Notes under the pieces: model-generated
What the model was told of the DNA's origin: nothing
The model's database searches: none
The model's input: only the letters and a program-made list of their open reading frames with translations
Position numbers and translations under genes: made by a program
NCBI GenBank assembly: GCA_013177855.1
Contig: JABLYA010000002.1
Location: 186,001-250,000 of the forward strand
DNA from: Ignavibacteria bacterium
GTDB taxonomy: Bacteria; Bacteroidota; Ignavibacteria; Ch128b
DNA length: 64,000 bases
Reading direction: 5' to 3'
Shown here: piece after piece, positions 1 through 64,000 of the stretch
Layout: the number at the start of each line of letters is the position of its first letter
Numbering within the stretch: the first letter of the stretch is position 1

Positions 1-1003
1 TTTTTGTATTTATGTTCGGTAATCCTTTACCTTTCATTCTCAATATTTTTCCTGGTGAAAGACCTGGTTCAAGTTTTATTTTCGCTTTTCCAGTTAGAGT
101 AGGTACTTCAACTTCTCCACCTAAAACAGCCTCAGGAATTGATAAATTTAATTCATAGATAATATCATCACCCTGTCGTTGAAAAATTTCGTGAGGCAAT
201 TCTTCTACAACGACAATCAAATCACCCGCTGGGCCACCACGTCTTCCAGCATTTCCTTCACCGCGTAAAGTCAAATAATTTCCTGTGGACACACCTGCTG
301 GGATTTCAACATTTACAGTCGCTTCTTCTTGAACCCTTCCTTCTCCGCCACAAATTTTGCAAGGATTTGAAATTACCCTGCCTTCACCGCCACAATTATT
401 ACAGGTTGTAATGTTCACAAACTGACCAAAAACGGAACGACTGACCTGTCTAATTTCACCTGTTCCATTACAAACTGGACAAGTCCTATGCCCGCTTCCA
501 CTTTCAGCGCCAGTGCCATTGCAAGATGAACATTTCTTATATCTTTTGATTTTGATTTTCTTTGAAACCCCCGTTGCAATTTCTTCCAGGGTTAGTTTAA
601 TTTTTACTCTTAGATCACTGCCTCGTTGAACCGAACCAGTTCTTCTTGATCTTGTTGAAGTTGAACCACCAAAAAAATCATCAAAAATGCTTCCGCCGAA
701 ACCTGTCCCGCTGAAAATATCTCTGAAGGCATTAAAGATGTCATTAATATCAGTATATTCTCTAAAATCAGTTCCCTGCATTCCAGCATGACCGAACTGA
801 TCGTACCTTCGTCTTTTTTCTGGATCACTTAAAACTTCATAAGCTTCAGCTGCTTCTTTGAATTTTTCTTCAGCTTCTTTATTACCCGGATTTCTATCAG
901 GATGATATTGCATTGCGAGCTTACGGTAAGCTTTCTTTATCTCTTCTTGCGAAGCATTTCGAGGGACACCCAGAACTTCATAATAATCTCTTTTCGTTGC
1001 CAC
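1..1003 (-). CDS. dnaJ: Chaperone protein DnaJ, C-terminus cut by window edge
   Basis: DnaJ stimulates the ATPase of DnaK and delivers unfolded substrates to it in the cytoplasm. My translation of the minus strand gives a J domain with the HPD motif at residues 34-36, a Gly/Phe-rich stretch ([15 protein letters not shown]), four CxxCxGxG zinc-finger repeats (such as CSSCNGTG and CPVCNGTG) and the start of the C-terminal substrate-binding beta domain. The start is GTG at 1003, preceded by AGGAGGTGA and only 3 bp past the grpE stop, so it is the last visible gene of hrcA-grpE-dnaJ. About 334 codons are visible; the family is usually 370-390 aa, so only the tail is missing. Identification is secure. 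Confidence 0.96.
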
Positions 1004-1006
1004 CTA

Positions 1007-1741
1007 TTATTTCACCTCCTCGTTGTTGTTATTTTGATTATCATTTGAATTTGTTTGAAGATTCGATTCACTAGCAACAATTACTTTTGAATGACGAATT
1101 ACTTTGTCATTCAACAAATAACCTTTTTCAACTTCTTCAATTATGGTTAATGGTTCAACTCCATCTTTCGGAACCTGAAGTAATGCTTCGTGATAATTGA
1201 AATCGAAAGGTTGATTCATTGCTTCGATTTTTTTCAAGCCATAATCAGAAAGTACTTTCATTAATTTATTATAAATCATTTCGACACCCTGAAGAACTGA
1301 ATTGTTTTTCAATTCTTCTTTGCTGAATGTTAATGCTCTTTCAAAATCATCAACAATTGGAAGCAAATCTTTAATCAATTTCTCATTTGAATATTTCACA
1401 AGTTGAAGTTGATCCTCAGCAACTCGCTTTTTGTAATTTTCAAATTCAGCCATTTTACGAAGGAACTTATCTTTCCATTGATTTACTTCTTCTCTTAAAG
1501 TATTAATTTCATTTTGTAATTTTTCCATTTCGCTTATTTCTTCTGCTCCTTTCTCTTCTTCTTTTTGTTCTTCGATTAATTCTGATTGTTGTGTTTCTAA
1601 ACTTTCACTTAAAGTCTCTTTATTCTGAATTTCAGAATTCTGTTCTTGTTGTTCATTAATTTTCTGATTGTCATTAATTTGGTTATTATCAGAATTTAAG
1701 TCTTTCTCTAATTCATCATTAAATCTTTCTTTATCTGCCAT
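1007..1741 (-). CDS. grpE: Nucleotide exchange factor GrpE
   Basis: GrpE releases ADP from DnaK and so resets the DnaK-DnaJ folding cycle. The 244-aa protein has a long acidic, Glu/Gln/Asn-rich N-terminus (about residues 1-70), a coiled-coil region (about 75-115) and the C-terminal wing with the family signature around FDFNYHEALLQVP. A polar tail rich in Asn follows. It is longer than E. coli GrpE (197 aa) because of the low-complexity N-terminus. It lies 12 bp after hrcA and 3 bp before dnaJ, with an AGGAGGTGAAA ribosome site in front of ATG. Likely co-transcribed with hrcA. Confidence 0.96.
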   Translation of the reverse strand: MADKERFNDELEKDLNSDNNQINDNQKINEQQEQNSEIQNKETLSESLETQQSELIEEQKEEEKGAEEISEMEKLQNEINTLREEVNQWKDKFLRKMAEFENYKKRVAEDQLQLVKYSNEKLIKDLLPIVDDFERALTFSKEELKNNSVLQGVEMIYNKLMKVLSDYGLKKIEAMNQPFDFNYHEALLQVPKDGVEPLTIIEEVEKGYLLNDKVIRHSKVIVASESNLQTNSNDNQNNNNEEVK

Positions 1742-1753
1742 ATTTTCACCTCC

Positions 1754-2809
1754 TTATTCGTTAACTTTCTTACTCAAAATATTAGTGAGTAGTTTTGACA
1801 TATAACCAACAATTGCAATTATTTTTGGATAATCCATTCTTCGTGGTCCAATCATTCCAATTACACCATCAGCATCACCAAATTTATATTTAGTTGTAAC
1901 CACACTGAATTCAGTCAATTTCTCATAAACATTTTCTTTTCCAATAGAAACCAGGATCTGGTCATTTTCAAGTTTGCTTGTTCTTTCAAAAATATGAAGA
2001 ATAACTTCACGATCTTCAATTAATTCAATTACTGCTTGAATATGTTCTGTATCAGAGAATTCAGGTATCTGTAAAATATTCTTCACACCTGAAATGTGAA
2101 CTTTCTCGATTTCTTTTTCCTCAGAGAAAATTTTATCCAGAGAATCTATGAACAATCTCACAATTCCAGTTTTTTCATCTTTTAAATCAGCAACCCTATC
2201 CACAAAAGTATTTTTGATTTCTTCGAGAGATAAGCCTGCGATTCTCTCATTCAACAAATTCTGAATGTATTCAACTTTATCCTGTTCAATTTCAATTGGG
2301 AATTCGAGATCAATTGTTTTAATAATTCCGCCTTTAAGTGATAAAACAACAAGCAAAACTTTATGTGGGAGAATGACCAATTGTATTCTTTCAAGTGTAG
2401 CCTTCATTATTTGTGGATAAGTTACCAATGCAAGCTGGGAGGATATCTTACCGAGTATTCTTGATGCGATTTTTAAAAGCTCTTCTTCATCTTCAAATTT
2501 CTCGGGGTTAAACTCTTTATCAATTTTTCTTTTGAGCTGTGGTGCAAGATGAGGTTCTTCCATCAATAAATCGACATAGATCCTGTAACCAAGATCGGTC
2601 GGGATTCTTCCAGCCGAAGTGTGCGGATGATAAATTAATCCTCTCTCTTCAAGGTCAGCCATTACATTACGAATAGAAGCCGGACTTAAGCCAAGTTGAT
2701 ACTTTTTGCTTATAACCCTCGAACCGACCGGATTTGCAGTCAAAACAAAATTTTGAACAATGCACTTTAAAATCTGTTTTTCTCTTTCCGTCAATTCTAT
2801 GTTCACCAT
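1754..2809 (-). CDS. hrcA: Heat-inducible transcription repressor HrcA
   Basis: HrcA represses class I heat-shock genes by binding CIRCE operators. The 351-aa protein has the N-terminal winged-helix domain (about 1-80; GSRVISKKYQLGLSPASIRN and TSAGRIPTDLGYR are typical), a GAF-like middle and the C-terminal signature GDADGVIGMIGPRRMDYPKI. ATG at 2809 has GAGG 7 nt upstream. It is the first gene of hrcA-grpE-dnaJ. No canonical CIRCE (TTAGCACTC-N9-GAGTGCTAA) is present upstream; an imperfect palindrome at 2838-2855 lies in the leader instead. Confidence 0.96.
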   Translation of the reverse strand: MVNIELTEREKQILKCIVQNFVLTANPVGSRVISKKYQLGLSPASIRNVMADLEERGLIYHPHTSAGRIPTDLGYRIYVDLLMEEPHLAPQLKRKIDKEFNPEKFEDEEELLKIASRILGKISSQLALVTYPQIMKATLERIQLVILPHKVLLVVLSLKGGIIKTIDLEFPIEIEQDKVEYIQNLLNERIAGLSLEEIKNTFVDRVADLKDEKTGIVRLFIDSLDKIFSEEKEIEKVHISGVKNILQIPEFSDTEHIQAVIELIEDREVILHIFERTSKLENDQILVSIGKENVYEKLTEFSVVTTKYKFGDADGVIGMIGPRRMDYPKIIAIVGYMSKLLTNILSKKVNE

Positions 2810-2837
2810 ATCAAAACCTCGTTTACTAATATATTAA

Positions 2838-2855
2838 AACTTGAAATTTTAAGTT
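2838..2855. promoter_or_regulatory. Imperfect palindrome in hrcA leader, possible operator
   Basis: The 18-bp sequence AACTTGAAATTTTAAGTT is palindromic except at one symmetric pair. It lies about 30 bp in front of the hrcA start, where CIRCE sits in other bacteria, but does not match CIRCE. Assigning it to HrcA is inference only. Confidence 0.25.
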
Positions 2856-2895
2856 GAGCATAATTTTGAATTGTTCATTTTGTTTCGGATTTGAT

Positions 2896-2923
2896 CAAAG
2901 TAATTTTCGGCTACCTGGACAAA
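2896..2923 (-). promoter_or_regulatory. Candidate promoter for hrcA-grpE-dnaJ
   Basis: On the minus strand TTTG (plus 2920-2923) is followed after 17 nt by TACTTTG (plus 2896-2902). This resembles the Bacteroidota -33/-7 pair TTTG and TAnnTTTG, one base short in the -7 box. It would give a leader of about 80 nt containing the palindrome at 2838-2855. Confidence 0.3.
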
Positions 2924-2962
2924 TATCAGATTCTTAAAATTTTTCTAAAGAAAATTTAATAT

Positions 2963-4102
2963 TTAGCCTAAAATTTCATTAAAAACCCGTTCGATTGACA
3001 TAAAACTATTATCACGAATAAAGGTTTCAATATTCTTTGAAAATTCCTCAATATTTGATGCAGAAAAATATTTTTTGATTCCTTCTGCCAAAGCTGCTGG
3101 ATTTTGAGGTCCAACAACAAATCCAGTCTTTCCCTCCTGAACGAACTCAGGTAAACCGCCGACATTAGTCACTACAACAGGTTTCCTAAAACCATACGCA
3201 ATGTTCAAAATCCCGCTTTGAGTTGCAGAATTATAAGGTAGTACAACCAGATCCGCTGCTGAGTAATATAATCCGACTTCTTCATTTGGAACAAATTCAT
3301 CAATTATCAAAACATTTTTACTAAGATTAAGTTCTTTGATCCTGTTGAAGTATTTATCTTTTGATTCATAAAACTCACCAACAATAAGAAGAAAGTAATT
3401 TTCATCTTCTTTCAACAGCAAAGGCATTGCATCGATCAAATTCATTAATCCTTTATAAGCTCTTACATAACCAAAGAAAAGCAAAACCTTTTTGTTTTCA
3501 TCAATTCCCAATTTTTTTCTTGCGCCGGATTTTGAAAGGGATTGATCGAAACCGTAACAATCATAAATTGGCAAAGTTGAACGATAAACTTTTTTGTCAG
3601 GATATAGTTTTCTAATTCCTTTTTCAACAACATCAGACAAAACCAAAAATTTGTCAGCTGATGCAAGGGCATAGCGAGTTAAAATCTTGTCGTAGAACAT
3701 TGATTCATGTGAAATTATATTTTCAGTAATGAATAAAATCTTACCTTTAAAATATTTGCGAATAAGTCTTCCAATAGTTCCAATTGAAAATCCAAAGAAC
3801 GGTTGATACCAAATGAACGCAACCAGATCAGGATTTTTTCTCTTGATGTAATTGGCTGTCTTTATCCAGGTAAAAGGATTAATTGAATCAATCAACCGAG
3901 TTGAGGGATGAACTTTGATCGGAACTTTGCTGACATCTTCCTGCCTTGTTCCTGGAAAAAGTATTTGCGGATAAAGACGAGTGAAATTTATGACTTCAAT
4001 CTCAAATGATTTTGATAATGCATCATAAAGATGAGCAACAAATAATGCATTTCCACCGCGATATGGATATGCTGGCCCAACTAAAATGATTTTCTTTTTC
4101 AT
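2963..4102 (-). CDS. Glycosyltransferase family 4 (GT-B fold)
   Basis: This 379-aa cytoplasmic protein looks like a GT-B sugar transferase of family GT4. The N-terminus has the acceptor-domain start VGPAYPYRGGNALFVAHLYD; the C-terminal half has the donor-domain segments KVLLFFGYVRAYKGLMNLIDA and ADLVVLPYNSATQSGILNIAYG, then PVVVTNVGGLPEFVQEGKTG. It overlaps the upstream membrane glycosyltransferase by 4 nt (ATGA), so the two are probably translated together and act on the same surface glycan. The sugar and acceptor cannot be inferred. Confidence 0.85.
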   Translation of the reverse strand: MKKKIILVGPAYPYRGGNALFVAHLYDALSKSFEIEVINFTRLYPQILFPGTRQEDVSKVPIKVHPSTRLIDSINPFTWIKTANYIKRKNPDLVAFIWYQPFFGFSIGTIGRLIRKYFKGKILFITENIISHESMFYDKILTRYALASADKFLVLSDVVEKGIRKLYPDKKVYRSTLPIYDCYGFDQSLSKSGARKKLGIDENKKVLLFFGYVRAYKGLMNLIDAMPLLLKEDENYFLLIVGEFYESKDKYFNRIKELNLSKNVLIIDEFVPNEEVGLYYSAADLVVLPYNSATQSGILNIAYGFRKPVVVTNVGGLPEFVQEGKTGFVVGPQNPAALAEGIKKYFSASNIEEFSKNIETFIRDNSFMSIERVFNEILG

Positions 4103-5691
4103 AGTTTTAATTTAATTACAAGCATATGATTTAATTTTTGATACTTTAATCTGCTGTCAGTGAAAACTTTTACAACTTCATATTTATCATTCAAATCTTT
4201 TGGAAAGTAATATTTGTTTTCTGGCTTATCACTCAAAAAATAATCTACAAGATATTCGATTTTGTTTTTCTTCAAATACTCAATATACTTTTCATCTCCC
4301 TGCTTGTATGCATTGATCAATTCATCATTGTTTACCATACCATCAAGATTCACAAATCTCATTTGGGTAAAATAAGAAAGAATGCCTGTATTTGCAGAGC
4401 CCATTATTTTATCTTTAGGAAGATTTTCTTTTATCCAATGTGCGGTTTTAAATGCAAGCGTCTGTTCGTGCTGAGCTGTGAAAATTTTTATTCCGCCAAT
4501 TGTAAAAACAATAATTACAAGTGCAATTACTAAATGATTAGTTCTATCAATAGACAAAGAAAATTTATCTTTTATCCACTCAGAAATTAATAAAGAAAAA
4601 ATCACTGCCAGAAATATGATCTCTGGCAGAAAATAGTAGAAACGATATTCCCAGAAATAAAGCGTGTAAAATGAATAATGAAGAAGCAAAAATATCAGAA
4701 TAAATCCATACCCTTTGAAATTAAGAAAAACCTTTTTCAAATAACCAGATTTTAAGAATAAAATAATCAGTATGACAATTACAGCGATCACAATATAAAC
4801 TGCTATTTGCTCGAAAACTCCAAAACCTCTATTTGCAAAAAGATCAAAATTAAACGGAAAGAAAAATCTTCTTATTTCATATAGAAAGAAATCAAGCGTG
4901 AAATAATCACCTACCTGACTCAATACAACTTTATGATTGTGAAAAACTTTTGCTCTTCCACTAATCGGGACGAAATGTCCAAAGCTTAAATAATTGTAAA
5001 CCAGATAAGGTATAAATAGAATTGAAAAACCCAAACCGATAGAGAAAATATTTTTAATCTTTTCAACAAAATTCATCCTTTTAATAAAGAGCAAATAAAT
5101 TGCAATTGCAAGGATGTAAAAACCTCCATCGAGCCTTGAAAAAGCTGCAAAAGAGATAATTGAACCCAAGATAAATAATTGAAAAGATTTCTTTTCGCTG
5201 ATTTCGTTTCTCAGATATTTTTCATAATAAATGACAGAAAGAATAAGAAACAACCAGTAAAAGTTTGTTTCGAGGCTTTTGAAATTAATTGCAATAATGA
5301 CTGGATTCAAGAACATAAATACAACCGATAAAATGGCAGCAAACTCACTTTGCGAAATATTTTTGATAAAACGATAGGTGAAATATGCTGCAATTGTTGA
5401 AATTACAGATAAAATAATTTGACTGATAATTACCGGCGTCAGCAAGTCGTACTTAAAAATTGAGTAAATGAGCACAAGAAACCACAGAACAAGCGGCTGA
5501 TAACCGTTTGTTTTATTTATCTGGTCAAATGTCGAGCCGTATCCATTTGCAATGTTCTGTGCAATTCTGAAATAGTAATAACTATCATCAGAAGAAATTC
5601 CATGAGTAATTGAATATTCAATTGAAAAAGACAGAATAATTCTGATTACGAAACCAATCAATAGAATTGTGTAAAGTAATCTCCTGTTCAT
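4099..5691 (-). CDS. Integral membrane GT-C glycosyltransferase (PMT/GT39-like)
   Basis: A 530-aa polytopic inner-membrane protein with roughly 10-12 hydrophobic segments. The first periplasmic loop carries SSDDSYYYFRIAQNIANGYG, the acidic motif and context typical of dolichyl-phosphate-mannose/ArnT-like GT-C enzymes, which use a polyprenyl-phosphate sugar donor. The C-terminal 100 residues are soluble (HWIKENLPKDKIMGSANTGI). It is first in a two-gene unit with the GT4 enzyme (4-nt overlap). ATG at 5691 is taken as start because the first membrane helix follows at once. Substrate unknown. Confidence 0.8.
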   Translation of the reverse strand: MNRRLLYTILLIGFVIRIILSFSIEYSITHGISSDDSYYYFRIAQNIANGYGSTFDQINKTNGYQPLVLWFLVLIYSIFKYDLLTPVIISQIILSVISTIAAYFTYRFIKNISQSEFAAILSVVFMFLNPVIIAINFKSLETNFYWLFLILSVIYYEKYLRNEISEKKSFQLFILGSIISFAAFSRLDGGFYILAIAIYLLFIKRMNFVEKIKNIFSIGLGFSILFIPYLVYNYLSFGHFVPISGRAKVFHNHKVVLSQVGDYFTLDFFLYEIRRFFFPFNFDLFANRGFGVFEQIAVYIVIAVIVILIILFLKSGYLKKVFLNFKGYGFILIFLLLHYSFYTLYFWEYRFYYFLPEIIFLAVIFSLLISEWIKDKFSLSIDRTNHLVIALVIIVFTIGGIKIFTAQHEQTLAFKTAHWIKENLPKDKIMGSANTGILSYFTQMRFVNLDGMVNNDELINAYKQGDEKYIEYLKKNKIEYLVDYFLSDKPENKYYFPKDLNDKYEVVKVFTDSRLKYQKLNHMLVIKLKL

Positions 5692-5776
5692 ATTAAATTA
5701 TCTTCCAATTCCATATCTATTTCTTGCAAAATTAAGTCTAAGTACGGAGGTGAAAAAATTAAAGCAATCAAGAAAT

Positions 5777-5808
5777 AAATCATTCTTTTCTCTTTACAGG
5801 AATGATTT
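5777..5808 (-). terminator. Weak hairpin downstream of the GH57 gene
   Basis: AAATCATTC (5777-5785) pairs with GAATGATTT (5800-5808), a 9-bp AT-rich stem just beyond the GH57 stop on the minus strand. There is no clear U tract, so terminator function is tentative. Confidence 0.35.
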
Positions 5809-5831
5809 AAACTAAGCGATTATCATTTTAA

Positions 5832-8800
5832 CTATTTAATTAAAATCATTTTCTTGCTCAAAGATCTTGAACTTGTCTGCAGAGTGTAGATATAAACTCC
5901 AGAATTTAAATCATCCGCATTGAATTCAACATTGTAAATGCCGGGATTTCTCATTTCGGAAATTAATGTTTTTAATTCCCTTCCAAGAATGTCATAAACC
6001 TTTAGAGAAACAAATTCTCTTTGAGGAATAGAAAATCGAATTATGGTTTTTGAATTGAATGGATTTGGATAGTTTTGATTCAATTCAAAATTGAGCGGGA
6101 TTTTAATTTCTTTCACCGAAGTTGCGGTTAGATCATATTGGATGAATTCATTTGATTCGATATCACCATTCCCATTACCAGCAGGACATTGAGCGAACAA
6201 AGTTCCTCCATCTTGAGTTTGGTAAAGCCCAATTGCTAAATAAACTCTTTGGGGCATATAACCAAGTTCAGAGCTCAAATTGATCGTCCCTTCTAAAATC
6301 TGGCCGGATGCATTCTGAACAATCCCGCTTGCATCAAACCAGCCCGACCAGTTGTTGGTGCTTTCGTTTCCTAAAAAAGCAATCCATTGAGATACTTTTC
6401 CAGTTTTCGCCCACGGTGCATTGGTTAGATTCCGTAAAGAATCAGTCACGAAAATAAAAACATCTTTATTCTGACTCTGAGCGGATTGTGTTGCTGCATA
6501 AAGTTCTGAACCATTCCAATCGACATATAGATCAACATTCTGGTTTGAAGCAATTTTACGGGCGGTTGAGTCAACCTTACCATCCATTATGAATTGATGA
6601 GTTTGACTTCCGCTGTCGAAATATATGTGGTAATCCTGACCGTTATTATTATCCCAGGTATTGTCATCAAAATGAATAACGAAAGCAATTCGATTGATAA
6701 CTTGTTCTGGTTTGTTGAATGGACCAATTTTAATTGTCAGTGTTCCGTTTAAGTCAGGACCAGTCATTGGTGATTCGACGGCTGGACCTGTTCCATTGAA
6801 TAAAGTTGTTCCTGAAGTCCAATAAACTTGATGAGGTGTCTGCCATTGGTTCCCAGAATTATTTACTCCCCAGTGGAGTTTTGCTCCAATTGTTGAATTT
6901 AAAACCTTGATTGTTATCGTATCGTTACTGGTTGGATTTTCAGGAGTCCAGCTTACACGATTCTGATTTCCGGTTGAAGAACTTCCGACCCAAACTTCCT
7001 TAATTTCTGATCTTGCAACATTATCAAAGCTATCTATTGCTTCAACATAATATCCAATCAGCTTATTTGTGTAGCCAGTGATTTCGGCAAAATATTCTTT
7101 TGCTTTGAAAAGAGGCTGAGGATTTGTTAATGATGTCTGAGTAACCCCAGTCATATCAATCTCAATCCAGTCTGTGACTTCACTTCCGCCAGCGTAAGTT
7201 TCATTGTCAATTGAATTTTTTGAATTCACACCGTCTAAATCGATTCGATATTTTAATTTCACCGACTTGAGACCGCTTTTATCAAAGACATAAGTCCAGA
7301 TTTTAAAATTATTCGGCTGCTGAATTCCGAATTCTGTTCCACCTGGGTTATATGGATCTCGTTGAGGAGAGAAAATTGTTGGCGGAGTATTATCAAGTCC
7401 ACCAATATTTTGAGTTAGATTAATTGCCTGATTTGCAGCTCTTGTTGGGTGAGAATCCCAGATACCATTCAGAGAACCATCCCAGTACCAGTAATCGCTT
7501 GATTGAGCTACAAGTAAATAATTTAATGCCTGCTGAACATCTGGATGAGAAGGATTATTTGCCAATGCTGTTTCAACAAAATTTTTTGCTGCAGTCACAA
7601 CAGCCCAGCTGTTTCGATCTGGACTATAACCATTTGCGTCTGGATCACCGAGCCATTTTTTAAATTCCGGATCGCCGTTATCAGCACCGCTCCAGCTTCC
7701 ATCTTCAATGTGAATTACATCATTAGTATCAGGTGGAAACATCTGCAAATAATCTTCAATTGTGGTGCAAACAAATCTATTCGGATTTGCCTGAAGCCAG
7801 TTAACAAAATTTTGGAAATTGTTATTGTAGTAAGATTCGCTTCCGCCGCCGTAATTATCTCCATCGTGATGAAGAACAACAAGAATTGGATGCTGAGGAT
7901 CTGTATTGTAAGGTTCAAGTTGAGAAAGAACAGATTCATAATTCAAAGCTCCAAATCCACCTCTGCCATCTTCGTTACCGAGATATCGATCAGCTGGAAC
8001 AGCAATTATTTTTTTCTTCTCACCAGTTGAAGGATTAACAAATTCAACATAATGTGGTTGTCTTCCCCATCGTGCTGAATTTCTTGTCGGTGCCCATAAA
8101 CCGTTTAATTGAATCCAATCATTTGGATTTGGATTTCTTACATCAGCTTTATTTGGTTCAAGGATATTACCAGTTGTACTGTACGGATAACCTTCGCAAG
8201 CTCTATCGAAATGAATATTGTCAACCAAAACCCATTTCAAACCTTCGTCTACAAGAGCTGGAATTATACGATTTGAGAAAGCGTTTTCTGGCGGAAAAAT
8301 TCCTTTTGAGTAATTACCGGGGAAATTTTGATTAAAAATTTGTTTGTGTTTTTGAATTTGTCTTCGAATATCATTGTAATCAATTAAAGGCATTAACGGA
8401 TGGAAGTAACCAAAGCCTACAAGATCAAGTCTTGGATTACCAAGTGATGTTGTTTGATTTTTAATGTAATTCCAATGAGACTTCCAGTTTTGAAAATTTT
8501 GATTTCCAGATTGTTCAAGATTGTTTAGATTTTCGATCAATGAACCTGAGAAACTAACCTGAGCACCAAAGTGAGGAAGATTTGCATTAATTCCTTTTTG
8601 TATTGCGTTCTTTGGCCAGGATGTGTATGGTCCAAATCTTTGATTATGAATATCAATAACTGAAAAAGGATAACGATTATTTTGTTCTGTTTGAATAATA
8701 CTTTCATAGGGCCAATAAATAGGTTGATGCATATGCCAGAGAAATGCAATGTAAATAGGCGGATTTGTTTTCTCTTTTTCCAGATTCTTGTTTTGAGAAA

Positions 8801-8855
8801 AAAGTTCTAAAGAAAAAACGAATGAGATAATCAAAAATATTTTTACCAATTTCAT
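5832..8855 (-). CDS. Secreted glycoside hydrolase family 57 with T9SS sorting domain
   Basis: GH57 enzymes act on alpha-glucans (amylase, amylopullulanase, branching activities). The 1007-aa protein has a signal peptide (about 1-20), then PPIYIAFLWHMHQPIYWPYE with the diagnostic HMHQP at 41-45, and further GH57-like segments such as GIFPPENAFSNRIIPALVDE. A central beta-rich part (about 500-900) resembles CBM/starch-binding modules. The last 80 residues form a type A T9SS sorting domain starting at NYPNPFN near 928. The product should be exported by T9SS and released or anchored at the cell surface. ATG at 8855 has GAGG 9 nt upstream. Single-gene unit. Confidence 0.9.
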   Translation of the reverse strand: MKLVKIFLIISFVFSLELFSQNKNLEKEKTNPPIYIAFLWHMHQPIYWPYESIIQTEQNNRYPFSVIDIHNQRFGPYTSWPKNAIQKGINANLPHFGAQVSFSGSLIENLNNLEQSGNQNFQNWKSHWNYIKNQTTSLGNPRLDLVGFGYFHPLMPLIDYNDIRRQIQKHKQIFNQNFPGNYSKGIFPPENAFSNRIIPALVDEGLKWVLVDNIHFDRACEGYPYSTTGNILEPNKADVRNPNPNDWIQLNGLWAPTRNSARWGRQPHYVEFVNPSTGEKKKIIAVPADRYLGNEDGRGGFGALNYESVLSQLEPYNTDPQHPILVVLHHDGDNYGGGSESYYNNNFQNFVNWLQANPNRFVCTTIEDYLQMFPPDTNDVIHIEDGSWSGADNGDPEFKKWLGDPDANGYSPDRNSWAVVTAAKNFVETALANNPSHPDVQQALNYLLVAQSSDYWYWDGSLNGIWDSHPTRAANQAINLTQNIGGLDNTPPTIFSPQRDPYNPGGTEFGIQQPNNFKIWTYVFDKSGLKSVKLKYRIDLDGVNSKNSIDNETYAGGSEVTDWIEIDMTGVTQTSLTNPQPLFKAKEYFAEITGYTNKLIGYYVEAIDSFDNVARSEIKEVWVGSSSTGNQNRVSWTPENPTSNDTITIKVLNSTIGAKLHWGVNNSGNQWQTPHQVYWTSGTTLFNGTGPAVESPMTGPDLNGTLTIKIGPFNKPEQVINRIAFVIHFDDNTWDNNNGQDYHIYFDSGSQTHQFIMDGKVDSTARKIASNQNVDLYVDWNGSELYAATQSAQSQNKDVFIFVTDSLRNLTNAPWAKTGKVSQWIAFLGNESTNNWSGWFDASGIVQNASGQILEGTINLSSELGYMPQRVYLAIGLYQTQDGGTLFAQCPAGNGNGDIESNEFIQYDLTATSVKEIKIPLNFELNQNYPNPFNSKTIIRFSIPQREFVSLKVYDILGRELKTLISEMRNPGIYNVEFNADDLNSGVYIYTLQTSSRSLSKKMILIK

Positions 8856-9495
8856 TATAAAACCTCGAATATTTTACAATAAGTTAATGAAAGCGAAATG
8901 TGGAGGCAATTAGTTTTTTAAGTTATGACCAAAAAACGTATGATAAGAAATCAATTTAATTGAAAGTTCTATTTCAAATCTGAAATATTATTGGTAGTTA
9001 ATTGAACATTAAATTATCGAAGTTATTATTGTGATTAATGATTAAATTTCGAGCTACAAATTTCACGAGTGTAAGTGGATACAATTGGGGGATATTCATA
9101 TCTAAATTCTTCAAAGTTGAAAAATAAATCTAATGAACATTCTATTCTTAAAGAACAAATTTGTTCTTTAAAATTTCGATTTTGAGATTATTTTATTTTT
9201 AATTTTTGAATTGGTAATTGCTCTTGAGATTTTTCTCAAAACCTTGAAGGTGTTTAATTTGATTAGTACCCGATCGTGTCGAGGAAAAATAAAGTTAAAA
9301 AAGATCTTTGATAGGTTTCTTTGTGAATTTTTTCTAATTATTTGGTTTGTTCATCAAAAATTGCAGTAAATTTTTTAAGCATTTCATCACTAAGTACAAA
9401 AAATAAAAATCTCTAATGGAATTGTTATAGATTAAATCACATTTACTTGTATCAGCGTAAAAGCAATTCAAATGATCAGTATTATCAACTCAATT
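8856..9495. other. 640-bp intergenic region without a recognisable gene
   Basis: Very AT-rich sequence between two minus-strand genes. I see no coding region, tRNA or riboswitch-like fold. The one strong structure is a perfect 24-bp palindrome at 9148-9171, listed separately. Confidence 0.6.
9148..9171. repeat. Perfect 24-bp palindrome
   Basis: TTAAAGAACAAA followed by its exact reverse complement TTTGTTCTTTAA, with no loop. This could be a dimeric regulator site for the GH57 gene, which starts about 290 bp away; it has no U tract that would suggest a terminator. Confidence 0.5.
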
Positions 9496-12351
9496 TCAAT
9501 TCTCATCTAAAATTTTCACTACCGCATCGTGAAGCAATGGTCGGAAATTAATAATCTTTGTATTTTCTCTTGTTGGATAAACTCGATTGCTCAAAAAGAT
9601 TATTATTAAATTTCTATCCTTATCAATCCAGCAAGATGTTCCAGTGAAACCTGTATGTCCAATAGAATTATTGGATAGAAGTTTACCTGCTGAATTTTGA
9701 TCAGACTTTGTATCCCAGCCAAGAGCTCGAGAAGAACTTTCGGAAAATCTTTTTGTGAATAATTCAACAACCTGAGAATCAATAAATCTTTTTCCCTGGT
9801 AGAAACCTTTTTGCAATATCATTTGAAGTAAAATTGAAATATCATAAGCAGTTGAAAAAAGTCCAGCATGACCAGCAACTCCATTCAATAAATAAGCAGT
9901 TTCATCGTGCACTTCACCGTGGATTTGTTTCATCCGCCAGTAATTATCCAGTTCAGTTGGAGCTATTCTATTTTTCAAATCAGCTGGCGGGTTGAAATAT
10001 GTATCTCTCATCCCAAGTGGATTAAAAATTTCATCTCTGCAGAACTCATCTAATTTCTTATTTGAAATTTTCTCGATAATCTTTCCAAGCAAAATCATTC
10101 CGAGATCAGAATAAACTGCTTTCGAACCGGGATAATATTCTAAAGGTGTATTTAAGATATCTTTGATCACATCATCTTCATTTTTACAGAATGAATAAAA
10201 TTTTTTCCAGGCTGGCAAACCTGAATTATGAAGAAGCAAATTTCTAATAAGTACTTTTTCCTTATTTTCTCCAGTAAATTCAGGAAGGTAAAATTGAACA
10301 GGCTTTTCAAGTTCAAGTTTTTTATTTGAGACAAGTATCATCGCTGCGGTTGTCGTTGCAAGAACTTTTGTAAGCGAAGCAAGATCATAAATCGTATTTT
10401 TCTCAGTCTTCTTTGATTCAAGATTGTAATCTAAATGCCCATAAGCTTTGTGGTAAATAATTTTACCATCTCTGGCAATTAGTAAAACTCCGCCAGGGAA
10501 AGTTGTATCCTGAATTGCTTGATTAATCATTGTGTCGATCTTGCTAAATTTATTATCAGTAAAACTTTGAGTAAAAGAAGTCTCATCAAGCAGTGAGCTC
10601 TTTTTGATATTCAATCCTGAACCAATTTTAATTTCTGTATTTGGAATTGTAACGGGTGATTTCCCTTGAATGTCAATCTCTCCAAATAAAGCTTCTGCTG
10701 CAGCTTGTTCCGAAAATTTTGTATCGCCATAATTATTTAAATATGCGTTAACATCGGGAAATTCACTTAATAAGTACGGGTTGCCGTGTGAAATCATTAC
10801 AACAGGTTTTTGAAGTTTCAAAATCAACTTGACCAGATTGGTTTGTTTTTCGGTCAGCCAGATTGTACCCTGGTAAGAGCGGACTTTTAAGTAAATAGAT
10901 AAAATTATAATATCCGATTGTTTACACTTTTCAAGTGCTTCGTTATAATCTTCATCGCTGCTATTCAACAAAATTTTTTTTGATTGAACTTGCGGCAGCC
11001 TTGATCTAATCAAATTTCTGAAATTTTCTCCGTCACTTTCGTTTTTGCTGTCAATTATGCTAATGTGAGAATATTTAATCTCAGGATTCTGTGATAATGG
11101 CAAAAGATTATTTTCGTTTTTAAGCAATGTGATTGATTTTCTTGAAATATCAAGAGCAATCTTTAAGTGCTCTTTCCTTCCGACAATTGAAGAAATTTTA
11201 TCAAGATCAACAAAACGATTTTTATCGAGTCCCAACCATTTCTTTACCATTAAAATTTTTCGAATGGAATAATCAAGTCTATTTTCGTCAATCTCACCTT
11301 TTTTCACTGCATTAATAATTGCATCGATAGCTTCGACTGGGTCGTCAGGGAAAAGAATACAATCGTGGCCAGCTTTAATCGCTTCAACTGTTGCTTTTGC
11401 TGTAGAGTAATAATTCGTAATTCCGTGCATATTTAACGCATCAGTCACAATCAGTCCATTGAATCCGAGCTGATTCTTTAATAAATCAGTAACAATCTTT
11501 TTTGAAAGTGATGCTGGAACTCCTGAATCTCCTTCAATTGATGGAACTGCCAGATGCCCAACCATTATTGACATCACTCCAGCTTTTATGTTTTCTTTGA
11601 ATGGATAAAGTTCAATTTTATTCAAATCATCAATTGAAGCTGTGATGACCGGCAAATCGAGATGAGAATCAATGCTTGTGTTCCCATGTCCAGGAAAATG
11701 TTTGGAAGTTGCAATCATCCCATTTTCTTGCAATCCTTTTAGAAAAGCATTTGAATGTTTTGCAACAAGTTCGGGATCTTCACCATAGGATCTGACATTT
11801 ATAATTGGATTCAACGGATTATTATTCACATCGGCAACAGGAGCATAATTTTGATGAACACCAATTGCTCTTGCTTCTTGCGCTGTGATTTTTCCAAGTT
11901 CATAAGTTAGTTTTTCATCGTCTGCAGCCCCAATTGCCATAGTATTTGGAAATGCAGTAGCCCCATCAATTCTCATCGAAACTCCGTGCTCATAATCAGC
12001 AGCAATTAAAAGAGGAATTTTTGCGAGCCCTTGCATTTTATTTGTCAGAATAGCTTGTTCATATAACTCACTTAAAAAGAAAATCAAACCTCCAACTTTT
12101 TTCTCCTCGACTAAAAATTTTAATCGTTGATACTCAGGACTATCATCGCTCATATAAGTTCCATAAACATTTGGAAAAACCATCTGACCTGCTTTTTCTT
12201 CCAGCGTCATTTTAGAAAGAGTTTCTTCAACCCAGTTGTCATCGTGGTTGAGTAAAATATTTTCATTTTTTTGTTGATGTTGCTTCATCTTAAAGCACCC
12301 GAAATGAATGATTGATAAAATTAATAAGATGTATAAAAAATATTTTTTCAT
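9496..12351 (-). CDS. GH3 beta-N-acetylhexosaminidase fused to serine beta-lactamase-fold domain, lipoprotein
   Basis: A two-domain enzyme of 951 aa. The N-terminal GH3 domain (about 40-370) has the NagZ-type motif KHFPGHGN at 217-224 followed by DSHLDLP, which indicates hydrolysis of beta-N-acetylglucosaminides such as peptidoglycan fragments. A GH3 C-terminal-like domain follows (about 400-560). The last third (about 610-945) is a class C beta-lactamase/PBP-like fold with SLTK (S659, K662), YSD as the second motif and HTGFTG as the KTG-like box. The start is ATG at 12351, giving MKKYFLYILLILSIIHFGC, a lipoprotein signal; a longer TTG reading from 12396 overlapping recQ is less likely. Such fusions are known in Bacteroidota and suggest cell-wall recycling. 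Confidence 0.88.
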   Translation of the reverse strand: MKKYFLYILLILSIIHFGCFKMKQHQQKNENILLNHDDNWVEETLSKMTLEEKAGQMVFPNVYGTYMSDDSPEYQRLKFLVEEKKVGGLIFFLSELYEQAILTNKMQGLAKIPLLIAADYEHGVSMRIDGATAFPNTMAIGAADDEKLTYELGKITAQEARAIGVHQNYAPVADVNNNPLNPIINVRSYGEDPELVAKHSNAFLKGLQENGMIATSKHFPGHGNTSIDSHLDLPVITASIDDLNKIELYPFKENIKAGVMSIMVGHLAVPSIEGDSGVPASLSKKIVTDLLKNQLGFNGLIVTDALNMHGITNYYSTAKATVEAIKAGHDCILFPDDPVEAIDAIINAVKKGEIDENRLDYSIRKILMVKKWLGLDKNRFVDLDKISSIVGRKEHLKIALDISRKSITLLKNENNLLPLSQNPEIKYSHISIIDSKNESDGENFRNLIRSRLPQVQSKKILLNSSDEDYNEALEKCKQSDIIILSIYLKVRSYQGTIWLTEKQTNLVKLILKLQKPVVMISHGNPYLLSEFPDVNAYLNNYGDTKFSEQAAAEALFGEIDIQGKSPVTIPNTEIKIGSGLNIKKSSLLDETSFTQSFTDNKFSKIDTMINQAIQDTTFPGGVLLIARDGKIIYHKAYGHLDYNLESKKTEKNTIYDLASLTKVLATTTAAMILVSNKKLELEKPVQFYLPEFTGENKEKVLIRNLLLHNSGLPAWKKFYSFCKNEDDVIKDILNTPLEYYPGSKAVYSDLGMILLGKIIEKISNKKLDEFCRDEIFNPLGMRDTYFNPPADLKNRIAPTELDNYWRMKQIHGEVHDETAYLLNGVAGHAGLFSTAYDISILLQMILQKGFYQGKRFIDSQVVELFTKRFSESSSRALGWDTKSDQNSAGKLLSNNSIGHTGFTGTSCWIDKDRNLIIIFLSNRVYPTRENTKIINFRPLLHDAVVKILDEN

Positions 12352-12392
12352 AACCTGATCTTTGAATTTAATTTTTTGTTTCAAGCAAAAAC

Positions 12393-15032
12393 TCAACTTT
12401 TATTTTTCTGACTTTTGTTTTTATGAGCGAGATAAATCCTTATTTCAGCAAAACTAATATCTTGAGGTAATTTTGATTTAATTAAGGGAAGAAAATTCGT
12501 GTTTGTTTCATTCACAACTTTTTCAATTAATTCAATATGTTCTTGGGGAATCAATTTCGAGATATCAAATTCATATGAATTATCAATTAAAGTAACGATG
12601 TGCTCACCTATAATTGTATCGCTTAAATTTCTTCTTTCACAAATTTCAATCAAACTTAAACCTTCTCTAATCATATTCAAAGTGATGCGGACATTTTCTG
12701 GAAGGAGTTTATCTTTTTCATTATTCGATGAGAAATTTTCTAAAATAAAGTTATTTATTTCCTCAAGCATTGCCTCGCCGCACTTTAGAAAAATCTTTTC
12801 CGTCATATTTGGGATAAGATAAAATTCTTCTTTTGTTCTAGGCATTTTAATTGAAAGTTCTCTTAAAATTTCATCAGAGCAAATTAAAAATTCAGGCTGG
12901 TTAAATTTTGATGCGAGATGCTTTCTGACATTTTTAAGGCGATCAAACAGAGGAAGATTTTTTCTAAGATCAATTTGTGATGGAGAAGGTTTCTTTGGTT
13001 CAATTTTCAATTCTATTACTTTCAAATTTTCAAGTTCTTCTTCCCCTTTTTGAGTAAGCGAAAGTGTTGGATATAGAGAAGCTGCTTTTTCTACTTTATC
13101 TTGTAAAATTAGATCATTTATTTTTTGTTTGATTTTTTCTTTATCAATACCACTTAAGAATCCATAGGTCGAAACATTAAACAATTTATACTCAATAATT
13201 TTTTTAGACTTCGAACCTCTCAATATGTCCACAATAGTCGATGTCCCAAATCTTCCATTTACTTCCTTTATGGTTTTCAAAATTTCTTTTTCAATGTTTG
13301 TTGATGAAAGATCAATTCTAGATTTCGAAGCTTTACAATTGTCACAATTATCACATTGAAAATTTTCAGGGACTTCTTCTCCAAAATATTTCAAAATATA
13401 CTTCCATCGACAATCGTTTGAGAAGACAAAATTTTCGATCTCATTTATTCTTGTAATTCCGCGTGCGAGATGTTCTTCAATCTCAGCAAAATTTATTGGT
13501 AATTGCTCGGAGTACATTCTTGGTTTTGTGAAATAAAATCCTTCGTTGAATGTTATCAATTTGTATTCAATCAAACCGCTTTGATCGAGTTCATCTAAAA
13601 CTTTTTCAATCTGCGATCGAAATATCTCCGTTTCTTGAATTAAGTTTGAAAGATTAACTCGAACATCTTGTTTTGTAATAAGCGTCCCAAACTTTCTAAA
13701 TAAATATTCAATAAGTGAGATCTCGTTTACAGTTAAATTACTTTTTATTTTTTCAAAGTCATTTGGAGTAATAAATAAACGAATAGTTATGAAGTCATTT
13801 TCAGAAACGATTTTTATTATTTCATTTTTCTCAAGTATTGCAATGATTGATTGAATCTGTTGTTCTGGGAAGTTATCTCCAAGAATAGAATTGATTTTTT
13901 TAAAATCGATTGGAAAAACTTTTTTGCTTTCTTCACCAATTTTTAGTTTGAGAAAATCATTTAGTTTGTTATAAAAGTGTAAGATTTTTTTTCTATCGGG
14001 AAAAGAATTAGCCAGAAAATATTCATAGATTTTTCGATCTGAACTTGAGTAAATCAAATAAGCAAACGCTTTAAAATTATCTCTTCCTGCTCGACCAATT
14101 TCCTGATAATAACTTTCAATAGAGCCTGGCATTCCAAAATGAATTACCGCTCTTATATCTGGCTTATTGATTCCCATTCCAAACGCATTTGTTGCAACTA
14201 TGATTTCTGATTTATTATTTATAAAAAATTCTTGAATGGTTTTTCGTTCATCTTTAGTCATTCCTGCATGATATGGTAGAGAAGAAAAATTTTTTGAAAC
14301 AAGTTTCTCATTTAATTCTTCTGTGTCTTTTCTGCTTGGACAATAAATTATTTTTGTACCTTTCACATCCTCAAGCAAGTCATAAACTTTTTCAAATCGA
14401 TTTCGAATTTTAAATACCTCGATGTAAATGTTTGGTCTGAAAAATCCTTTAACGAAAATTTTTGGTGATTTCAGATTAAGTTTTTGAATAATATCTGCTC
14501 TTACTTCTGGAGTTGCAGTTGCAGTAAATGCAGCAATTGGACATCTCGGAATTCGTTCAAACACCTCAGAAATTTTTAAATAACTTGGACGGAAGTCGTG
14601 TCCCCACTGACTGATGCAGTGAGCTTCATCAATCGCTAAAAGTGAAATTTTAATTTTTTTGATCAAGTCCTGAAAATTTGGAGTGATAAACTTCTCAGGT
14701 GAAACATACAAAAGTTTAATTTTTCCTTCTAGAATTTTACCATTAACAGATTGTTGTTCACCAAAGGTTTGAAAACTATTCAGATAAGCAGAAGGAATTT
14801 TATTTTTTATTTGTTCAACTTGATCTTGCATTAAAGAGATTAATGGAGAGATGACTATTGTCAACCCATCCAAAATTATCGATGGAAGTTGATAACAAAT
14901 TGATTTTCCAGCACCAGTTGGTAGAATTGCAAGGACATCATTTTTCTGGAGAATTGATTTAATTATCTCTTTTTGAGGATCTCTAAACTTTGTGTAACCA
15001 AATGTTTCGAAAAGTAATTTTTCAAGTTCCAT
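12393..15032 (-). CDS. recQ: ATP-dependent DNA helicase RecQ, long form
   Basis: RecQ unwinds DNA 3' to 5' in recombinational repair. The 879-aa protein has Walker A PTGAGKS (38-44), DEAH (135-138) with the RecQ aromatic loop HCISQWGHDFRPSY, helicase motifs IV-VI (GMGINKPDIRAVIHFG, QEIGRAGRD), a zinc-binding segment (CRWKYILKYFG with CDNCDNC, about 548-573), a winged-helix region, an HRDC domain (about 700-780) and a C-terminal helical HTH-like domain. It is much longer than E. coli RecQ (609 aa), mainly by insertions after the helicase core. ATG at 15032. It precedes the GH3 fusion gene on the same strand. Confidence 0.93.
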   Translation of the reverse strand: MELEKLLFETFGYTKFRDPQKEIIKSILQKNDVLAILPTGAGKSICYQLPSIILDGLTIVISPLISLMQDQVEQIKNKIPSAYLNSFQTFGEQQSVNGKILEGKIKLLYVSPEKFITPNFQDLIKKIKISLLAIDEAHCISQWGHDFRPSYLKISEVFERIPRCPIAAFTATATPEVRADIIQKLNLKSPKIFVKGFFRPNIYIEVFKIRNRFEKVYDLLEDVKGTKIIYCPSRKDTEELNEKLVSKNFSSLPYHAGMTKDERKTIQEFFINNKSEIIVATNAFGMGINKPDIRAVIHFGMPGSIESYYQEIGRAGRDNFKAFAYLIYSSSDRKIYEYFLANSFPDRKKILHFYNKLNDFLKLKIGEESKKVFPIDFKKINSILGDNFPEQQIQSIIAILEKNEIIKIVSENDFITIRLFITPNDFEKIKSNLTVNEISLIEYLFRKFGTLITKQDVRVNLSNLIQETEIFRSQIEKVLDELDQSGLIEYKLITFNEGFYFTKPRMYSEQLPINFAEIEEHLARGITRINEIENFVFSNDCRWKYILKYFGEEVPENFQCDNCDNCKASKSRIDLSSTNIEKEILKTIKEVNGRFGTSTIVDILRGSKSKKIIEYKLFNVSTYGFLSGIDKEKIKQKINDLILQDKVEKAASLYPTLSLTQKGEEELENLKVIELKIEPKKPSPSQIDLRKNLPLFDRLKNVRKHLASKFNQPEFLICSDEILRELSIKMPRTKEEFYLIPNMTEKIFLKCGEAMLEEINNFILENFSSNNEKDKLLPENVRITLNMIREGLSLIEICERRNLSDTIIGEHIVTLIDNSYEFDISKLIPQEHIELIEKVVNETNTNFLPLIKSKLPQDISFAEIRIYLAHKNKSQKNKS

Positions 15033-15269
15033 TGAATTTAGAATTTATTTAGAAATTTGATCAGAGTTTTAATTTAAAATACGATTTTTCATTAAGCTAA
15101 TTTTTTCTTCAAAACTTTATTTAATGATTGAGATTACAAAAAATCAAAATTATAAATTTACTTAAAGCCATTTTTAGTCGATAAGTTTAATTTTTTGTCT
15201 ATAATTCAACTGTATCAATAAAAAAAAATGTCTTCGCATCATTTTGAAAAGAGAAATTAATTCATCTCT

Positions 15270-15329
15270 CATAAATCCGCATTGCCAAAAATGGCAATGC
15301 TTTGCAAACAAATCATCATAAATGATGAT
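15270..15329 (+). repeat. 60-bp double-hairpin intergenic repeat, copy A
   Basis: Two hairpins in tandem: GCATTGCC-loop-GGCAATGC (15279-15300) and ATCATC-loop-GATGAT (15312-15329), joined by TTTGCAAACAA. Identical at 59 of 60 positions and in the same orientation to the copy at 21623-21682; the one difference is in the loop of the first hairpin. The form is that of a REP/BIME-like element. Confidence 0.85.
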
Positions 15330-15431
15330 AGAAAATCTTTTCTTTATTAGTTGAACAAATTTCTTAAAAAGTGAAAATCATAAAATTCCTCATTCAACCT
15401 ATTCAGAATTGCAATTTTTTTTCAACTGCTA

Positions 15432-15582
15432 CCCCGAACACAATTCGGGGCTAAAAATATTTAACCTTTCGGCGTTGCTATGAAAAAAAAATTAAAGAAC
15501 CCCGAAGGGGTTCAATTTGATTAGCCACCAATAGCAATTGGTGGAAAATATTAAAAACCAGATCATAGAACCCAGAAGGGGT
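15432..15582. repeat. Cluster of short GC-rich hairpins (dispersed-repeat type)
   Basis: Four small stems occur in 150 bp: CCCCGAA/TTCGGGG (15432-15450), AACCCC-GAA-GGGGTT (15498-15512), CCACCAAT/ATTGGTGG (15525-15544) and AACCC/GGGTT (15569-15582). The second and fourth are copies of one unit, each continuing TTCAAT.TGATT. I believe repeats of this form are scattered in intergenic DNA of many Bacteroidota; that is memory, not a search. Confidence 0.65.
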
Positions 15583-15635
15583 TCAATGTGATTTTCGAAA
15601 TTCTCTATTTTCACCCTTAACCCACCTCAAACTTG

Positions 15636-15803
15636 AACTAATTCACCTCGAACCTGAACTTGTTCACCTTAAACCTAAACTAATTCATCTCTGAGGTCAA
15701 TTAGTTCACCTTTTACATAAACTTTTTCACCTTTGAGGTGAATTAGTTCATCTCCGAGATGAATTAGTTCACCTTTTAGGTGAACTGGTTCACCTTTGAG
15801 GTG
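15636..15803. repeat. 21-bp tandem repeat, eight units, hairpin-forming
   Basis: Eight units of exactly 21 bp run from 15636 to 15803 with core TTCACCTnnnAGGTGAA. The last units form 7-bp stems with 3-nt loops across the unit border. One unit has TTCATCT-CCG-AGATGAA (15747-15763), where both stem arms changed together. The first units are degenerate. The period is 7 codons and the minus strand can be read as a repeating heptapeptide, but no start codon exists and stops interrupt it, so I treat it as noncoding. Confidence 0.85.
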
Positions 15804-15813
15804 GGGGGGGATA

Positions 15814-15891
15814 CCTATGTAGGTGGAGGGGGGTACCTATCGGGGTGGGTACCCCCACCTACATAGGTGGGGGGGTATACCCTGATAGGTA
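15814..15891. repeat. Two interleaved GC-rich inverted repeats
   Basis: Inverted repeat 1 pairs 15814-15837 with 15848-15867 (13-bp outer stem CCTATGTAGGTGG, 4-nt bulge, inner stem GGGTACC). Inverted repeat 2 pairs TACCTATCGGGGT (15834-15846) with ACCCTGATAGGTA (15879-15891), 12 of 13 plus one possible G-U pair. The two share 15834-15837 and interleave, so they are alternatives or a pseudoknot. The G/C content is strikingly above its surroundings. Confidence 0.75.
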
Positions 15892-15915
15892 GGTTTTTCT
15901 CATTTTTTTAATACT

Positions 15916-15948
15916 TTGTCAATCTGGCACTAAATTGTCATTCTGGCA
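15916..15948. repeat. Pair of 14-bp direct repeats
   Basis: TTGTCAATCTGGCA (15916-15929) and TTGTCATTCTGGCA (15935-15948) differ at one base and are 19 bp apart. They lie just past the stop of the 161-aa gene. Spacing of near two helical turns would suit a protein-binding site, but no promoter is visible nearby. Confidence 0.5.
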
Positions 15949-15993
15949 AAATACATTTGTTTATTAAATATTAAATTTTATTTATGCAATATC

Positions 15994-16479
15994 TCATTGT
16001 GGATTTGGAGTATTTCCGCTCGGTTTTGTCTTACCCTGCCCTACAAATCTTTTACCAAGTTCATTTACTACCACATCCGTTCCAGGTACATTTTGTTTTG
16101 ATGCATTCTTTGCTGAATTGTAAAATGATAATGCTGCTATGTAAGCCTCGCTCCCTGTTGCTATATATGTATCACTTAACTTCTCATACAATTGAGCTAC
16201 TAAATTTAATATATCTCTCAACTTATCACTTAACTCATAATCTTTTCTCAACTCTTCAACATTGATATAAGGTGGGACAAGATTTGGATTTGATTGTGCC
16301 AGCTCAAGTGCTTTCTCCACAAATGGAATTGTTTTATCTCCCATCTTGGGAAGATTTATCCTTTCCTCCGGTGTCAGATTTATCAAAAACGGAAGTTTTT
16401 GATAAATCTGATTTATTAAATTTATTACTTCGTTTTTTTCATCGTCTTTTAACTCATAACTGATGTTTTGATATGGCAT
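15994..16479 (-). CDS. Conserved-looking protein of unknown function, 161 aa
   Basis: No function recognised. The protein is soluble, alpha-helical and has no signal peptide. A segment LPFLINLTPEERINLPKMGD followed by a stretch with KALELAQSNPNLVPPYINVEEL and GSEAYIAALSFYNSAKNA recalls a family I have seen in Bacteroidota genomes without assigned role. The C-terminus is Gly/Lys/Pro-rich (VGQGKTKPSGNTPNPQ). ATG at 16479 has AAAGGAG 9 nt upstream, so it is well expressed in design. It sits between the repeat field and the terminator of the metalloprotease gene, thus probably has its own transcript. Confidence 0.7.
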   Translation of the reverse strand: MPYQNISYELKDDEKNEVINLINQIYQKLPFLINLTPEERINLPKMGDKTIPFVEKALELAQSNPNLVPPYINVEELRKDYELSDKLRDILNLVAQLYEKLSDTYIATGSEAYIAALSFYNSAKNASKQNVPGTDVVVNELGKRFVGQGKTKPSGNTPNPQ

Positions 16480-16521
16480 TTTTATTTCTCCTTTCTTTTT
16501 GATTTTAGTTTATTAATAAAA

Positions 16522-16548
16522 AAAGCCAGCCTCTTTTTGGCTGGCTTT
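16522..16548 (-). terminator. Rho-independent terminator after the metalloprotease gene
   Basis: AAAGCCAGCC (16522-16531) pairs with GGCTGGCTTT (16539-16548) around a 7-nt loop; on the minus strand the stem runs into TTTTTTTATT. It lies 12 bp beyond the stop at 16560 and isolates that gene from the 161-aa gene. Confidence 0.9.
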
Positions 16549-16559
16549 ACTTTGGTTAA

Positions 16560-19319
16560 TTATTTCAATACAACCATCTTCTTTATAGATGTAAACTCTC
16601 CCGCTTTCATCTGATAAAAATATACCCCACTACTTAATCCCAATCTCCCTGCATCAAGCTCTACTTCATATTCTCCTGCATCTTTTACCTCGTTTATAAT
16701 TGTTGCAACTTCCCTCCCAACTATATCATAAAGTTTTATCATCACTGGCTTTGTCTCTTTTACCGAGTATCTAATCTTTGTCACTGGATTAAATGGATTG
16801 GGGTAATTTTGGATCAACTCATAAGAATAAACTTTTTCTCCAAGCATACCTCTATAACTTATCTGTTTCATTGCTCGCTTCTTCTGTAAGTTGTAAGCTG
16901 CATCACTGAACTTATCTGAAAGCGAATAGTATGGATCAATGTTATTAATTATTACAAGTCTTAATTGAACCATCCTCTCTCCCAATCCCTCTGTATTAAC
17001 ATAATAATTTATGTTCTCATACTTCGATACATTCTCTGAATTATATGTAACCTCATCAAACAAACCTAAAATTTCCTTTGTGTTATAATCTATCAATTCA
17101 ACTCTAAATTTAATGTAATCTGTATTTGTTAATGCTTCTTTTAACGCACTCGAATCTGTCACCCCATATTTTATCGTATAAACAAATCCTGAGTTATCAT
17201 TTACCATAAATGGCTTACTGATTAAATATCTGTTTGCATTCTCGAGTGTAATCATTCCAACTGTATCTGGAACTTCATAAAATTCTACTTTTTGATCTCC
17301 TACTTTTATGTCTCCTATTGAGTAATAAACATCTGCTCCTTCCTTGCTTACTACACCCTCTCGACTATCTTCTGTAACTACTAATTCCTCCGGTATTAAT
17401 TCTCCATATATAGCCCTAAAATTAATCGGATATGGTGAAACTGATGTGTTAATGGAAAATGAAAACATATCTTCAGGAACTATTCCATTTGTCACATAAA
17501 CATCCACCCCTCTTAAGTTTCCGAGTTGATAAATTGTCTTTATATCTCTCGAATCTACATATTGAACTGGCAAATCATTCCCTCTTGTCCAGGCAAATGT
17601 CCATCGTGTATTACATCTATTCAAACTTACACTTTGAACATCATCTCCAAATGAATAAAATATCCCTTTGTTTGCAAGTGATGTAAATACTGCTCGGCTT
17701 TCATCAGGTATATAGTTATTTTCAACAGGATAAAATTTTCTTTGCCCTAAAAATCCAATATGAGCAAGTTCTGCATTAACGGCTACTATATTCCCATTTG
17801 TACATAGTTCATATCCGCTACCCTTTGTTATTACATCAAAATTTGAAAAATAATTTTCAGTTAAATTTGATGTATATCCAAATCTTATGTAACAAAGTTC
17901 TGAACTGATATCACTACTTCTTTCCTCCCACAGTAAATGACCAAAATCTTGCATAGGTGCATAATTGTTAGTTGACTTCACAAGACTTAATGAAGGATTT
18001 ATAGATAAATTAGTCGAATTTTCAACTTCGCTCTCATAAATTCTCCAGCTTACTCCATCAAATTGTAATCTCAAAAACTTTAATGGCTCACTATTATTTA
18101 ATTTATAAACTACAAAAACATTATTATTATAAGCACCAATTACTGGTTTAGAATCTACATCATTTTCGGTTGAAAAAACATAAACATTTGAAACATTCCC
18201 ATTTTCATCTATCATATCTATTAAAATTCCATTTTCACTCCCTTCTTTTAGATGACTTGCAATGTAGATTTTATTATTCCAATCATCTACTGAAAAACTT
18301 TTTACTTCTTCTGCTCCATTAATTATCTTTGGTGCATACCAGCTGGTTCCATTATTTACACTCTTTTCATACCATATCTTACCCATACTTACATAAAACA
18401 AATGCAAATCCCCATTCGATGTTCTAATTACTTTTCTCTGTGATGTATTTGATATTGCATTTACATTATTGCTCAATAAACTACCCTTATAATTTGCACT
18501 TACAACTGCACCTTCCTGCTTAAAGACAACCGGTGTTTCAAGTGAATTTGCATTTTGAAAATCTGCACTGCCCTGTGGACTTGCACTCCAGTTCTGGAAA
18601 TAAAATTTGTGCATCTTACCTGTATGAGATAAATAAATATCCTGCACTGCATCTGCTTTTACGGAGTAGTAGGGTTTGTTTGATGCAATTTCTTGATTTA
18701 AGAAGACGCCTTTTTCACTTGCACCTTCTTTCCCAGTTGGTTCATAAGTCCCGTTAGCTATTATCCAGTAATTACCTGGCTGGGTTCCATCTTCTTTTAC
18801 ATACCAGGGATCTTGAAATTTAAACGATCCTTTATCTGGTATGAAATAACTCTCTAATTGTGTTTTTATTATAGCATAAAAAAGTTTATCAAAATAAGCT
18901 ATCATGTCTTTATTATTTTTTATGCTATCACTGTTTTTTAAATAAAATTTTAATCGATTTAAATTCCAATTATTATGTTTATATAACCAACTACTTAAGA
19001 ATTTGCGTTCAATATTAGTCTCAAAATCATAAATTCCTTCTAAAAGTGAGACTGTTGAATTTGATGGATAAATTCCTTTACCAATAATCTTTATTTGATC
19101 ACCTAAATCTTGATTATCAAGTGTTCTATTTGCTAGATAAACATTATAAAATGGGATAGAATAAAAATATTTTATAATATTAACCTCGCAACTATGTAAT
19201 CTTCTAAAAATTCTGGTTTCACCACCAGAATTATCTTGCATTAAAGTTTGCTGTCCTGGAATATTATAATGACCCTTTCCAAGTAATATATGACCTAATT
19301 CATGAGCAATTACAGTCAC
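16560..19319 (-). CDS. C-terminal part of interrupted secreted metalloprotease, T9SS-targeted
   Basis: This open frame of 919 codons begins in mid-domain at a GTG with no ribosome site: the fourth to twelfth residues read IAHELGHIL, part of the zinc motif HELGHILLGKGH. The rest is beta-rich, with repeats like exo-sialidase/propeller modules (about 200-600), and ends in a type A T9SS sorting domain (NYPNPFN near 838, GVYFYQMK, MVVLK). It is in the same reading frame as the 152-aa reading upstream (19329-19787), separated only by one TAA codon and three sense codons. Taken together they make one 1075-residue protein. As it stands this part is unlikely to be made alone or exported, since it lacks a signal peptide. 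A C-to-T change of CAA to TAA would explain it; a sequencing error or readthrough are alternatives. Confidence 0.8.
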   Translation of the reverse strand: MTVIAHELGHILLGKGHYNIPGQQTLMQDNSGGETRIFRRLHSCEVNIIKYFYSIPFYNVYLANRTLDNQDLGDQIKIIGKGIYPSNSTVSLLEGIYDFETNIERKFLSSWLYKHNNWNLNRLKFYLKNSDSIKNNKDMIAYFDKLFYAIIKTQLESYFIPDKGSFKFQDPWYVKEDGTQPGNYWIIANGTYEPTGKEGASEKGVFLNQEIASNKPYYSVKADAVQDIYLSHTGKMHKFYFQNWSASPQGSADFQNANSLETPVVFKQEGAVVSANYKGSLLSNNVNAISNTSQRKVIRTSNGDLHLFYVSMGKIWYEKSVNNGTSWYAPKIINGAEEVKSFSVDDWNNKIYIASHLKEGSENGILIDMIDENGNVSNVYVFSTENDVDSKPVIGAYNNNVFVVYKLNNSEPLKFLRLQFDGVSWRIYESEVENSTNLSINPSLSLVKSTNNYAPMQDFGHLLWEERSSDISSELCYIRFGYTSNLTENYFSNFDVITKGSGYELCTNGNIVAVNAELAHIGFLGQRKFYPVENNYIPDESRAVFTSLANKGIFYSFGDDVQSVSLNRCNTRWTFAWTRGNDLPVQYVDSRDIKTIYQLGNLRGVDVYVTNGIVPEDMFSFSINTSVSPYPINFRAIYGELIPEELVVTEDSREGVVSKEGADVYYSIGDIKVGDQKVEFYEVPDTVGMITLENANRYLISKPFMVNDNSGFVYTIKYGVTDSSALKEALTNTDYIKFRVELIDYNTKEILGLFDEVTYNSENVSKYENINYYVNTEGLGERMVQLRLVIINNIDPYYSLSDKFSDAAYNLQKKRAMKQISYRGMLGEKVYSYELIQNYPNPFNPVTKIRYSVKETKPVMIKLYDIVGREVATIINEVKDAGEYEVELDAGRLGLSSGVYFYQMKAGEFTSIKKMVVLK

Positions 19320-19328
19320 AAGATCATT

Positions 19329-19787
19329 TTATTCCTGTGATATATTTTTTTCATAGACCCAATTTAGAGAATAACAAATATTGGGATAAATAGGGTCACA
19401 ACATCTACCGAAACCTAATCTAATTTCTTTATAGTCTTCACTTGTTATTCCCCAACTACATAAATTTTCTTCAAAAGATATTTTTATATCAGCTTCCAAA
19501 GAATTAACTGGTAATTCAGTAAAATTTATTTTTCTATAAGGACCAATTTGACTTATCCATATATTTACCGCAGACCGAATTGCTTGAAGAACTTTAGTAG
19601 TATTTAATTGACTTTTTACACTGTCAATTAGTACTTTGTCAATATTAAAATTTATAAATGACCAAGTTACATTATTTGTAGTTATGTTTTGCTTCCATGT
19701 ATCAGGTTGGTTTGGACAACCATCTTGACCAAATAAATGAAAATTATTTATTAAGGTGAAAATAAAAATAAAAGTTAACGATTTCAT
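19329..19787 (-). CDS. N-terminal part of the same metalloprotease, ends at in-frame TAA
   Basis: The 152-aa product has a signal peptide (MKSLTFIFIFTLINNFHLFG) and a matrixin-like prodomain/catalytic N-half: VLQAIRSAVNIWISQIGPYRKINFTE resembles the segment before the zinc helix in metzincins. It stops just before the zinc-binding helix. The sense reading resumes directly after TAA as N-D-L-V-T-V-I-A-H-E-L-G-H without a frame change. The start is certain: ATG at 19787 with AAAGGAGG 5 nt upstream. Cysteines at DGCPNQP, NLCSW, RCCDP and ICYSL suggest disulphides. On its own it would be an inactive secreted fragment. Confidence 0.75.
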   Translation of the reverse strand: MKSLTFIFIFTLINNFHLFGQDGCPNQPDTWKQNITTNNVTWSFINFNIDKVLIDSVKSQLNTTKVLQAIRSAVNIWISQIGPYRKINFTELPVNSLEADIKISFEENLCSWGITSEDYKEIRLGFGRCCDPIYPNICYSLNWVYEKNISQE

Positions 19788-19885
19788 TTTTTCCTCCTTT
19801 ATATTTTGTTTTTGTTTAACTAAATTGATTTAAAATAAAACTACTTTTTATATAAAAGTGATCAGCCTTTCTTTAAGTAGTTTTT

Positions 19886-19914
19886 GCCGTTAAGTGTCCA
19901 CCACACTTAACGGC
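19886..19914. repeat. Perfect 12-bp stem hairpin
   Basis: GCCGTTAAGTGT (19886-19897), 5-nt loop, ACACTTAACGGC (19903-19914). The T run (TAATTTTTTAT) follows on the plus strand, whereas both flanking genes are on the minus strand, so it is not a simple terminator for the lipoprotein gene. It may be bidirectional or the end of an unseen plus-strand transcript. Confidence 0.6.
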
Positions 19915-19938
19915 TAATTTTTTATGATCAATCTTCCA

Positions 19939-21291
19939 TCATTTGTTCAACCTTCTACCCAATAATAAAAATGCTCTATTGTTATAAATACCATAATTAT
20001 TTATTCCTGTAATAGCAACTAAGTTATTCTTTATGGCTAAACCAAAAATGAGATAACTTTGATTTTGTAAAGGATTACCAATTAAAGTGTGAGTATACCC
20101 ATTAAAATGATAAATATTGCCCCTTATACCTGCATCTATTAAATTATTATAACTATCTGAATTTATTACTCCATCATATATTGAATTAAAAATCACATAT
20201 TTATATCCAACATTTGCTTTTAAATATTTGCGATAAATAGCATTATTTGTTTTAACAAATAAATAATTTGTTCCGGTTGCTAAACTATATATTGGAATAT
20301 TTTCTAAATCATTTATTTTATTTACATCTTTCTTATTTTTTACTTTAAGTAAGATACTCTTACCATTATCGTATCCACTGATGTAAACTTCAGTTGTATC
20401 AATTCCTTTCGTTATTGAATTTAGATGAATATCCGTCCCACTCTCTATCTTCGTCCATTTCCTTCCATCCCAATGCGCTATGTTGCCATTGTTGCCTACT
20501 GCGTATAAATCCTCACTCGTGCTGCCCCAGAGTTTGTTGATTGACATTGAAACATTCGATGGTAAGCAAAATTTGTTTATTTGAATACCATCTTTTAGAA
20601 TTGCAATTTTATCTCCACTTGAACTTATCCAAATTTGTCCATCATCGAATATAAATATTGCTTTTGCTGGATATGAAGAAAGACTTGTTCCTCCACAAAC
20701 GGATGGGAAATATATTCTCTTCAACTCCCACTTAGTACCATCCCAGTGGACTGCGTTGTATGGTTGAATCCAATTGCCAAGTGAATCATATGTGTATGTA
20801 TCTTTTGTGTAAATCTCTCCCACTGCCCAGATGTTATTTTCATCTATTATTGCTACATCATAAAGAACGCTATTACCTTTTTCACCAAACTCAAATATCT
20901 GCCAGGTAAACTCGTGGCTTGTTGTGTCCATTGTCTCAAAGTTTACCTTTGCGCTTGTGTATTCCTTACCATCTGACCCTCTTACTTTTACATATACATC
21001 ATACCTCCGCTTTGGTAGTAAATTCTCTATGTAAAATATAGTATCATTTGTGGTAGATATTGTAAAAGATTTCGTAAGATAATTTTCTCTATAAACATCA
21101 ACTCTTACTGGTTTTGGGAGATTATTTAATCTTAAATTAAACCAGGCTTCAGTGCAGCTTGCATCTTCAAATTCTAACCATAACATTTCAGATCCATTAG
21201 GCTCAGAGGGTGATTTTTTGCAAGTGAGGGTGGTAAAGAAAAATATAAATACAAGTAACAGAAAAAATACCTTTTTTATAATCTTATACAT
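19939..21291 (-). CDS. Lipoprotein with fibronectin-III-like and beta-propeller-like regions
   Basis: The 450-aa protein starts with a hydrophobic stretch ending in LTC (MYKIIKKVFF... FFFTTLTCKKS), a lipoprotein signal with Cys about residue 24. Residues about 35-120 look like a fibronectin type III domain (RYDVYVKVRGSDGKEYTSAK). The rest has repeated strand motifs with IWAVGEIY, HWDGTKWELKRI, DLYAVGNNGNIAHWDGRKW and similar, as in beta-propellers of the Kelch/YCF48 kind common in Ignavibacteria. No catalytic motif is seen; binding or structural role at the cell surface is inference. ATG at 21291 has GAGG 7 nt upstream. Confidence 0.75.
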   Translation of the reverse strand: MYKIIKKVFFLLLVFIFFFTTLTCKKSPSEPNGSEMLWLEFEDASCTEAWFNLRLNNLPKPVRVDVYRENYLTKSFTISTTNDTIFYIENLLPKRRYDVYVKVRGSDGKEYTSAKVNFETMDTTSHEFTWQIFEFGEKGNSVLYDVAIIDENNIWAVGEIYTKDTYTYDSLGNWIQPYNAVHWDGTKWELKRIYFPSVCGGTSLSSYPAKAIFIFDDGQIWISSSGDKIAILKDGIQINKFCLPSNVSMSINKLWGSTSEDLYAVGNNGNIAHWDGRKWTKIESGTDIHLNSITKGIDTTEVYISGYDNGKSILLKVKNKKDVNKINDLENIPIYSLATGTNYLFVKTNNAIYRKYLKANVGYKYVIFNSIYDGVINSDSYNNLIDAGIRGNIYHFNGYTHTLIGNPLQNQSYLIFGLAIKNNLVAITGINNYGIYNNRAFLLLGRRLNK

Positions 21292-21355
21292 AAAAAACCT
21301 CTTTAATAGGTTTTTGTAGTTTTTTAATGAGTATATTATTTGTTTGATTGTAGGC

Positions 21356-21366
21356 GGGGGGGGGGG
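21356..21366. repeat. Homopolymeric tract of 11 G
   Basis: Eleven consecutive G, preceded by GGC, in very AT-rich DNA about 65 bp upstream of the lipoprotein start. Long G tracts are prone to slippage; at this position length changes could alter promoter spacing of the minus-strand lipoprotein gene. Confidence 0.7.
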
Positions 21367-21622
21367 AAGGAATAATGAAGGGGATAAAAATTATTTACTT
21401 CATTCTGATTCATTTAATTGACCAAAATTTCAGTTAAATTTTAAGAAATTAAAAATTAATTGTCAATATGTTGCGTCTTTAGTTAACAAGTATTTAAATG
21501 CAATTAAATTAAATCAAACAAAAATTTATCATCATCCTTGTCTATTTACTTTTAATTTATTTAGGGTTTCATATTTTTTAACTTATTGATCTGTATGGTA
21601 GAAATTGATTATTTCATTTCTT

Positions 21623-21682
21623 CATAAATCCGCATTGCCATAAATGGCAATGCTTTGCAAACAAATCATCATAAATGATGAT
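21623..21682 (+). repeat. 60-bp double-hairpin intergenic repeat, copy B
   Basis: Same element as 15270-15329: GCATTGCC-ATAAAT-GGCAATGC, linker TTTGCAAACAA, ATCATC-ATAAAT-GATGAT. One base differs, in the first loop. Same orientation as copy A, 6.35 kb away. Confidence 0.85.
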
Positions 21683-21839
21683 GGCTAAAATTTTTGATGC
21701 ATTACTTCTCTTCAATATAATTCAAAGTCAATTTCTTTCAGACTTCAAAAGTTTAGTTTTTAATTTTTATTCTATTTAATGCTTTTTCTACACCCATTTC
21801 AAAACTTTAATTATTCCTCAACTACTATTTAATTTTTCG

Positions 21840-21847
21840 TAAATTTG
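21840..21847 (+). promoter_or_regulatory. Candidate -7 promoter box for lon
   Basis: TAAATTTG fits the Bacteroidota -7 consensus TAnnTTTG and lies 29 bp before the proposed TTG start of lon. No good -33 box is visible, so this is tentative. A start site just after it would exclude the longer TTG reading at 21850. Confidence 0.35.
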
Positions 21848-21876
21848 CCTTGAGAAATGGGAGAAAGGAGAAAAAA

Positions 21877-24312
21877 TTGGAAAATTTAGAAACTCAAATT
21901 GACATTAGAACGGAACTTTCGTCCACAAATAATCGATTGCCCGTTTTACCATTGCGAGATGTTGTGATTTATCCTTTTATGGTTTACCCGGTTCTCGTCG
22001 GAAGAGAAACATCGATGAGAGCTGCTAACTATTCCAACGAAACACACAAATTGATTTTCCTTGTCGCTCAAAAAGATCCAAAAATTGAAGAGCCAAAACC
22101 GAACGATTTATATTCAGAAGGAACAATTGCAAGAATAATTCAAGTTCTTAAACTGCCAAATGGTTTGTTGAAAATTATTGTTGATGGAGTTGCTCATGGA
22201 ATTATAAAAAACTTTGTTGAAAATCAAGAATTCCTCGAGGCTGAAATTGAAATCATTTCTACCGAAATTGAAGAAGGTCCTGAACTTGATGCACTTGTTA
22301 GACATATGTCCAATCTTTTCACAGAATACATTAAACTTAATAGAAATATTCCTGGTGATATAATTGCTTCTTTCGAGAATCTTACTGATCCTGCTCGCAA
22401 GCTTTATTTTGCTGCTGCAAACATTCAACAAAATGTAGAAGTCAAACAATCAATTCTCAAAGAACTTACTCTCAAAGACAAATTTTATAAATTGATTAAA
22501 ATCCTGAACTCCGAAATCGACATCCTGAAGATTGAAAAAGAAATTGATATGAAGGTTCAGGAAAATATTCAAAAAGCTCAGCGAAAGTTTTTAATTCAAG
22601 AACAGATCAGAATATTGCAGGATGAGCTCGGCGAAGAAGAAGATGTTTCTCCAGAATTTCAAAAGCTTCGCGAGAAAATCAAAAAAGCTAAAATGCCAAA
22701 AGATGTGGAGGAAAAAGCTCTCGAAGAATTAAACAAACTTAAAAAGACGCCTCCAATGTCACCTGAAGCAACTGTAATTCGAAATTATCTTGACTGGCTT
22801 ATCGATTTACCTTGGAGCAAACGAACAAAAGATAATCTTGACCTTGAGCATGTTAGAAAGATTTTAGATGAAGATCACTATGGACTCGAAAAACCAAAAG
22901 AAAGAATTCTTGAACACATTGCTGTGTTAAATCTTGTAAAAGAAATGAGAGGTCAAATTTTATGTTTTTGTGGACCTCCTGGAGTCGGTAAAACTTCTCT
23001 CGCAAAATCGATTGCTCGAGCACTTGGAAGGAAATTTGTTCGTATATCGCTTGGTGGTGTAAGAGATGAAGCTGAGATTCGTGGACATCGAAGAACTTAT
23101 ATTGGAAGTATGCCGGGTAAAATAATTCAATCAATGAAAAAAGCAGGCGTAATTAACCCAGTTATGTTGCTCGATGAAATTGATAAAATGAGTATGGATT
23201 TTCGTGGTGATCCGTCAGCTGCGATGCTCGAAGTTTTAGACCCAGAACAAAATTACGCCTTCAATGATCATTATCTCGATGTTGATTACGATTTATCAAA
23301 AGTGCTTTTCATCACAACTGCAAATGTTCGATACAACATTCCACTTCCATTACAGGATAGAATGGAAATCATTGAGCTTCCCGGTTATCTTGAACACGAA
23401 AAGCTTGAAATTGCTAAAAGGCATATCATCCCAAAGCAATTTAAAGAACATGGCTTGGATAAATACGATATTCAAATTAGTGACGAGGCAATTCTCCGTA
23501 TTATTCGTGAATATACCAGAGAGGCAGGAGTGAGAAATCTTGAAAGAGAAATTACATCTATCTTAAGGAAAATTGCAAAAGAAATCGCTCTTGAAAAATC
23601 AAAAAACAAAAATATTGGAAATATCACTCGAACAATTACAGGAGAAAATATCGAGACTTACCTGGGCGTTCCGAAATTCAAAGTGAAAAAAATTCCAGCT
23701 GAAAATCGAATTGGAACTGCAATTGGTTTAGCCTGGACAAGCGTCGGGGGTGATATTTTGAATGTCGAAGTGACAATTATGGATGGACCGGAGAGATTAA
23801 CTTTGACTGGTCAACTCGGCAATGTAATGAAGGAATCCGCTCAAGCTGCTCTAAGTTACATTAGATCAAATGCAGAACTACTCGGACTTGATCCTCATTT
23901 CTATAAAGGGAAGGAAATTCATATTCATCTTCCGGAAGGTGCAATTCCGAAAGATGGTCCATCAGCTGGAATAACAATGACTATGGCAATGATCTCAGCA
24001 ATCAAAAGAATTCCAGCTCGTGCCGATGTTGCATTGACCGGCGAAATCACCTTGAGAGGAAATGTCCTACCAATCGGTGGACTAACTGAAAAACTTCTGG
24101 CTGCCCAAAGATATGGAATTAAAACCGTTCTGATTCCAAAAGACAATTTGACTGACTTAACTGAAATTCCTGAATCGGTAAAAAAGCCACTGAAAATTAT
24201 CCCAATTGATAAAATAATTGATGCAATTCCTTATGTCTTTGAGAATTTTGAAATAAAAGAACAAACTAAGAAGAATGTCAAAAATGCCAAGCGTAAATCT
24301 AAATCAAAATAA
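21877..24312 (+). CDS. lon: ATP-dependent protease Lon
   Basis: Lon degrades misfolded and regulatory proteins in the cytoplasm. The N-terminal substrate domain starts at [20 protein letters not shown], the AAA+ domain has Walker A GPPGVGKT (about 366-373), and the C-terminal serine protease domain has the S696/K739 dyad (KDGPSAGIT and [10 protein letters not shown]). The start is chosen as TTG at 21877 with a perfect AAAGGAG 6 nt upstream (811 aa); the frame also opens at TTG 21850 but has no ribosome site there. A basic tail ([14 protein letters not shown]) ends the protein. It leads a plus-strand operon; the next gene overlaps its end by 38 nt. Confidence 0.96.
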
Positions 24313-24787
24313 TAAAGAAGAAACTTATCGATCGTTAATTCCAATTTGTGAGTCACTTGTTAATGACGAACAAGAGTGGATTTCATTGCTTTCAAATTTT
24401 TCAGCTTTACTAAAACAAACATTCGAATCTTTTTCGTGGGTTGGATTTTATCTTCTGAAAGATAGTCGCTTGATTCTTGGACCGTTTCAAGGCAAAGTCG
24501 CTTGCTCATTTATTGAAATTGGGAAAGGTGTCTGTGGAACATCTTTTCAAGAAAGAAAAACAATTTTGGTTGAAGATGTGAACAAATTTCCAGGTCACAT
24601 TGCTTGCGATGAAAATTCAAGATCGGAAATTGTTGTACCAATTTTTATTGACAATCAAATAATTGGCGTACTTGACATTGATAGTTATAATTACTCAAAT
24701 TTCGATGAGACAGATCAAAAATATCTTGAAACTTTAGTCTCAATTCTTTCTAAAAAATTAAAACAACTTAACTACAAATTACTATGA
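24275..24787 (+). CDS. msrC: Free methionine-R-sulfoxide reductase (GAF domain)
   Basis: This enzyme reduces free L-methionine-R-sulfoxide, an oxidative damage product. The 170-aa GAF protein has the three family cysteines in context: [18 protein letters not shown] and [25 protein letters not shown] near the start and GVLDIDS near the end also match the family. It starts inside the lon end (38-nt overlap; ATG at 24275 or 24284) and its stop overlaps dnaX by 4 nt (ATGA), so lon, this gene and dnaX are translationally linked. Confidence 0.9.
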
Positions 24788-26496
24788 CAAACTTTTTAGT
24801 AACTGCTCGCAAATGGAGACCACAAAAATTTGAAGATGTTGTTGGTCAGGAACATATAACTCAAACTCTTAAAAATTCAATTAAAAGTGGGAAGATAGCT
24901 CACGCTTTCATATTTAGTGGTCCGCGAGGAATTGGTAAAACCTCGACAGCAAGAATTCTTGCTAAGTCATTGAACTGTCCAAATCAAAAAGATTATAATC
25001 CTTGCAATCAATGTGAAGTATGTGAATCGATCACAAATGGTTCAAACATAGATGTAATCGAAATTGATGGCGCATCAAATAGAAGAATAGATGAGATTAG
25101 AACTCTTCGTGAATCTGTTCAATACGCACCTTCGACTGTTAAATACAAAGTTTATATTATTGACGAAGTGCATATGCTTACAACCGAATCTTTCAATGCT
25201 CTTCTAAAAGTTTTGGAAGAACCACCACCACATATAATTTTTATTTTTGCGACAACTGATATTCACAAAGTTCCTGCGACAATCCTTTCAAGATGTCAAA
25301 GGTATGAGTTTCGTAGATTAACAACTGAAGAGATAAAGAATCATCTTATTAAAATTGCTCAATACGAAAACATTGAATACGATGAAGATGCATTGAGATT
25401 TATCGCCCGCCGAGCCGATGGTGCAATGAGAGATGCTCAAAGTTTATTCGATCAAATTGTCGTTTACTCAAATGGAAAAGTCGTTCTTGATGAAGTTAAA
25501 GATATTTTGAACATTATCGATGTCGATCTTTATTTCCGAGTTTCAGATGCAATAAAGAATAGAGAAATCGAGGAAGCTTTCCGAATTGTTAATGATATTT
25601 ATTTCAATGGCTGGGACTTGAATACATTTATTAATGATTTGATTGAACATTTTAGAAACTTACTCACAGTTGCTGTGACTGGAAATACAGATCTAATTGA
25701 AGAATCTGAATCGACAAAAGAGAAATACAAAGAGACTTCAAAAGATTTTACCGTTAGAGATTTGCTAAGAATTCTTTCATTCCTTTCAAAAACTCAATTT
25801 GAGTTGAAGCAAGCAGCCAATCAGAAAATGAAATTAGAAATTGCTCTTGCCCAATTGATCGATTTGCCCAGAGCCGCCGAAGTTGATGAATTAATTCAAG
25901 AGATCAAAAAATTAAAGAAAGATGGTTTACCTACTTCAGGTAATTCATCAACTCCAATTCAATCAATGGAAAAAAAAAGCCCAGTAACTGAAGTAAAAGA
26001 ACCAGAACCAAAGCTTAATCTTACTTCAAAACAATCTAAATCTGAATCTGAAAACAAGATAGTAATAAACTCTACTTCTGCCCAGAGTTTACCGCCCACT
26101 ATTGACAAAGTAATTTCCAAATGGAACGATTTCGTTCAAAATCTAAGCATTAAACAAAAACAAGTTGGCGATGCATTTAGCAATTCAAAAGTTGTTAAAA
26201 TTGAAAACAACATTCTTCACATTTACTCAAATATTTTAGCATCTAATCCATCAATTCTTATATCTTATCGCAATTTTCTTTTTAAAGAGTCGAAAGATTT
26301 TTTTGGAATTGGTTACAAATTTTTTGTGACCGAAAAAGCACCAAATGGTGAAATTGAAATTGCAATCGATCAAATAAATCGTAAAACGGAAAAGCAAGCT
26401 GAAATTCATAATGAGATAGATCTCAATTTAACCGATGAGGATCAATTGATACGCCAATCAGTTATTGAAATATTAAAAGGTCGACCGCTTCATTAA
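24784..26496 (+). CDS. dnaX: DNA polymerase III subunit gamma/tau
   Basis: The clamp-loader ATPase that loads the beta sliding clamp. The 570-aa protein begins with LVTARKWRPQKFEDVVGQEH, then Walker A GPRGIGKTST, zinc-binding cysteines (CPNQKDYNPCNQCEVC), Walker B IIDEVHML, sensor 1 IFATTDIHKVPATILSRCQR and the domain III region to about 370. A Ser/Lys/Glu-rich linker (about 375-440) leads to a tau-like C-terminal domain. I see no obvious A-run frameshift signal to make a separate gamma; AAAAAAAGC at the linker (about 25971) is the only candidate slippery run. 4-nt overlap with the previous gene. Confidence 0.95.
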   Translation: MTNFLVTARKWRPQKFEDVVGQEHITQTLKNSIKSGKIAHAFIFSGPRGIGKTSTARILAKSLNCPNQKDYNPCNQCEVCESITNGSNIDVIEIDGASNRRIDEIRTLRESVQYAPSTVKYKVYIIDEVHMLTTESFNALLKVLEEPPPHIIFIFATTDIHKVPATILSRCQRYEFRRLTTEEIKNHLIKIAQYENIEYDEDALRFIARRADGAMRDAQSLFDQIVVYSNGKVVLDEVKDILNIIDVDLYFRVSDAIKNREIEEAFRIVNDIYFNGWDLNTFINDLIEHFRNLLTVAVTGNTDLIEESESTKEKYKETSKDFTVRDLLRILSFLSKTQFELKQAANQKMKLEIALAQLIDLPRAAEVDELIQEIKKLKKDGLPTSGNSSTPIQSMEKKSPVTEVKEPEPKLNLTSKQSKSESENKIVINSTSAQSLPPTIDKVISKWNDFVQNLSIKQKQVGDAFSNSKVVKIENNILHIYSNILASNPSILISYRNFLFKESKDFFGIGYKFFVTEKAPNGEIEIAIDQINRKTEKQAEIHNEIDLNLTDEDQLIRQSVIEILKGRPLH

Positions 26497-26566
26497 ATAA
26501 ATGAATTTTTTATTTGTTTAAATTTATTCTTCAACCAGTATATAATCATAAAAGGCGGTAAACTTT

Positions 26567-28888
26567 ATGAAAGCAAAAATTTTTTCCTGCCTTAAAAAAA
26601 CTTTAGTTCTAACAACACTAATAATTTTAATATTGCCTATGCCTCGAAAAATACAAGCACAACAATTTATTGAAACGGCAGAAATTCTTGATGTGGATTC
26701 AATTGCCGTTAAACTCTCAAGGAACGATGTAAAGATTGAACTTTCTGATATTAAGTTATTTGGAATTTCTACAATAAAAAGTATTGAACAGCATCACGAT
26801 ATTCTTTTCATTAATACTTCGGAGATTGATCTATCTGAGATTCATTACATCGAAATCAAAGGATTCGGCCGGAAAAAATTAGAACCAACTGGCATCTTAG
26901 ATAAGTTTTATTCCCATAAAAAACTTGGATGGGAAATCAAAAATGGTAAAACATATTTTAACTTATTTGCACCAAGAGCAAAACTTGTAAAACTTGTTCT
27001 TTTTGATAATTATGATGATTACGACGGCAAAGAATATTTTATGAGCAAAGATAGAGACGGTGTCTGGAGTTTTGAAATCGAAGGTGAGCTCTACGGGAAA
27101 TATTATGCTTATCGAATTGATGGTCCTTCTGATAAAACTGAAATGTTCAATTTTAATGTCCTCGTTGCCGATCCATATTCAACTGCTGTTGCTTCAAAAA
27201 ATTCTTATGAACACGAATCCCGCACTTTAATTTACAAAGATGATTTCGACTGGGAAGGTACTGACTGGGTCAAAATTCCTATGAATGAACTCGTGATTTA
27301 TGAAATGCATGTCAGGGATATGACTGCTCATCCAAGTTCGGGTTCATCTCAACCTGGCACTTATACAGGAATGATCGAGAATAACATCAGAGGTGGATTA
27401 AACTACATTAAATCACTTGGAGTAAATGCAGTTGAACTCTTACCAATTCACGATTTTGCAAATTGGGAAATTCCGTACAAAAGACATTATCGCGGTTATT
27501 ATAATACATGGAATCCTTATGAGCGAAATCACTGGGGATATATGTCAACTTATTTCTTTGCTCCCGAGAGTTATTATGCATCAAACGGAACTTCTAAATT
27601 TGGCGAGTGGAACGGAACTGATGGTCGACAGGTTCGCGAATTAAAAGAAATGATTAAAGCTTTTCACAAAGAAGGTATCGCTGTTATTTTAGATGTTGTT
27701 TATAATCATACCTCTCAATACGATTATAATCCTTTCAAATACATTGATAAAAAATATTATTACCGTCTCGATCCCGACCAGAATTTTCTTTCTTTCAGTG
27801 GTTGTGGAAACGATTTTAAAACTGAAAGACCAATGGTAAGAAGATTAATTTTAGAATCAATAAAATATTGGATGACCGAATACAAAGTGGATGGCTTTCG
27901 CTTTGATCTTGCAAATTTAATTGATGAAGAAACCTGCAGATTAATAATTGAAGAAGCTCGGAAAATCAATCCTGATGTAATTATCATCGCAGAACCCTGG
28001 GGCGGTGGATATAATCCTGCAGGATTTTCAAAAATGGGATGGGCTGCTTGGAATGACCAGGCACGAAACGGCATCAAAGGCGAAAATCCGTTTAATCGTC
28101 AGAGCTTCATTTTTGGCAAGTGGGATTTCGGGGTAAATCAAGATGTAATGAAAAGATTTTTCTCTGGAACTCTTGAAATTTTAGGCGGACTGTTTCAAAC
28201 TCATGAACATTCAATTAATTATCTCGAATCTCATGATAATTATACTCTTGGTGATTTCATTCGACTCGCAATTGGTAAAATTGAAAGGAATGATGTTGTC
28301 AAAGACGAGAAAAAACATACCTCATTAACGCCAATCGAACTCAAAATAAACAAACTTGCAGCCTTAACATTGTTTACTTTACAGGGTCCAGTTATGATTC
28401 ACGAAGGTCAGGAATTTGCTCGCTCAAAAGTAATTGCCAATACCGATGTCGAAGATATTCACATCGGCACTATCGATGAAAATAGTTACAATAAAGATAA
28501 CGAGACAAACTATATCAACTATAATCACGTTGATTGGAATCAAGAACTCTGGAATTACTACAAAGGATTAATAGAACTCAGAAAAAAACTTCCACAGATT
28601 AGAAATTCAAAACTTGAAGATTTGAACTTCTTAGCTGATTCAAAAAATCAATTCTGTGTTGGTTATCACTCTACCAAAAAAGCAGAGAAAGTTGGAGAAT
28701 TAACTGATGAAGTTGTTGTGATCGTAAATGGCAGTCAAACTTCTGCAGGTGAGATAAGATTACCCGAAGGAGAATGGATTGTGCTTGTCGATGGAGCGAA
28801 AGTTTATTCAGATATTGATGCAAAGATTGTGTATCAAGGTAAAGTACTAATTCCACCAATTGAAGGAATAATATTAATCAAACGTTAA
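26567..28888 (+). CDS. Secreted type I pullulanase (GH13 with CBM48-like domain)
   Basis: Pullulanases cleave alpha-1,6 branches of pullulan, starch and glycogen. The 773-aa protein has a signal peptide (about 1-32), a short N-terminal domain, a CBM48-like module (NGKTYFNLFAPRAKLVKLVL), then the GH13 barrel: YEMHVRD, GVNAVELLPIHDF (with pullulanase YNTWNPYERNHWGY), AVILDVVYNHT, DGFRFDLANLID (nucleophile Asp), IIIAEPWGG (acid Glu) and NYLESHDNYTL. It lacks a T9SS tail, so a periplasmic location is likely. AAAGGCGGT lies 7 nt before ATG. Probably its own promoter (TATAAT-like at about 26541). With the GH57 protein it points to alpha-glucan use. Confidence 0.9.
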   Translation: MKAKIFSCLKKTLVLTTLIILILPMPRKIQAQQFIETAEILDVDSIAVKLSRNDVKIELSDIKLFGISTIKSIEQHHDILFINTSEIDLSEIHYIEIKGFGRKKLEPTGILDKFYSHKKLGWEIKNGKTYFNLFAPRAKLVKLVLFDNYDDYDGKEYFMSKDRDGVWSFEIEGELYGKYYAYRIDGPSDKTEMFNFNVLVADPYSTAVASKNSYEHESRTLIYKDDFDWEGTDWVKIPMNELVIYEMHVRDMTAHPSSGSSQPGTYTGMIENNIRGGLNYIKSLGVNAVELLPIHDFANWEIPYKRHYRGYYNTWNPYERNHWGYMSTYFFAPESYYASNGTSKFGEWNGTDGRQVRELKEMIKAFHKEGIAVILDVVYNHTSQYDYNPFKYIDKKYYYRLDPDQNFLSFSGCGNDFKTERPMVRRLILESIKYWMTEYKVDGFRFDLANLIDEETCRLIIEEARKINPDVIIIAEPWGGGYNPAGFSKMGWAAWNDQARNGIKGENPFNRQSFIFGKWDFGVNQDVMKRFFSGTLEILGGLFQTHEHSINYLESHDNYTLGDFIRLAIGKIERNDVVKDEKKHTSLTPIELKINKLAALTLFTLQGPVMIHEGQEFARSKVIANTDVEDIHIGTIDENSYNKDNETNYINYNHVDWNQELWNYYKGLIELRKKLPQIRNSKLEDLNFLADSKNQFCVGYHSTKKAEKVGELTDEVVVIVNGSQTSAGEIRLPEGEWIVLVDGAKVYSDIDAKIVYQGKVLIPPIEGIILIKR

Positions 28889-28994
28889 CCTCAAGAGTTT
28901 TTTAAAAGTTTTTATCAAAAATTTATTAATCCTCTAGAATAAAATTTCTTAATTCTAAATCGCAGATCAAGAATTAAAATAAATTCTATCTTCT

Positions 28995-29876
28995 TCAGTG
29001 TTTACTTAATTCTTTTTGTAAAAACTCAATTGCGTCAATAAAGCGAGGTCCAGGCCTGAAAAATAAATCTTGATCTACATAAATAATTTTTCCCTTCTTA
29101 ATTGCATTTATTTCTTTCCACTCCGGGTATACTTCCAGAATCTTTTCAATTGAAAAATTGATCGATGGCAGGAGAATTACATCAGGATTTTTATTAATGA
29201 CCTCTTCGCGTGAAATCATCGGATAAGCTGAAAATGATTTTTCAGGTGCGATATTTTCAAGATTTACTGAACTCAAGATTTCATCAATAAAAGTATTTTT
29301 ACCTGCTATAATCAAGGGCGAAAAAGAAACTACGAACATTGCCGTCTGTCTTTGAAATCTTTCCGAATTTATTTTGTTCAACCTTTTTTCGATATCCGAA
29401 ATTATTGAGTCTGCTTCTTTCTCTCTGTTTAAGATTTCTCCGATATCTCTAATTGATTTTTTGATACCGCTAAGATTTTTTGGATTAGTTACATAGACAT
29501 TCAGACCAAGATTTTTCAATTTATCGTAAAGTTCTTTTGTATTCCCTTCAACAGTTAGAAAAATTAAATCGGGATTTAAATCAACTATCTTCTCTAAGTT
29601 TAGATGAAACATATCACCGACAACCGGAATTTTATTTGTCTCCTCTGGATAATTACAAAAATTCGTTCTTCCCACAAGCAAATCACCAGCACCTAAGGCA
29701 AAGATGATTTCGGTTAAGTTTGGTGCGGCAGAAATTATTCGCTCAGGATTTTTGGTTAACTCAATTCTATTACCTAAATCATCAAAATAAATTTTGGTTG
29801 GTAAAGATTTTTTTTCTTTAGTACAGGAGATAAGAACAAAAGACAAAGCTATTATTCCAATGATTAAATTTTTCAT
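28995..29876 (-). CDS. Periplasmic-binding lipoprotein, BtuF/FhuD-like
   Basis: Solute-binding component of an ABC importer of the cobalamin/siderophore class. The 293-aa product starts MKNLIIGIIALSFVLISC, a lipoprotein signal. The binding fold shows NPERIISAAPNLTEIIFALG, VVGDMFHLNLEKIVDLNPDLI, and VYPEWKEINAIKKGKIIYVD near the end, as in BtuF-type proteins. ATG at 29876 with GGGAG 7 nt upstream shares 1 nt with the previous stop (TAATG). No permease or ATPase gene lies nearby, so its partner transporter is elsewhere. Ligand is an inference: cobalamin most likely. Confidence 0.85.
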   Translation of the reverse strand: MKNLIIGIIALSFVLISCTKEKKSLPTKIYFDDLGNRIELTKNPERIISAAPNLTEIIFALGAGDLLVGRTNFCNYPEETNKIPVVGDMFHLNLEKIVDLNPDLIFLTVEGNTKELYDKLKNLGLNVYVTNPKNLSGIKKSIRDIGEILNREKEADSIISDIEKRLNKINSERFQRQTAMFVVSFSPLIIAGKNTFIDEILSSVNLENIAPEKSFSAYPMISREEVINKNPDVILLPSINFSIEKILEVYPEWKEINAIKKGKIIYVDQDLFFRPGPRFIDAIEFLQKELSKH

Positions 29877-30583
29877 TATTTCTCCCAAGGAAATTTGCCG
29901 GGGAAAATTTCTCTTCCGTTATAATTAAAAAACTCCTTTAACTCAGGACAACTGATCGAATAACCGTGTTGTCTTTTCCATGGATTTCTTTGATTTTTCT
30001 TTTCAAGTAATTCCCCGTGATTACAGTAAGGATCATTCTCCATAAGTTTTATTGCTTTTTCTTCCCCTTTTTGTGCAAGTTCAATATCTTCAGGATTATT
30101 TGGTCCAATGAAAGTCACCATACTCTCTGGAATTTTTAATGCTTCTCGATGTAAATGAAATCTTCTTTCTTTAAACTTAAATGTAACCATCACTATGTGT
30201 TCTGGATAATAACCGAGATATTCACGGAACCTGCAAATTGGGAATAATAAATTCTCAAATGAATCCCTTGAAAATTCCTCTGTGGTAGTTCGAGACTTCA
30301 ATTCATCACTTAAATATCCGAGATGATTGGCAATCTCCCAGTACATCTGAGACTCAGATCTAAAAAATGCTTCTTTCCTTGATTGCCCTCCTGTAAAAAT
30401 TAAAAATGACTCTTTATCACCTTCAGCAATTTCACATCCAACTCTGATATGTTCAATATAAAGTTTTGGTTCACCTTTTTGAAAAGGAAATAAAAACCAA
30501 TTTGAGTCATCATACACATTTTCAAAACTCTTACCAATATAAACCGAATGACCTGCAACAATTATAAGTTTATTGTATTTCAT
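29876..30583 (-). CDS. DUF218/YdcF-like protein
   Basis: A 235-aa soluble protein with the pattern of the ElyC/SanA/YdcF (DUF218) fold: KLIIVAGHSVYIGKSF at the start, FLIFTGGQSRKEAFFRSESQ, TTTEEFSRDSFENLLFP and HIVMVTFKFKERRFHLHREA. The exact substrate of this family is not known; the eukaryote-like length and motifs suggest a subgroup distinct from the membrane-anchored SanA type, since no membrane segment is present. ATG at 30583. It overlaps the binding lipoprotein by 1 nt and should be co-transcribed with it; a link to corrinoid metabolism is only guilt by association. Confidence 0.7.
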   Translation of the reverse strand: MKYNKLIIVAGHSVYIGKSFENVYDDSNWFLFPFQKGEPKLYIEHIRVGCEIAEGDKESFLIFTGGQSRKEAFFRSESQMYWEIANHLGYLSDELKSRTTTEEFSRDSFENLLFPICRFREYLGYYPEHIVMVTFKFKERRFHLHREALKIPESMVTFIGPNNPEDIELAQKGEEKAIKLMENDPYCNHGELLEKKNQRNPWKRQHGYSISCPELKEFFNYNGREIFPGKFPWEK

Positions 30584-30717
30584 AAAAGATTGTTCTCCAT
30601 TTAATTAAAGAAAAATTGTTTTAATCATTATGCTAATTTAAAAGAATAGTTTTGAAATTAATTAACTTATGAACTTAAAATTTTTGAACTTTGTTAATAT
30701 CTCAAAAAAGGAACATT

Positions 30718-31770
30718 ATGGAGTTAGGAATTTATTCATTCGGTGATAGAACAATAGATTTTACGACCGGCGAATTAATAAGTGAAGCCGAAAGATATAG
30801 AAGACTTCTTGAAGAGATAAAATTGGCAGATGAGGTTGGACTTGATGTCTTTGGAATTGGTGAACATCATCGTCCGGATTATATTATTTCATCTCCAATT
30901 GTTGTTTTATCTGCGGCGGCATCTATCACAAAAAAAATTAGACTTACTAGTGCTGTTAATGTATTAAGTTCAGATGATCCTGTCAGATTATTCCAGCAAT
31001 TTGCTACACTTGATTTAATTTCAAACGGTCGAGCAGAAATAATGGTAGGTCGAGGTTCATTCATCGAATCATTTCCTTTATTCGGTTATGACCTTCAAGA
31101 TTATGAAGAATTGTTTGAAGAGAAATTACAGATGTTGCTTCATATTAGAGAAAATACAATTGTCAACTGGAAAGGTAATTTTACACAAACAATTTTGAAT
31201 CGAGGTGTTTATCCAAGACCACTTCAAAATCCCTTGCCTGTTTGGATCGCAATGGGTGGAACTCCTGAATCAGCAATTCGAGCTGCTAAATACGGCTTGC
31301 CTCTTGCGATTGCAATAATTGGAGGACTTCCGGAACGATTTAAATATTTTGCTGATTTGTATCGAAGTACGGCGGAAAAACTCGGTCACAAAACCAAATT
31401 AAGTATCAACTCTCATGGTTTTATTGCTGAAACCAGCCAGGAAGCTATAAATCTTTCTTTCCCTGCAGTAAAATTCCAAATGGACAGAATTGGTAGAGAA
31501 AGAGGTTGGTCACCAATGACTAAAGAGCAATATGAATTTTCTGCAACTTTACGAGGTGCTAACTTCGTGGGAAGTCCAGATCAAATTATTGAAAAAATTT
31601 TATTTCAATATGAAATTTTTCAGCATGATAGATTTCTAATTCAATTTACTGTTGGGACACTACCACACAACAAAGTTCTTAAATCAATTGAATTATTTGG
31701 CGATAGAGTTGCACCCGTTGTTAGAAAAGAAATTAAAAAATTAAAAAAGATTGAAGACAAAGTAACTTAA
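30718..31770 (+). CDS. LLM-class flavin-dependent oxidoreductase (luciferase-like)
   Basis: A 350-aa bacterial luciferase-like monooxygenase. [70 protein letters not shown] and [20 protein letters not shown] match the Atu2307/SP_0267-type subgroup closely. It should bind FMN or F420; the substrate is unknown. The start is ATG at 30718 with AAAGGA 5 nt upstream; an upstream in-frame extension from 30691 is unlikely. It converges on the thioesterase gene with only 3 bp between stops. Confidence 0.88.
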
Positions 31771-31773
31771 ATA

Positions 31774-32256
31774 TTACAATTTCATTTCATCTCTTATCAT
31801 ATCTTGAGGCATTTGAACAGCTACCACTCTTCCTTTTGCAGTTATAATCCCATTTGCTGAAACAGTAATTTCAGTTATTACTTTTCTACCTTTTACTTCT
31901 ACTATTTTGCCCCTTAGTTCCAACTCGATTCCCAGCGGAGTTGGTTTTAAATAATCTACTTGGAGAGAAGCCGTTACAAATCTGAAAGGTGGGAAAGAGC
32001 CAGGTTGACGATTTTCTGCCTTATATGCAGCAAGCGCAGCTGAACCTGTACCATGACAATCAATTAAAGAAGCAATTAATCCACCATAAACATAACCAGG
32101 AATTGCAATGTGATATGGTTTTGGCGTAAAGCGAGCAATTGTCTCGTCACCATCCCAGTAACTTTTCAGTTGATGTCCGTATTCATTAAGCCTTCCACAA
32201 CCATAACAATAACTCAATTCTTCTGGATAAAAATCCTGAATCCCTTTTATTTCCAT
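31774..32256 (-). CDS. PaaI-type hotdog thioesterase
   Basis: A 160-aa single hotdog-fold protein. CYGCGRLNEYGHQLKSYW near the start and HIAIPGYVYGGLIASLIDCHG (with D as the usual acidic residue on the central helix) then FRFVTASLQVDYLKPTPLG match the PaaI/4HBT family, which hydrolyses acyl-CoA thioesters. The N-terminal CYGCG pair is common in this subgroup. Preceded at 32271 by GAGGG. The acyl substrate cannot be told. Confidence 0.85.
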   Translation of the reverse strand: MEIKGIQDFYPEELSYCYGCGRLNEYGHQLKSYWDGDETIARFTPKPYHIAIPGYVYGGLIASLIDCHGTGSAALAAYKAENRQPGSFPPFRFVTASLQVDYLKPTPLGIELELRGKIVEVKGRKVITEITVSANGIITAKGRVVAVQMPQDMIRDEMKL

Positions 32257-32286
32257 TTTTCCCTCAAGATTATTTTTGGATTTTTC

Positions 32287-33129
32287 TTACAGTCCAAATG
32301 AAAAGAAAATTAGTCCAATAATTATTCCAAATGTAAAATTAAATATTTTGATTTTTACAGTATCTTCGATTGAATAGGAAAGCATTGGCAGCATTCCGTG
32401 TCCATCTTGAACGATCGAACTCGTTAAAAGCACCGAAAAAGGAATCATTCCATCAGCAAACAATTTCACAAAAATGATGTGTGGGCCTGATTCAGGAATT
32501 AACCCAACCAAAGCTGCGATGAATAAAAAAGCAATCTTATAGTTAGAAGTAAAGGAACTTAAATCGATATATTTAAGGGTTAATTCTACAACGAGAAGCG
32601 CAAGGAATGTCCAGATTGCAATTTTCCAAATATGTTTTTTGATTATATGTTCCCAAATATGTTCAAGTAAAAAATGTTTTAATGATTTTTCTTTTTCATG
32701 AATGACTAAATTTTCGCAATTCACACAAACATTGATTTTTAATTTGTTCACAATTTTATCAACAATAATTCCACCAAATATTCCCAAGACAAAAAGTATA
32801 GCAAATATTAAAATAGCCGTTTTAGGAATCATTGCCAACATTATATAAGCTTCATCACCAGAAACTGCTATCATTGACCCTGCCAATGCACCAAAGCTTA
32901 TTAATCCGTGCATATAGAGTGAAACGTTTGTTATTCCACCAAAACATCCTGGTAATGAACCAATGAAAGAAGACAAAACATACTGTCTATACTTGCCTTC
33001 CCCTTCAAGAAATGTTTTTATTTTTCCGTTAGTCCAGGTATTAATTAAATCAACTAAAATCATCATTAATGCGACGATTAATGTGATTTCAATTGTTTCT
33101 TTGAAAACTTTTTCAAACATTTCTAACAT
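32287..33129 (-). CDS. Putative heavy-metal exporter membrane protein (ArsP_2-like)
   Basis: A 280-aa polytopic membrane protein with about eight hydrophobic segments. The pieces SSFIGSLPGCFGGITNVSLYMHG, GSMIAVSGDEAYIMLAMIPK, GLIPESGPHIIFVKLFADG and SSIVQDGHGMLPMLSYS fit the family annotated as ten-TM heavy-metal or manganese exporters (ArsP_2). A cytoplasmic loop carries CVNCENLVIHEKE, a possible metal site. ATG at 33129. An inverted repeat AATTAGA-N9-TCTAATT (33156-33178) lies just upstream and may be its operator. Confidence 0.75.
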   Translation of the reverse strand: MLEMFEKVFKETIEITLIVALMMILVDLINTWTNGKIKTFLEGEGKYRQYVLSSFIGSLPGCFGGITNVSLYMHGLISFGALAGSMIAVSGDEAYIMLAMIPKTAILIFAILFVLGIFGGIIVDKIVNKLKINVCVNCENLVIHEKEKSLKHFLLEHIWEHIIKKHIWKIAIWTFLALLVVELTLKYIDLSSFTSNYKIAFLFIAALVGLIPESGPHIIFVKLFADGMIPFSVLLTSSIVQDGHGMLPMLSYSIEDTVKIKIFNFTFGIIIGLIFFSFGL

Positions 33130-33155
33130 TTTATTGCTCCATTTTCAACTCAATT

Positions 33156-33178
33156 AATTAGATGAAATTACTCTAATT
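33156..33178. promoter_or_regulatory. Inverted repeat upstream of the metal exporter gene
   Basis: AATTAGA (33156-33162), 9-bp spacer, TCTAATT (33172-33178); a further TCTAATT lies at 33202-33208. The position 27-49 bp before the ATG is suitable for a metal-responsive repressor. No match to a named box is claimed. Confidence 0.35.
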
Positions 33179-33324
33179 TGGTTTTTATGAAATCAAACAA
33201 ATCTAATTCTTATTTGATTATTCTTAAATTTTATTTTCTGAAACTTTAATCAAAAGTCAAAAAGAATAAATTTTTAATTAAAGAGTAAACTGAAAATTCT
33301 GTATGCAAAGATATTATTTAAAAC

Positions 33325-33353
33325 AGAAAAGCCGTCGTTAAGACGGCTTTTCT
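33325..33353 (-). terminator. Rho-independent terminator of the OmpA cluster
   Basis: AGAAAAGCCGTC (33325-33336), 5-nt loop, GACGGCTTTTCT (33342-33353), a 12-bp stem with a T-rich 3' arm on the minus strand, 22 bp beyond the stop at 33375. Confidence 0.85.
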
Positions 33354-33374
33354 TTGATTTCAATTACACAAATC

Positions 33375-34760
33375 TTATTTCTCAAGTAATTCAATCACCA
33401 ATACTCTTCTATTCTTCCAGTATTCTTTTCTAACCTTAGTAACTGGTTGAGTCTCACCAAACCACTTGGTCATAAATCTATTCTTATCGATACCTTGGCT
33501 TACCAGATATTTGTAAACGGTATTGGCTCTTCTCTCAGATAGTTTCATATTGTAAGCAGCAGGTCCAATTGGACATGCATGACCTTCGATAGAGAACATT
33601 GCATCTGGATTATCTTTCATGAACTTAACAGCTTCATCAAGTTTTGCTTTTTCTTCTTTTCTAAGGTCATATCTATCGAAACCGAAGTAAACTGTAACTT
33701 TATATGCTTCCTCTTTAACAGGGCATCCATCTTTATCTACTTTAACACCTGCTGGAGTATCTGGACACTTATCTAAGTAATCTGGTACTCCATCTCCATC
33801 ACTATCAACTGGGCAACCGTTCTTGTCGACCTGTACACCCGCTGGTGTATCTGGACATTTATCTAAGTAATCTGGTACTCCATCCCCATCACTATCAACT
33901 GGACAACCATCTTTGTCAACTTTTGCACCAGCTGGAGTATTTGGACATTTATCTAAGTAATCTGGTACTCCATCTCCATCAGTATCAACAGGACATCCAT
34001 CTTTATCAACTTGAACACCTTTAGGTGTATTTGGGCATTTGTCTAAATAATCTGGAACACCATCTTTATCAGAATCAATTGGACAACCAAATTCATCAAC
34101 CTTCACACCTTTAGGAGTATTAGGACATTGATCATACTTATCAAGAACACCATCTCCATCTGAATCTAAATCCTTAGAGAAAGTAAAACCAAATCCAACT
34201 GATACTGTTGCATATCCATCATTAGAATTTCCACTCTTTATTCCTTCAAAGTAATCTTGCCCACCAAAGTTATATGCAGCGGCTAAATTCAAGCTAAAGT
34301 TGTCTGAGAGTAAGTATTTTAAACCGCCTTCACCATATACGGAAATTGCTTTATTATCATCAGCAATTTTTTTGGAATGATAAAATGTATAATTCAAACC
34401 TGCACTTAAATATGGCAACCATTGAGAAGTCCCATATGCATACATTAATCCTAATTTAGCATCATAGACAAAATTTCTTGCTGCTTTCCCAGTCATATCT
34501 TTGAATTTTAAGAAATTGTAACTTCCTAAAAGTCTTAGACCAAATGCATGTTCACTCTTTGTTGAGAAGAAATATTCTAAACCTCCCCTTACAGTTGGGA
34601 AATTTAATTTATTGCCTTTATCAACAACAGAAATATTTAATCCGCCATCAAGTGTGGCTCCGAAATATCCACTTAATGGGCTATAAGTTTTGTCCTGTGC
34701 CTGTGATAAACCAACAAGGACAAAAAACACTAGACTAAATGTTAGTAATTTCTTAAACAT
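33375..34760 (-). CDS. OmpA-family protein with barrel, five TSP3 repeats and OmpA domain
   Basis: A 461-aa outer-membrane/peptidoglycan link protein. It has a signal peptide (about 1-21, ending SQA), an eight-strand-like barrel (about 25-195), five nearly identical 30-residue thrombospondin type-3 repeats (about 197-348; units DSDGDGVPDYLDKCP...GCPV) that should bind calcium, and a C-terminal OmpA domain (about 355-461; FSIEGHACPIG, LSERRANTVYKYL, NRRVLVIE). The OmpA domain binds diaminopimelate of peptidoglycan. Third of three tandem paralogues, 36 bp after the second; GGAGG precedes the ATG. A strong terminator follows. Confidence 0.93.
   Translation of the reverse strand: MFKKLLTFSLVFFVLVGLSQAQDKTYSPLSGYFGATLDGGLNISVVDKGNKLNFPTVRGGLEYFFSTKSEHAFGLRLLGSYNFLKFKDMTGKAARNFVYDAKLGLMYAYGTSQWLPYLSAGLNYTFYHSKKIADDNKAISVYGEGGLKYLLSDNFSLNLAAAYNFGGQDYFEGIKSGNSNDGYATVSVGFGFTFSKDLDSDGDGVLDKYDQCPNTPKGVKVDEFGCPIDSDKDGVPDYLDKCPNTPKGVQVDKDGCPVDTDGDGVPDYLDKCPNTPAGAKVDKDGCPVDSDGDGVPDYLDKCPDTPAGVQVDKNGCPVDSDGDGVPDYLDKCPDTPAGVKVDKDGCPVKEEAYKVTVYFGFDRYDLRKEEKAKLDEAVKFMKDNPDAMFSIEGHACPIGPAAYNMKLSERRANTVYKYLVSQGIDKNRFMTKWFGETQPVTKVRKEYWKNRRVLVIELLEK
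33717..34172. repeat. Tandem 90-bp TSP3-coding repeats
   Basis: Five in-frame units of about 90 bp inside the OmpA gene. Units three to five are nearly identical at DNA level (repeated CATTTATCTAAGTAATCTGG on the plus strand), so unit number may change by recombination. Confidence 0.8.
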
Positions 34761-34796
34761 TTTATTCCTCCAATTTTTGTTTTTAATATAATAAAT

Positions 34797-36263
34797 TTAT
34801 CTAATTTTTGTAATAACTACTCTACGATTTTTCTGTCGACCTTCTTCTGTTTTGTTATCAGCTATTGGATAATTTTCACCCATCCCTTCAGCAATTAAAT
34901 TTTCAGCTTTAATTCCCAAACTAATCAAATACTTTTTTACTGCATCAGCTCTTTCCTGAGATAGTTTTTTGTTAAACTCTGATGAACCTTGACTATCAGT
35001 GTGACCTTCAATTCTCCACTTTGAATCAGGATATTTCTTCATTATTTCTGCTAACTTTTTTATCTCAGTTTTTGCTTTATCCGTCAAAGTAGATTTTCCA
35101 GCTTCAAAGGTTGTCATACCCTGAAGAATAAAAGATGTTTCCTCAATTTCTGGTTTTTGCTCTCGTGGACATCCAGACTCATTAACCTCAACATTTTCAG
35201 GTGTATCCGGACACTTATCAAGATAATCGGGAACTCCATCTCCATCTGAATCAATTGGACAACCTTTATCATTTACTCTTACATCTGCTGGTGTATCTGG
35301 ACATTCATCAAAAGGATCAAGAACACCATCTTTATCTGAATCTAATGGACAACCTTTTTCATCAACTGGAAATCCTGTTGGAGTACCTGGACATCTATCA
35401 AGATAGTCAGGAATACCATCACTATCAGAATCGATCGGACAACCGAATTTATCCACAACAACTCCGTGCGGTGTATCTGGACATTTGTCAAATTTATCTT
35501 CAACACCATCACCATCTGCATCATTTAGAGTTTTTAAGGGACAGCCAAAGTCATCGACTTTGATTCCAAATGGAGTATTTGGGCATAAGTCAAATTTGTC
35601 AATTACCCCATCTTTGTCCGAGTCTTTCACTCCACCAAAATAAATTGAAAATCCTGCTAAGCCTGTGAGATAAACATCTTTTTTCGAATTTACTTTTCCA
35701 TCAATCTCATCGGTATTGGGATAATTAAAATTACCTGCAAAATTGAGAGTAAGACCCTCAGCTAATTTTATTTTAAAACCTGTTTCACCGTAAAATCCAA
35801 TAGTTATATTTCTTTTTGTATTATAAACTTCATTCCTTCTATCATCCAAAACTTTATACCAATAATTAGAATAACCGCCAATACTTATATAAGGGCTTAG
35901 TACATCAAAAGTTAACATATAATTTAAACCAACATAGACATCGAGGAAATATGTCAAAAAGTCAACTGAATTTCTTGTTGGTGATCCAATCAAAATTGGA
36001 TTAGAACTTTTTGCATATAAAGTTCCGTATCCACCGGCTAATTTAACTCCAAAAATTCCCTTCGAATAAGATTCAAAAAAATATTCCATTTCAGCTTTAC
36101 TATAAAACCCCAATTGTGATTTGCTAAAATCACTCAGGACATATGTTACTCCTCCTCCAATTCCGAGCCAGTAAGAATTACTAAATTGATTTATATGAAA
36201 ACTATTCTGTGAGAAAATCGGGGAAGGAAAGGTTAAAAGAATTAGTAAAAAAAATTTTTTCAT
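34797..36263 (-). CDS. OmpA-family protein with barrel, TSP3 repeats and OmpA domain, paralogue
   Basis: A 488-aa paralogue of the neighbouring OmpA protein: signal peptide (about 1-18), barrel domain (about 28-215, with GGVTYVLSDF and YGETGFKIKLAEGLTLNF), five more divergent TSP3 repeats (about 216-375, such as DSDGDGVPDYLDKCPDTPEN) and an OmpA domain (about 380-488; WRIEGHTDSQGSSEFNKKLS, ERADAVKKYL, NRRVVITK). The classical GHTDSxG motif is complete here, unlike the neighbour, which has GHACPIG. It follows the barrel-only paralogue by 4 bp, so the three form one operon. Confidence 0.93.
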   Translation of the reverse strand: MKKFFLLILLTFPSPIFSQNSFHINQFSNSYWLGIGGGVTYVLSDFSKSQLGFYSKAEMEYFFESYSKGIFGVKLAGGYGTLYAKSSNPILIGSPTRNSVDFLTYFLDVYVGLNYMLTFDVLSPYISIGGYSNYWYKVLDDRRNEVYNTKRNITIGFYGETGFKIKLAEGLTLNFAGNFNYPNTDEIDGKVNSKKDVYLTGLAGFSIYFGGVKDSDKDGVIDKFDLCPNTPFGIKVDDFGCPLKTLNDADGDGVEDKFDKCPDTPHGVVVDKFGCPIDSDSDGIPDYLDRCPGTPTGFPVDEKGCPLDSDKDGVLDPFDECPDTPADVRVNDKGCPIDSDGDGVPDYLDKCPDTPENVEVNESGCPREQKPEIEETSFILQGMTTFEAGKSTLTDKAKTEIKKLAEIMKKYPDSKWRIEGHTDSQGSSEFNKKLSQERADAVKKYLISLGIKAENLIAEGMGENYPIADNKTEEGRQKNRRVVITKIR

Positions 36264-36267
36264 ATTC

Positions 36268-36966
36268 TCACCTAATTCTTTGTTTTCTAAATAAATGAAT
36301 TGATATACCAGTTGAAGCAGTTAAAAATGAATCCTTTTTTCTTGAAACGAAACCATCAAATTCATCCTTATTCCCCTTAACATACTTAACTGAAAAATTG
36401 TAACTAAAATTATTATGAATGAAATAACGTATTCCGAACTCACCTGAGAATGTGGTAAATGGATTTCGTTTACTATTTGTATAAAGTGAATAACCATTTT
36501 TTTCCAATGGGATGAAATTAAAAAAATAATTTAAACCAACTGATAAATAAGGAATTACCAATCCTCTCCCCGCGGCTAAAACAACAGATGGTTCAAGCAA
36601 AACAAAAGGTGTATTAAAATCATAAATTACTCTTTTTAATGTACCATCACCACTCAATCTGCCTGTGTTTGAGTTACCATTTAATTCACCATAATAACCA
36701 TTTAACCTGAAACCAAAAGTGAACAAACTTTTGGAAGGTAAATAATACTCTACCCCTGCTCTTGCCATATAACCAATAGCTGGAGTCTGAAAATCCGTAA
36801 AGGGTAAAGTAACGCCTCCTTCAAAAGTTGCAACCCAGAATTTCTCGAGTGAATTATACTTTGATTTAAGTTCGATGACTTGTTGAGCCTTTATTGTATT
36901 TTGACTTTCTACAATTATTAGGATAAAAAAGAAAAAAACTAAATTTTTTCTTGAAATATATTTCAT
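36268..36966 (-). CDS. Outer-membrane beta-barrel protein, barrel-only paralogue
   Basis: A 232-aa protein with a signal peptide (MKYISRKNLVFFFFILIIVE... AQ) followed only by a barrel domain similar in layout to its two downstream neighbours (LPFTDFQTPAIGYMARAGVEYYL, PYLSVGLNYFFNF, GEFGIRYFIHNNFSYNFSV, ASTGISIHLF). It lacks TSP3 repeats and the OmpA domain. ATG at 36966 with AGGG 8 nt upstream is preferred over a longer frame from 37020. First gene of the three-gene barrel operon. Function beyond outer-membrane location is unknown. Confidence 0.82.
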   Translation of the reverse strand: MKYISRKNLVFFFFILIIVESQNTIKAQQVIELKSKYNSLEKFWVATFEGGVTLPFTDFQTPAIGYMARAGVEYYLPSKSLFTFGFRLNGYYGELNGNSNTGRLSGDGTLKRVIYDFNTPFVLLEPSVVLAAGRGLVIPYLSVGLNYFFNFIPLEKNGYSLYTNSKRNPFTTFSGEFGIRYFIHNNFSYNFSVKYVKGNKDEFDGFVSRKKDSFLTASTGISIHLFRKQRIR

Positions 36967-37155
36967 TTTTATGACCCTGACTTTTGGTTTTAATTTGGTA
37001 AAAAAAATATAAGTTGTCAAGTATACAAAACTTAATAAAACAAAATAAGTTATCAGGATTAATTAAAGCGTAATTTTAAAGCAAAGAATATAATTCATTT
37101 CTAAATGGTGAGAATAAGGGGAATAATTCATCAATGATAAATAACCGAGGAAATA

Positions 37156-37248
37156 AAAAAGACTGCCAGAGAGGAGGGGAACTCTGGCAGTAGGAGAATT
37201 ACGAATTTAAGGAGGTCTAAGGAGGAGGTATTTTCAACTCAAATTCGC
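37156..37248 (-). ncRNA. Putative small RNA with anti-Shine-Dalgarno-like CU-rich motifs
   Basis: On the minus strand a promoter-like pair (37253-37284) is followed by about 90 nt ending in a strong terminator (37162-37191). The RNA would contain ACCUCCUCCUUAGACCUCCU (plus 37210-37229), i.e. two copies of CCUCC as in the 3' end of 16S rRNA, then UUCUCCUA, and a terminator loop UUCCCCUCCU. No ATG-led frame fits. CU-rich, C-loop small RNAs that pair with ribosome sites are known in other bacteria. The element is about 190 nt upstream of the barrel operon, so an attenuated leader of that operon is the alternative. Confidence 0.45.
37162..37191 (-). terminator. Terminator hairpin with C-rich loop
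   Basis: ACTGCCAGAG (37162-37171) pairs with CTCTGGCAGT (37182-37191), a 10-bp stem; on the minus strand it is followed by CTTTTTTATTT. The loop on that strand is TTCCCCTCCT. No protein gene ends just before it. Confidence 0.8.
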
Positions 37249-37252
37249 ACTG

Positions 37253-37284
37253 CAAATTTTAAAATTTTTTCTTAATTATCCAAA
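37253..37284 (-). promoter_or_regulatory. Candidate promoter of the small RNA
   Basis: Minus strand TTTG (plus 37281-37284), 19-nt spacer, TAAAATTTG (plus 37253-37261), close to the Bacteroidota pair TTTG-N19-TAnnTTTG with one extra base in the -7 box. It faces away from the nadA promoter. Confidence 0.4.
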
Positions 37285-37290
37285 CATTTG

Positions 37291-37321
37291 TTGTTTTATA
37301 ATATTTCATCAATTACTTTTG
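37291..37321 (+). promoter_or_regulatory. Candidate nadA promoter with overlapping palindrome
   Basis: TTG (37291-37293), 20-nt spacer, TACTTTTG (37314-37321) fits the Bacteroidota -33/-7 consensus; the nadA start lies 22 bp further. A perfect 15-bp palindrome TTTTGCACTGCAAAA (37317-37331) overlaps the -7 box and the expected transcription start, a good place for a repressor. Confidence 0.5.
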
Positions 37322-37343
37322 CACTGCAAAAATTTGAAAAGAT

Positions 37344-38279
37344 ATGATTACAACCGAGATTAATTTATCAAAAGAAATACTTAAGCTTAAAAAAGAGCTT
37401 AATGCGGTTATTTTGGCTCATTATTATCAAGTTCCTGAAATTCAGGATATTGCTGATTTTGTAGGCGATAGTCTCGAATTATCTAAACAAGCCTCAAAAA
37501 CTAATGCTAATGTAATTGTTTTTGCCGGCGTTCATTTTATGGCTGAAACAGCGAAAATTTTAAATCCTGCGAAAAAAGTAATTTTACCTGATCTTGAAGC
37601 AGGCTGCTCTCTTTCCGATAGTTGTCCCGCGCCTCTATTCAAAAAATTTCGGGAAGAACATCCAGAATATTTAGCTGTAACTTACATAAATAGCAGTGCG
37701 GCAGTTAAAGCTTTAAGTGATATAATCTGCACTTCGTCCAATGCTGAAAAAATAATTAGATCAATCCCGGAGAATCAAAAAATTCTCTTTTCTCCTGATC
37801 GAAATCTGGGACGATACTTAATAGAAAAAACTGGAAGAGAAATGCTTTTGTGGGATGGAACCTGTATGGTGCATGAACAATTTGTGCAAAGTAAACTCGA
37901 AAAAATTAAAGAAGAAAATCCTGATGCTTTAATTATTGCTCATCCAGAGTGCGAAGAAAAAGTCCTTGATATTTCGGATTTCATTGGTTCAACAAGCCAG
38001 CTTTTAAAATTTGTCAAAGAATTAAATCACAATAAATTTATTGTAGCCACAGAAACTGGAATAATTCATCAAATGCAAAAAGCTTGTCCTGATAAAATAT
38101 TTATTCCCGCACCGCCCGAGGATTCAACCTGTGCCTGCAATGAATGTCCGCATATGAAAAAGAATACACTTGAAAAACTTTATCAATGTATGGTAAATCT
38201 TGAACCAGAGATCGTTTTACCAGATGAGCTAATTGAGAAGGCTTACATTCCAATTAAAAGAATGTTGGATTTAAGTTAA
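37344..38279 (+). CDS. nadA: Quinolinate synthase NadA
   Basis: NadA condenses iminoaspartate with dihydroxyacetone phosphate to quinolinate in de novo NAD synthesis, using a 4Fe-4S cluster. The 311-aa protein has [24 protein letters not shown], the cluster cysteines in [24 protein letters not shown] and [12 protein letters not shown], and HPECEEKV. Length fits the family. No nadB or nadC is nearby. A candidate promoter with a palindrome lies directly upstream. It converges on the histidine kinase gene 7 bp away. Confidence 0.95.
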
Positions 38280-38286
38280 AAATCCT

Positions 38287-39513
38287 TTATTTCTTTAGAA
38301 CAATTCGCATCACACTTCCTTTGCCGGGGGAGCTGGATTTTACAAAAATTTGTCCTTTATGATATTCTTCGATTATTCTTTTAGCAAGGCTCAAACCAAG
38401 ACCCCACCCTCTTTTCTTTGTTGAAAATCCAGGCCTAAAAATTTCTTTTCTATATTTCAGGTCTATTCCTTTGCCTGTATCAATAACATCAAGGTAGATA
38501 TGCTTCTTGTCTTCAGATAGTTGATAAATTATCTTTCCTGATTTATCCTCTATTGCATCAATTGCATTTTTTGTCAGGTTTTCTAAAACCCATTCAAAGA
38601 GTTCTGGATTAATTTTTGCTGAGAAATGAGCTTTAGAATTTTTACTTTCATTTTTAATTTCAACATGAAGTTCAATGTTCTTTCCACTTTGAGGAATTCT
38701 CCGTTCAAAGTAAGAGATAACACTCTCAATCACCTTTACCAAATCTTCCTGTTTCATTTCAGGTGTTGAACCAATTTTTGAGAATCGATCAGCAACTTTT
38801 TTAAGTCGATCAAGATCATTCTCAACTTCAGAGATTAAATCGTTCATCATAACAGGATCATTCAGATTTATTTTTAGAAGTTCAATCCAACCCATTAAAC
38901 TTGAAAGCGGAGTACCAAGCTGATGAGCAGTTTCTTTTGACAGGCCAACCCAGATTTTACTATTCTCATTTTTCTTGACATAACTAAAACCAATGTATGC
39001 AAGCAATATGAAAGCAGCTGCAATTAAAAGCTGTACATACGGATAGTATTTTAATTCTTCTACTAATTTTGAATCACCAAAATGAATCTTATTTAAGATA
39101 ATAGTGTCAGCATAAGTAACTAGAATTGGTTGATGTGTCTCGTCCATTTTTTTAATTAATTCGGAAATGTATTTAATTCTTTCCTCACGAGTTAAATTTG
39201 AATCAATTTCAACATTTCGTATTTGTGATAAATCATCGGGATTAAAATTATCTTCTGCATCGGTTAAAATAAGTGGAAAGTCAATCTCTTGGATTATATT
39301 TTCAAAGATAAATGTATAATCTTTTTCTGGTTCATTTGATTGAGCAATATATTCAAGTCCCTTTGCGTAAAGAGTAGCAATTCTCTTTTCTCTTTCCTGA
39401 AGTTGCTTGACAACTTTATTGGTATATAAAAGAGTGGCAACAGCTATTATTGAAGCTACGAAAAGCAAAATGAATTTTATGTAAAGCGGAAATTCTCTTC
39501 TAAATTTTATCAT
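38287..39513 (-). CDS. Membrane sensor histidine kinase, orphan
   Basis: A 408-aa inner-membrane kinase. TM1 lies at about 12-30 and TM2 at about 155-175, with a periplasmic sensor of about 120 residues between. The H-box is KETAHQLGTPLSSLMGWIELL (phospho-His near 195), followed by the ATPase domain with N-box ENLTKNAIDAIED, DTGKGID, and RGWGLGLSLAKRIIEEYHKG. No HAMP or PAS domain is evident, and no response regulator gene adjoins. It overlaps the upstream amidase by 4 nt (ATGA), so the pair is coupled; a cell-wall stress input is an inference from that. Confidence 0.87.
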   Translation of the reverse strand: MIKFRREFPLYIKFILLFVASIIAVATLLYTNKVVKQLQEREKRIATLYAKGLEYIAQSNEPEKDYTFIFENIIQEIDFPLILTDAEDNFNPDDLSQIRNVEIDSNLTREERIKYISELIKKMDETHQPILVTYADTIILNKIHFGDSKLVEELKYYPYVQLLIAAAFILLAYIGFSYVKKNENSKIWVGLSKETAHQLGTPLSSLMGWIELLKINLNDPVMMNDLISEVENDLDRLKKVADRFSKIGSTPEMKQEDLVKVIESVISYFERRIPQSGKNIELHVEIKNESKNSKAHFSAKINPELFEWVLENLTKNAIDAIEDKSGKIIYQLSEDKKHIYLDVIDTGKGIDLKYRKEIFRPGFSTKKRGWGLGLSLAKRIIEEYHKGQIFVKSSSPGKGSVMRIVLKK

Positions 39514-41408
39514 TCTCTCATCTCATTTAAAAATTTTATTAAAGCATCCTTTATTGCATTTGCAATCTTTAATTGAAATTCATTTTGTTTTAATAACTCT
39601 TCCTGTTCAGGATGAATAATAAAAGTTGGTTCAACCAGTAAAGCAATCGTTTCGGAGATACGACACATATAAAGATTATCCCAATACAAACCAAAGTCGG
39701 GTATGTTTAATTTATTTTTCAATTCTTCATGCAAATAAAAAGCAAGTTCTTTAGCATTTTGATTGTAGTAATAGACACTAAAACCATTATGTTTCAGGGG
39801 ATTAACACCATCTGGAACCGCATTATTGTGAATGCTAATTGAAAAATCAGGACTGAAAGACAAAACTTTTGCTTTTCTTTCTCTCAATGGTAAAGGATTA
39901 TCTTCCCGCGTCAAAAATACTTTGGCACCTTCTTTCTCTAAAACTTCCTTTGTAACTTTTGCAAGAATTAAATTGATATCTTTTTCTTTCAACCCCGATG
40001 GTCCTACAGCACCATCATCTGAATTGTGTCCGGGATCAAGAACAATTTTTATATCCTTTAGAGGATTTCCAAAGAATAAAAATCTTTTCTGAATTTTAGG
40101 GGTCTTTTTAATTTTAAGGACAAGCACATTACCTTCATATTCAAATGAATATCCCCATAAATGTTTTTGATTGAGCGAAATGGTTATACCAAGCTCTTCA
40201 TTATTTAATTGTTCCCAAGTAATATTTTGAATTAAACTCTGTTCTGGATCAAAGTAAATCCAATCGATGTTAGAAACCGCATTAAATATTTTTACTTTAA
40301 GCTTGAGCGGATCTGTTATAGTTTGAACTTCAAATGGTAATCTCTCATGCAAACCTATTTCTACTCGAACATAATTTGACTCATTCTTTGTTCTAATTAC
40401 CTCTATCGTGCTTTTAGGAGGCGGGGTTCCTTCTGGCATAAATTCAACTGAACTTTGTGGAACGAAAATGCTTTGATTTTGAGAAAGCTTTAGCCTATAA
40501 AATCCACTTCTTTCACCATCATAAACGGCTTTTACTCCCTCAGGTAAAAACATTCGATAACCGAGCATTGGACCTGTTCTTCCAATTACAAGATTTGGAT
40601 CATACAAGACTTTTACCACTCTTACCTGTTTTGATTGATTAACAGTAATGTTTGTTTTTAAAGTAAACTCCTTTTTACCAAGCTTTTCGTGTTCAAGTTG
40701 AACAATGATTTTTTTGTTTGTCCATTTTTCATCTGGAATAATTAAATGTCCAGAATAAATTCCTTTAATGGTATCCTTTGAAAGTTTAAAACCAGATCCA
40801 AATACTGCTTCACTGAGATAAAATTGATACATCAGAGGAGTATCAGCTAATGGGAACTTTTCTTTTTCACCTTCAATATAGAAAGTTGCTTTGCAATTTG
40901 GAGTTGCCTTAATTTTTATTTCCAGCAATTCGCCAGGATTCAAAATCAAATCTTCGGAAGGTTCAATTTTAAAGTTTTCGTCTATTCTTATTTTATCTTC
41001 CGGAAGGTTTTTCAGTGGTTTTGAAATTCTAACAGGATAAAAAATAGTATCTCTGGTAGTATTTCCTGCTAATTCAAAAATAAAATAACCTGTCACAAAT
41101 TTTTCTTCTGAAAGATAGATTGAGTCTGTAATTTCGGGTAAAATAATTTTGGTGTAATAAAGAAAAGATCCATTTTTATCCACAGGGACTTTCTCAGAAT
41201 TAACAAAAAGTGACTTACCAGTATTCGAAATTCTTCCAAGCAACAAGCAATATCCATCTTGATCACTAACAATTTGATTTGGTTTTGGATATACAATAAT
41301 CAATTCATCTTTCTGGTTCTCATTATTTTGAGCGACACTAAAATTAATTATGCTTAGAAAGGCAGTAATAATGTAAAGAAGTATTGAATTAAAGGATAAT
41401 CGCATCAT
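39510..41408 (-). CDS. N-acetylmuramoyl-L-alanine amidase (amidase_3), secreted
   Basis: A peptidoglycan amidase of 632 aa. Signal peptide MMRLSFNSILLYIITAFLSI... SVAQ, then about 400 residues of beta-rich domains (SH3/AMIN-like), then the zinc-dependent amidase_3 domain (about 445-632): KIVLDPGHNSDD (first His ligand), GLKEKDINL (Glu ligand), FSISIHNNA (second His) and LLVEPTFIIH (catalytic Glu). ATG at 41408 with AGGA upstream is preferred to an in-frame TTG at 41417. The 5' end overlaps the purA end by about 20 nt. Acts in the periplasm, probably in cell separation. Confidence 0.88.
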   Translation of the reverse strand: MMRLSFNSILLYIITAFLSIINFSVAQNNENQKDELIIVYPKPNQIVSDQDGYCLLLGRISNTGKSLFVNSEKVPVDKNGSFLYYTKIILPEITDSIYLSEEKFVTGYFIFELAGNTTRDTIFYPVRISKPLKNLPEDKIRIDENFKIEPSEDLILNPGELLEIKIKATPNCKATFYIEGEKEKFPLADTPLMYQFYLSEAVFGSGFKLSKDTIKGIYSGHLIIPDEKWTNKKIIVQLEHEKLGKKEFTLKTNITVNQSKQVRVVKVLYDPNLVIGRTGPMLGYRMFLPEGVKAVYDGERSGFYRLKLSQNQSIFVPQSSVEFMPEGTPPPKSTIEVIRTKNESNYVRVEIGLHERLPFEVQTITDPLKLKVKIFNAVSNIDWIYFDPEQSLIQNITWEQLNNEELGITISLNQKHLWGYSFEYEGNVLVLKIKKTPKIQKRFLFFGNPLKDIKIVLDPGHNSDDGAVGPSGLKEKDINLILAKVTKEVLEKEGAKVFLTREDNPLPLRERKAKVLSFSPDFSISIHNNAVPDGVNPLKHNGFSVYYYNQNAKELAFYLHEELKNKLNIPDFGLYWDNLYMCRISETIALLVEPTFIIHPEQEELLKQNEFQLKIANAIKDALIKFLNEMRE

Positions 41409-42657
41409 TTCGTTCAAATCCTGTTGAAATTATTTTAATTTTTAATTCGATATTTTCTTCAATAAAACTCAAATATTCCTTTGCTTTATCTGGCAGATCT
41501 TCAAATTTTTTTAATCCAAGAATTGATTTTTTCCATCCTTCAAATGTTTTATAAACCGGCTCTACTTTTGAAAGCGTAACTGAATCAACCGGGAAATAAT
41601 CAATCAACTCACCATTAATTTTATAAGAAGTACAAATTTTTATTTCATCGAGTTCACTCAACACATCAAGTTTAGTTATTGCCAGATAATCAAATCCATT
41701 TATTTGGGATGAAAATTTTAATGCAGGTAAATCGAGCCAACCACATCTTCGTGGTCTTCCAGTTGTTGCGCCATATTCATTACCGCTCTGTCTAATAACA
41801 TCTCCAATTTCATTTTTTAATTCAGTTGGAAAAGGACCTTCTCCAACTCTTGTGCAATAAGCTTTTGTAACACCATAAATTTCTTTTATTAGTTTTGGAT
41901 TAATACCTGAACCAGTCAGCGCTCCACCTATTGAAGGATTTGAGGAAGTTACAAACGGATAAGTTCCATGATCAACATCAAGTAAAGAACCCTGAGCACC
42001 TTCAAGTAAAATTTTTTTCCCATTTTCAATCAGTCTTGATACTAAGGTTGAGTCCTTGACAATAAATGGCGTCAGCTTTTGACTTATTTCAAACAAATAA
42101 TCTTTTAATTCTTCGAAGACAAACTTTTCAGAATTATAATAATGCTGAACAAGTAAATTTTTTATTTCAAGATTTTTTTCGAGCAAAGAAAAAGTATAGT
42201 TTAGATCAAATAAATCAATTGCTCTTATTCCAATTCTTGAATATTTATCAACATAAGCTGGACCAATTCCCCTGCCGGTTGTTCCAATTTTATTTGCTCT
42301 GCTTTCGTTTAATTGATCAAGTATTTTATGATAAGGCAACACAATATGAGTATTAGGTAAGATTTTTATTCTATCACTTATCTCAATGTTATTGTTAATC
42401 AATATTTCAAGTTCTTCGAAGAAAGCAGATGGATCAAGAACAACTCCATTGCCTATTACACAAAGTATGTCATCTCGAATTATTCCTGAAGGTATTAAAT
42501 GAAGAACAAATTTTTTGTTGTTTACGATGATTGTGTGACCTGCGTTTGCACCTCCCTGATATCTTACAACAACATCTACATATTCACTTAGAAGATCAAC
42601 TATTTTACCTTTGCCCTCATCACCCCATTGTGAGCCAATAATGACAATCGCGCTCAT
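41389..42657 (-). CDS. purA: Adenylosuccinate synthetase
   Basis: PurA makes adenylosuccinate from IMP, aspartate and GTP, the first step to AMP. The 422-aa protein has [21 protein letters not shown] at the N-terminus, [45 protein letters not shown] and [13 protein letters not shown], all family signatures, with normal length. ATG at 42657 is preceded by AAAGGAG. It is followed, with overlap, by the amidase and kinase genes, forming a purA-amidase-kinase unit. Confidence 0.96.
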   Translation of the reverse strand: [422 protein letters not shown]

Positions 42658-42683
42658 TTCAACTCCTTTTTATTCAAAAAAAA

Positions 42684-42713
42684 ATCCGTATTAGTTCATT
42701 GACTAATACGGAT
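42684..42713 (-). terminator. Rho-independent terminator of the STAS gene
   Basis: ATCCGTATTAGT (42684-42695), 6-nt loop, ACTAATACGGAT (42702-42713), a perfect 12-bp stem; on the minus strand it runs into an 8-T tract. It separates the STAS gene from purA. Confidence 0.93.
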
Positions 42714-42737
42714 AAAATTTACGAGAAAATCATTTTG

Positions 42738-43079
42738 TTATTTTTGAAAGCTTTTTACAGCTTCTTCAACGGAATTGTAGTGATCGAAAATTGTGATAAG
42801 TTTGGTGATCATCAACAAGCTTTCGATTTTATCTGTCACATTTGCAAGCTTTAAGTCACCACCCCCATTTTTCATCGTAGTCAATGCACTTATCAAAATA
42901 CCAAGACCTGAACTATTGATAAATTTAACATTTGAAAGATCAATTACTACATTCTTTTTACCTTCATCAAGCAACTTATGAAGAAGTGTATTTAACTCAG
43001 CGGCGTCTGGACCACCCATCACATTACCATGAAGTTCAAGAACAACAGCGTTGTAAACTTCTTTTTGTTTTATTTTCAT
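42738..43079 (-). CDS. STAS-domain anti-sigma factor antagonist
   Basis: A 113-aa SpoIIAA/RsbV-like protein. It has KNVVIDLSNVKFINSSGLGI with the Ser normally phosphorylated by an anti-sigma kinase (second Ser of NSSG), and the trailing DLKLANVTDKIESLLMIT segment of the family. Cognate kinase or sigma genes are not nearby. It lies 54 bp after secF, and has its own strong terminator. Confidence 0.9.
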   Translation of the reverse strand: MKIKQKEVYNAVVLELHGNVMGGPDAAELNTLLHKLLDEGKKNVVIDLSNVKFINSSGLGILISALTTMKNGGGDLKLANVTDKIESLLMITKLITIFDHYNSVEEAVKSFQK

Positions 43080-43133
43080 ATTAAACCCATTGTTTTATTT
43101 GTAATTTATTTATGCTGAGATGAACTTTCAAGT

Positions 43134-44279
43134 TTAAAACTCAATTTTTCCTTTTTTACGTTTCATTGTCCAATCATAGACAATAGCCGAAGCAATATAA
43201 ATTGATGAATAGGTACCAGTTATAATACCTATCATAAAAGTAAAGGCAAATCCACGATTAACTTCACCACCAAATAGCAGCAATGCCAACACAACTAAAA
43301 ACACAGTACCAGAAGTTAAAATTGTTCTTGATAGAGTTCGGTTTATACTCATATTGAAAAGATCTTTTAAATCCATTGTTTTATGGATCTTAAGATTTTC
43401 ACGAATTCTATCAAACACAACGACTGTATCATTAACTGAAAATCCAACCAGAGTTAAAAACGCCGCTATTATTGATTGAGTAATTTCAAGATTTAATCCT
43501 GGTATCAAACCATTGAAGAAAGAAACAAATCCTAGTGTAACAAGAACATCGTGGAAGAGAGCGAGAACAGCTCCAACACCAAACACAAACTTAAACCTAA
43601 ATCCTAAGTAGATCAAAATAACGATCAAAGAAAGGAAGATTGCAATAACAGCATCTCTTCTTAATTCTTTACCAATCTTTGGCCCTACTTTGTCTTCTTT
43701 AATGACTTCAAATGAATAATTAGTAAATTTATTTTTTAATCCTTCTCTAATTAAATCTGACACCCCAACTCTTACAATAATATCTCGATTTGTTTCTTCC
43801 TGAGAAAATAATCCTGCTTGAAATCCTTTAGAAAGCAATTGATCGACAATAAATTTTGCTGTATCTGGAGAAGAAAAAGTAAAGACTATTGAGTTAGTTG
43901 CTTTATCTTTTACTGAATAAAGAGTTTCGGGTATTACTTCTTCAATAGCTTTTTTAATGTTGACAACGATTCTGTCAAATTGTTCTTGAGAAATTTCTTG
44001 AAGTGGAGTTCTAATTAAAACATTCTCTGCTGTAGTTCCATAAGTTTTTACTTCCACATTTCCAATTCCAATCTGACTTGCAGCTGTACGGACATCTGCG
44101 AGTTGCACAGGTTTATTAAAACTAACTATTACTTCAGTTCCGCCCTTGAAATCAATTCCATACTCAAGACCTTTCACAAAAACAGAGATTAATCCAAGTA
44201 CAATGAGTGAAATTGAAATAATATAAAATGTTTTACGTTTTCCTAAAAAATCTATGTTTATATTTTCAAATAATCTCAT
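43134..44279 (-). CDS. secF: Protein translocase subunit SecF
   Basis: SecF with SecD uses the proton gradient to complete Sec-dependent export. The 381-aa membrane protein has an N-terminal TM (KTFYIISISLIVLGLISVF), the GIDFKGGTEVIV motif, a periplasmic region, and TM2-6 with FHDVLVTLGFVSFF and SVNDTVVVFDRIRENL. It is 15 bp downstream of secD and on the same strand, the usual secDF order. Confidence 0.95.
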   Translation of the reverse strand: MRLFENINIDFLGKRKTFYIISISLIVLGLISVFVKGLEYGIDFKGGTEVIVSFNKPVQLADVRTAASQIGIGNVEVKTYGTTAENVLIRTPLQEISQEQFDRIVVNIKKAIEEVIPETLYSVKDKATNSIVFTFSSPDTAKFIVDQLLSKGFQAGLFSQEETNRDIIVRVGVSDLIREGLKNKFTNYSFEVIKEDKVGPKIGKELRRDAVIAIFLSLIVILIYLGFRFKFVFGVGAVLALFHDVLVTLGFVSFFNGLIPGLNLEITQSIIAAFLTLVGFSVNDTVVVFDRIRENLKIHKTMDLKDLFNMSINRTLSRTILTSGTVFLVVLALLLFGGEVNRGFAFTFMIGIITGTYSSIYIASAIVYDWTMKRKKGKIEF

Positions 44280-44294
44280 ATTTTCTCCTGAATT

Positions 44295-46196
44295 CTAACC
44301 GAAGTTTGGTTTCTTTCCTTGTTCAACAAAGACATCAAAGATTAATCTAGTTACAAATAGTTGGGTGAACAAAGTTGCTGCGATACCAATCATAAGAGTT
44401 AAAGCAAATCCTTGAATTGGTCCACTTCCAAATTGATAAAGAATCAAACCAGTAAAGAATGTTGTAATATTTCCGTCAAAAATAGCTGAGAATGCTTTTG
44501 AATATCCAGCGTCGATAGCAGCTTTAATAGTTTTACCTGTTTTTAATTCCTCGCGAACTCTTTCATTTACAAGGACATTTGCGTCGACAGCCATACCAAT
44601 TGTTAAGATAATACCAGCAATACCTGGAAGTGTCAGTGTTGCACCAAAGCCGGCAAGAACGGCTAAAATAAAGAACACATTCAAGATCACAGCAAAATCT
44701 GCAACGCCACCAGCTGTTCTATACCAGATAAGCATAAAGATTATAACGAACAAACCGCCAAGAAATGCTGAGGTAAGACCTTTTTGGATTGAATCTTGAC
44801 CAAGAGAAGGACCAATCACTCTTTCTTCTATAATTTCGACTGGAGCTGGAAGAGCACCTGCTTTCAAAACTATCTCGAGAAGTTTTGCTTCTTCAAGAGT
44901 TCCGATATTTTCAATTTGTGATCTACCGCCAGTGATTTTGCTTCTAACAGTTGGGGCTGAGAATACAACTCCATCCAAAATAATAGCGATACGTTTATCA
45001 ATGTTGTTTCCTGTAATTCTTGCCCAGTCTCGAGCACCTTCTGCATTCATTTCCATTGTTACAATTGGTGAACTGTTTTGCGGATCAAGTGTTGCCCGAG
45101 CATCTGTTATAACTCCACCAGTAAGTTCAGGTGTAGCCTTTACGCAGTATAATCTATAAATACCTTGACCTTCAGCATAAAATTCTGGTTTTGCACTCCA
45201 GACAAACTTCACATCTTTGGGAATTACATTCTGCACTTCAGGTCTATTCAACATCATTTCGACTTTTGTTCTATCATTTTCGCGTACAAATAGATCCGCA
45301 GTTTGCGATTGTGGATTTGGAACCGCTACAGTGAAAAGAGGATATTCTTTTTCAAATTCTTCTTTAGTCATTTGGTCAGGGCTCTTCTTTGTAGTATCAG
45401 CTTTCGCTGTATCCTTCACAAGTGTATCTTCGAGCGGTTTACCCGCAAGTACTTTGTTTATTTTTTCCAATAAAGCAAAAGTAAACTCTGGATCCTTGAC
45501 AAGATTAAATTCAAGCAATGCTGTTCCTTGAAGCAGCTGTCGAGCTTCTTCTTTTCGAGCAACACCTGGAAGCTCAACAATTATTCTTCTTGAACCAGAA
45601 AGATGAATACTCGGTTCAGAAACTCCATATTGATCGACACGATTTCGTATAATTTCCTGAGCTCTTGTAACAGCATCCTCAGCCTGTTTCTCAAGCATAC
45701 TTATAATTTTATCATCGTCATCTCTAATTTCACCAAAGTATCGGCTCAGACGGATTCCTCTTTTCTTTGCTTCTTGGGCAAAGACTTGAACAACAGGTTC
45801 TTCGCTTACTTTGACGATGTTTTCAGTTGCTTTAAGAATCTCATAAAAATTTTCATCAGGATTTTTAGCAAGTTTTTCGAGAAGTTTTAAAGTGTTCACT
45901 TCAAGAACGATATACATTCCACCCTGCAAATCAAGTCCGAGTTTTATTCTTTTTTCTCGAGCCTTTTTGATTGATGGGTCAGCATTTCGAATACTATCCT
46001 CAATCTGGGTCAAATACCTATCCAGCTCTGCTGGCTTTGCATTTGGATGCTCTTTTAAATAAGTTTCCTTTCGTTCCTGAAGAACTTTTTGAATCTCTTT
46101 CGAATTAAAGTAATCCTGAATGGTGGGATAAAGGAAATAGATTCCCAAACCAATTATTGCAAGTATTAAAAAGATTTTAAATCTGTATTTTTTCAT
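44295..46196 (-). CDS. secD: Protein translocase subunit SecD
   Basis: A 633-aa inner-membrane protein: TM1 near the start (FKIFLILAIIGLGIYFLY), the GLDLQGGMYIVLEV motif, periplasmic P1 domain with ITGNNIDKRIAIILDGVVFSAP, and TM2-6 with the LTLPGIAGIILTIGMAVDANV motif. An insert rich in Asp/Thr/Lys (DTLVKDTAKADTTKKSPDQ) lies in the P1 base. Pairs with SecF downstream. Needed for export of the many signal-peptide proteins here. Confidence 0.95.
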   Translation of the reverse strand: MKKYRFKIFLILAIIGLGIYFLYPTIQDYFNSKEIQKVLQERKETYLKEHPNAKPAELDRYLTQIEDSIRNADPSIKKAREKRIKLGLDLQGGMYIVLEVNTLKLLEKLAKNPDENFYEILKATENIVKVSEEPVVQVFAQEAKKRGIRLSRYFGEIRDDDDKIISMLEKQAEDAVTRAQEIIRNRVDQYGVSEPSIHLSGSRRIIVELPGVARKEEARQLLQGTALLEFNLVKDPEFTFALLEKINKVLAGKPLEDTLVKDTAKADTTKKSPDQMTKEEFEKEYPLFTVAVPNPQSQTADLFVRENDRTKVEMMLNRPEVQNVIPKDVKFVWSAKPEFYAEGQGIYRLYCVKATPELTGGVITDARATLDPQNSSPIVTMEMNAEGARDWARITGNNIDKRIAIILDGVVFSAPTVRSKITGGRSQIENIGTLEEAKLLEIVLKAGALPAPVEIIEERVIGPSLGQDSIQKGLTSAFLGGLFVIIFMLIWYRTAGGVADFAVILNVFFILAVLAGFGATLTLPGIAGIILTIGMAVDANVLVNERVREELKTGKTIKAAIDAGYSKAFSAIFDGNITTFFTGLILYQFGSGPIQGFALTLMIGIAATLFTQLFVTRLIFDVFVEQGKKPNFG

Positions 46197-46306
46197 AGCA
46201 ATCCACTCTTTATATGAGAAAATTTAGCCTTCAAATATATTACTTGAGGTCTTGAAAAACAATTAATTTTCGATTTTTTTGAAGATTTGATGCTTTTTTC
46301 ACAAAA

Positions 46307-46927
46307 TTATTTAATACGAATCGGGAAAAAACTCCTTTCTTTTATTTCAACAGGAAAAACTTCAAGCTTATCAAACCAAACTCTTCCTTTACCTGCCAGA
46401 CAACACTCAACCTTTAAGTAGTAGGAATCAGGATTTAATGTTCTCAACCAGGTTGTGATGAATGTCCAATCATTTGTTCCTTTCAGAGTATCGCTTCTTG
46501 TTTCAACAATCAAACTATCCTTTGAAGAAAACAATTTCATTTGTATAAAGACAGCGTTGGCATCTTCGGTTCTAATTCTTGCGTTAAAAATTATTTTTTT
46601 ATCAAGGGGAATTGATTTAATCACCTGTGAAACGCTGTAAAGTCTAAAATCATTATCTGATGTAATGTTTAACGAATAATCTCCATCAAACTTCACAATG
46701 TTATCAATTAATGCATAAGATGTCTGGTCACTTTGAAATTCCAGTTTCCAGAATGAAAAATCACCTGTTTCAAATCCTGGGTTTTTAAGAATGTTTTTTG
46801 TGTAATCCACTTCTTCGGTTATTAAATCCTCTTCAGATTTTCTACCCGAAAATAAGAGAGCAAGAATAATAATTATAAGCAAGGCAAATACGCTGAGATA
46901 AATTAGAAAATTCTTTCTGCTTTTCAT
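46307..46927 (-). CDS. Membrane-anchored protein with carbohydrate-binding-like domain
   Basis: A 206-aa protein of unknown function. An N-terminal TM anchor (about 8-27, LIYLSVFALLIIIILALLFS) is followed by a jelly-roll-like domain starting ILKNPGFETGDFSFWKLEFQ, as in CenC/CBM4-like and other galactose-binding folds, to RVWFDKLEVFPVE. It is likely exposed in the periplasm. Transcribed toward secD with 110 bp between. Ligand not predictable. Confidence 0.65.
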   Translation of the reverse strand: MKSRKNFLIYLSVFALLIIIILALLFSGRKSEEDLITEEVDYTKNILKNPGFETGDFSFWKLEFQSDQTSYALIDNIVKFDGDYSLNITSDNDFRLYSVSQVIKSIPLDKKIIFNARIRTEDANAVFIQMKLFSSKDSLIVETRSDTLKGTNDWTFITTWLRTLNPDSYYLKVECCLAGKGRVWFDKLEVFPVEIKERSFFPIRIK

Positions 46928-46990
46928 CGTGTTCTCATTATCATTAATTTTACAAACAAATTTATCTTTAATTAATACTCTAAAAAAATT

Positions 46991-47806
46991 ATGTCCGAAC
47001 TTACTCTAATAATTTCATTTTACAATCGATTGGATTATTTGAAATTGGTTTTAGCAGGTCTCGAAATTCAATCATTTAAAAATTTTGAAGTTATAATTGC
47101 TGACGATGGATCAAACCAAAATGTCGTTAAAGAACTTTATAGTATAATTCCCCAATTTGATTTCTCAATTAAACACATCTGGCAGGAAGACAAAGGTTTC
47201 AGAAAGAACAAAATCCTTAATCGTGCAATTGTAGAAAGTCATTCTAATTATCTGGTTTTTATTGATGGTGATTGCATCCCTCATTCAGAATTTCTAAAAG
47301 AACATTTTCAGAATAAAGAAGAAAAAGTCTGTCTCACTGGCAGAAGGGTTAATCTCTCAAAAAAGATCAGCTCTATGCTCGATGAGAAAAAAATTCGAGA
47401 TGGATTCCTCGAAAAAAATTATTTACTGCTCCTGTTTGATAGTATCTTTGGTGAAACAGTTGATTTTGAAAAAGGTCTCTATTTCAAATCAAAAGCATTG
47501 AGAAAATTAGTGAACAAAAAAACCCGAGGACTTCTTGGGTGTAATTTTTCAATTCACAAAGATGATATTTTAAGTGTAAACGGCTTTGATGAAAGATATG
47601 AAGCGCCTTCGATTGGAGAGGATACGGATTTACAGTTTCGACTTGAATTAAATGGAATAAGAATAAAATCACTAAACAATATTGCAATTCAATTTCATCT
47701 ATATCATAAGTTACAGGAAAGACTGCCAGAAAATTTGAAATTGTTTGAGGAAGTAAAAAAATCCAAAATAGCTTTCACACCATTCGGTATTGATAAAAAA
47801 CTTTAG
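46991..47806 (+). CDS. Glycosyltransferase family 2 (GT-A)
   Basis: A 271-aa cytoplasmic GT-A transferase. LTLIISFYNRLDYLKLVLAG, FEVIIADDGSNQ, the DxD-like motif FIDGDCIPH and the WQEDKGFRKNKILNRAI segment with a C-terminal part like galactosyltransferase (LLGCNFSIHKDDILSVNGFDE, GEDTDLQFRL) mark the family. It stands alone on the plus strand; its end overlaps the ychF stop by 4 nt in convergent order. The sugar is unknown; the downstream half suggests an N-acetylgalactosaminyl- or glucosyl-type transferase. Confidence 0.87.
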   Translation: MSELTLIISFYNRLDYLKLVLAGLEIQSFKNFEVIIADDGSNQNVVKELYSIIPQFDFSIKHIWQEDKGFRKNKILNRAIVESHSNYLVFIDGDCIPHSEFLKEHFQNKEEKVCLTGRRVNLSKKISSMLDEKKIRDGFLEKNYLLLLFDSIFGETVDFEKGLYFKSKALRKLVNKKTRGLLGCNFSIHKDDILSVNGFDERYEAPSIGEDTDLQFRLELNGIRIKSLNNIAIQFHLYHKLQERLPENLKLFEEVKKSKIAFTPFGIDKKL

Positions 47807-48885
47807 TTATGTCTTATTGTAAGTATATCTCCATCTTTGACAATATATTCCTTGCCCTCAAGCCGCCAGGCACCATGCTCTTTAGCAGCAGCAAAGGAAC
47901 CATATTTGATAAAGTCATCATAATGAACAACTTCCGCGCGAATGAATTTGTTGTAAAAATCTGTGTGAATTTCCCCAGCTGCTTCTTGAGCGTTCATACC
48001 TTTTCTAATTGTCCATGCACGGACTTCATCTTCACCAACAGTGAAAAATGATTGAAGACCAAGTAAATCATAAGCTTCGCGGATTAATTTTGTCAAAGCT
48101 GATTCTTTAATTCCATATTCTTCCATAAATGCTTTTGCATCTTCATCGGATAGTTCAGATAGCTCCATTTCGATTCTGCCATAGAAAGCAATTGCTCTTG
48201 TGTTTTTAGAGATTTTTTTCTTTATGAGAATATCAAAGAATTCATCTTCTTTGTTTATCATTTTTTCATCCAAATTAAGAGCAATTAACATCGGTTTTAA
48301 TGTGAGTAATTGATAAGCTCTCAATATTTTTATCTCATCTTTTGTCAGATCTGCATCCCTTAATGGAATTTCTTTATTAAGATAATCGAGGCATTTTTCA
48401 AGAACTGGAATTTCTCGTTTTAAATTTTCGTCCTGAGTTTTTTGAATTTGTTTTTTGATTTTATCAATTCGATTTTCAACTATCGATAAGTCTGAAATTA
48501 TAAATTCAGTTTCAAAAGTATTAATATCACGCATCATATCAATTGAACCTTCGGGATGAGGTGCATATTCATTTTCAAAAAGTCTCACTACCTGAACAAG
48601 TGCATCGTTTGTTTTTACTTTTGAAAGGAAATTGCTTGTGAACTGAGTGCTTCCTGTTTCACCCTTCTGCAAACCAACAACATCCACAATTTCAATAGTT
48701 GCGTTTACTTTTCTTTTGGGTTTAAATATTTCGTTAAGTTTATCAAGCCTTGCATCTGGTACTTTAATAACTGCCTGATGTGCTTCTCCCTTTGCAAGAG
48801 CTGAAGGGTCAAGATGAGTTTTTGTTAGAGTTTGAAATAAAGTTGTTTTACCAGAAAGGGGTAAACCTACGATTCCAATTTGCAT
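47803..48885 (-). CDS. ychF: Ribosome-associated GTPase/ATPase YchF
   Basis: YchF (EngD, OLA1 family) is an Obg-related nucleotidase linked to ribosomes and stress. The 360-aa protein starts MQIGIVGLPLSGKTTLFQTL (P-loop), has EIVDVVGLQKGETGSTQFTS (G3 with no DxxG variant), MLIALNLDEKM (G4, NxxE as in this ATP-preferring family) and a C-terminal TGS domain (FTVGEDEVRAWTIRKG). ATG at 48885 has GGAG 5 nt upstream; an extension to 48900 is unsupported. Confidence 0.92.
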   Translation of the reverse strand: MQIGIVGLPLSGKTTLFQTLTKTHLDPSALAKGEAHQAVIKVPDARLDKLNEIFKPKRKVNATIEIVDVVGLQKGETGSTQFTSNFLSKVKTNDALVQVVRLFENEYAPHPEGSIDMMRDINTFETEFIISDLSIVENRIDKIKKQIQKTQDENLKREIPVLEKCLDYLNKEIPLRDADLTKDEIKILRAYQLLTLKPMLIALNLDEKMINKEDEFFDILIKKKISKNTRAIAFYGRIEMELSELSDEDAKAFMEEYGIKESALTKLIREAYDLLGLQSFFTVGEDEVRAWTIRKGMNAQEAAGEIHTDFYNKFIRAEVVHYDDFIKYGSFAAAKEHGAWRLEGKEYIVKDGDILTIRHN

Positions 48886-49016
48886 TGTTTCTCCAATCAA
48901 TTAATTAATTTAATGTGATGAATCCTTAAACTTCACTTGCAAAAATATTTATGTTTTTTATGAAGACAAATTTTGTTTGAAATCGATGAAATGATTTTTA
49001 GTGCGATAAAATAAAA

Positions 49017-49049
49017 AATGTCAGGCCAAGATAAACTCAGCCTGACATT
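49017..49049 (-). terminator. Rho-independent terminator of the lipase gene
   Basis: AATGTCAGGC (49017-49026) pairs with GCCTGACATT (49040-49049); the minus strand continues TTTTTATTTTAT. It lies 32 bp after the stop of the GDSL lipase. Confidence 0.88.
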
Positions 49050-49080
49050 AGGTTAAGTCAATAAAATCTGGAATGAATTT

Positions 49081-50361
49081 TTAGAAGAGCAAATTGTCAA
49101 GAGCACCTGCGAGAAGCACTGGTAAGCCAAGTTGATTGTAACCTTTTGGCAGAATAATGCTTCCTGGAATAGTTGAAACATTAATTAAAGGAATACTCGC
49201 TCCCCATTTCTGATTAATTACTTTAATAAACTCATTTGCAACTATAGCATAACCACGATTGGTCGGATGAACTCCATCGAGACTGAAAAGACCGCCAGTT
49301 ACATATTGGGTTGTAAATCTTATCCCATTTTCTGTTATTCCAGTCCTTGCCCTGTTCAATAATGCATTAGCATCAACAAGGCCAAAACCTTTTGCTGCGG
49401 CCACACTTGCAATTGTTGCATTGTAATTACTGATCACATTTTTCACATTTGCTGCTTCAATGGAATCCAACACAACACTATTTGGCAATGGATTGCTTCT
49501 TGACATTCCTTTTCCCTGTGCGAGCAAGTCAGAAGCTCTCAATGTCAGGTAATTTGTTAAAACATTTACTGGCACTGTATCCCCAACTCCCCTAACTGCC
49601 CAAACTGCTGTTATGCCTTGAGCATAAAGAGTTGGACCAACAGTTGTAAAGAAAGGAATAGCGGTTACATCTGGAATATTTGCAACAACTACTTTTGAAC
49701 CTGTGTTTGCAAGCTCAGTTGCTAAAGCATTATATAAAATTGCAAAATTAGCTTCAGGAGTATAAGGTACAGTTCCACCGCTTGTTGCATGTCCAAGGAT
49801 ATCATTATTCCCAATCCACAAAGTTATTAGTGTCGGATTAAGAGCCTTTGCCTGGGTTAATTGTGAACCCTGACCTCTTAAGACAAGATCAAATAAAGGA
49901 TTTGCTTGACCACCAAAAACATATGAATAACAGGTTGTACTTGAAGTTGCATTAGCAATATCGTAAAGAAATGCACCTGGTACAGCAAGATTATTATATG
50001 GTCTATTTAAGTTTAAATTCTTCGGTTGGCCTTGATTTGGATTGACATAAATCTGAATTCCTGTCGAGGTCAATCCTTGAAGTTCTAATCTTCCACCAGT
50101 TCCTGGATCGGCTACTAATGGCTGTTCAAATGCAGCACCCACTTGATCAGCAATCAATTTACCGAAAGAATACATTTGAGCTGATTCATACAAAGCACCG
50201 TTTTGATAACCAGCAGTTAAACTATTACCAAGCGTTACAAATCTTTCAAAGCTAACACTACCAGTTGAAGGTGGAGAAGGAGGAGTTAATTCGCTTCGGT
50301 CTTCACAACCGATTGCGAGAAAGACTGTTAAAATTATTAATATTGATAAGACCTTTTTCAT
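49081..50361 (-). CDS. GDSL/SGNH-family lipase lipoprotein
   Basis: A 426-aa esterase. Lipoprotein signal MKKVLSILIILTVFLAIGC, then block I FVTLGNSLTAGYQNG (GNS in place of GDS), block III LWIGNNDILGH (GxND), and block V DGVHPTNRGYAIVANEF with Asp and His of the catalytic triad. Expected to hydrolyse ester bonds in lipids at the outer membrane or periplasm. It lies 19 bp after the FadL-type porin gene and is co-transcribed, pointing to fatty-acid release and uptake. AAAGGAG precedes the ATG. Confidence 0.87.
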   Translation of the reverse strand: MKKVLSILIILTVFLAIGCEDRSELTPPSPPSTGSVSFERFVTLGNSLTAGYQNGALYESAQMYSFGKLIADQVGAAFEQPLVADPGTGGRLELQGLTSTGIQIYVNPNQGQPKNLNLNRPYNNLAVPGAFLYDIANATSSTTCYSYVFGGQANPLFDLVLRGQGSQLTQAKALNPTLITLWIGNNDILGHATSGGTVPYTPEANFAILYNALATELANTGSKVVVANIPDVTAIPFFTTVGPTLYAQGITAVWAVRGVGDTVPVNVLTNYLTLRASDLLAQGKGMSRSNPLPNSVVLDSIEAANVKNVISNYNATIASVAAAKGFGLVDANALLNRARTGITENGIRFTTQYVTGGLFSLDGVHPTNRGYAIVANEFIKVINQKWGASIPLINVSTIPGSIILPKGYNQLGLPVLLAGALDNLLF

Positions 50362-50380
50362 TTTCTTCTCCTTTCTCTAA

Positions 50381-51610
50381 TTAAAAATTATAGGATACAT
50401 TAAATCCGAAAAGATGAGAAGAGGAATTGTAAGTTCCATTCAATGGAGTATTCCCTACATAATGAACTAAAGAAGATGTAATTGTTCTCTCAGCAAAACG
50501 CAGGAACATATAAGCTACATCAACCTTAATGTTATTATTCACTTTGTATCCAACTCCAAGATTAAATCCAATTCTATCTGCATCAGGAAGAGTTGGATCA
50601 AGATAAGGATCACGAACTGGATTTTTATCAAAGAAAATTCCTCCTCTTAAATCAACATTTGAAAGGAGATTATATTCGCCACCCAAACGAACGATGTAAG
50701 TATCAAAATAATTTCGTGGTGAACTTAAATCGGGCCACTTTGGATCAACAAAATCAACTTTTAAATCACGATAGGAAGACCAAGCAACCCATTGAAAATC
50801 TGCTGAAACAAGTAGTTGTGGTAGAACTTTGTAGGCAACACCAAGAGTTAAATTTTGAGGTGTTGTCAATTCTGTCTTCACATCTCCATTTGGAAGATTT
50901 GATTGTAATTGTGCAGGACCTTTTGTTTCAGCGGTTCCTTCAAATGAAATTTTCACATCGCTTCTAAATGAAAAACCGACTGAAAGTTCTTTTGTAACTT
51001 TTGCAAGTAAACCGAAACGGTAACCAACTCCGGTTCCGTTTCCAGAAAGTTTTACATCTGCTTCGCCTGCAAATGGTGAAAGATCAGCCTTTCTTTTTAA
51101 TGTAACCTGGCTGTAAACAAAATCTAAACCCCAGCCCACAGAAATATCATCTGAAATCTTGTAGGAAACTGTGGGAGTAATAAAGAAAGTCTTTAAATCA
51201 GATTCTGTGGTTACAAATCTGGCTACCCAATTATCATCCCATTTGGTACCGAGACCATAAGGATTATTTACCCCTAATCCCACCACTACATTTTTGCTTA
51301 ATTGATAAGTTCCATAAAGATTGATGGGATAAAAAACCTGCTTGACCATTTTATATTCATTTACAGCAGGTGCTGGTCCTCTAAAAGAAGAACTCGGGGT
51401 GATAAAAGTCGCACCCAACATAAGATGTGTACCCTTCAACTGGGCTAAGCCCGCGGGATTAAAAAAGATTGCCGATGGATCATTGGCAACAGCTGTAAAA
51501 GCACCACCCATACTCATTGCTCTGGCTCCATGTTCATTTATCTGGAACCCGCCTGCATAGATTAATGTATGGGTGAAAACAAGGAGAGCAATTGTAAGAA
51601 GTTTTTTCAT
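50381..51610 (-). CDS. FadL/TodX outer-membrane transport protein
   Basis: A 409-aa outer-membrane barrel of the OmpP1/FadL family, which takes up long-chain fatty acids and hydrophobic compounds. Signal peptide to IYA, then the plug/hatch start GGFQINEHGARAMSMGGAFTAV and ANDPSAIFFNPAGLAQLKG, and C-terminal barrel strands ending LFGFNVSYNF with the terminal Phe. GGAGG precedes the ATG. First gene of the FadL-lipase pair. Confidence 0.92.
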   Translation of the reverse strand: MKKLLTIALLVFTHTLIYAGGFQINEHGARAMSMGGAFTAVANDPSAIFFNPAGLAQLKGTHLMLGATFITPSSSFRGPAPAVNEYKMVKQVFYPINLYGTYQLSKNVVVGLGVNNPYGLGTKWDDNWVARFVTTESDLKTFFITPTVSYKISDDISVGWGLDFVYSQVTLKRKADLSPFAGEADVKLSGNGTGVGYRFGLLAKVTKELSVGFSFRSDVKISFEGTAETKGPAQLQSNLPNGDVKTELTTPQNLTLGVAYKVLPQLLVSADFQWVAWSSYRDLKVDFVDPKWPDLSSPRNYFDTYIVRLGGEYNLLSNVDLRGGIFFDKNPVRDPYLDPTLPDADRIGFNLGVGYKVNNNIKVDVAYMFLRFAERTITSSLVHYVGNTPLNGTYNSSSHLFGFNVSYNF

Positions 51611-51915
51611 TTATCCTCCATAATTTTTTTACTCACAATAATACTTAAGATATTTCATAAAAGTCAAACATTTATTTATGTATAAATTAGGCTGTCCTAA
51701 TCTTTAAAGTTCACTTTAACTTTATGGAAAGTTATCTCCCCATAATGTAAACTTCATAATTAATCATATGAATTCATTTAAATCTTGAGCAAGGACACAA
51801 AATTTGTATTTCTTTAGAGGAATTTAATTTTCCGAGAAAAGTTTTAATGGGATTCGAATTATTTCGTTCAGCACAAAACTAATTGAGCGGGAAGGATTAA
51901 ATAATTATCTAATTG
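51611..51915. other. 305-bp intergenic region upstream of fadL-type gene
   Basis: No gene seen. A short inverted repeat ATTAGG-CTGT-CCTAAT lies at 51686-51701, about 80 bp upstream of the porin start, a possible regulator site. The rest is AT-rich and featureless. Confidence 0.5.
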
Positions 51916-53529
51916 TTATTTGCAAACCTGTCTGAACACTCTTAAAAAATTTTCACCATAAATTTTTCTGATATCTGAAATTGAATATCCCCTCCTTAAA
52001 AGTGCTTCAGTTAAGTTTGGGAATTTCGAAACATCTTCAAGACCAACTACAACTCTTTCAATACCATCAAAATCGGAGCCTAAAGCTATGTAATCTATTC
52101 CAACAAGATTTTTTATGTAATCTATATGAGCGATCACATTATTAATTGTAGCAGTAGATGAAGTCGTTAGATACGGCGGATAAAAAATCACTCCAATTAC
52201 TCCGCCTTTCTGAGCGATTTTAATAATTTGTTGATCAGTTAAATTTCTATAATGATTTCGTAATGTTTTGACTCCAGAGTGCGACGCAATTATTGGATTA
52301 ACGGTAACTTCAAGAATATCGTCAATAGTTTTTGGACCAACATGAGAAACATCGATTATCATTCCAAGTGAATCCATATGTCTAATAACCTGACGACCAA
52401 ATTCGGAAAGTCCTTTTGTTGCAGCTTGTGGATCTTGAGCTGAAGTTGCCCAACTCGTAGAATTATTCCAGGTAATTGTTAAATATCTTGCGCCGAGTTT
52501 GTATAAGGAATCAAGTTTGTAAATATTCTCTTCGATTGAATGACCTCCTTCAACACATAAGATTGCTGCAAATTTCCCGATCTTAACAAGGCTATCAACT
52601 TCTCTTGCATTTCTCGCTTGAGCCATTAATGAACTGTATTTATTCAGCTGGACTTTGAATGAATCAATCATCTTCAATGTTTGTTCAAACGGATTATTGG
52701 GATATTGAGTTGGGCTTACCCATAACGCCATCAACTGAACATCCACACCACCTTTGTAAAATCTTGGCAGGTCAGAATGATTTATCGAATTTAATTTTCC
52801 TAAATCATAGCCATCTACAACTTTTTCCAAAACATCATTGTGCAGATCGATTAAAATTGCATTTTGATGAACTGTCTCGAGTGTAAAAATTATATTTCTA
52901 CTTTGAGAATCATCAATCTCAATTGTGTCGGGAACATAAAGAAATCTTTCAGCAATTAAGAAATATTCATTTGTTTTAGCCTTTGAGAGTTTATTTTGAA
53001 GCTCATTAATGGAAGTTCTAAGTTTAATTCCATCGCCATTAAGATTATCGAGTTGAACAATTTTTTTAGCGGAAACTTTTTCACCGTATCTTACCACCAC
53101 AAAGTATATTCCCGCGCTTCCTTTTCCCCAGTATTCTATTGTGTGCTTCCCCGATGCAAGGTAAAAAGTTTTCTTCTCAATTAGTTTACCTATGATATCA
53201 TACACTTCAATGCTAACTTGATTTGATGATGGTAGGTTTATATCCAGATTGGTTGAAGGATTGAAAGGATTAGGGTAATTATTTGAAACAGAAAAATCCT
53301 TTTCAAATTTAAAATCTTTTACGGATGTGAGAAAAAATGAGAAATAACCAGAGCTGTTTGTGGAAAAAGTATCCTTTTGATTCAAATTATTTTTATTAAC
53401 AAGAATTAAAAATGCCGAATCTAAACCGATACCAGTTTGTTTATCTTTCACAAATCCCTGAATCGAAATAGATTGAGAGTAAAGATTTTCAATTAGAAAC
53501 CAGATAATTAATGTTACCAGCTTTTTCAT
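51916..53529 (-). CDS. Secreted membrane-dipeptidase (peptidase M19) with internal T9SS-like domain
   Basis: M19 enzymes are zinc dipeptidases. From ATG at 53529 (an ATG two codons earlier is also possible; no ribosome site decides) the protein is 537 aa. Domains: signal peptide (to YSQ), a carboxypeptidase-regulatory-like domain (about 22-78), a T9SS type A-like module (about 84-163; NNYPNPFNPSTN, SIEVYDIIGKLIE, AGIYFVVVRYGEK), a linker, then M19 (about 222-537) with LIDLHNDV (H and D ligands), CVEGGHSIEE (bridging Glu), IDVSHVGPKT and IASHSG (His ligands) and GSDFDG. The sorting-like module is internal, not C-terminal, which is unusual. Single gene. Confidence 0.88.
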   Translation of the reverse strand: MKKLVTLIIWFLIENLYSQSISIQGFVKDKQTGIGLDSAFLILVNKNNLNQKDTFSTNSSGYFSFFLTSVKDFKFEKDFSVSNNYPNPFNPSTNLDINLPSSNQVSIEVYDIIGKLIEKKTFYLASGKHTIEYWGKGSAGIYFVVVRYGEKVSAKKIVQLDNLNGDGIKLRTSINELQNKLSKAKTNEYFLIAERFLYVPDTIEIDDSQSRNIIFTLETVHQNAILIDLHNDVLEKVVDGYDLGKLNSINHSDLPRFYKGGVDVQLMALWVSPTQYPNNPFEQTLKMIDSFKVQLNKYSSLMAQARNAREVDSLVKIGKFAAILCVEGGHSIEENIYKLDSLYKLGARYLTITWNNSTSWATSAQDPQAATKGLSEFGRQVIRHMDSLGMIIDVSHVGPKTIDDILEVTVNPIIASHSGVKTLRNHYRNLTDQQIIKIAQKGGVIGVIFYPPYLTTSSTATINNVIAHIDYIKNLVGIDYIALGSDFDGIERVVVGLEDVSKFPNLTEALLRRGYSISDIRKIYGENFLRVFRQVCK

Positions 53530-53657
53530 ACACATAAAAATAAACTTTAATGAAATAAAATTAAAATTTGCTCTTCATGATTTTTACTTTGATAAAATTT
53601 ATCCTGCTATTTCTTTTCAACTAAGAATCAATTAAAATTCGAAAAAAGGATTTAGAT

Positions 53658-54014
53658 ATGATTCCAAATAAACTTTATCATTACAGAGCTGTAGTAGTTG
53701 GAGTTTATGATGGAGATACAATAAATGTAAATATTGATCTGGGACTCTCAACCTGGATTAATAATGAAAAACTTCGATTAGCGCGGATTAATGCACCAGA
53801 AATTAAGGGGAAAGAAAGAGCTAAAGGCTTGAAATCAAGAGATTTTCTCCGTGATCTTTTAATAAATAAAAAAGTAATCATTCAAACTATAAAAGATAGA
53901 AAAGAAAAGTATGGAAGATATCTGGCTGAAATCTGGCTTGAAGAGAATGGGAAATTTATCAATGTAAACGATTTAATGGTTCAGAAAAAGCTGGCTGTTT
54001 ATAAGAAATATTAA
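53658..54014 (+). CDS. Staphylococcal nuclease-like (thermonuclease) protein
   Basis: A 118-aa SNase-fold nuclease without signal peptide. VVVGVYDGDTINVNIDLG holds the Asp ligands; LRLARINAPEIKGKER holds the catalytic Arg and Glu; EKYGRYLAEIW holds the second Arg. It is shorter than secreted thermonucleases, comparable to phage-type and cytoplasmic homologues. Start ATG at 53658 is preceded by AAAAAAGGA 11 nt upstream. Alone on the plus strand. Nucleic-acid substrate not specified. Confidence 0.85.
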   Translation: MIPNKLYHYRAVVVGVYDGDTINVNIDLGLSTWINNEKLRLARINAPEIKGKERAKGLKSRDFLRDLLINKKVIIQTIKDRKEKYGRYLAEIWLEENGKFINVNDLMVQKKLAVYKKY

Positions 54015-54035
54015 TTTAATCTACTTTTAATATTT

Positions 54036-54281
54036 TTAGAGGAGCTCATCTTCTTCAGGAGTTGGAGAAATCATATACAATTTTGAACAAACATCGCCTT
54101 TAAATTTTCCTGTCTTCTTGCAGTTATGAAAATTTCTAATCACAGCTTTAGGGTCTTTCGCCATATCAGAAACGGAAAAATCTTCTAATGCTTCTCCGCA
54201 TTCAGTGCAGAACTTAATATCCGATTTTTCTTCTTCTCTTAATTCTATTTCCAATTTTTTAGCTGTTTTTTTTCGTTTCAT
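54036..54281 (-). CDS. Small zinc-ribbon-like protein, 81 aa
   Basis: Unknown function. A charged N-terminus (MKRKKTAKKLEIELREEEK) precedes two cysteine pairs, FCTECGEALED and HNCKKTGKFKGDVC, which could bind zinc. It overlaps the upstream 115-aa gene by 4 nt (ATGA) and both carry Cys clusters, so they likely act together. No signal peptide. Confidence 0.6.
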   Translation of the reverse strand: MKRKKTAKKLEIELREEEKSDIKFCTECGEALEDFSVSDMAKDPKAVIRNFHNCKKTGKFKGDVCSKLYMISPTPEEDELL

Positions 54282-54625
54282 AATTCATTCTCAAAATTTT
54301 TTGGTTCCCACAATTCACCTTTGCAAGGTAAATAATTTTCTTCTGGATGTTCATCAAGTGCTGTACATAAAACAGCAGTCTCATCAAAATATTTACAACT
54401 GCTACACAATGTTGAACTTACAATTGGTTTTGATCTATCCTTAAACATATCATATTGAATTATTGCTGGGTGAATTACTATTACATAAAGTGAAACAATT
54501 CCAAGCATCCACCAGGTTCCATAATCTAAATAATAAAATAATATCCACAATCCAACTATTGTAATAGCAAGCCTGACCAGACCCCAGAAAACGATCGAAC
54601 CTAAGGTTAATGTTTTCGTTTCCAT
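54278..54625 (-). CDS. Two-TM protein with C-terminal four-cysteine motif, 115 aa
   Basis: Unknown function. Two membrane helices (about 10-33 and 38-57) are followed by a cytoplasm-side tail with CSSCKYFDETAVLC and YLPCKGELWEP, four cysteines that may bind zinc or an Fe-S cluster. Overlaps the zinc-ribbon-like gene by 4 nt; the pair forms a small operon. Confidence 0.6.
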   Translation of the reverse strand: METKTLTLGSIVFWGLVRLAITIVGLWILFYYLDYGTWWMLGIVSLYVIVIHPAIIQYDMFKDRSKPIVSSTLCSSCKYFDETAVLCTALDEHPEENYLPCKGELWEPKNFENEL

Positions 54626-54890
54626 CTCAATTGAAAAATAAACAAACTTTTTAAAATAATATAAGTGAAGATTCTGACCATAACATCTCTAAATCATTGA
54701 TTACAAGCTTCCAGAGAACGTGAGCAGTTTTTTGAAAATCTTAAAAAACAAAATCTAAGTATTCAACATATTTTTCATTCAGGAAAATCTTATTCTGTTT
54801 TAATCCGGCGAAAAGTTTTTGAACCTACAAAGTTTTGGAATAGCTTACTAAAATTCTTTAATTTTGACTCGAAAGAATAAGAGAAAAGAG

Positions 54891-55277
54891 ATGGAAAATT
54901 TACCTAAAGAGATATTGATCACACCAGAGGACGAAAAGAAATTTCAAGAAAAGGTTGAATACATTGATAAAGAGATAACTGGCAAAATTGAAAAAACAAA
55001 AAACAAAATTTCTTTTATTGAAGACATTATAGCTCTTTATAATTATCTTAAAGATGATTCAGTAAAATGGTATAGAAAACTAATCGTTGTTTCTGCTTTA
55101 GTTTATTTCATTTCACCTATTGATACAATACCTGACCTTGCGCCGCTTGTTGGATATTTAGATGATTTAGGTGTAATTGCGGCTGCAATAAAATATATTG
55201 GCTCCGAAATCCAGCCTTATTATCGTTATAAGCCTTCCCCTAAAAAAGAGAAAGAGGAAGAAGATTTACTTTTTTAA
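54891..55277 (+). CDS. DUF1232 (YkvA-like) membrane protein
   Basis: A 128-aa protein with an N-terminal charged helix and the DUF1232 core: SVKWYRKLIVVSALVYFISPIDTIPDLAPLVGYLDDLGV, a hydrophobic hairpin with the conserved YxxSPIDxIPD pattern. Role not known. ATG at 54891 is preferred to an in-frame TTG at 54864. It precedes the M28 peptidase by 31 bp on the same strand. Confidence 0.85.
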   Translation: MENLPKEILITPEDEKKFQEKVEYIDKEITGKIEKTKNKISFIEDIIALYNYLKDDSVKWYRKLIVVSALVYFISPIDTIPDLAPLVGYLDDLGVIAAAIKYIGSEIQPYYRYKPSPKKEKEEEDLLF

Positions 55278-55308
55278 TCTTTCCCTTAATAAAATTAAGG
55301 AGATCCAG

Positions 55309-56685
55309 ATGATTAAGATCGTGTTGTTTCTTTTGACTTTTCTTTTTGTACCGATTAATACTTTTTCTCAACAAGTTGATAATGATTTGTATGAATTAAG
55401 TAAAAAAATTGTAAGATCAGCACTTATCGAAAGAAAAGGATATCAGTGGCTTGAGGAATTATGTAAGATTGGACCAAGACTTCCCGGTTCTGAAAATTCT
55501 TATAAAGCAATTCAATGGGCAAAACAAAAAATGGAAGAGGCCGGTTTTGATTCTGTTTGGCTTCAGCCTGTAATGGCTCCCCACTGGGTAAGAGGAAATT
55601 TTGAAGAAGCTAAAATTTTAAAATCAAAAAGATTTAAATCCAGAAAATTATCTATCACTGCTCTTGGCGGAAGCGTTGGAACCGATAAAAATGGAATTAC
55701 TGGTGAAATAATCATTGTGAATAATTTTGAAGAATTAAAATCAAAATCTGATCTGGTTAAAGGCAGGATAGTTTTTTACAATCGTCCGCTTGATTATGGC
55801 GAAGTTGAACCATTTGCAGGATATGGCGGCGCGGTCAATCAAAGATCAATTGGAGCAATTGAGGCAGCTAAGTATGGAGCGATTGGGGTAATTGTTCGTT
55901 CAATCACAACCAAACATGATAATGTTCCACATACTGGCGTTATGAACTATGTTGATTCACTTCCTAAAATTCCTGCCGTTGCTATAGGATATCAGGATGC
56001 TGATTTTCTTGCAGATGCAGTTTTAAATGAACCAGATCTTCAAGTCAATATAAAACTTTCGTGTAAAAAATTACCTGATGTAATGTCATACAATGTAATA
56101 GGAGAAATTCGTGGTAATGAATTCCCGAACGAAATCATTGTAGTTGGTGGACATTTCGACTCCTGGGATAAAGGTTGTGGTGCTCATGATGATGGTGCAG
56201 GCTGCGTTCAATCAATGGAAGTTCTGGATATATTCAAACGACTGAACATTAAACCAAAACGCACAATTAGATGCGTCTTATTTATCGATGAAGAGCAAAG
56301 TCAAACAGGTGCGAAAGAATATGCAAAATTTTCTCAAGAGACGAATCAAAAACATATAGCTGCAATTGAAGCCGATCGAGGAGCATTCACTCCAAGAGGT
56401 TTTTATGCTGATACTGATTCCTCTACACTAAATTACTTGCAATCTTTTTTACCTTACTTAAGTCTTGCAAAAATCGATTGGATTAGAAAAGGCGGAAGCG
56501 GAGTTGATGTTTCTAAAATCAAAAACACTAAAGCTTTGTTCGGATATGTTCCAGATTCACAAAGATATATGGATGTTCATCATTCAGATAACGATACATT
56601 CGATACAGTTCATCCAAGAGAATTTGAGCTTGGATCTGCTGCAATGGCAATTATGTGTTTACTGTTAAGCGAAAAGGGTTTATAA
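55309..56685 (+). CDS. Secreted M28-family metallopeptidase (carboxypeptidase Q-like)
   Basis: A 458-aa zinc aminopeptidase/carboxypeptidase. Signal peptide MIKIVLFLLTFLFVPINTFS, a PA insert domain (about 125-245), and the M28 core with GGHFDSWDKGCGAHDDGAG (His and Asp ligands), VLFIDEEQSQTG (catalytic Glu and ligand Glu) and MDVHHSDNDTFDTVHP (His ligand). The overall layout resembles plasma glutamate carboxypeptidase. ATG at 55309 has AAGGAG 6 nt upstream; the frame extends further up inside the previous gene but that is not a real start. Likely periplasmic; 19 bp before the esterase gene. Confidence 0.9.
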   Translation: MIKIVLFLLTFLFVPINTFSQQVDNDLYELSKKIVRSALIERKGYQWLEELCKIGPRLPGSENSYKAIQWAKQKMEEAGFDSVWLQPVMAPHWVRGNFEEAKILKSKRFKSRKLSITALGGSVGTDKNGITGEIIIVNNFEELKSKSDLVKGRIVFYNRPLDYGEVEPFAGYGGAVNQRSIGAIEAAKYGAIGVIVRSITTKHDNVPHTGVMNYVDSLPKIPAVAIGYQDADFLADAVLNEPDLQVNIKLSCKKLPDVMSYNVIGEIRGNEFPNEIIVVGGHFDSWDKGCGAHDDGAGCVQSMEVLDIFKRLNIKPKRTIRCVLFIDEEQSQTGAKEYAKFSQETNQKHIAAIEADRGAFTPRGFYADTDSSTLNYLQSFLPYLSLAKIDWIRKGGSGVDVSKIKNTKALFGYVPDSQRYMDVHHSDNDTFDTVHPREFELGSAAMAIMCLLLSEKGL

Positions 56686-56704
56686 AAATCTCAACGAGGT
56701 AATT

Positions 56705-58174
56705 ATGAAAAGGATTTTATCAATTTTTTTAATTCTTTATAACTCAATCTTTGCCCAATCTAATTTTCAAAATTTCATTAGCAGTCTCAATGCAGCATCA
56801 AATGACTCGATTAAAATGAGAATGATTGATTCTTTTATGGTAGTAGCAAAAGCTCAAGGAATTCCTTACATAGAAGATACAATTGCAAATTTCATTTATC
56901 GCGGCAGTGGTAATAATATATATCTTTCGGGCGATTTCAATGGCTGGTCAAGTTCGGTTGATAAATTAAATAAAGTTTCTGGAACAAATTTCTTCTATAT
57001 TTCAAAGATCTTTGAACGAGATGCTCGACTTGATTATAAATTTATAGTTGATGGGAACTGGATTCTTGACCCAAACAATCCACGCACCTGTCCAGGCGGC
57101 TTTGGTCCTAACTCAGAACTTGCAATGCCCGATTATGTTCAGCCAGTGGAAATAAAATATTATCCTAATATCCCGCACGGAACTTTGAGAGATACAACTT
57201 TTTACAGTTCAATTTTAAATAATTCAAGGACAATTAGAGTTTACCTTCCGCCAAATTATGAAACCTCAACTGATAGTTTTCCGATGATCTTGATGCACGA
57301 TGGTCTTGAATATGTTTCGCTTGCATCAATGCATAATGTTTTAGATTACCTTATTGCAAATAATAAAATAGAGCCAATCATCGGGGTATTTGTCCCGCCC
57401 GTAAATAGAACTCCTGAATATGCGGGTAATCAAATTAATGCTTTTAAGAATTTCATTGTTAATGAATTACTGCCATATATTAGAAATCGTTATCGAATAA
57501 AATCGGGAGCAGAAAATTGCGCGGTGGCAGGAGCATCGAATGGTGGCAATATCTCGCTTTATTTAGCGCTTAATCATCCAGAAGTTTTTGGAAATGTTGC
57601 GGCTCAATCAAGTAATGTAATTTCAAGTATATCTGATGGATTTCAAAATTCACCGAAACTTCATCTAAAAGTTTATCTGGATATCGGGAAATATGATATA
57701 GCTGTTTTGATCCCGCTTGTGAGAAATTTAAAAACGATATTGCAATCAAAAGGTTATGAAATGATTTATCGTGAATTCAACGAAGGACACAGCTGGGGTA
57801 ACTGGCGGGCTCATATCGATGATTATCTTATTTTCTTTTTCCCCAAAAGAACAACTGATGTAAATGAAAATAAAGGTGAATTGATTCCAAAAAATTTTAA
57901 GCTTCACCAGAATTTCCCTAATCCCTTCAATAATTCATCGAAAATTTTGTATGAGATTCCAGAAACAGGATTAGTGAATTTGAAAGTCTACAATTTGCTT
58001 GGACAAGAAATTTCTACTCTTATAAATGAAACAAAATTCCCTGGCAAATATGAGATAATTCTAAGATCGGATAACTTACCAAATGGAGTTTATTTTTATC
58101 AATTGAAGTTTGCCAACTCAAAAAATCAACTTCAAAGTTTTGTCGAAACCAGAAAGATGATTCTTTTGAAATAG
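56705..58174 (+). CDS. Secreted esterase (CE1/enterochelin-esterase type) with CBM48-like and T9SS domains
   Basis: A 489-aa secreted serine esterase. Signal peptide (to FAQ), an N-terminal CBM48-like immunoglobulin domain (about 60-140; NNIYLSGDFNGWSS, LDYKFIVDGNWILDPN), then an alpha/beta-hydrolase domain (about 165-385) with AVAGASNGGNIS (nucleophile Ser), an Asp in the following strand and NEGHSWGNWR (catalytic His). The end is a type A T9SS domain (NFPNPFN near 403, GVYFYQLKF, MILLK). Acts outside the cell on esters of polysaccharides or siderophores. Follows the M28 gene by 19 bp, probably same transcript. Confidence 0.9.
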   Translation: MKRILSIFLILYNSIFAQSNFQNFISSLNAASNDSIKMRMIDSFMVVAKAQGIPYIEDTIANFIYRGSGNNIYLSGDFNGWSSSVDKLNKVSGTNFFYISKIFERDARLDYKFIVDGNWILDPNNPRTCPGGFGPNSELAMPDYVQPVEIKYYPNIPHGTLRDTTFYSSILNNSRTIRVYLPPNYETSTDSFPMILMHDGLEYVSLASMHNVLDYLIANNKIEPIIGVFVPPVNRTPEYAGNQINAFKNFIVNELLPYIRNRYRIKSGAENCAVAGASNGGNISLYLALNHPEVFGNVAAQSSNVISSISDGFQNSPKLHLKVYLDIGKYDIAVLIPLVRNLKTILQSKGYEMIYREFNEGHSWGNWRAHIDDYLIFFFPKRTTDVNENKGELIPKNFKLHQNFPNPFNNSSKILYEIPETGLVNLKVYNLLGQEISTLINETKFPGKYEIILRSDNLPNGVYFYQLKFANSKNQLQSFVETRKMILLK

Positions 58175-58247
58175 TCTTAGAAAATTTAGTATTGGTTTGA
58201 ACCCCAAAATTTTTTAGAACTAATTTTCTTTACAGCAAATTGAATTT

Positions 58248-60410
58248 TTATTTCTTCCTGCCAGCAAGGATAATGATATTTTCATTTGGTGGGTAATTTT
58301 TCAGTTCAAGTTCGATTAAAGATAGAATTTGACTTTCGTTTATTAATCCAGATGTATCTAAAATCTTGCCGCCGTAAATCACAAAAATATCGGGCAGCAA
58401 AGCTCCTGCATCTCCAAAGGAAGTATATCTCTGAATTACTTCACTCACAATCTGCTTGAAATTTGAAGCTTGAGTTTCCAAAACTACAGCATCATTATTT
58501 TGAAGTCTGATTGTTCCTTCGCGGTCAATTATTCTTGCTCGAGTTTGATTATCTCTAAATAATCCAAAAAATCTTTTTTGTGAAACATCAGCAGTAACGG
58601 CGAGCATTCGATTAGTTCGACCAGATATTTTGCAATTCGATTTTTCAGTTTTCATTGAACGAGCACAAATCTCAATTAAATCATTATCTGATAATTCATT
58701 GATGCCCAAATCTTTAGTTCTCATTTCACTTGAACCAAATGCAATTGCGATTACTTTTTTGTTTTGAGTATCAATTTCGATTGTTGTTTCAATCGAATCT
58801 GGATTTGCTCCCATTTTAATTACAGAATCAATCGCTTGCTGTCTCAAAGAAATTAAATCACTTTCAGTTGGATTGATAATATTTTTTTCAACTGAGTCTC
58901 TAATAATTCCAAGTGCAGCTCCAATTGCAGAGATGACTTCACAATTCTCAGCAATTTTAAATTTGATATTTAGATAATTAGCAGTAAAAGGAACAATTGC
59001 AGGTGCACCTCCGCCACCTCCGACAATTTCAATTATGTCTGGATCAAGTTTGTATTCACGAATTAATTGCTTGATTGTTGGTTTAATTTTATTCGCTGCA
59101 ATTTCCAGAATTTCCTTTGCAAGTTCTTCAGGTTTCTTATTAAATTTTTTACCAAGCCATTCAAAAACTTTTCTAACTTTATTTTTATCAGGGGCACTGT
59201 GTCCAACTACATCTGTCAAATCAAGCATTGCAGACGCTTCAGTAGTCGTGATCGTAAACTCAGGTTTCGAGGCTGATTTTCGTTTTATTGCGAGATAATT
59301 AGAAGGATCTTTTTCTTTGGGCTGAATTAATTGAAGTTCAATATCATCAAAATTATCAATATCAAAATCAGAAAAAGCGACATAGTTAAGATTTGCAATG
59401 TGTGCGCTTCTCGGACCGACATCAACAATATCTTGATTGTTTACTCTAATCATTGAACCGCCGGCAATACCAAGAGTTCTTACATCAAGAGTTCTAACAA
59501 ATAATCTATTTCCACCTATCTGGGCACTTTTAATTTGTGGCTTCCCATTTTTGATAACAGAAATATCTGTCGAGGTTCCTCCAACTTCAATAAAAATTCC
59601 ATCTGTAATTTTCGCATACATCAATGCAGCAGCAACGCCAGCAGCAGGGCCAGAAAGCATGGTTAGAATTGGTCTTTTCCTCATCTCATTAATATCCATA
59701 ATTCCACCATCAGAACGCATTACCATCAGAGGAGCTTTAATTCCACTTTGTCGAATAGCATCTTCGGTCATATTAGCTGTTTCTAACATACGGGGCAGCA
59801 TACTTGCGTTTATAATTGCAGTGCGTGTCCTGATTTTCAATCCATAAAGTTTTGATAACTGACTTGCTGATGTAGAAAGTAAACCTCTCTCATTTGCGAT
59901 TTTTACAACAAGCTCTTCATTTTCAGGATGATCAACTCCAAATACTTCCGATGCGACAATTACCTCAGAACCTTCATCAATTAATTCGTCGATGACTCTA
60001 TTTATTTTTTCTTCTGATAAGTTTTCGTTTAGATCGATGTAACGAAAACGAGTTGGCAAAAATTTTCCTGGTGCAAGCTCAATGTTTTGCTGATTTAAAT
60101 CTTTGATCGCAATTTTACCCTCAATACCTTTTCCCATTCCAACTATTCCAACAGTTGCAACATCTCCTTCAAGTAATGCATTAGTTGCTTGAGTGGTAGA
60201 ATGAGCGATTAAAATAATTTCATCAGGATCTATCTTTGCATCATTAATTAATTTAAGCATTGAATCTACAACGCCTCGAGCAACTCCTTCTTTTGCGGTG
60301 TGAGTTGTTAGCACACAGGCTTTACCGACAATTGAATAGTCAGATATATCCACTGCGACAGCATGAGTAAATGTTCCGCCAACATCAATTCCAATTTTGA
60401 TCTTCCTCAT
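58248..60410 (-). CDS. Hydantoinase/oxoprolinase family protein, HyuA-like
   Basis: A 720-aa ASKHA-fold ATPase homologous to the A subunit of hydantoinase, 5-oxoprolinase and acetone carboxylase. [72 protein letters not shown] and [18 protein letters not shown] mark it. The usual B subunit gene is not adjacent, so it may act alone or with a distant partner; substrate unknown. A C-terminal extension of about 190 residues follows the core. Single gene, ATG at 60410. Confidence 0.88.
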
Positions 60411-60740
60411 TTAAAAATCACCATTAATTGATGTTCAATTTAAAAATGAACTGGGGCTCGAAACAATTTATAAGTGTTAGATAATTTTAAAATTCCGCTC
60501 TCAATCAAATAAAGAATTACTTTTGTTGAAATGACTAACTATCCGAATTAAGTTTGATGAATTTTACAACCTATTCTTTCTTAGTAAATATTGATCTTCA
60601 TTTTGATAATCACAATTCCTTTACCTCAAAGTTAGAATAACAACGATTTAAATTCTAAGTTCAATCAAAGTTATCGATCAAAATTAAACAACTTAAACTT
60701 CTCAAGAATTGAATCAGGTGATTATGCAATTTAAAATCGT
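60411..60740. other. 330-bp intergenic region, nothing recognised
   Basis: AT-rich DNA between two minus-strand genes. No gene, repeat or stable hairpin seen on either strand. Confidence 0.5.
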
Positions 60741-62507
60741 TTACAATTTGAAATTTATTATTTCAGTTTTTTGAGGCAAGAAAATCTTAATACTAAATTC
60801 TTTGGTGCGTTGTTGTGGAATTTCAAATTGCAATAAGTTAATACCGGCTTTTATCCTGCCTGAATAAAGTTCACTAATTTTATTACCTGATCTATCAAAT
60901 AGATTTATCAAGACATTATTTTCAGAATTCGATTCAATTAAGAGATAACCATTTTGAGCTTCAATTCTGAATGCAACTTTGTCATCCGCGTACGCTGGTT
61001 TTAGGATTTCTTTTAAATTGGTTAACTCAACTTTAATGATTTCACTTCCACTTAAGCTTTCATTATGACCTTTATCAAAAGAAGAAACTTGATAAAAATA
61101 TTCAAGTTGTGAAGGGCGTCGAATAAAATCATAGTAATAATAATTCTGAGTTGAAGTAAGAATCATTGATGGATTCTCGCGATCAATTTTTGAATTAGTT
61201 GATCTATAAATGTTGTAATACTTTGCCGTATCTCCATCGGAAGCTGGAAGTGGAATTCCCCAGACAAGCTCAATCAAACCAAGTTTTCCTTCGAGATTTC
61301 TTCCTGATAAAAGATATGGTGGATTGGGTGGAATTGAATCTTTCCATTTCATTGGTGGAATATTTGCTGGAAACTTATAAGCTGAAAATCTCTTCGATTT
61401 AATATTCTCATATCTAAAGAAACTCTGTCCTGCAGAATTATATCTTCTCGTAATTTCAATTTGCTGCTCCAGTTCTTTTTCAACGGAAGGATTAAAAGCA
61501 CCAATTCCAATTACAATGTGACGACTGAAATTATTTTTTGTCCAGTCATTAACCAGTACTTCAAATTTTGGATTGCTGTTAATATCCCAATAAATCTGTG
61601 GAGCTATGTAATCATGTTTTTTTCTTCTCAGCCATTCTCTCGAATCTTGAAAAACAGAATGCTTGCCTTCCCATCCACGAGCATCATTCAAATTTTCATA
61701 AATTCCAATTGGGGCTGAACCAATTTTTAAAATTGGTTTAATTGAAATTAGAGTATCATAAATTGAGGCAATGAGTGAATTGATATTCTCTCTTCTAAAA
61801 TCGGCGAGTGATTTCTTCTGTCCATACATTTCGTAAGAAAGCGAATCGTCAAAATCAACTCCTGGATAACGAATGTAATCTAGATGAATTCCATCAATAT
61901 TGTAATTTTCAACAATCTCTACACAAAGATTTTTCAGATAATCTCTGACTTCAGGAAAACCAGGATCAAGCCAGTAACTTACAGAATTTCCTTCTTTGTA
62001 TTTTTTTATCCATTCAGGATGTAATAAAGCAATATGTAATGGATCAGTAAAAGTAAGTGGTGCATCTCCAGATTTAACATTAAGAATATTTAACCAGGCA
62101 TGAATTTCAAGATTCCTTTTATGTGCTTCTTGAATTATAAAATCAAGCGGATCAAACGATGGCTCTTGACCAAGTTTTCCGGTTAAGTAAGATGACCATG
62201 GTTCATACCTGCTTTTGTATAAAACACTTCCCTGAGATCTTACTTGAAAATAAATTGTATTAAAATTTTTTGCTTTCAGACTATCTAAAATTTCGATGAG
62301 AGATTTTTTTTGAATGACAGGATCAAAAGTTTTTGGAGGCCAATCCAGTTGATGATTGGTTGCGACCCAAACAGCTCTAACTTCTCGTTTAGGCTGTGAA
62401 AAAATCAGTTCACTAAAAACTAGAATTAAGATTAATATTTGTAATGAAATCGGAAATATTTTGTTAACAAGAATTGAAATTAATTTCATCAGGAAGCTTT
62501 TATTCAT
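60741..62507 (-). CDS. Secreted GH10-like glycosyl hydrolase (GHL10/DUF187 family)
   Basis: A 588-aa secreted protein. Signal peptide up to about residue 38 (LQILILILVFSELIFSQ), then the GHL10 barrel: REVRAVWVATNHQLDWPPKTFD, FNTIYFQVRSQGSVLYKS, LEIHAWLNILNVKSG, DGIHLDYIRYPG and PQIYWDIN, typical of the family. A fibronectin III-like part (about 380-495) and a short C-terminal beta domain (LINLFDRSGNKISELYSG) follow; that tail resembles a T9SS domain but lacks YPNPFN. ATG at 62507 or 62489; a TTG at 62513 is unlikely. Overlaps the YbjQ gene by 8 nt. The polysaccharide is unknown. Confidence 0.85.
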   Translation of the reverse strand: MNKSFLMKLISILVNKIFPISLQILILILVFSELIFSQPKREVRAVWVATNHQLDWPPKTFDPVIQKKSLIEILDSLKAKNFNTIYFQVRSQGSVLYKSRYEPWSSYLTGKLGQEPSFDPLDFIIQEAHKRNLEIHAWLNILNVKSGDAPLTFTDPLHIALLHPEWIKKYKEGNSVSYWLDPGFPEVRDYLKNLCVEIVENYNIDGIHLDYIRYPGVDFDDSLSYEMYGQKKSLADFRRENINSLIASIYDTLISIKPILKIGSAPIGIYENLNDARGWEGKHSVFQDSREWLRRKKHDYIAPQIYWDINSNPKFEVLVNDWTKNNFSRHIVIGIGAFNPSVEKELEQQIEITRRYNSAGQSFFRYENIKSKRFSAYKFPANIPPMKWKDSIPPNPPYLLSGRNLEGKLGLIELVWGIPLPASDGDTAKYYNIYRSTNSKIDRENPSMILTSTQNYYYYDFIRRPSQLEYFYQVSSFDKGHNESLSGSEIIKVELTNLKEILKPAYADDKVAFRIEAQNGYLLIESNSENNVLINLFDRSGNKISELYSGRIKAGINLLQFEIPQQRTKEFSIKIFLPQKTEIINFKL

Positions 62508-62820
62508 CTTCAATAATTACTGCAGTTCCGTAGGCAATTATTTCAGCTGCATTTTGCATTACATAAGATGTTCCAAATCTAACACCGATGATTGCATTTG
62601 CTCCCAGTTCCTGCGCGTTTTTTATCATTCTATCGAGAGCCTGTTCACGAGCTTCAGCAAGTAATTTAGTGTATTCAGAAATTTCACCACCCACTAAGTT
62701 TTTAAATGCAGCCAGAATGTCTTTCCCGATGTGTCTTGCTCTTACTGTGTTTCCTCGAACGATACCTAAAATTTTTACTACTTTTTTACCGGGGATAAAT
62801 TCGGTTGTGGTGATAATCAT
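62500..62820 (-). CDS. YbjQ/UPF0145 family protein
   Basis: A 106-aa protein of the YbjQ (DUF74) family, a pentameric heavy-metal-binding-like fold of unknown role. VVKILGIVRGNTVRARHIGKD, EYTKLLAEAREQALDRMI, LGANAIIGVRFGTSYVMQN and EIIAYGTAVII are the family signatures. It overlaps the membrane-protein gene upstream by 4 nt and the GH10-like gene downstream, so these three are likely one operon. Confidence 0.92.
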   Translation of the reverse strand: MIITTTEFIPGKKVVKILGIVRGNTVRARHIGKDILAAFKNLVGGEISEYTKLLAEAREQALDRMIKNAQELGANAIIGVRFGTSYVMQNAAEIIAYGTAVIIEDE

Positions 62821-63101
62821 TGATTAACCTCCGAATATTTATCTCCTTTTCTTAATGTTAATCTTTCACGAATCACAGAAAATAAAAGTAAAACAAATCC
62901 AATGACCGTTAGGAAAATTCCTGCTTTAACAAGTAAACTTAATTGAGTGTCTTTTAATAAAATCATAATGAATTGATACAATCCATAAGAAACTAAAATT
63001 AAAATCCCGGTGATAAATAAAAACCATCCAACAACTCGCTCAAGGCGGTTAAGAAATTTACTCCAATACAGATTGTAGTCATTTTGATTTGAATTTTTCA
63101 T
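62817..63101 (-). CDS. Small two-TM membrane protein, 94 aa
   Basis: Unknown function. Two TM helices (about 24-45 and 58-80) with charged ends (ERVVGWFLFITGILILVSYG and KAGIFLTVIGFVLLLFSVIRERL). It overlaps YbjQ by 4 nt (ATGA); a joint role at the membrane is inferred from that. Confidence 0.65.
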   Translation of the reverse strand: MKNSNQNDYNLYWSKFLNRLERVVGWFLFITGILILVSYGLYQFIMILLKDTQLSLLVKAGIFLTVIGFVLLLFSVIRERLTLRKGDKYSEVNQ

Positions 63102-63148
63102 TTCTCTTCCTTACGAAATGTATAAATAAAATATTAATTAATATTTCT

Positions 63149-64000
63149 CTACTTCAAAACTATTAATTTGGTGGTTAGTGTTAATTCTGCACCTTTGACT
63201 GAACAAAAATAAACTCCTCCCGCAAGATCTATTGAATCGATTCTAATTTGATTAATTCCAGATGAATTAGAAAAACCTTCATGTGAAGTTATTTTCTGAC
63301 CGAGTAAATTGTAAAGAGCAAATTGATATTTCTGATTTGCTGGAAAAGTAAATTCAACAGTTGTAGTTGAATTAAATGGGTTCGGGTAATTAATAATTTT
63401 CATTTTATTGAAATTATCATTCAGATTTGGCGAATCAGACTCAACATCAGTGGTTACATCAGGGGAAAGCTGACGGTTTAATTTTATATAAGCCGCATCA
63501 GCTCTTACTTTTTTGCCTGCTTCAACTCCGGAATTACTCAGGATCAGGACTAAATTTCTTCCCTTATTTAAATAAACCGTAGAAAGTTTTTTCCATCTTT
63601 TATTCAATGCATTTGTTTGATCAACGATGACTGCATTTAAACTTCCCGAAGAATCAACAACAAGATATCGGGCATTATTTGCCTGATCTGGTGCAGGTAC
63701 AACAAAAGCATAAACATCATAATAACCCGAAACTGGAACATCAAAATAATAACTTACTGAAGCTGAATCGGTGCTTGTTGTGTAAATTGTTTGTCCTTCA
63801 TAACCCGGGATTAAACTTGCCGTCCAGCTTCCAAACCGAATTGCGTTTGTTTGATCAGAAATTCTTACGATTTGTTTATACTCTCTCCAATCAGGTGATG
63901 AAAATGGCGGATATGTTTTCTGCTGGTAACGATTCTCTCTCAAAGCTTGAAAGTAATTCCTTAAATCATTTGAATACCAGATTGCATTGCCTTTAAATCC
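63149..64000 (-). CDS. C-terminal part of a secreted protein with golvesin-like and T9SS domains, cut by window edge
   Basis: The frame is open from the right edge (beginning G-F-K-G-N-A-I-W-Y-S-N-D) to the stop at 63149, so the start lies outside. A TTG at 63943 is only an internal codon. Visible: a golvesin/xanthan-lyase CBM-like beta domain (SVSYYFDVPVSGYYDVYAFV, RWKKLSTVYLNKGRNLVLIL, RADAAYIKL) and a type A T9SS domain (INYPNPFNSTT, FALYNLLGQKI, GVYFCSVKG, LIVLK). In related bacteria such tails follow amidase or hydrolase domains; which one here is not visible. Confidence 0.8.
   Translation of the reverse strand, partial: GFKGNAIWYSNDLRNYFQALRENRYQQKTYPPFSSPDWREYKQIVRISDQTNAIRFGSWTASLIPGYEGQTIYTTSTDSASVSYYFDVPVSGYYDVYAFVVPAPDQANNARYLVVDSSGSLNAVIVDQTNALNKRWKKLSTVYLNKGRNLVLILSNSGVEAGKKVRADAAYIKLNRQLSPDVTTDVESDSPNLNDNFNKMKIINYPNPFNSTTTVEFTFPANQKYQFALYNLLGQKITSHEGFSNSSGINQIRIDSIDLAGGVYFCSVKGAELTLTTKLIVLK

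Follow-up and report, generated by a model that had tools for sequence, protein, structure and literature searches.

The intergenic DNA beside nadA in this 64,000-nucleotide window from an Ignavibacteria bacterium raises the question of whether its minus strand encodes a small RNA, and whether such an RNA could act through its repeated copies of the anti-Shine-Dalgarno (anti-SD) sequence. A first-pass annotation had proposed a small RNA of this kind, and all the minus-strand elements that it named were recovered in place by a sequence check. The proposal gained support from transcript-bounded conservation, a class-wide family of relatives, an unpaired and nearly invariant C-rich motif and a covarying terminator stem. 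Together, these comparative data confirm RNA A (copy A) as a real, conserved small RNA gene. With a probability of about 0.7, we read the locus as a stand-alone, non-coding, trans-acting small RNA (sRNA) of approximately 97 nt, a duplicated and rewired family member that would repress mRNAs bearing a Shine-Dalgarno (SD) sequence.

RNA A (37155–37251, minus strand, as are all its parts) is delimited by matches to the covariance models R1 and R3 described below, by transcript-bounded conservation and by its fold, and is predicted to be transcribed from a putative start estimated near 37250. Its folding energy is -27.7 kcal/mol compared with -12.3 ± 2.7 for shuffled sequences (z = -5.6), and two hairpins are predicted. 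In hairpin 1, seen in both the minimum free energy (MFE) and the centroid fold, the 5′ arm UGCGAAUUUGAG (37238–37249) faces the predicted 3′ arm CUUAAAUUCGUA (37200–37211), and the loop exposes anti-SD motif 1, CCUCCUCCUU (37219–37228). Anti-SD motif 2, ACCUCCUU (37209–37216), is identical to the 3′ end of the 16S rRNA of the same genome, GGAUCACCUCCUU, bearing out the earlier remark that the CCUCC copies mimic this end. A single-stranded linker motif, UUCUCCU (37192–37198), is invariant in all four A copies and precedes the 10-bp terminator hairpin (37162–37191; arms 37191–37182 and 37171–37162), whose stem is shared with the family. The terminator loop reads UUCCCCUCCU (37172–37181; usually GCCCUC in the family), and the U6 tail occupies 37155–37160. 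The motif set spread over the two predicted hairpins comprises CCUCCUCCUU, ACCUCCUU, UUCUCCU and CCCCUCCU. As the annotation had noted, no protein frame fits: among the open reading frames of the window, none of at least 60 amino acids overlaps the element.

BLASTN searches in relatives located the element beside nadA in two further species of the genus (G001 and G002) and, as a diverged copy with 71% identity, beside nadA in G004, which belongs to another genus of the same family. The transcripts of the three congeneric species are 93–98% identical, compared with 52–68% for their flanks (63–68% over the upstream 90 nt and 52–56% over the downstream 150 nt). One pair of hairpin 1 is changed from G-U to A-U in G001 and G002. 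The G004 copy retains the ACCUCCU core of motif 1, the adjacent UUAGAC, the linker motif UUCUCCU and the terminator, whose stem shows one compensatory pair; its 5′ hairpin differs, and the sequence of hairpin 1 is not conserved across the family. Matches to the loop region only, found by BLASTN in many genomes, were short and were left out of the counts.

The wider family was delineated with covariance models, of which R1 was built from the four A copies, and R2 and R3 are successive extensions. R3 contains non-A sequences only, its alignment having been gathered with R2, which includes A. Window copy A scored 54.1 bits against R3 (E = 4.5e-9 in the whole genome, a rough value as for all E-values of this iterative model search), and in its own genome copy A and a second copy, B, alone stand out. 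Copy A carries the CC(C/U)UCC linker, the 10-bp terminator stem and the C-rich loop that define the family in R3. R3 matches occur in 55 of the 245 genomes of the class, among them 6/6 genomes of family f1, 26/28 of f10, 14/14 of f22 and 1/1 of f26, with family sizes taken from the family labels in the R3 search and the class genome listing. These four Ignavibacteria families have a member in 47 of 49 genomes, whereas the other 196 class genomes yielded 8 weak matches (E 0.003–0.1) that we take as chance. Among 396 genomes of the phylum, matches outside the class were likewise weak and taken as chance. Named assemblies of Ignavibacterium and Ignavibacteriales also carry similar RNAs upstream of nadA. 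The search of Ignavibacteria genomes near nadA and elsewhere that the annotation had called for recovered the element in the genus, in G004 and in the wider family. Two weak R1 matches were dropped: L037, which is AT-rich and chance-like, and L036, which was found in a single genome just after a Spy-like gene. The latter (L036:1501-1600, minus strand; G002:C81) is a CCUCC-rich terminator hairpin with the loop UUACUCCUCCU, directly following the gene of the Spy-like periplasmic protein, and is possibly a 3′ UTR-derived anti-SD RNA of that one genome. At L201 (G129:C39:89-156 and 389-462), two members stand in tandem, both having a sigma-54 box; the terminator loop of the second differs and lacks the C-rich motif.

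The family alignment defines both the structure and the strand. In the terminator stem, 99.4% of cells are paired, 7 of the 10 pairs are changed on both sides and 35 cells are compensatory, so that the stem covaries as the annotation had proposed to examine. Although the alignment was fitted to the stem itself, the controls fall far below this value, with at most 50% of cells paired in slid alignments and 82.7% in shuffles. Eight G-U cells would be A-C mismatches on the opposite strand; they are compatible with the sRNA strand only, and the strand is therefore fixed. Almost no variation is seen in the linker CC(C/U)UC(C) or in the C-rich loop, most often GCCCUC, as asked of the CCUCC segments. 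Linker and loop have mean unpaired probabilities of 0.88 and 0.97, respectively, whereas positions that precede the terminator average 0.64; in every one of the 34 members tested, the loop motif is rich in C and free of pairing. We also considered, and rejected, a 5′ hairpin surrounding the linker in all members: it is part of the MFE fold of 15 of 36 members versus 6.3 expected from shuffles, and is hence a tendency rather than a rule.

The locus also has a recurrent gene order, in which a histidine kinase gene in the same direction is followed by nadA, often present and in the opposite direction, the sRNA and variable genes; the window matches it exactly. Its nadA (37344–38279, plus strand; Pfam PF02445) is the divergent neighbour and lies beside the sRNA in 15/36 loci, and the upstream kinase gene (38287–39513, minus strand; Pfam HATPase_c) has counterparts at 25/36, with full-length neighbour kinases 49–57% identical to that of the window. 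The latter is an orphan membrane kinase, found beside the sRNA in many genera. Neither a response regulator nor a sigma-54 activator adjoins it, and none of the genome's 11 strong sigma-54 activators lies beside the locus. A link between kinase and sRNA is putative; the window kinase may sense the signal for the sRNA. On the other side, a barrel gene follows RNA A on the same strand after approximately 190 nt in three species. In G004 something else stands in its place; in other families the next gene is a deaminase gene or, on the opposite strand, aroB or another gene. Next to the barrel protein, the window encodes two adjoining OmpA proteins with thrombospondin type 3 repeats (33375–36263, minus strand), to which the barrel protein may be related. 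Sequence comparison establishes the conserved unit, its borders, the terminator structure, the family, its sigma-54 boxes, the synteny and the anti-SD identity.

Most family members appear to be under sigma-54 control, a promoter class of the stress type. A -24/-12 box (score at least 16 of 19) lies upstream of 49 of the 55 non-A members examined; these include 17 of the 22 sites inspected at loci outside model building. The distance from the box to the first C-rich motif is mostly 29–50 nt and is larger in the B copies of f1. Because rpoN occurs in 242 of 245 class genomes, sigma-54 alone does not account for the distribution of the family. G221 (99% complete) carries two tandem copies without a box (L183, G221:C51:36610-36784), and no rpoN domain was found in this genome; TAAGTTTG stands just upstream of copy a at L183. 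The members of G240 and G244 are also without a box and instead have a perfect TTTG-N19-TAnnTTTG, which is seen in none of the 49 boxed members.

Copy A is likewise without a sigma-54 box in the genome of the window (G000), G001 and G002: TGGCAY-N5-TTG, common but not universal in the family, is absent there and present at copy B. The annotation had assigned a promoter pair, and TTTG-N19-TAAAATTTG is indeed there, with a putative -33 element of the Bacteroidota sigma-A type (TTTG, 37281–37284, minus strand; a weak element, matched by TTTG or GTTG in the corresponding position of G001 and G002) and a putative -7 element (37253–37261, minus strand; AAATTTG is kept in G001 and G002). However, the -7 box AAAATTTG deviates by one letter from TAnnTTTG and is only partly kept in relatives, and strict promoter matches occur at chance level in the window (7 versus 5.1 expected). 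The promoter is thus the weakest feature of locus A; window A would fit the promoter-replacement pattern of G240 and G244, with a poorer box. The sigma-54 family, the existence of a second genomic copy and this standing of the promoter go beyond the first-pass annotation.

The second related RNA, copy B, was found with R1 in all four genomes carrying A. In the genome of the window it lies at G000:C1:1722908-1722975 (L118, L035), between sufB and a ribose-isomerase-like gene that is followed by a sigma-factor-like gene. B is approximately 120 nt long, has the same terminator stem as A with the loop UUUGCCCUCCAC, contains further CCCUCC/CCCUU segments and is preceded by the sigma-54 box TGGCAC-N5-TTG. 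End-to-end alignment of A and B scores 81 compared with 38 ± 6 for shuffled sequences. In G004, nadA, A and B stand in tandem, and nadA and B are present in G003. In the genus of the window, B is found by sufB with the same ribose-isomerase-like gene that follows B in G004. The simplest history would be a tandem duplication, after which A lost the sigma-54 box and B was relocated; window copy A looks like a duplicate that has lost this box and acquired added CCUCC motifs. The B copies of G003 and G005 (L125, L126) have, after the sigma-54 box and ahead of the C-rich part, an additional long 5′ stem, GACGA...UCGUC, of approximately 55 nt; its structure is apparently kept and its sequence changed.

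Comparison with known RNAs places the family outside described groups. No Rfam model matched above its gathering cut-off in the window or in five relative loci; Ref84, ar14 and atoC fall far below the cut-off for copy A. Against alpha-r14 (RF02344), copy A reaches 18.5 bits with a cut-off of 58.8 (E = 0.24) and has two hairpins rather than the three, each exposing CCUCCUCCC, that characterize this alphaproteobacterial family. Its rhizobial member NfeR1 acts in trans through anti-SD repeats in unpaired parts of hairpins with variable stems; these motifs are functionally redundant, silence mRNAs at translation start, and the RNA is linked to the nitrogen regulator NtrC (PMC10746234). Copy A shares the repeated unpaired anti-SD motifs and is complementary to SD sequences, with which it would pair in the manner of NfeR1. 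In Helicobacter pylori, a C/U-rich terminator loop, a feature shared by the family described here, lets RepG pair with G-rich mRNA, although the target is a homopolymeric G-repeat in one leader and not an SD (PMC8295292). CJnc230/FlmE of Campylobacter jejuni (approximately 98 nt) is RpoN-dependent and carries a putative anti-SD motif, single-stranded between two stem-loops, but it is processed from the flgE mRNA, carries the motif CCUU, belongs to another phylum and has no C-rich terminator loop reported in that study (PMC11187230). Rfp18 of Flavobacterium, from the same phylum, affects protease mRNAs and pairs by its third stem-loop; no CUCC motif is mentioned for it, and flavobacterial mRNAs lack SD sequences (PMC9723704). 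In the open-access literature we found no described sRNA of Ignavibacteria and no paper containing both 'Ignavibacteri' and 'sRNA', and this agrees, as do the Rfam results, with the annotator's statement that no RNA of this form was described in this group. We rate the family as new and previously undescribed, related in action to anti-SD sRNAs such as alpha-r14/NfeR1 but outside it.

Repression by anti-SD pairing presupposes targets. SD counts and target predictions over 313 genes of the same genome, with an SD window from -15 to -4, gave 45 AGGAG before starts compared with 1.0 expected, and 20 GGAGG compared with 0.7. An SD 5-mer precedes 76 of the 313 genes (24%; 14 in the control window), from which it follows that SDs are used here, by a minority of genes. 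The loop of A pairs at -10 kcal/mol or better with 22.7% of start regions versus 10.2% of upstream DNA; as shuffled loops also do so fairly often (13.4%), base composition explains part of the strong pairing and the energies say little on specific targets. The best predicted pairing of the first loop, -17.8 kcal/mol, is at UAAGGAGGAGAUU. Since the 16S rRNA ends in the sequence of motif 2 and about a quarter of the sampled genes have an SD, repression of SD-bearing mRNAs by pairing is the best mechanism on offer, and RNA A may regulate many mRNAs in this way.

Several other readings have to be weighed against it. Possible, though we hold it at less than even odds, is an sRNA for one or a few mRNAs, in which CCUCC forms the core of longer pairings, for example via the conserved UUAGAC stretch of copy A, with the repeats supplying avidity or redundancy. 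The retention of UUAGAC next to ACCUCC between genera in copy A, and of GAAAUAGUUUAAGCAUAGCAUCCCUCC in Ignavibacterium-type loci, exceeds what a plain anti-SD would need; across families, however, what is common is limited to the CC(C/U)UCC motif of the linker and the C-rich loop. C-rich loops might also bind a protein or titrate G-rich RNAs with no mRNA repression. Sponges such as CsrB-type RNAs typically carry repeated short motifs in loops, as are present here, but here the motif complements the SD exactly, and CsrA-type proteins recognize GGA rather than CCU, which makes a sponge or protein-binding RNA improbable.

The genomic setting bears on the remaining possibilities. The same-strand barrel gene downstream in three species could suggest that RNA A is the terminated leader of an outer-membrane barrel operon; this is very unlikely, because the RNA in G004 has no adjoining barrel gene and most family members are followed by a different gene or by one in the opposite orientation, so that a fixed position upstream of one operon is lacking, and fold prediction revealed no alternative antiterminator fold. 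The peak of conservation in the terminator across families might be taken to mean a mere terminator or a conserved DNA element with no functional RNA. We give this hardly any credence, given the promoter boxes conserved a short way upstream in most members and a transcript that is conserved over its whole length in the genus and has no counterpart in the genome other than copy B. A plus-strand element in the nadA leader, with tandem SD-like AAGGAGG copies, would draw on TAAGGAGG and AGGAGGAGG upstream of nadA, but G-U pairs, U-tract and sigma-54 boxes alike assign the element to the other strand, and nadA is not adjacent in several families; its likelihood is close to nil.

For the preferred anti-SD repressor, we propose the following model. 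The ancestral form would have had a sigma-54 promoter beside the histidine kinase gene, a state kept in most relatives and, as to the promoter, in copy B, which itself would have moved from the kinase-side site. Family RNAs would expose one or more CC(C/U)UCC segments and a C-rich terminator loop, and these segments would pair with GGAGG-type SDs of target mRNAs and block 30S binding. As only part of the genes use an SD, repression would be selective for the SD-bearing subset, and by masking ribosome-binding sites the family probably silences a subset of genes. Copy A, with a putative housekeeping promoter and with more and longer anti-SD motifs, some matching the 3′ end of the 16S rRNA, would act more constantly. 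A bolder extension, which we regard as speculative and rather unlikely, is a lineage-wide switch in which the kinase and a sigma-54 activator induce an sRNA that silences the SD-using transcriptome as a class, with the genus-specific duplicate setting a basal level through its housekeeping-type promoter and extra anti-SD motifs. If this were true, the presence of an SD would itself be a regulatory tag in an organism for which SD use is optional.

The Ignavibacteria neighbour Bacteroidota lineages that hardly use SD signals. An RNA that copies the anti-SD where about one in four genes has an SD turns the SD as a selective-silencing switch into a testable question. Repeated loss of the sigma-54 box, in window A, G221, G240 and G244, offers natural cases of sRNA promoter rewiring, and the family, sampled across four bacterial families, comes with clear borders, a promoter class and a pairing motif that can be tested.
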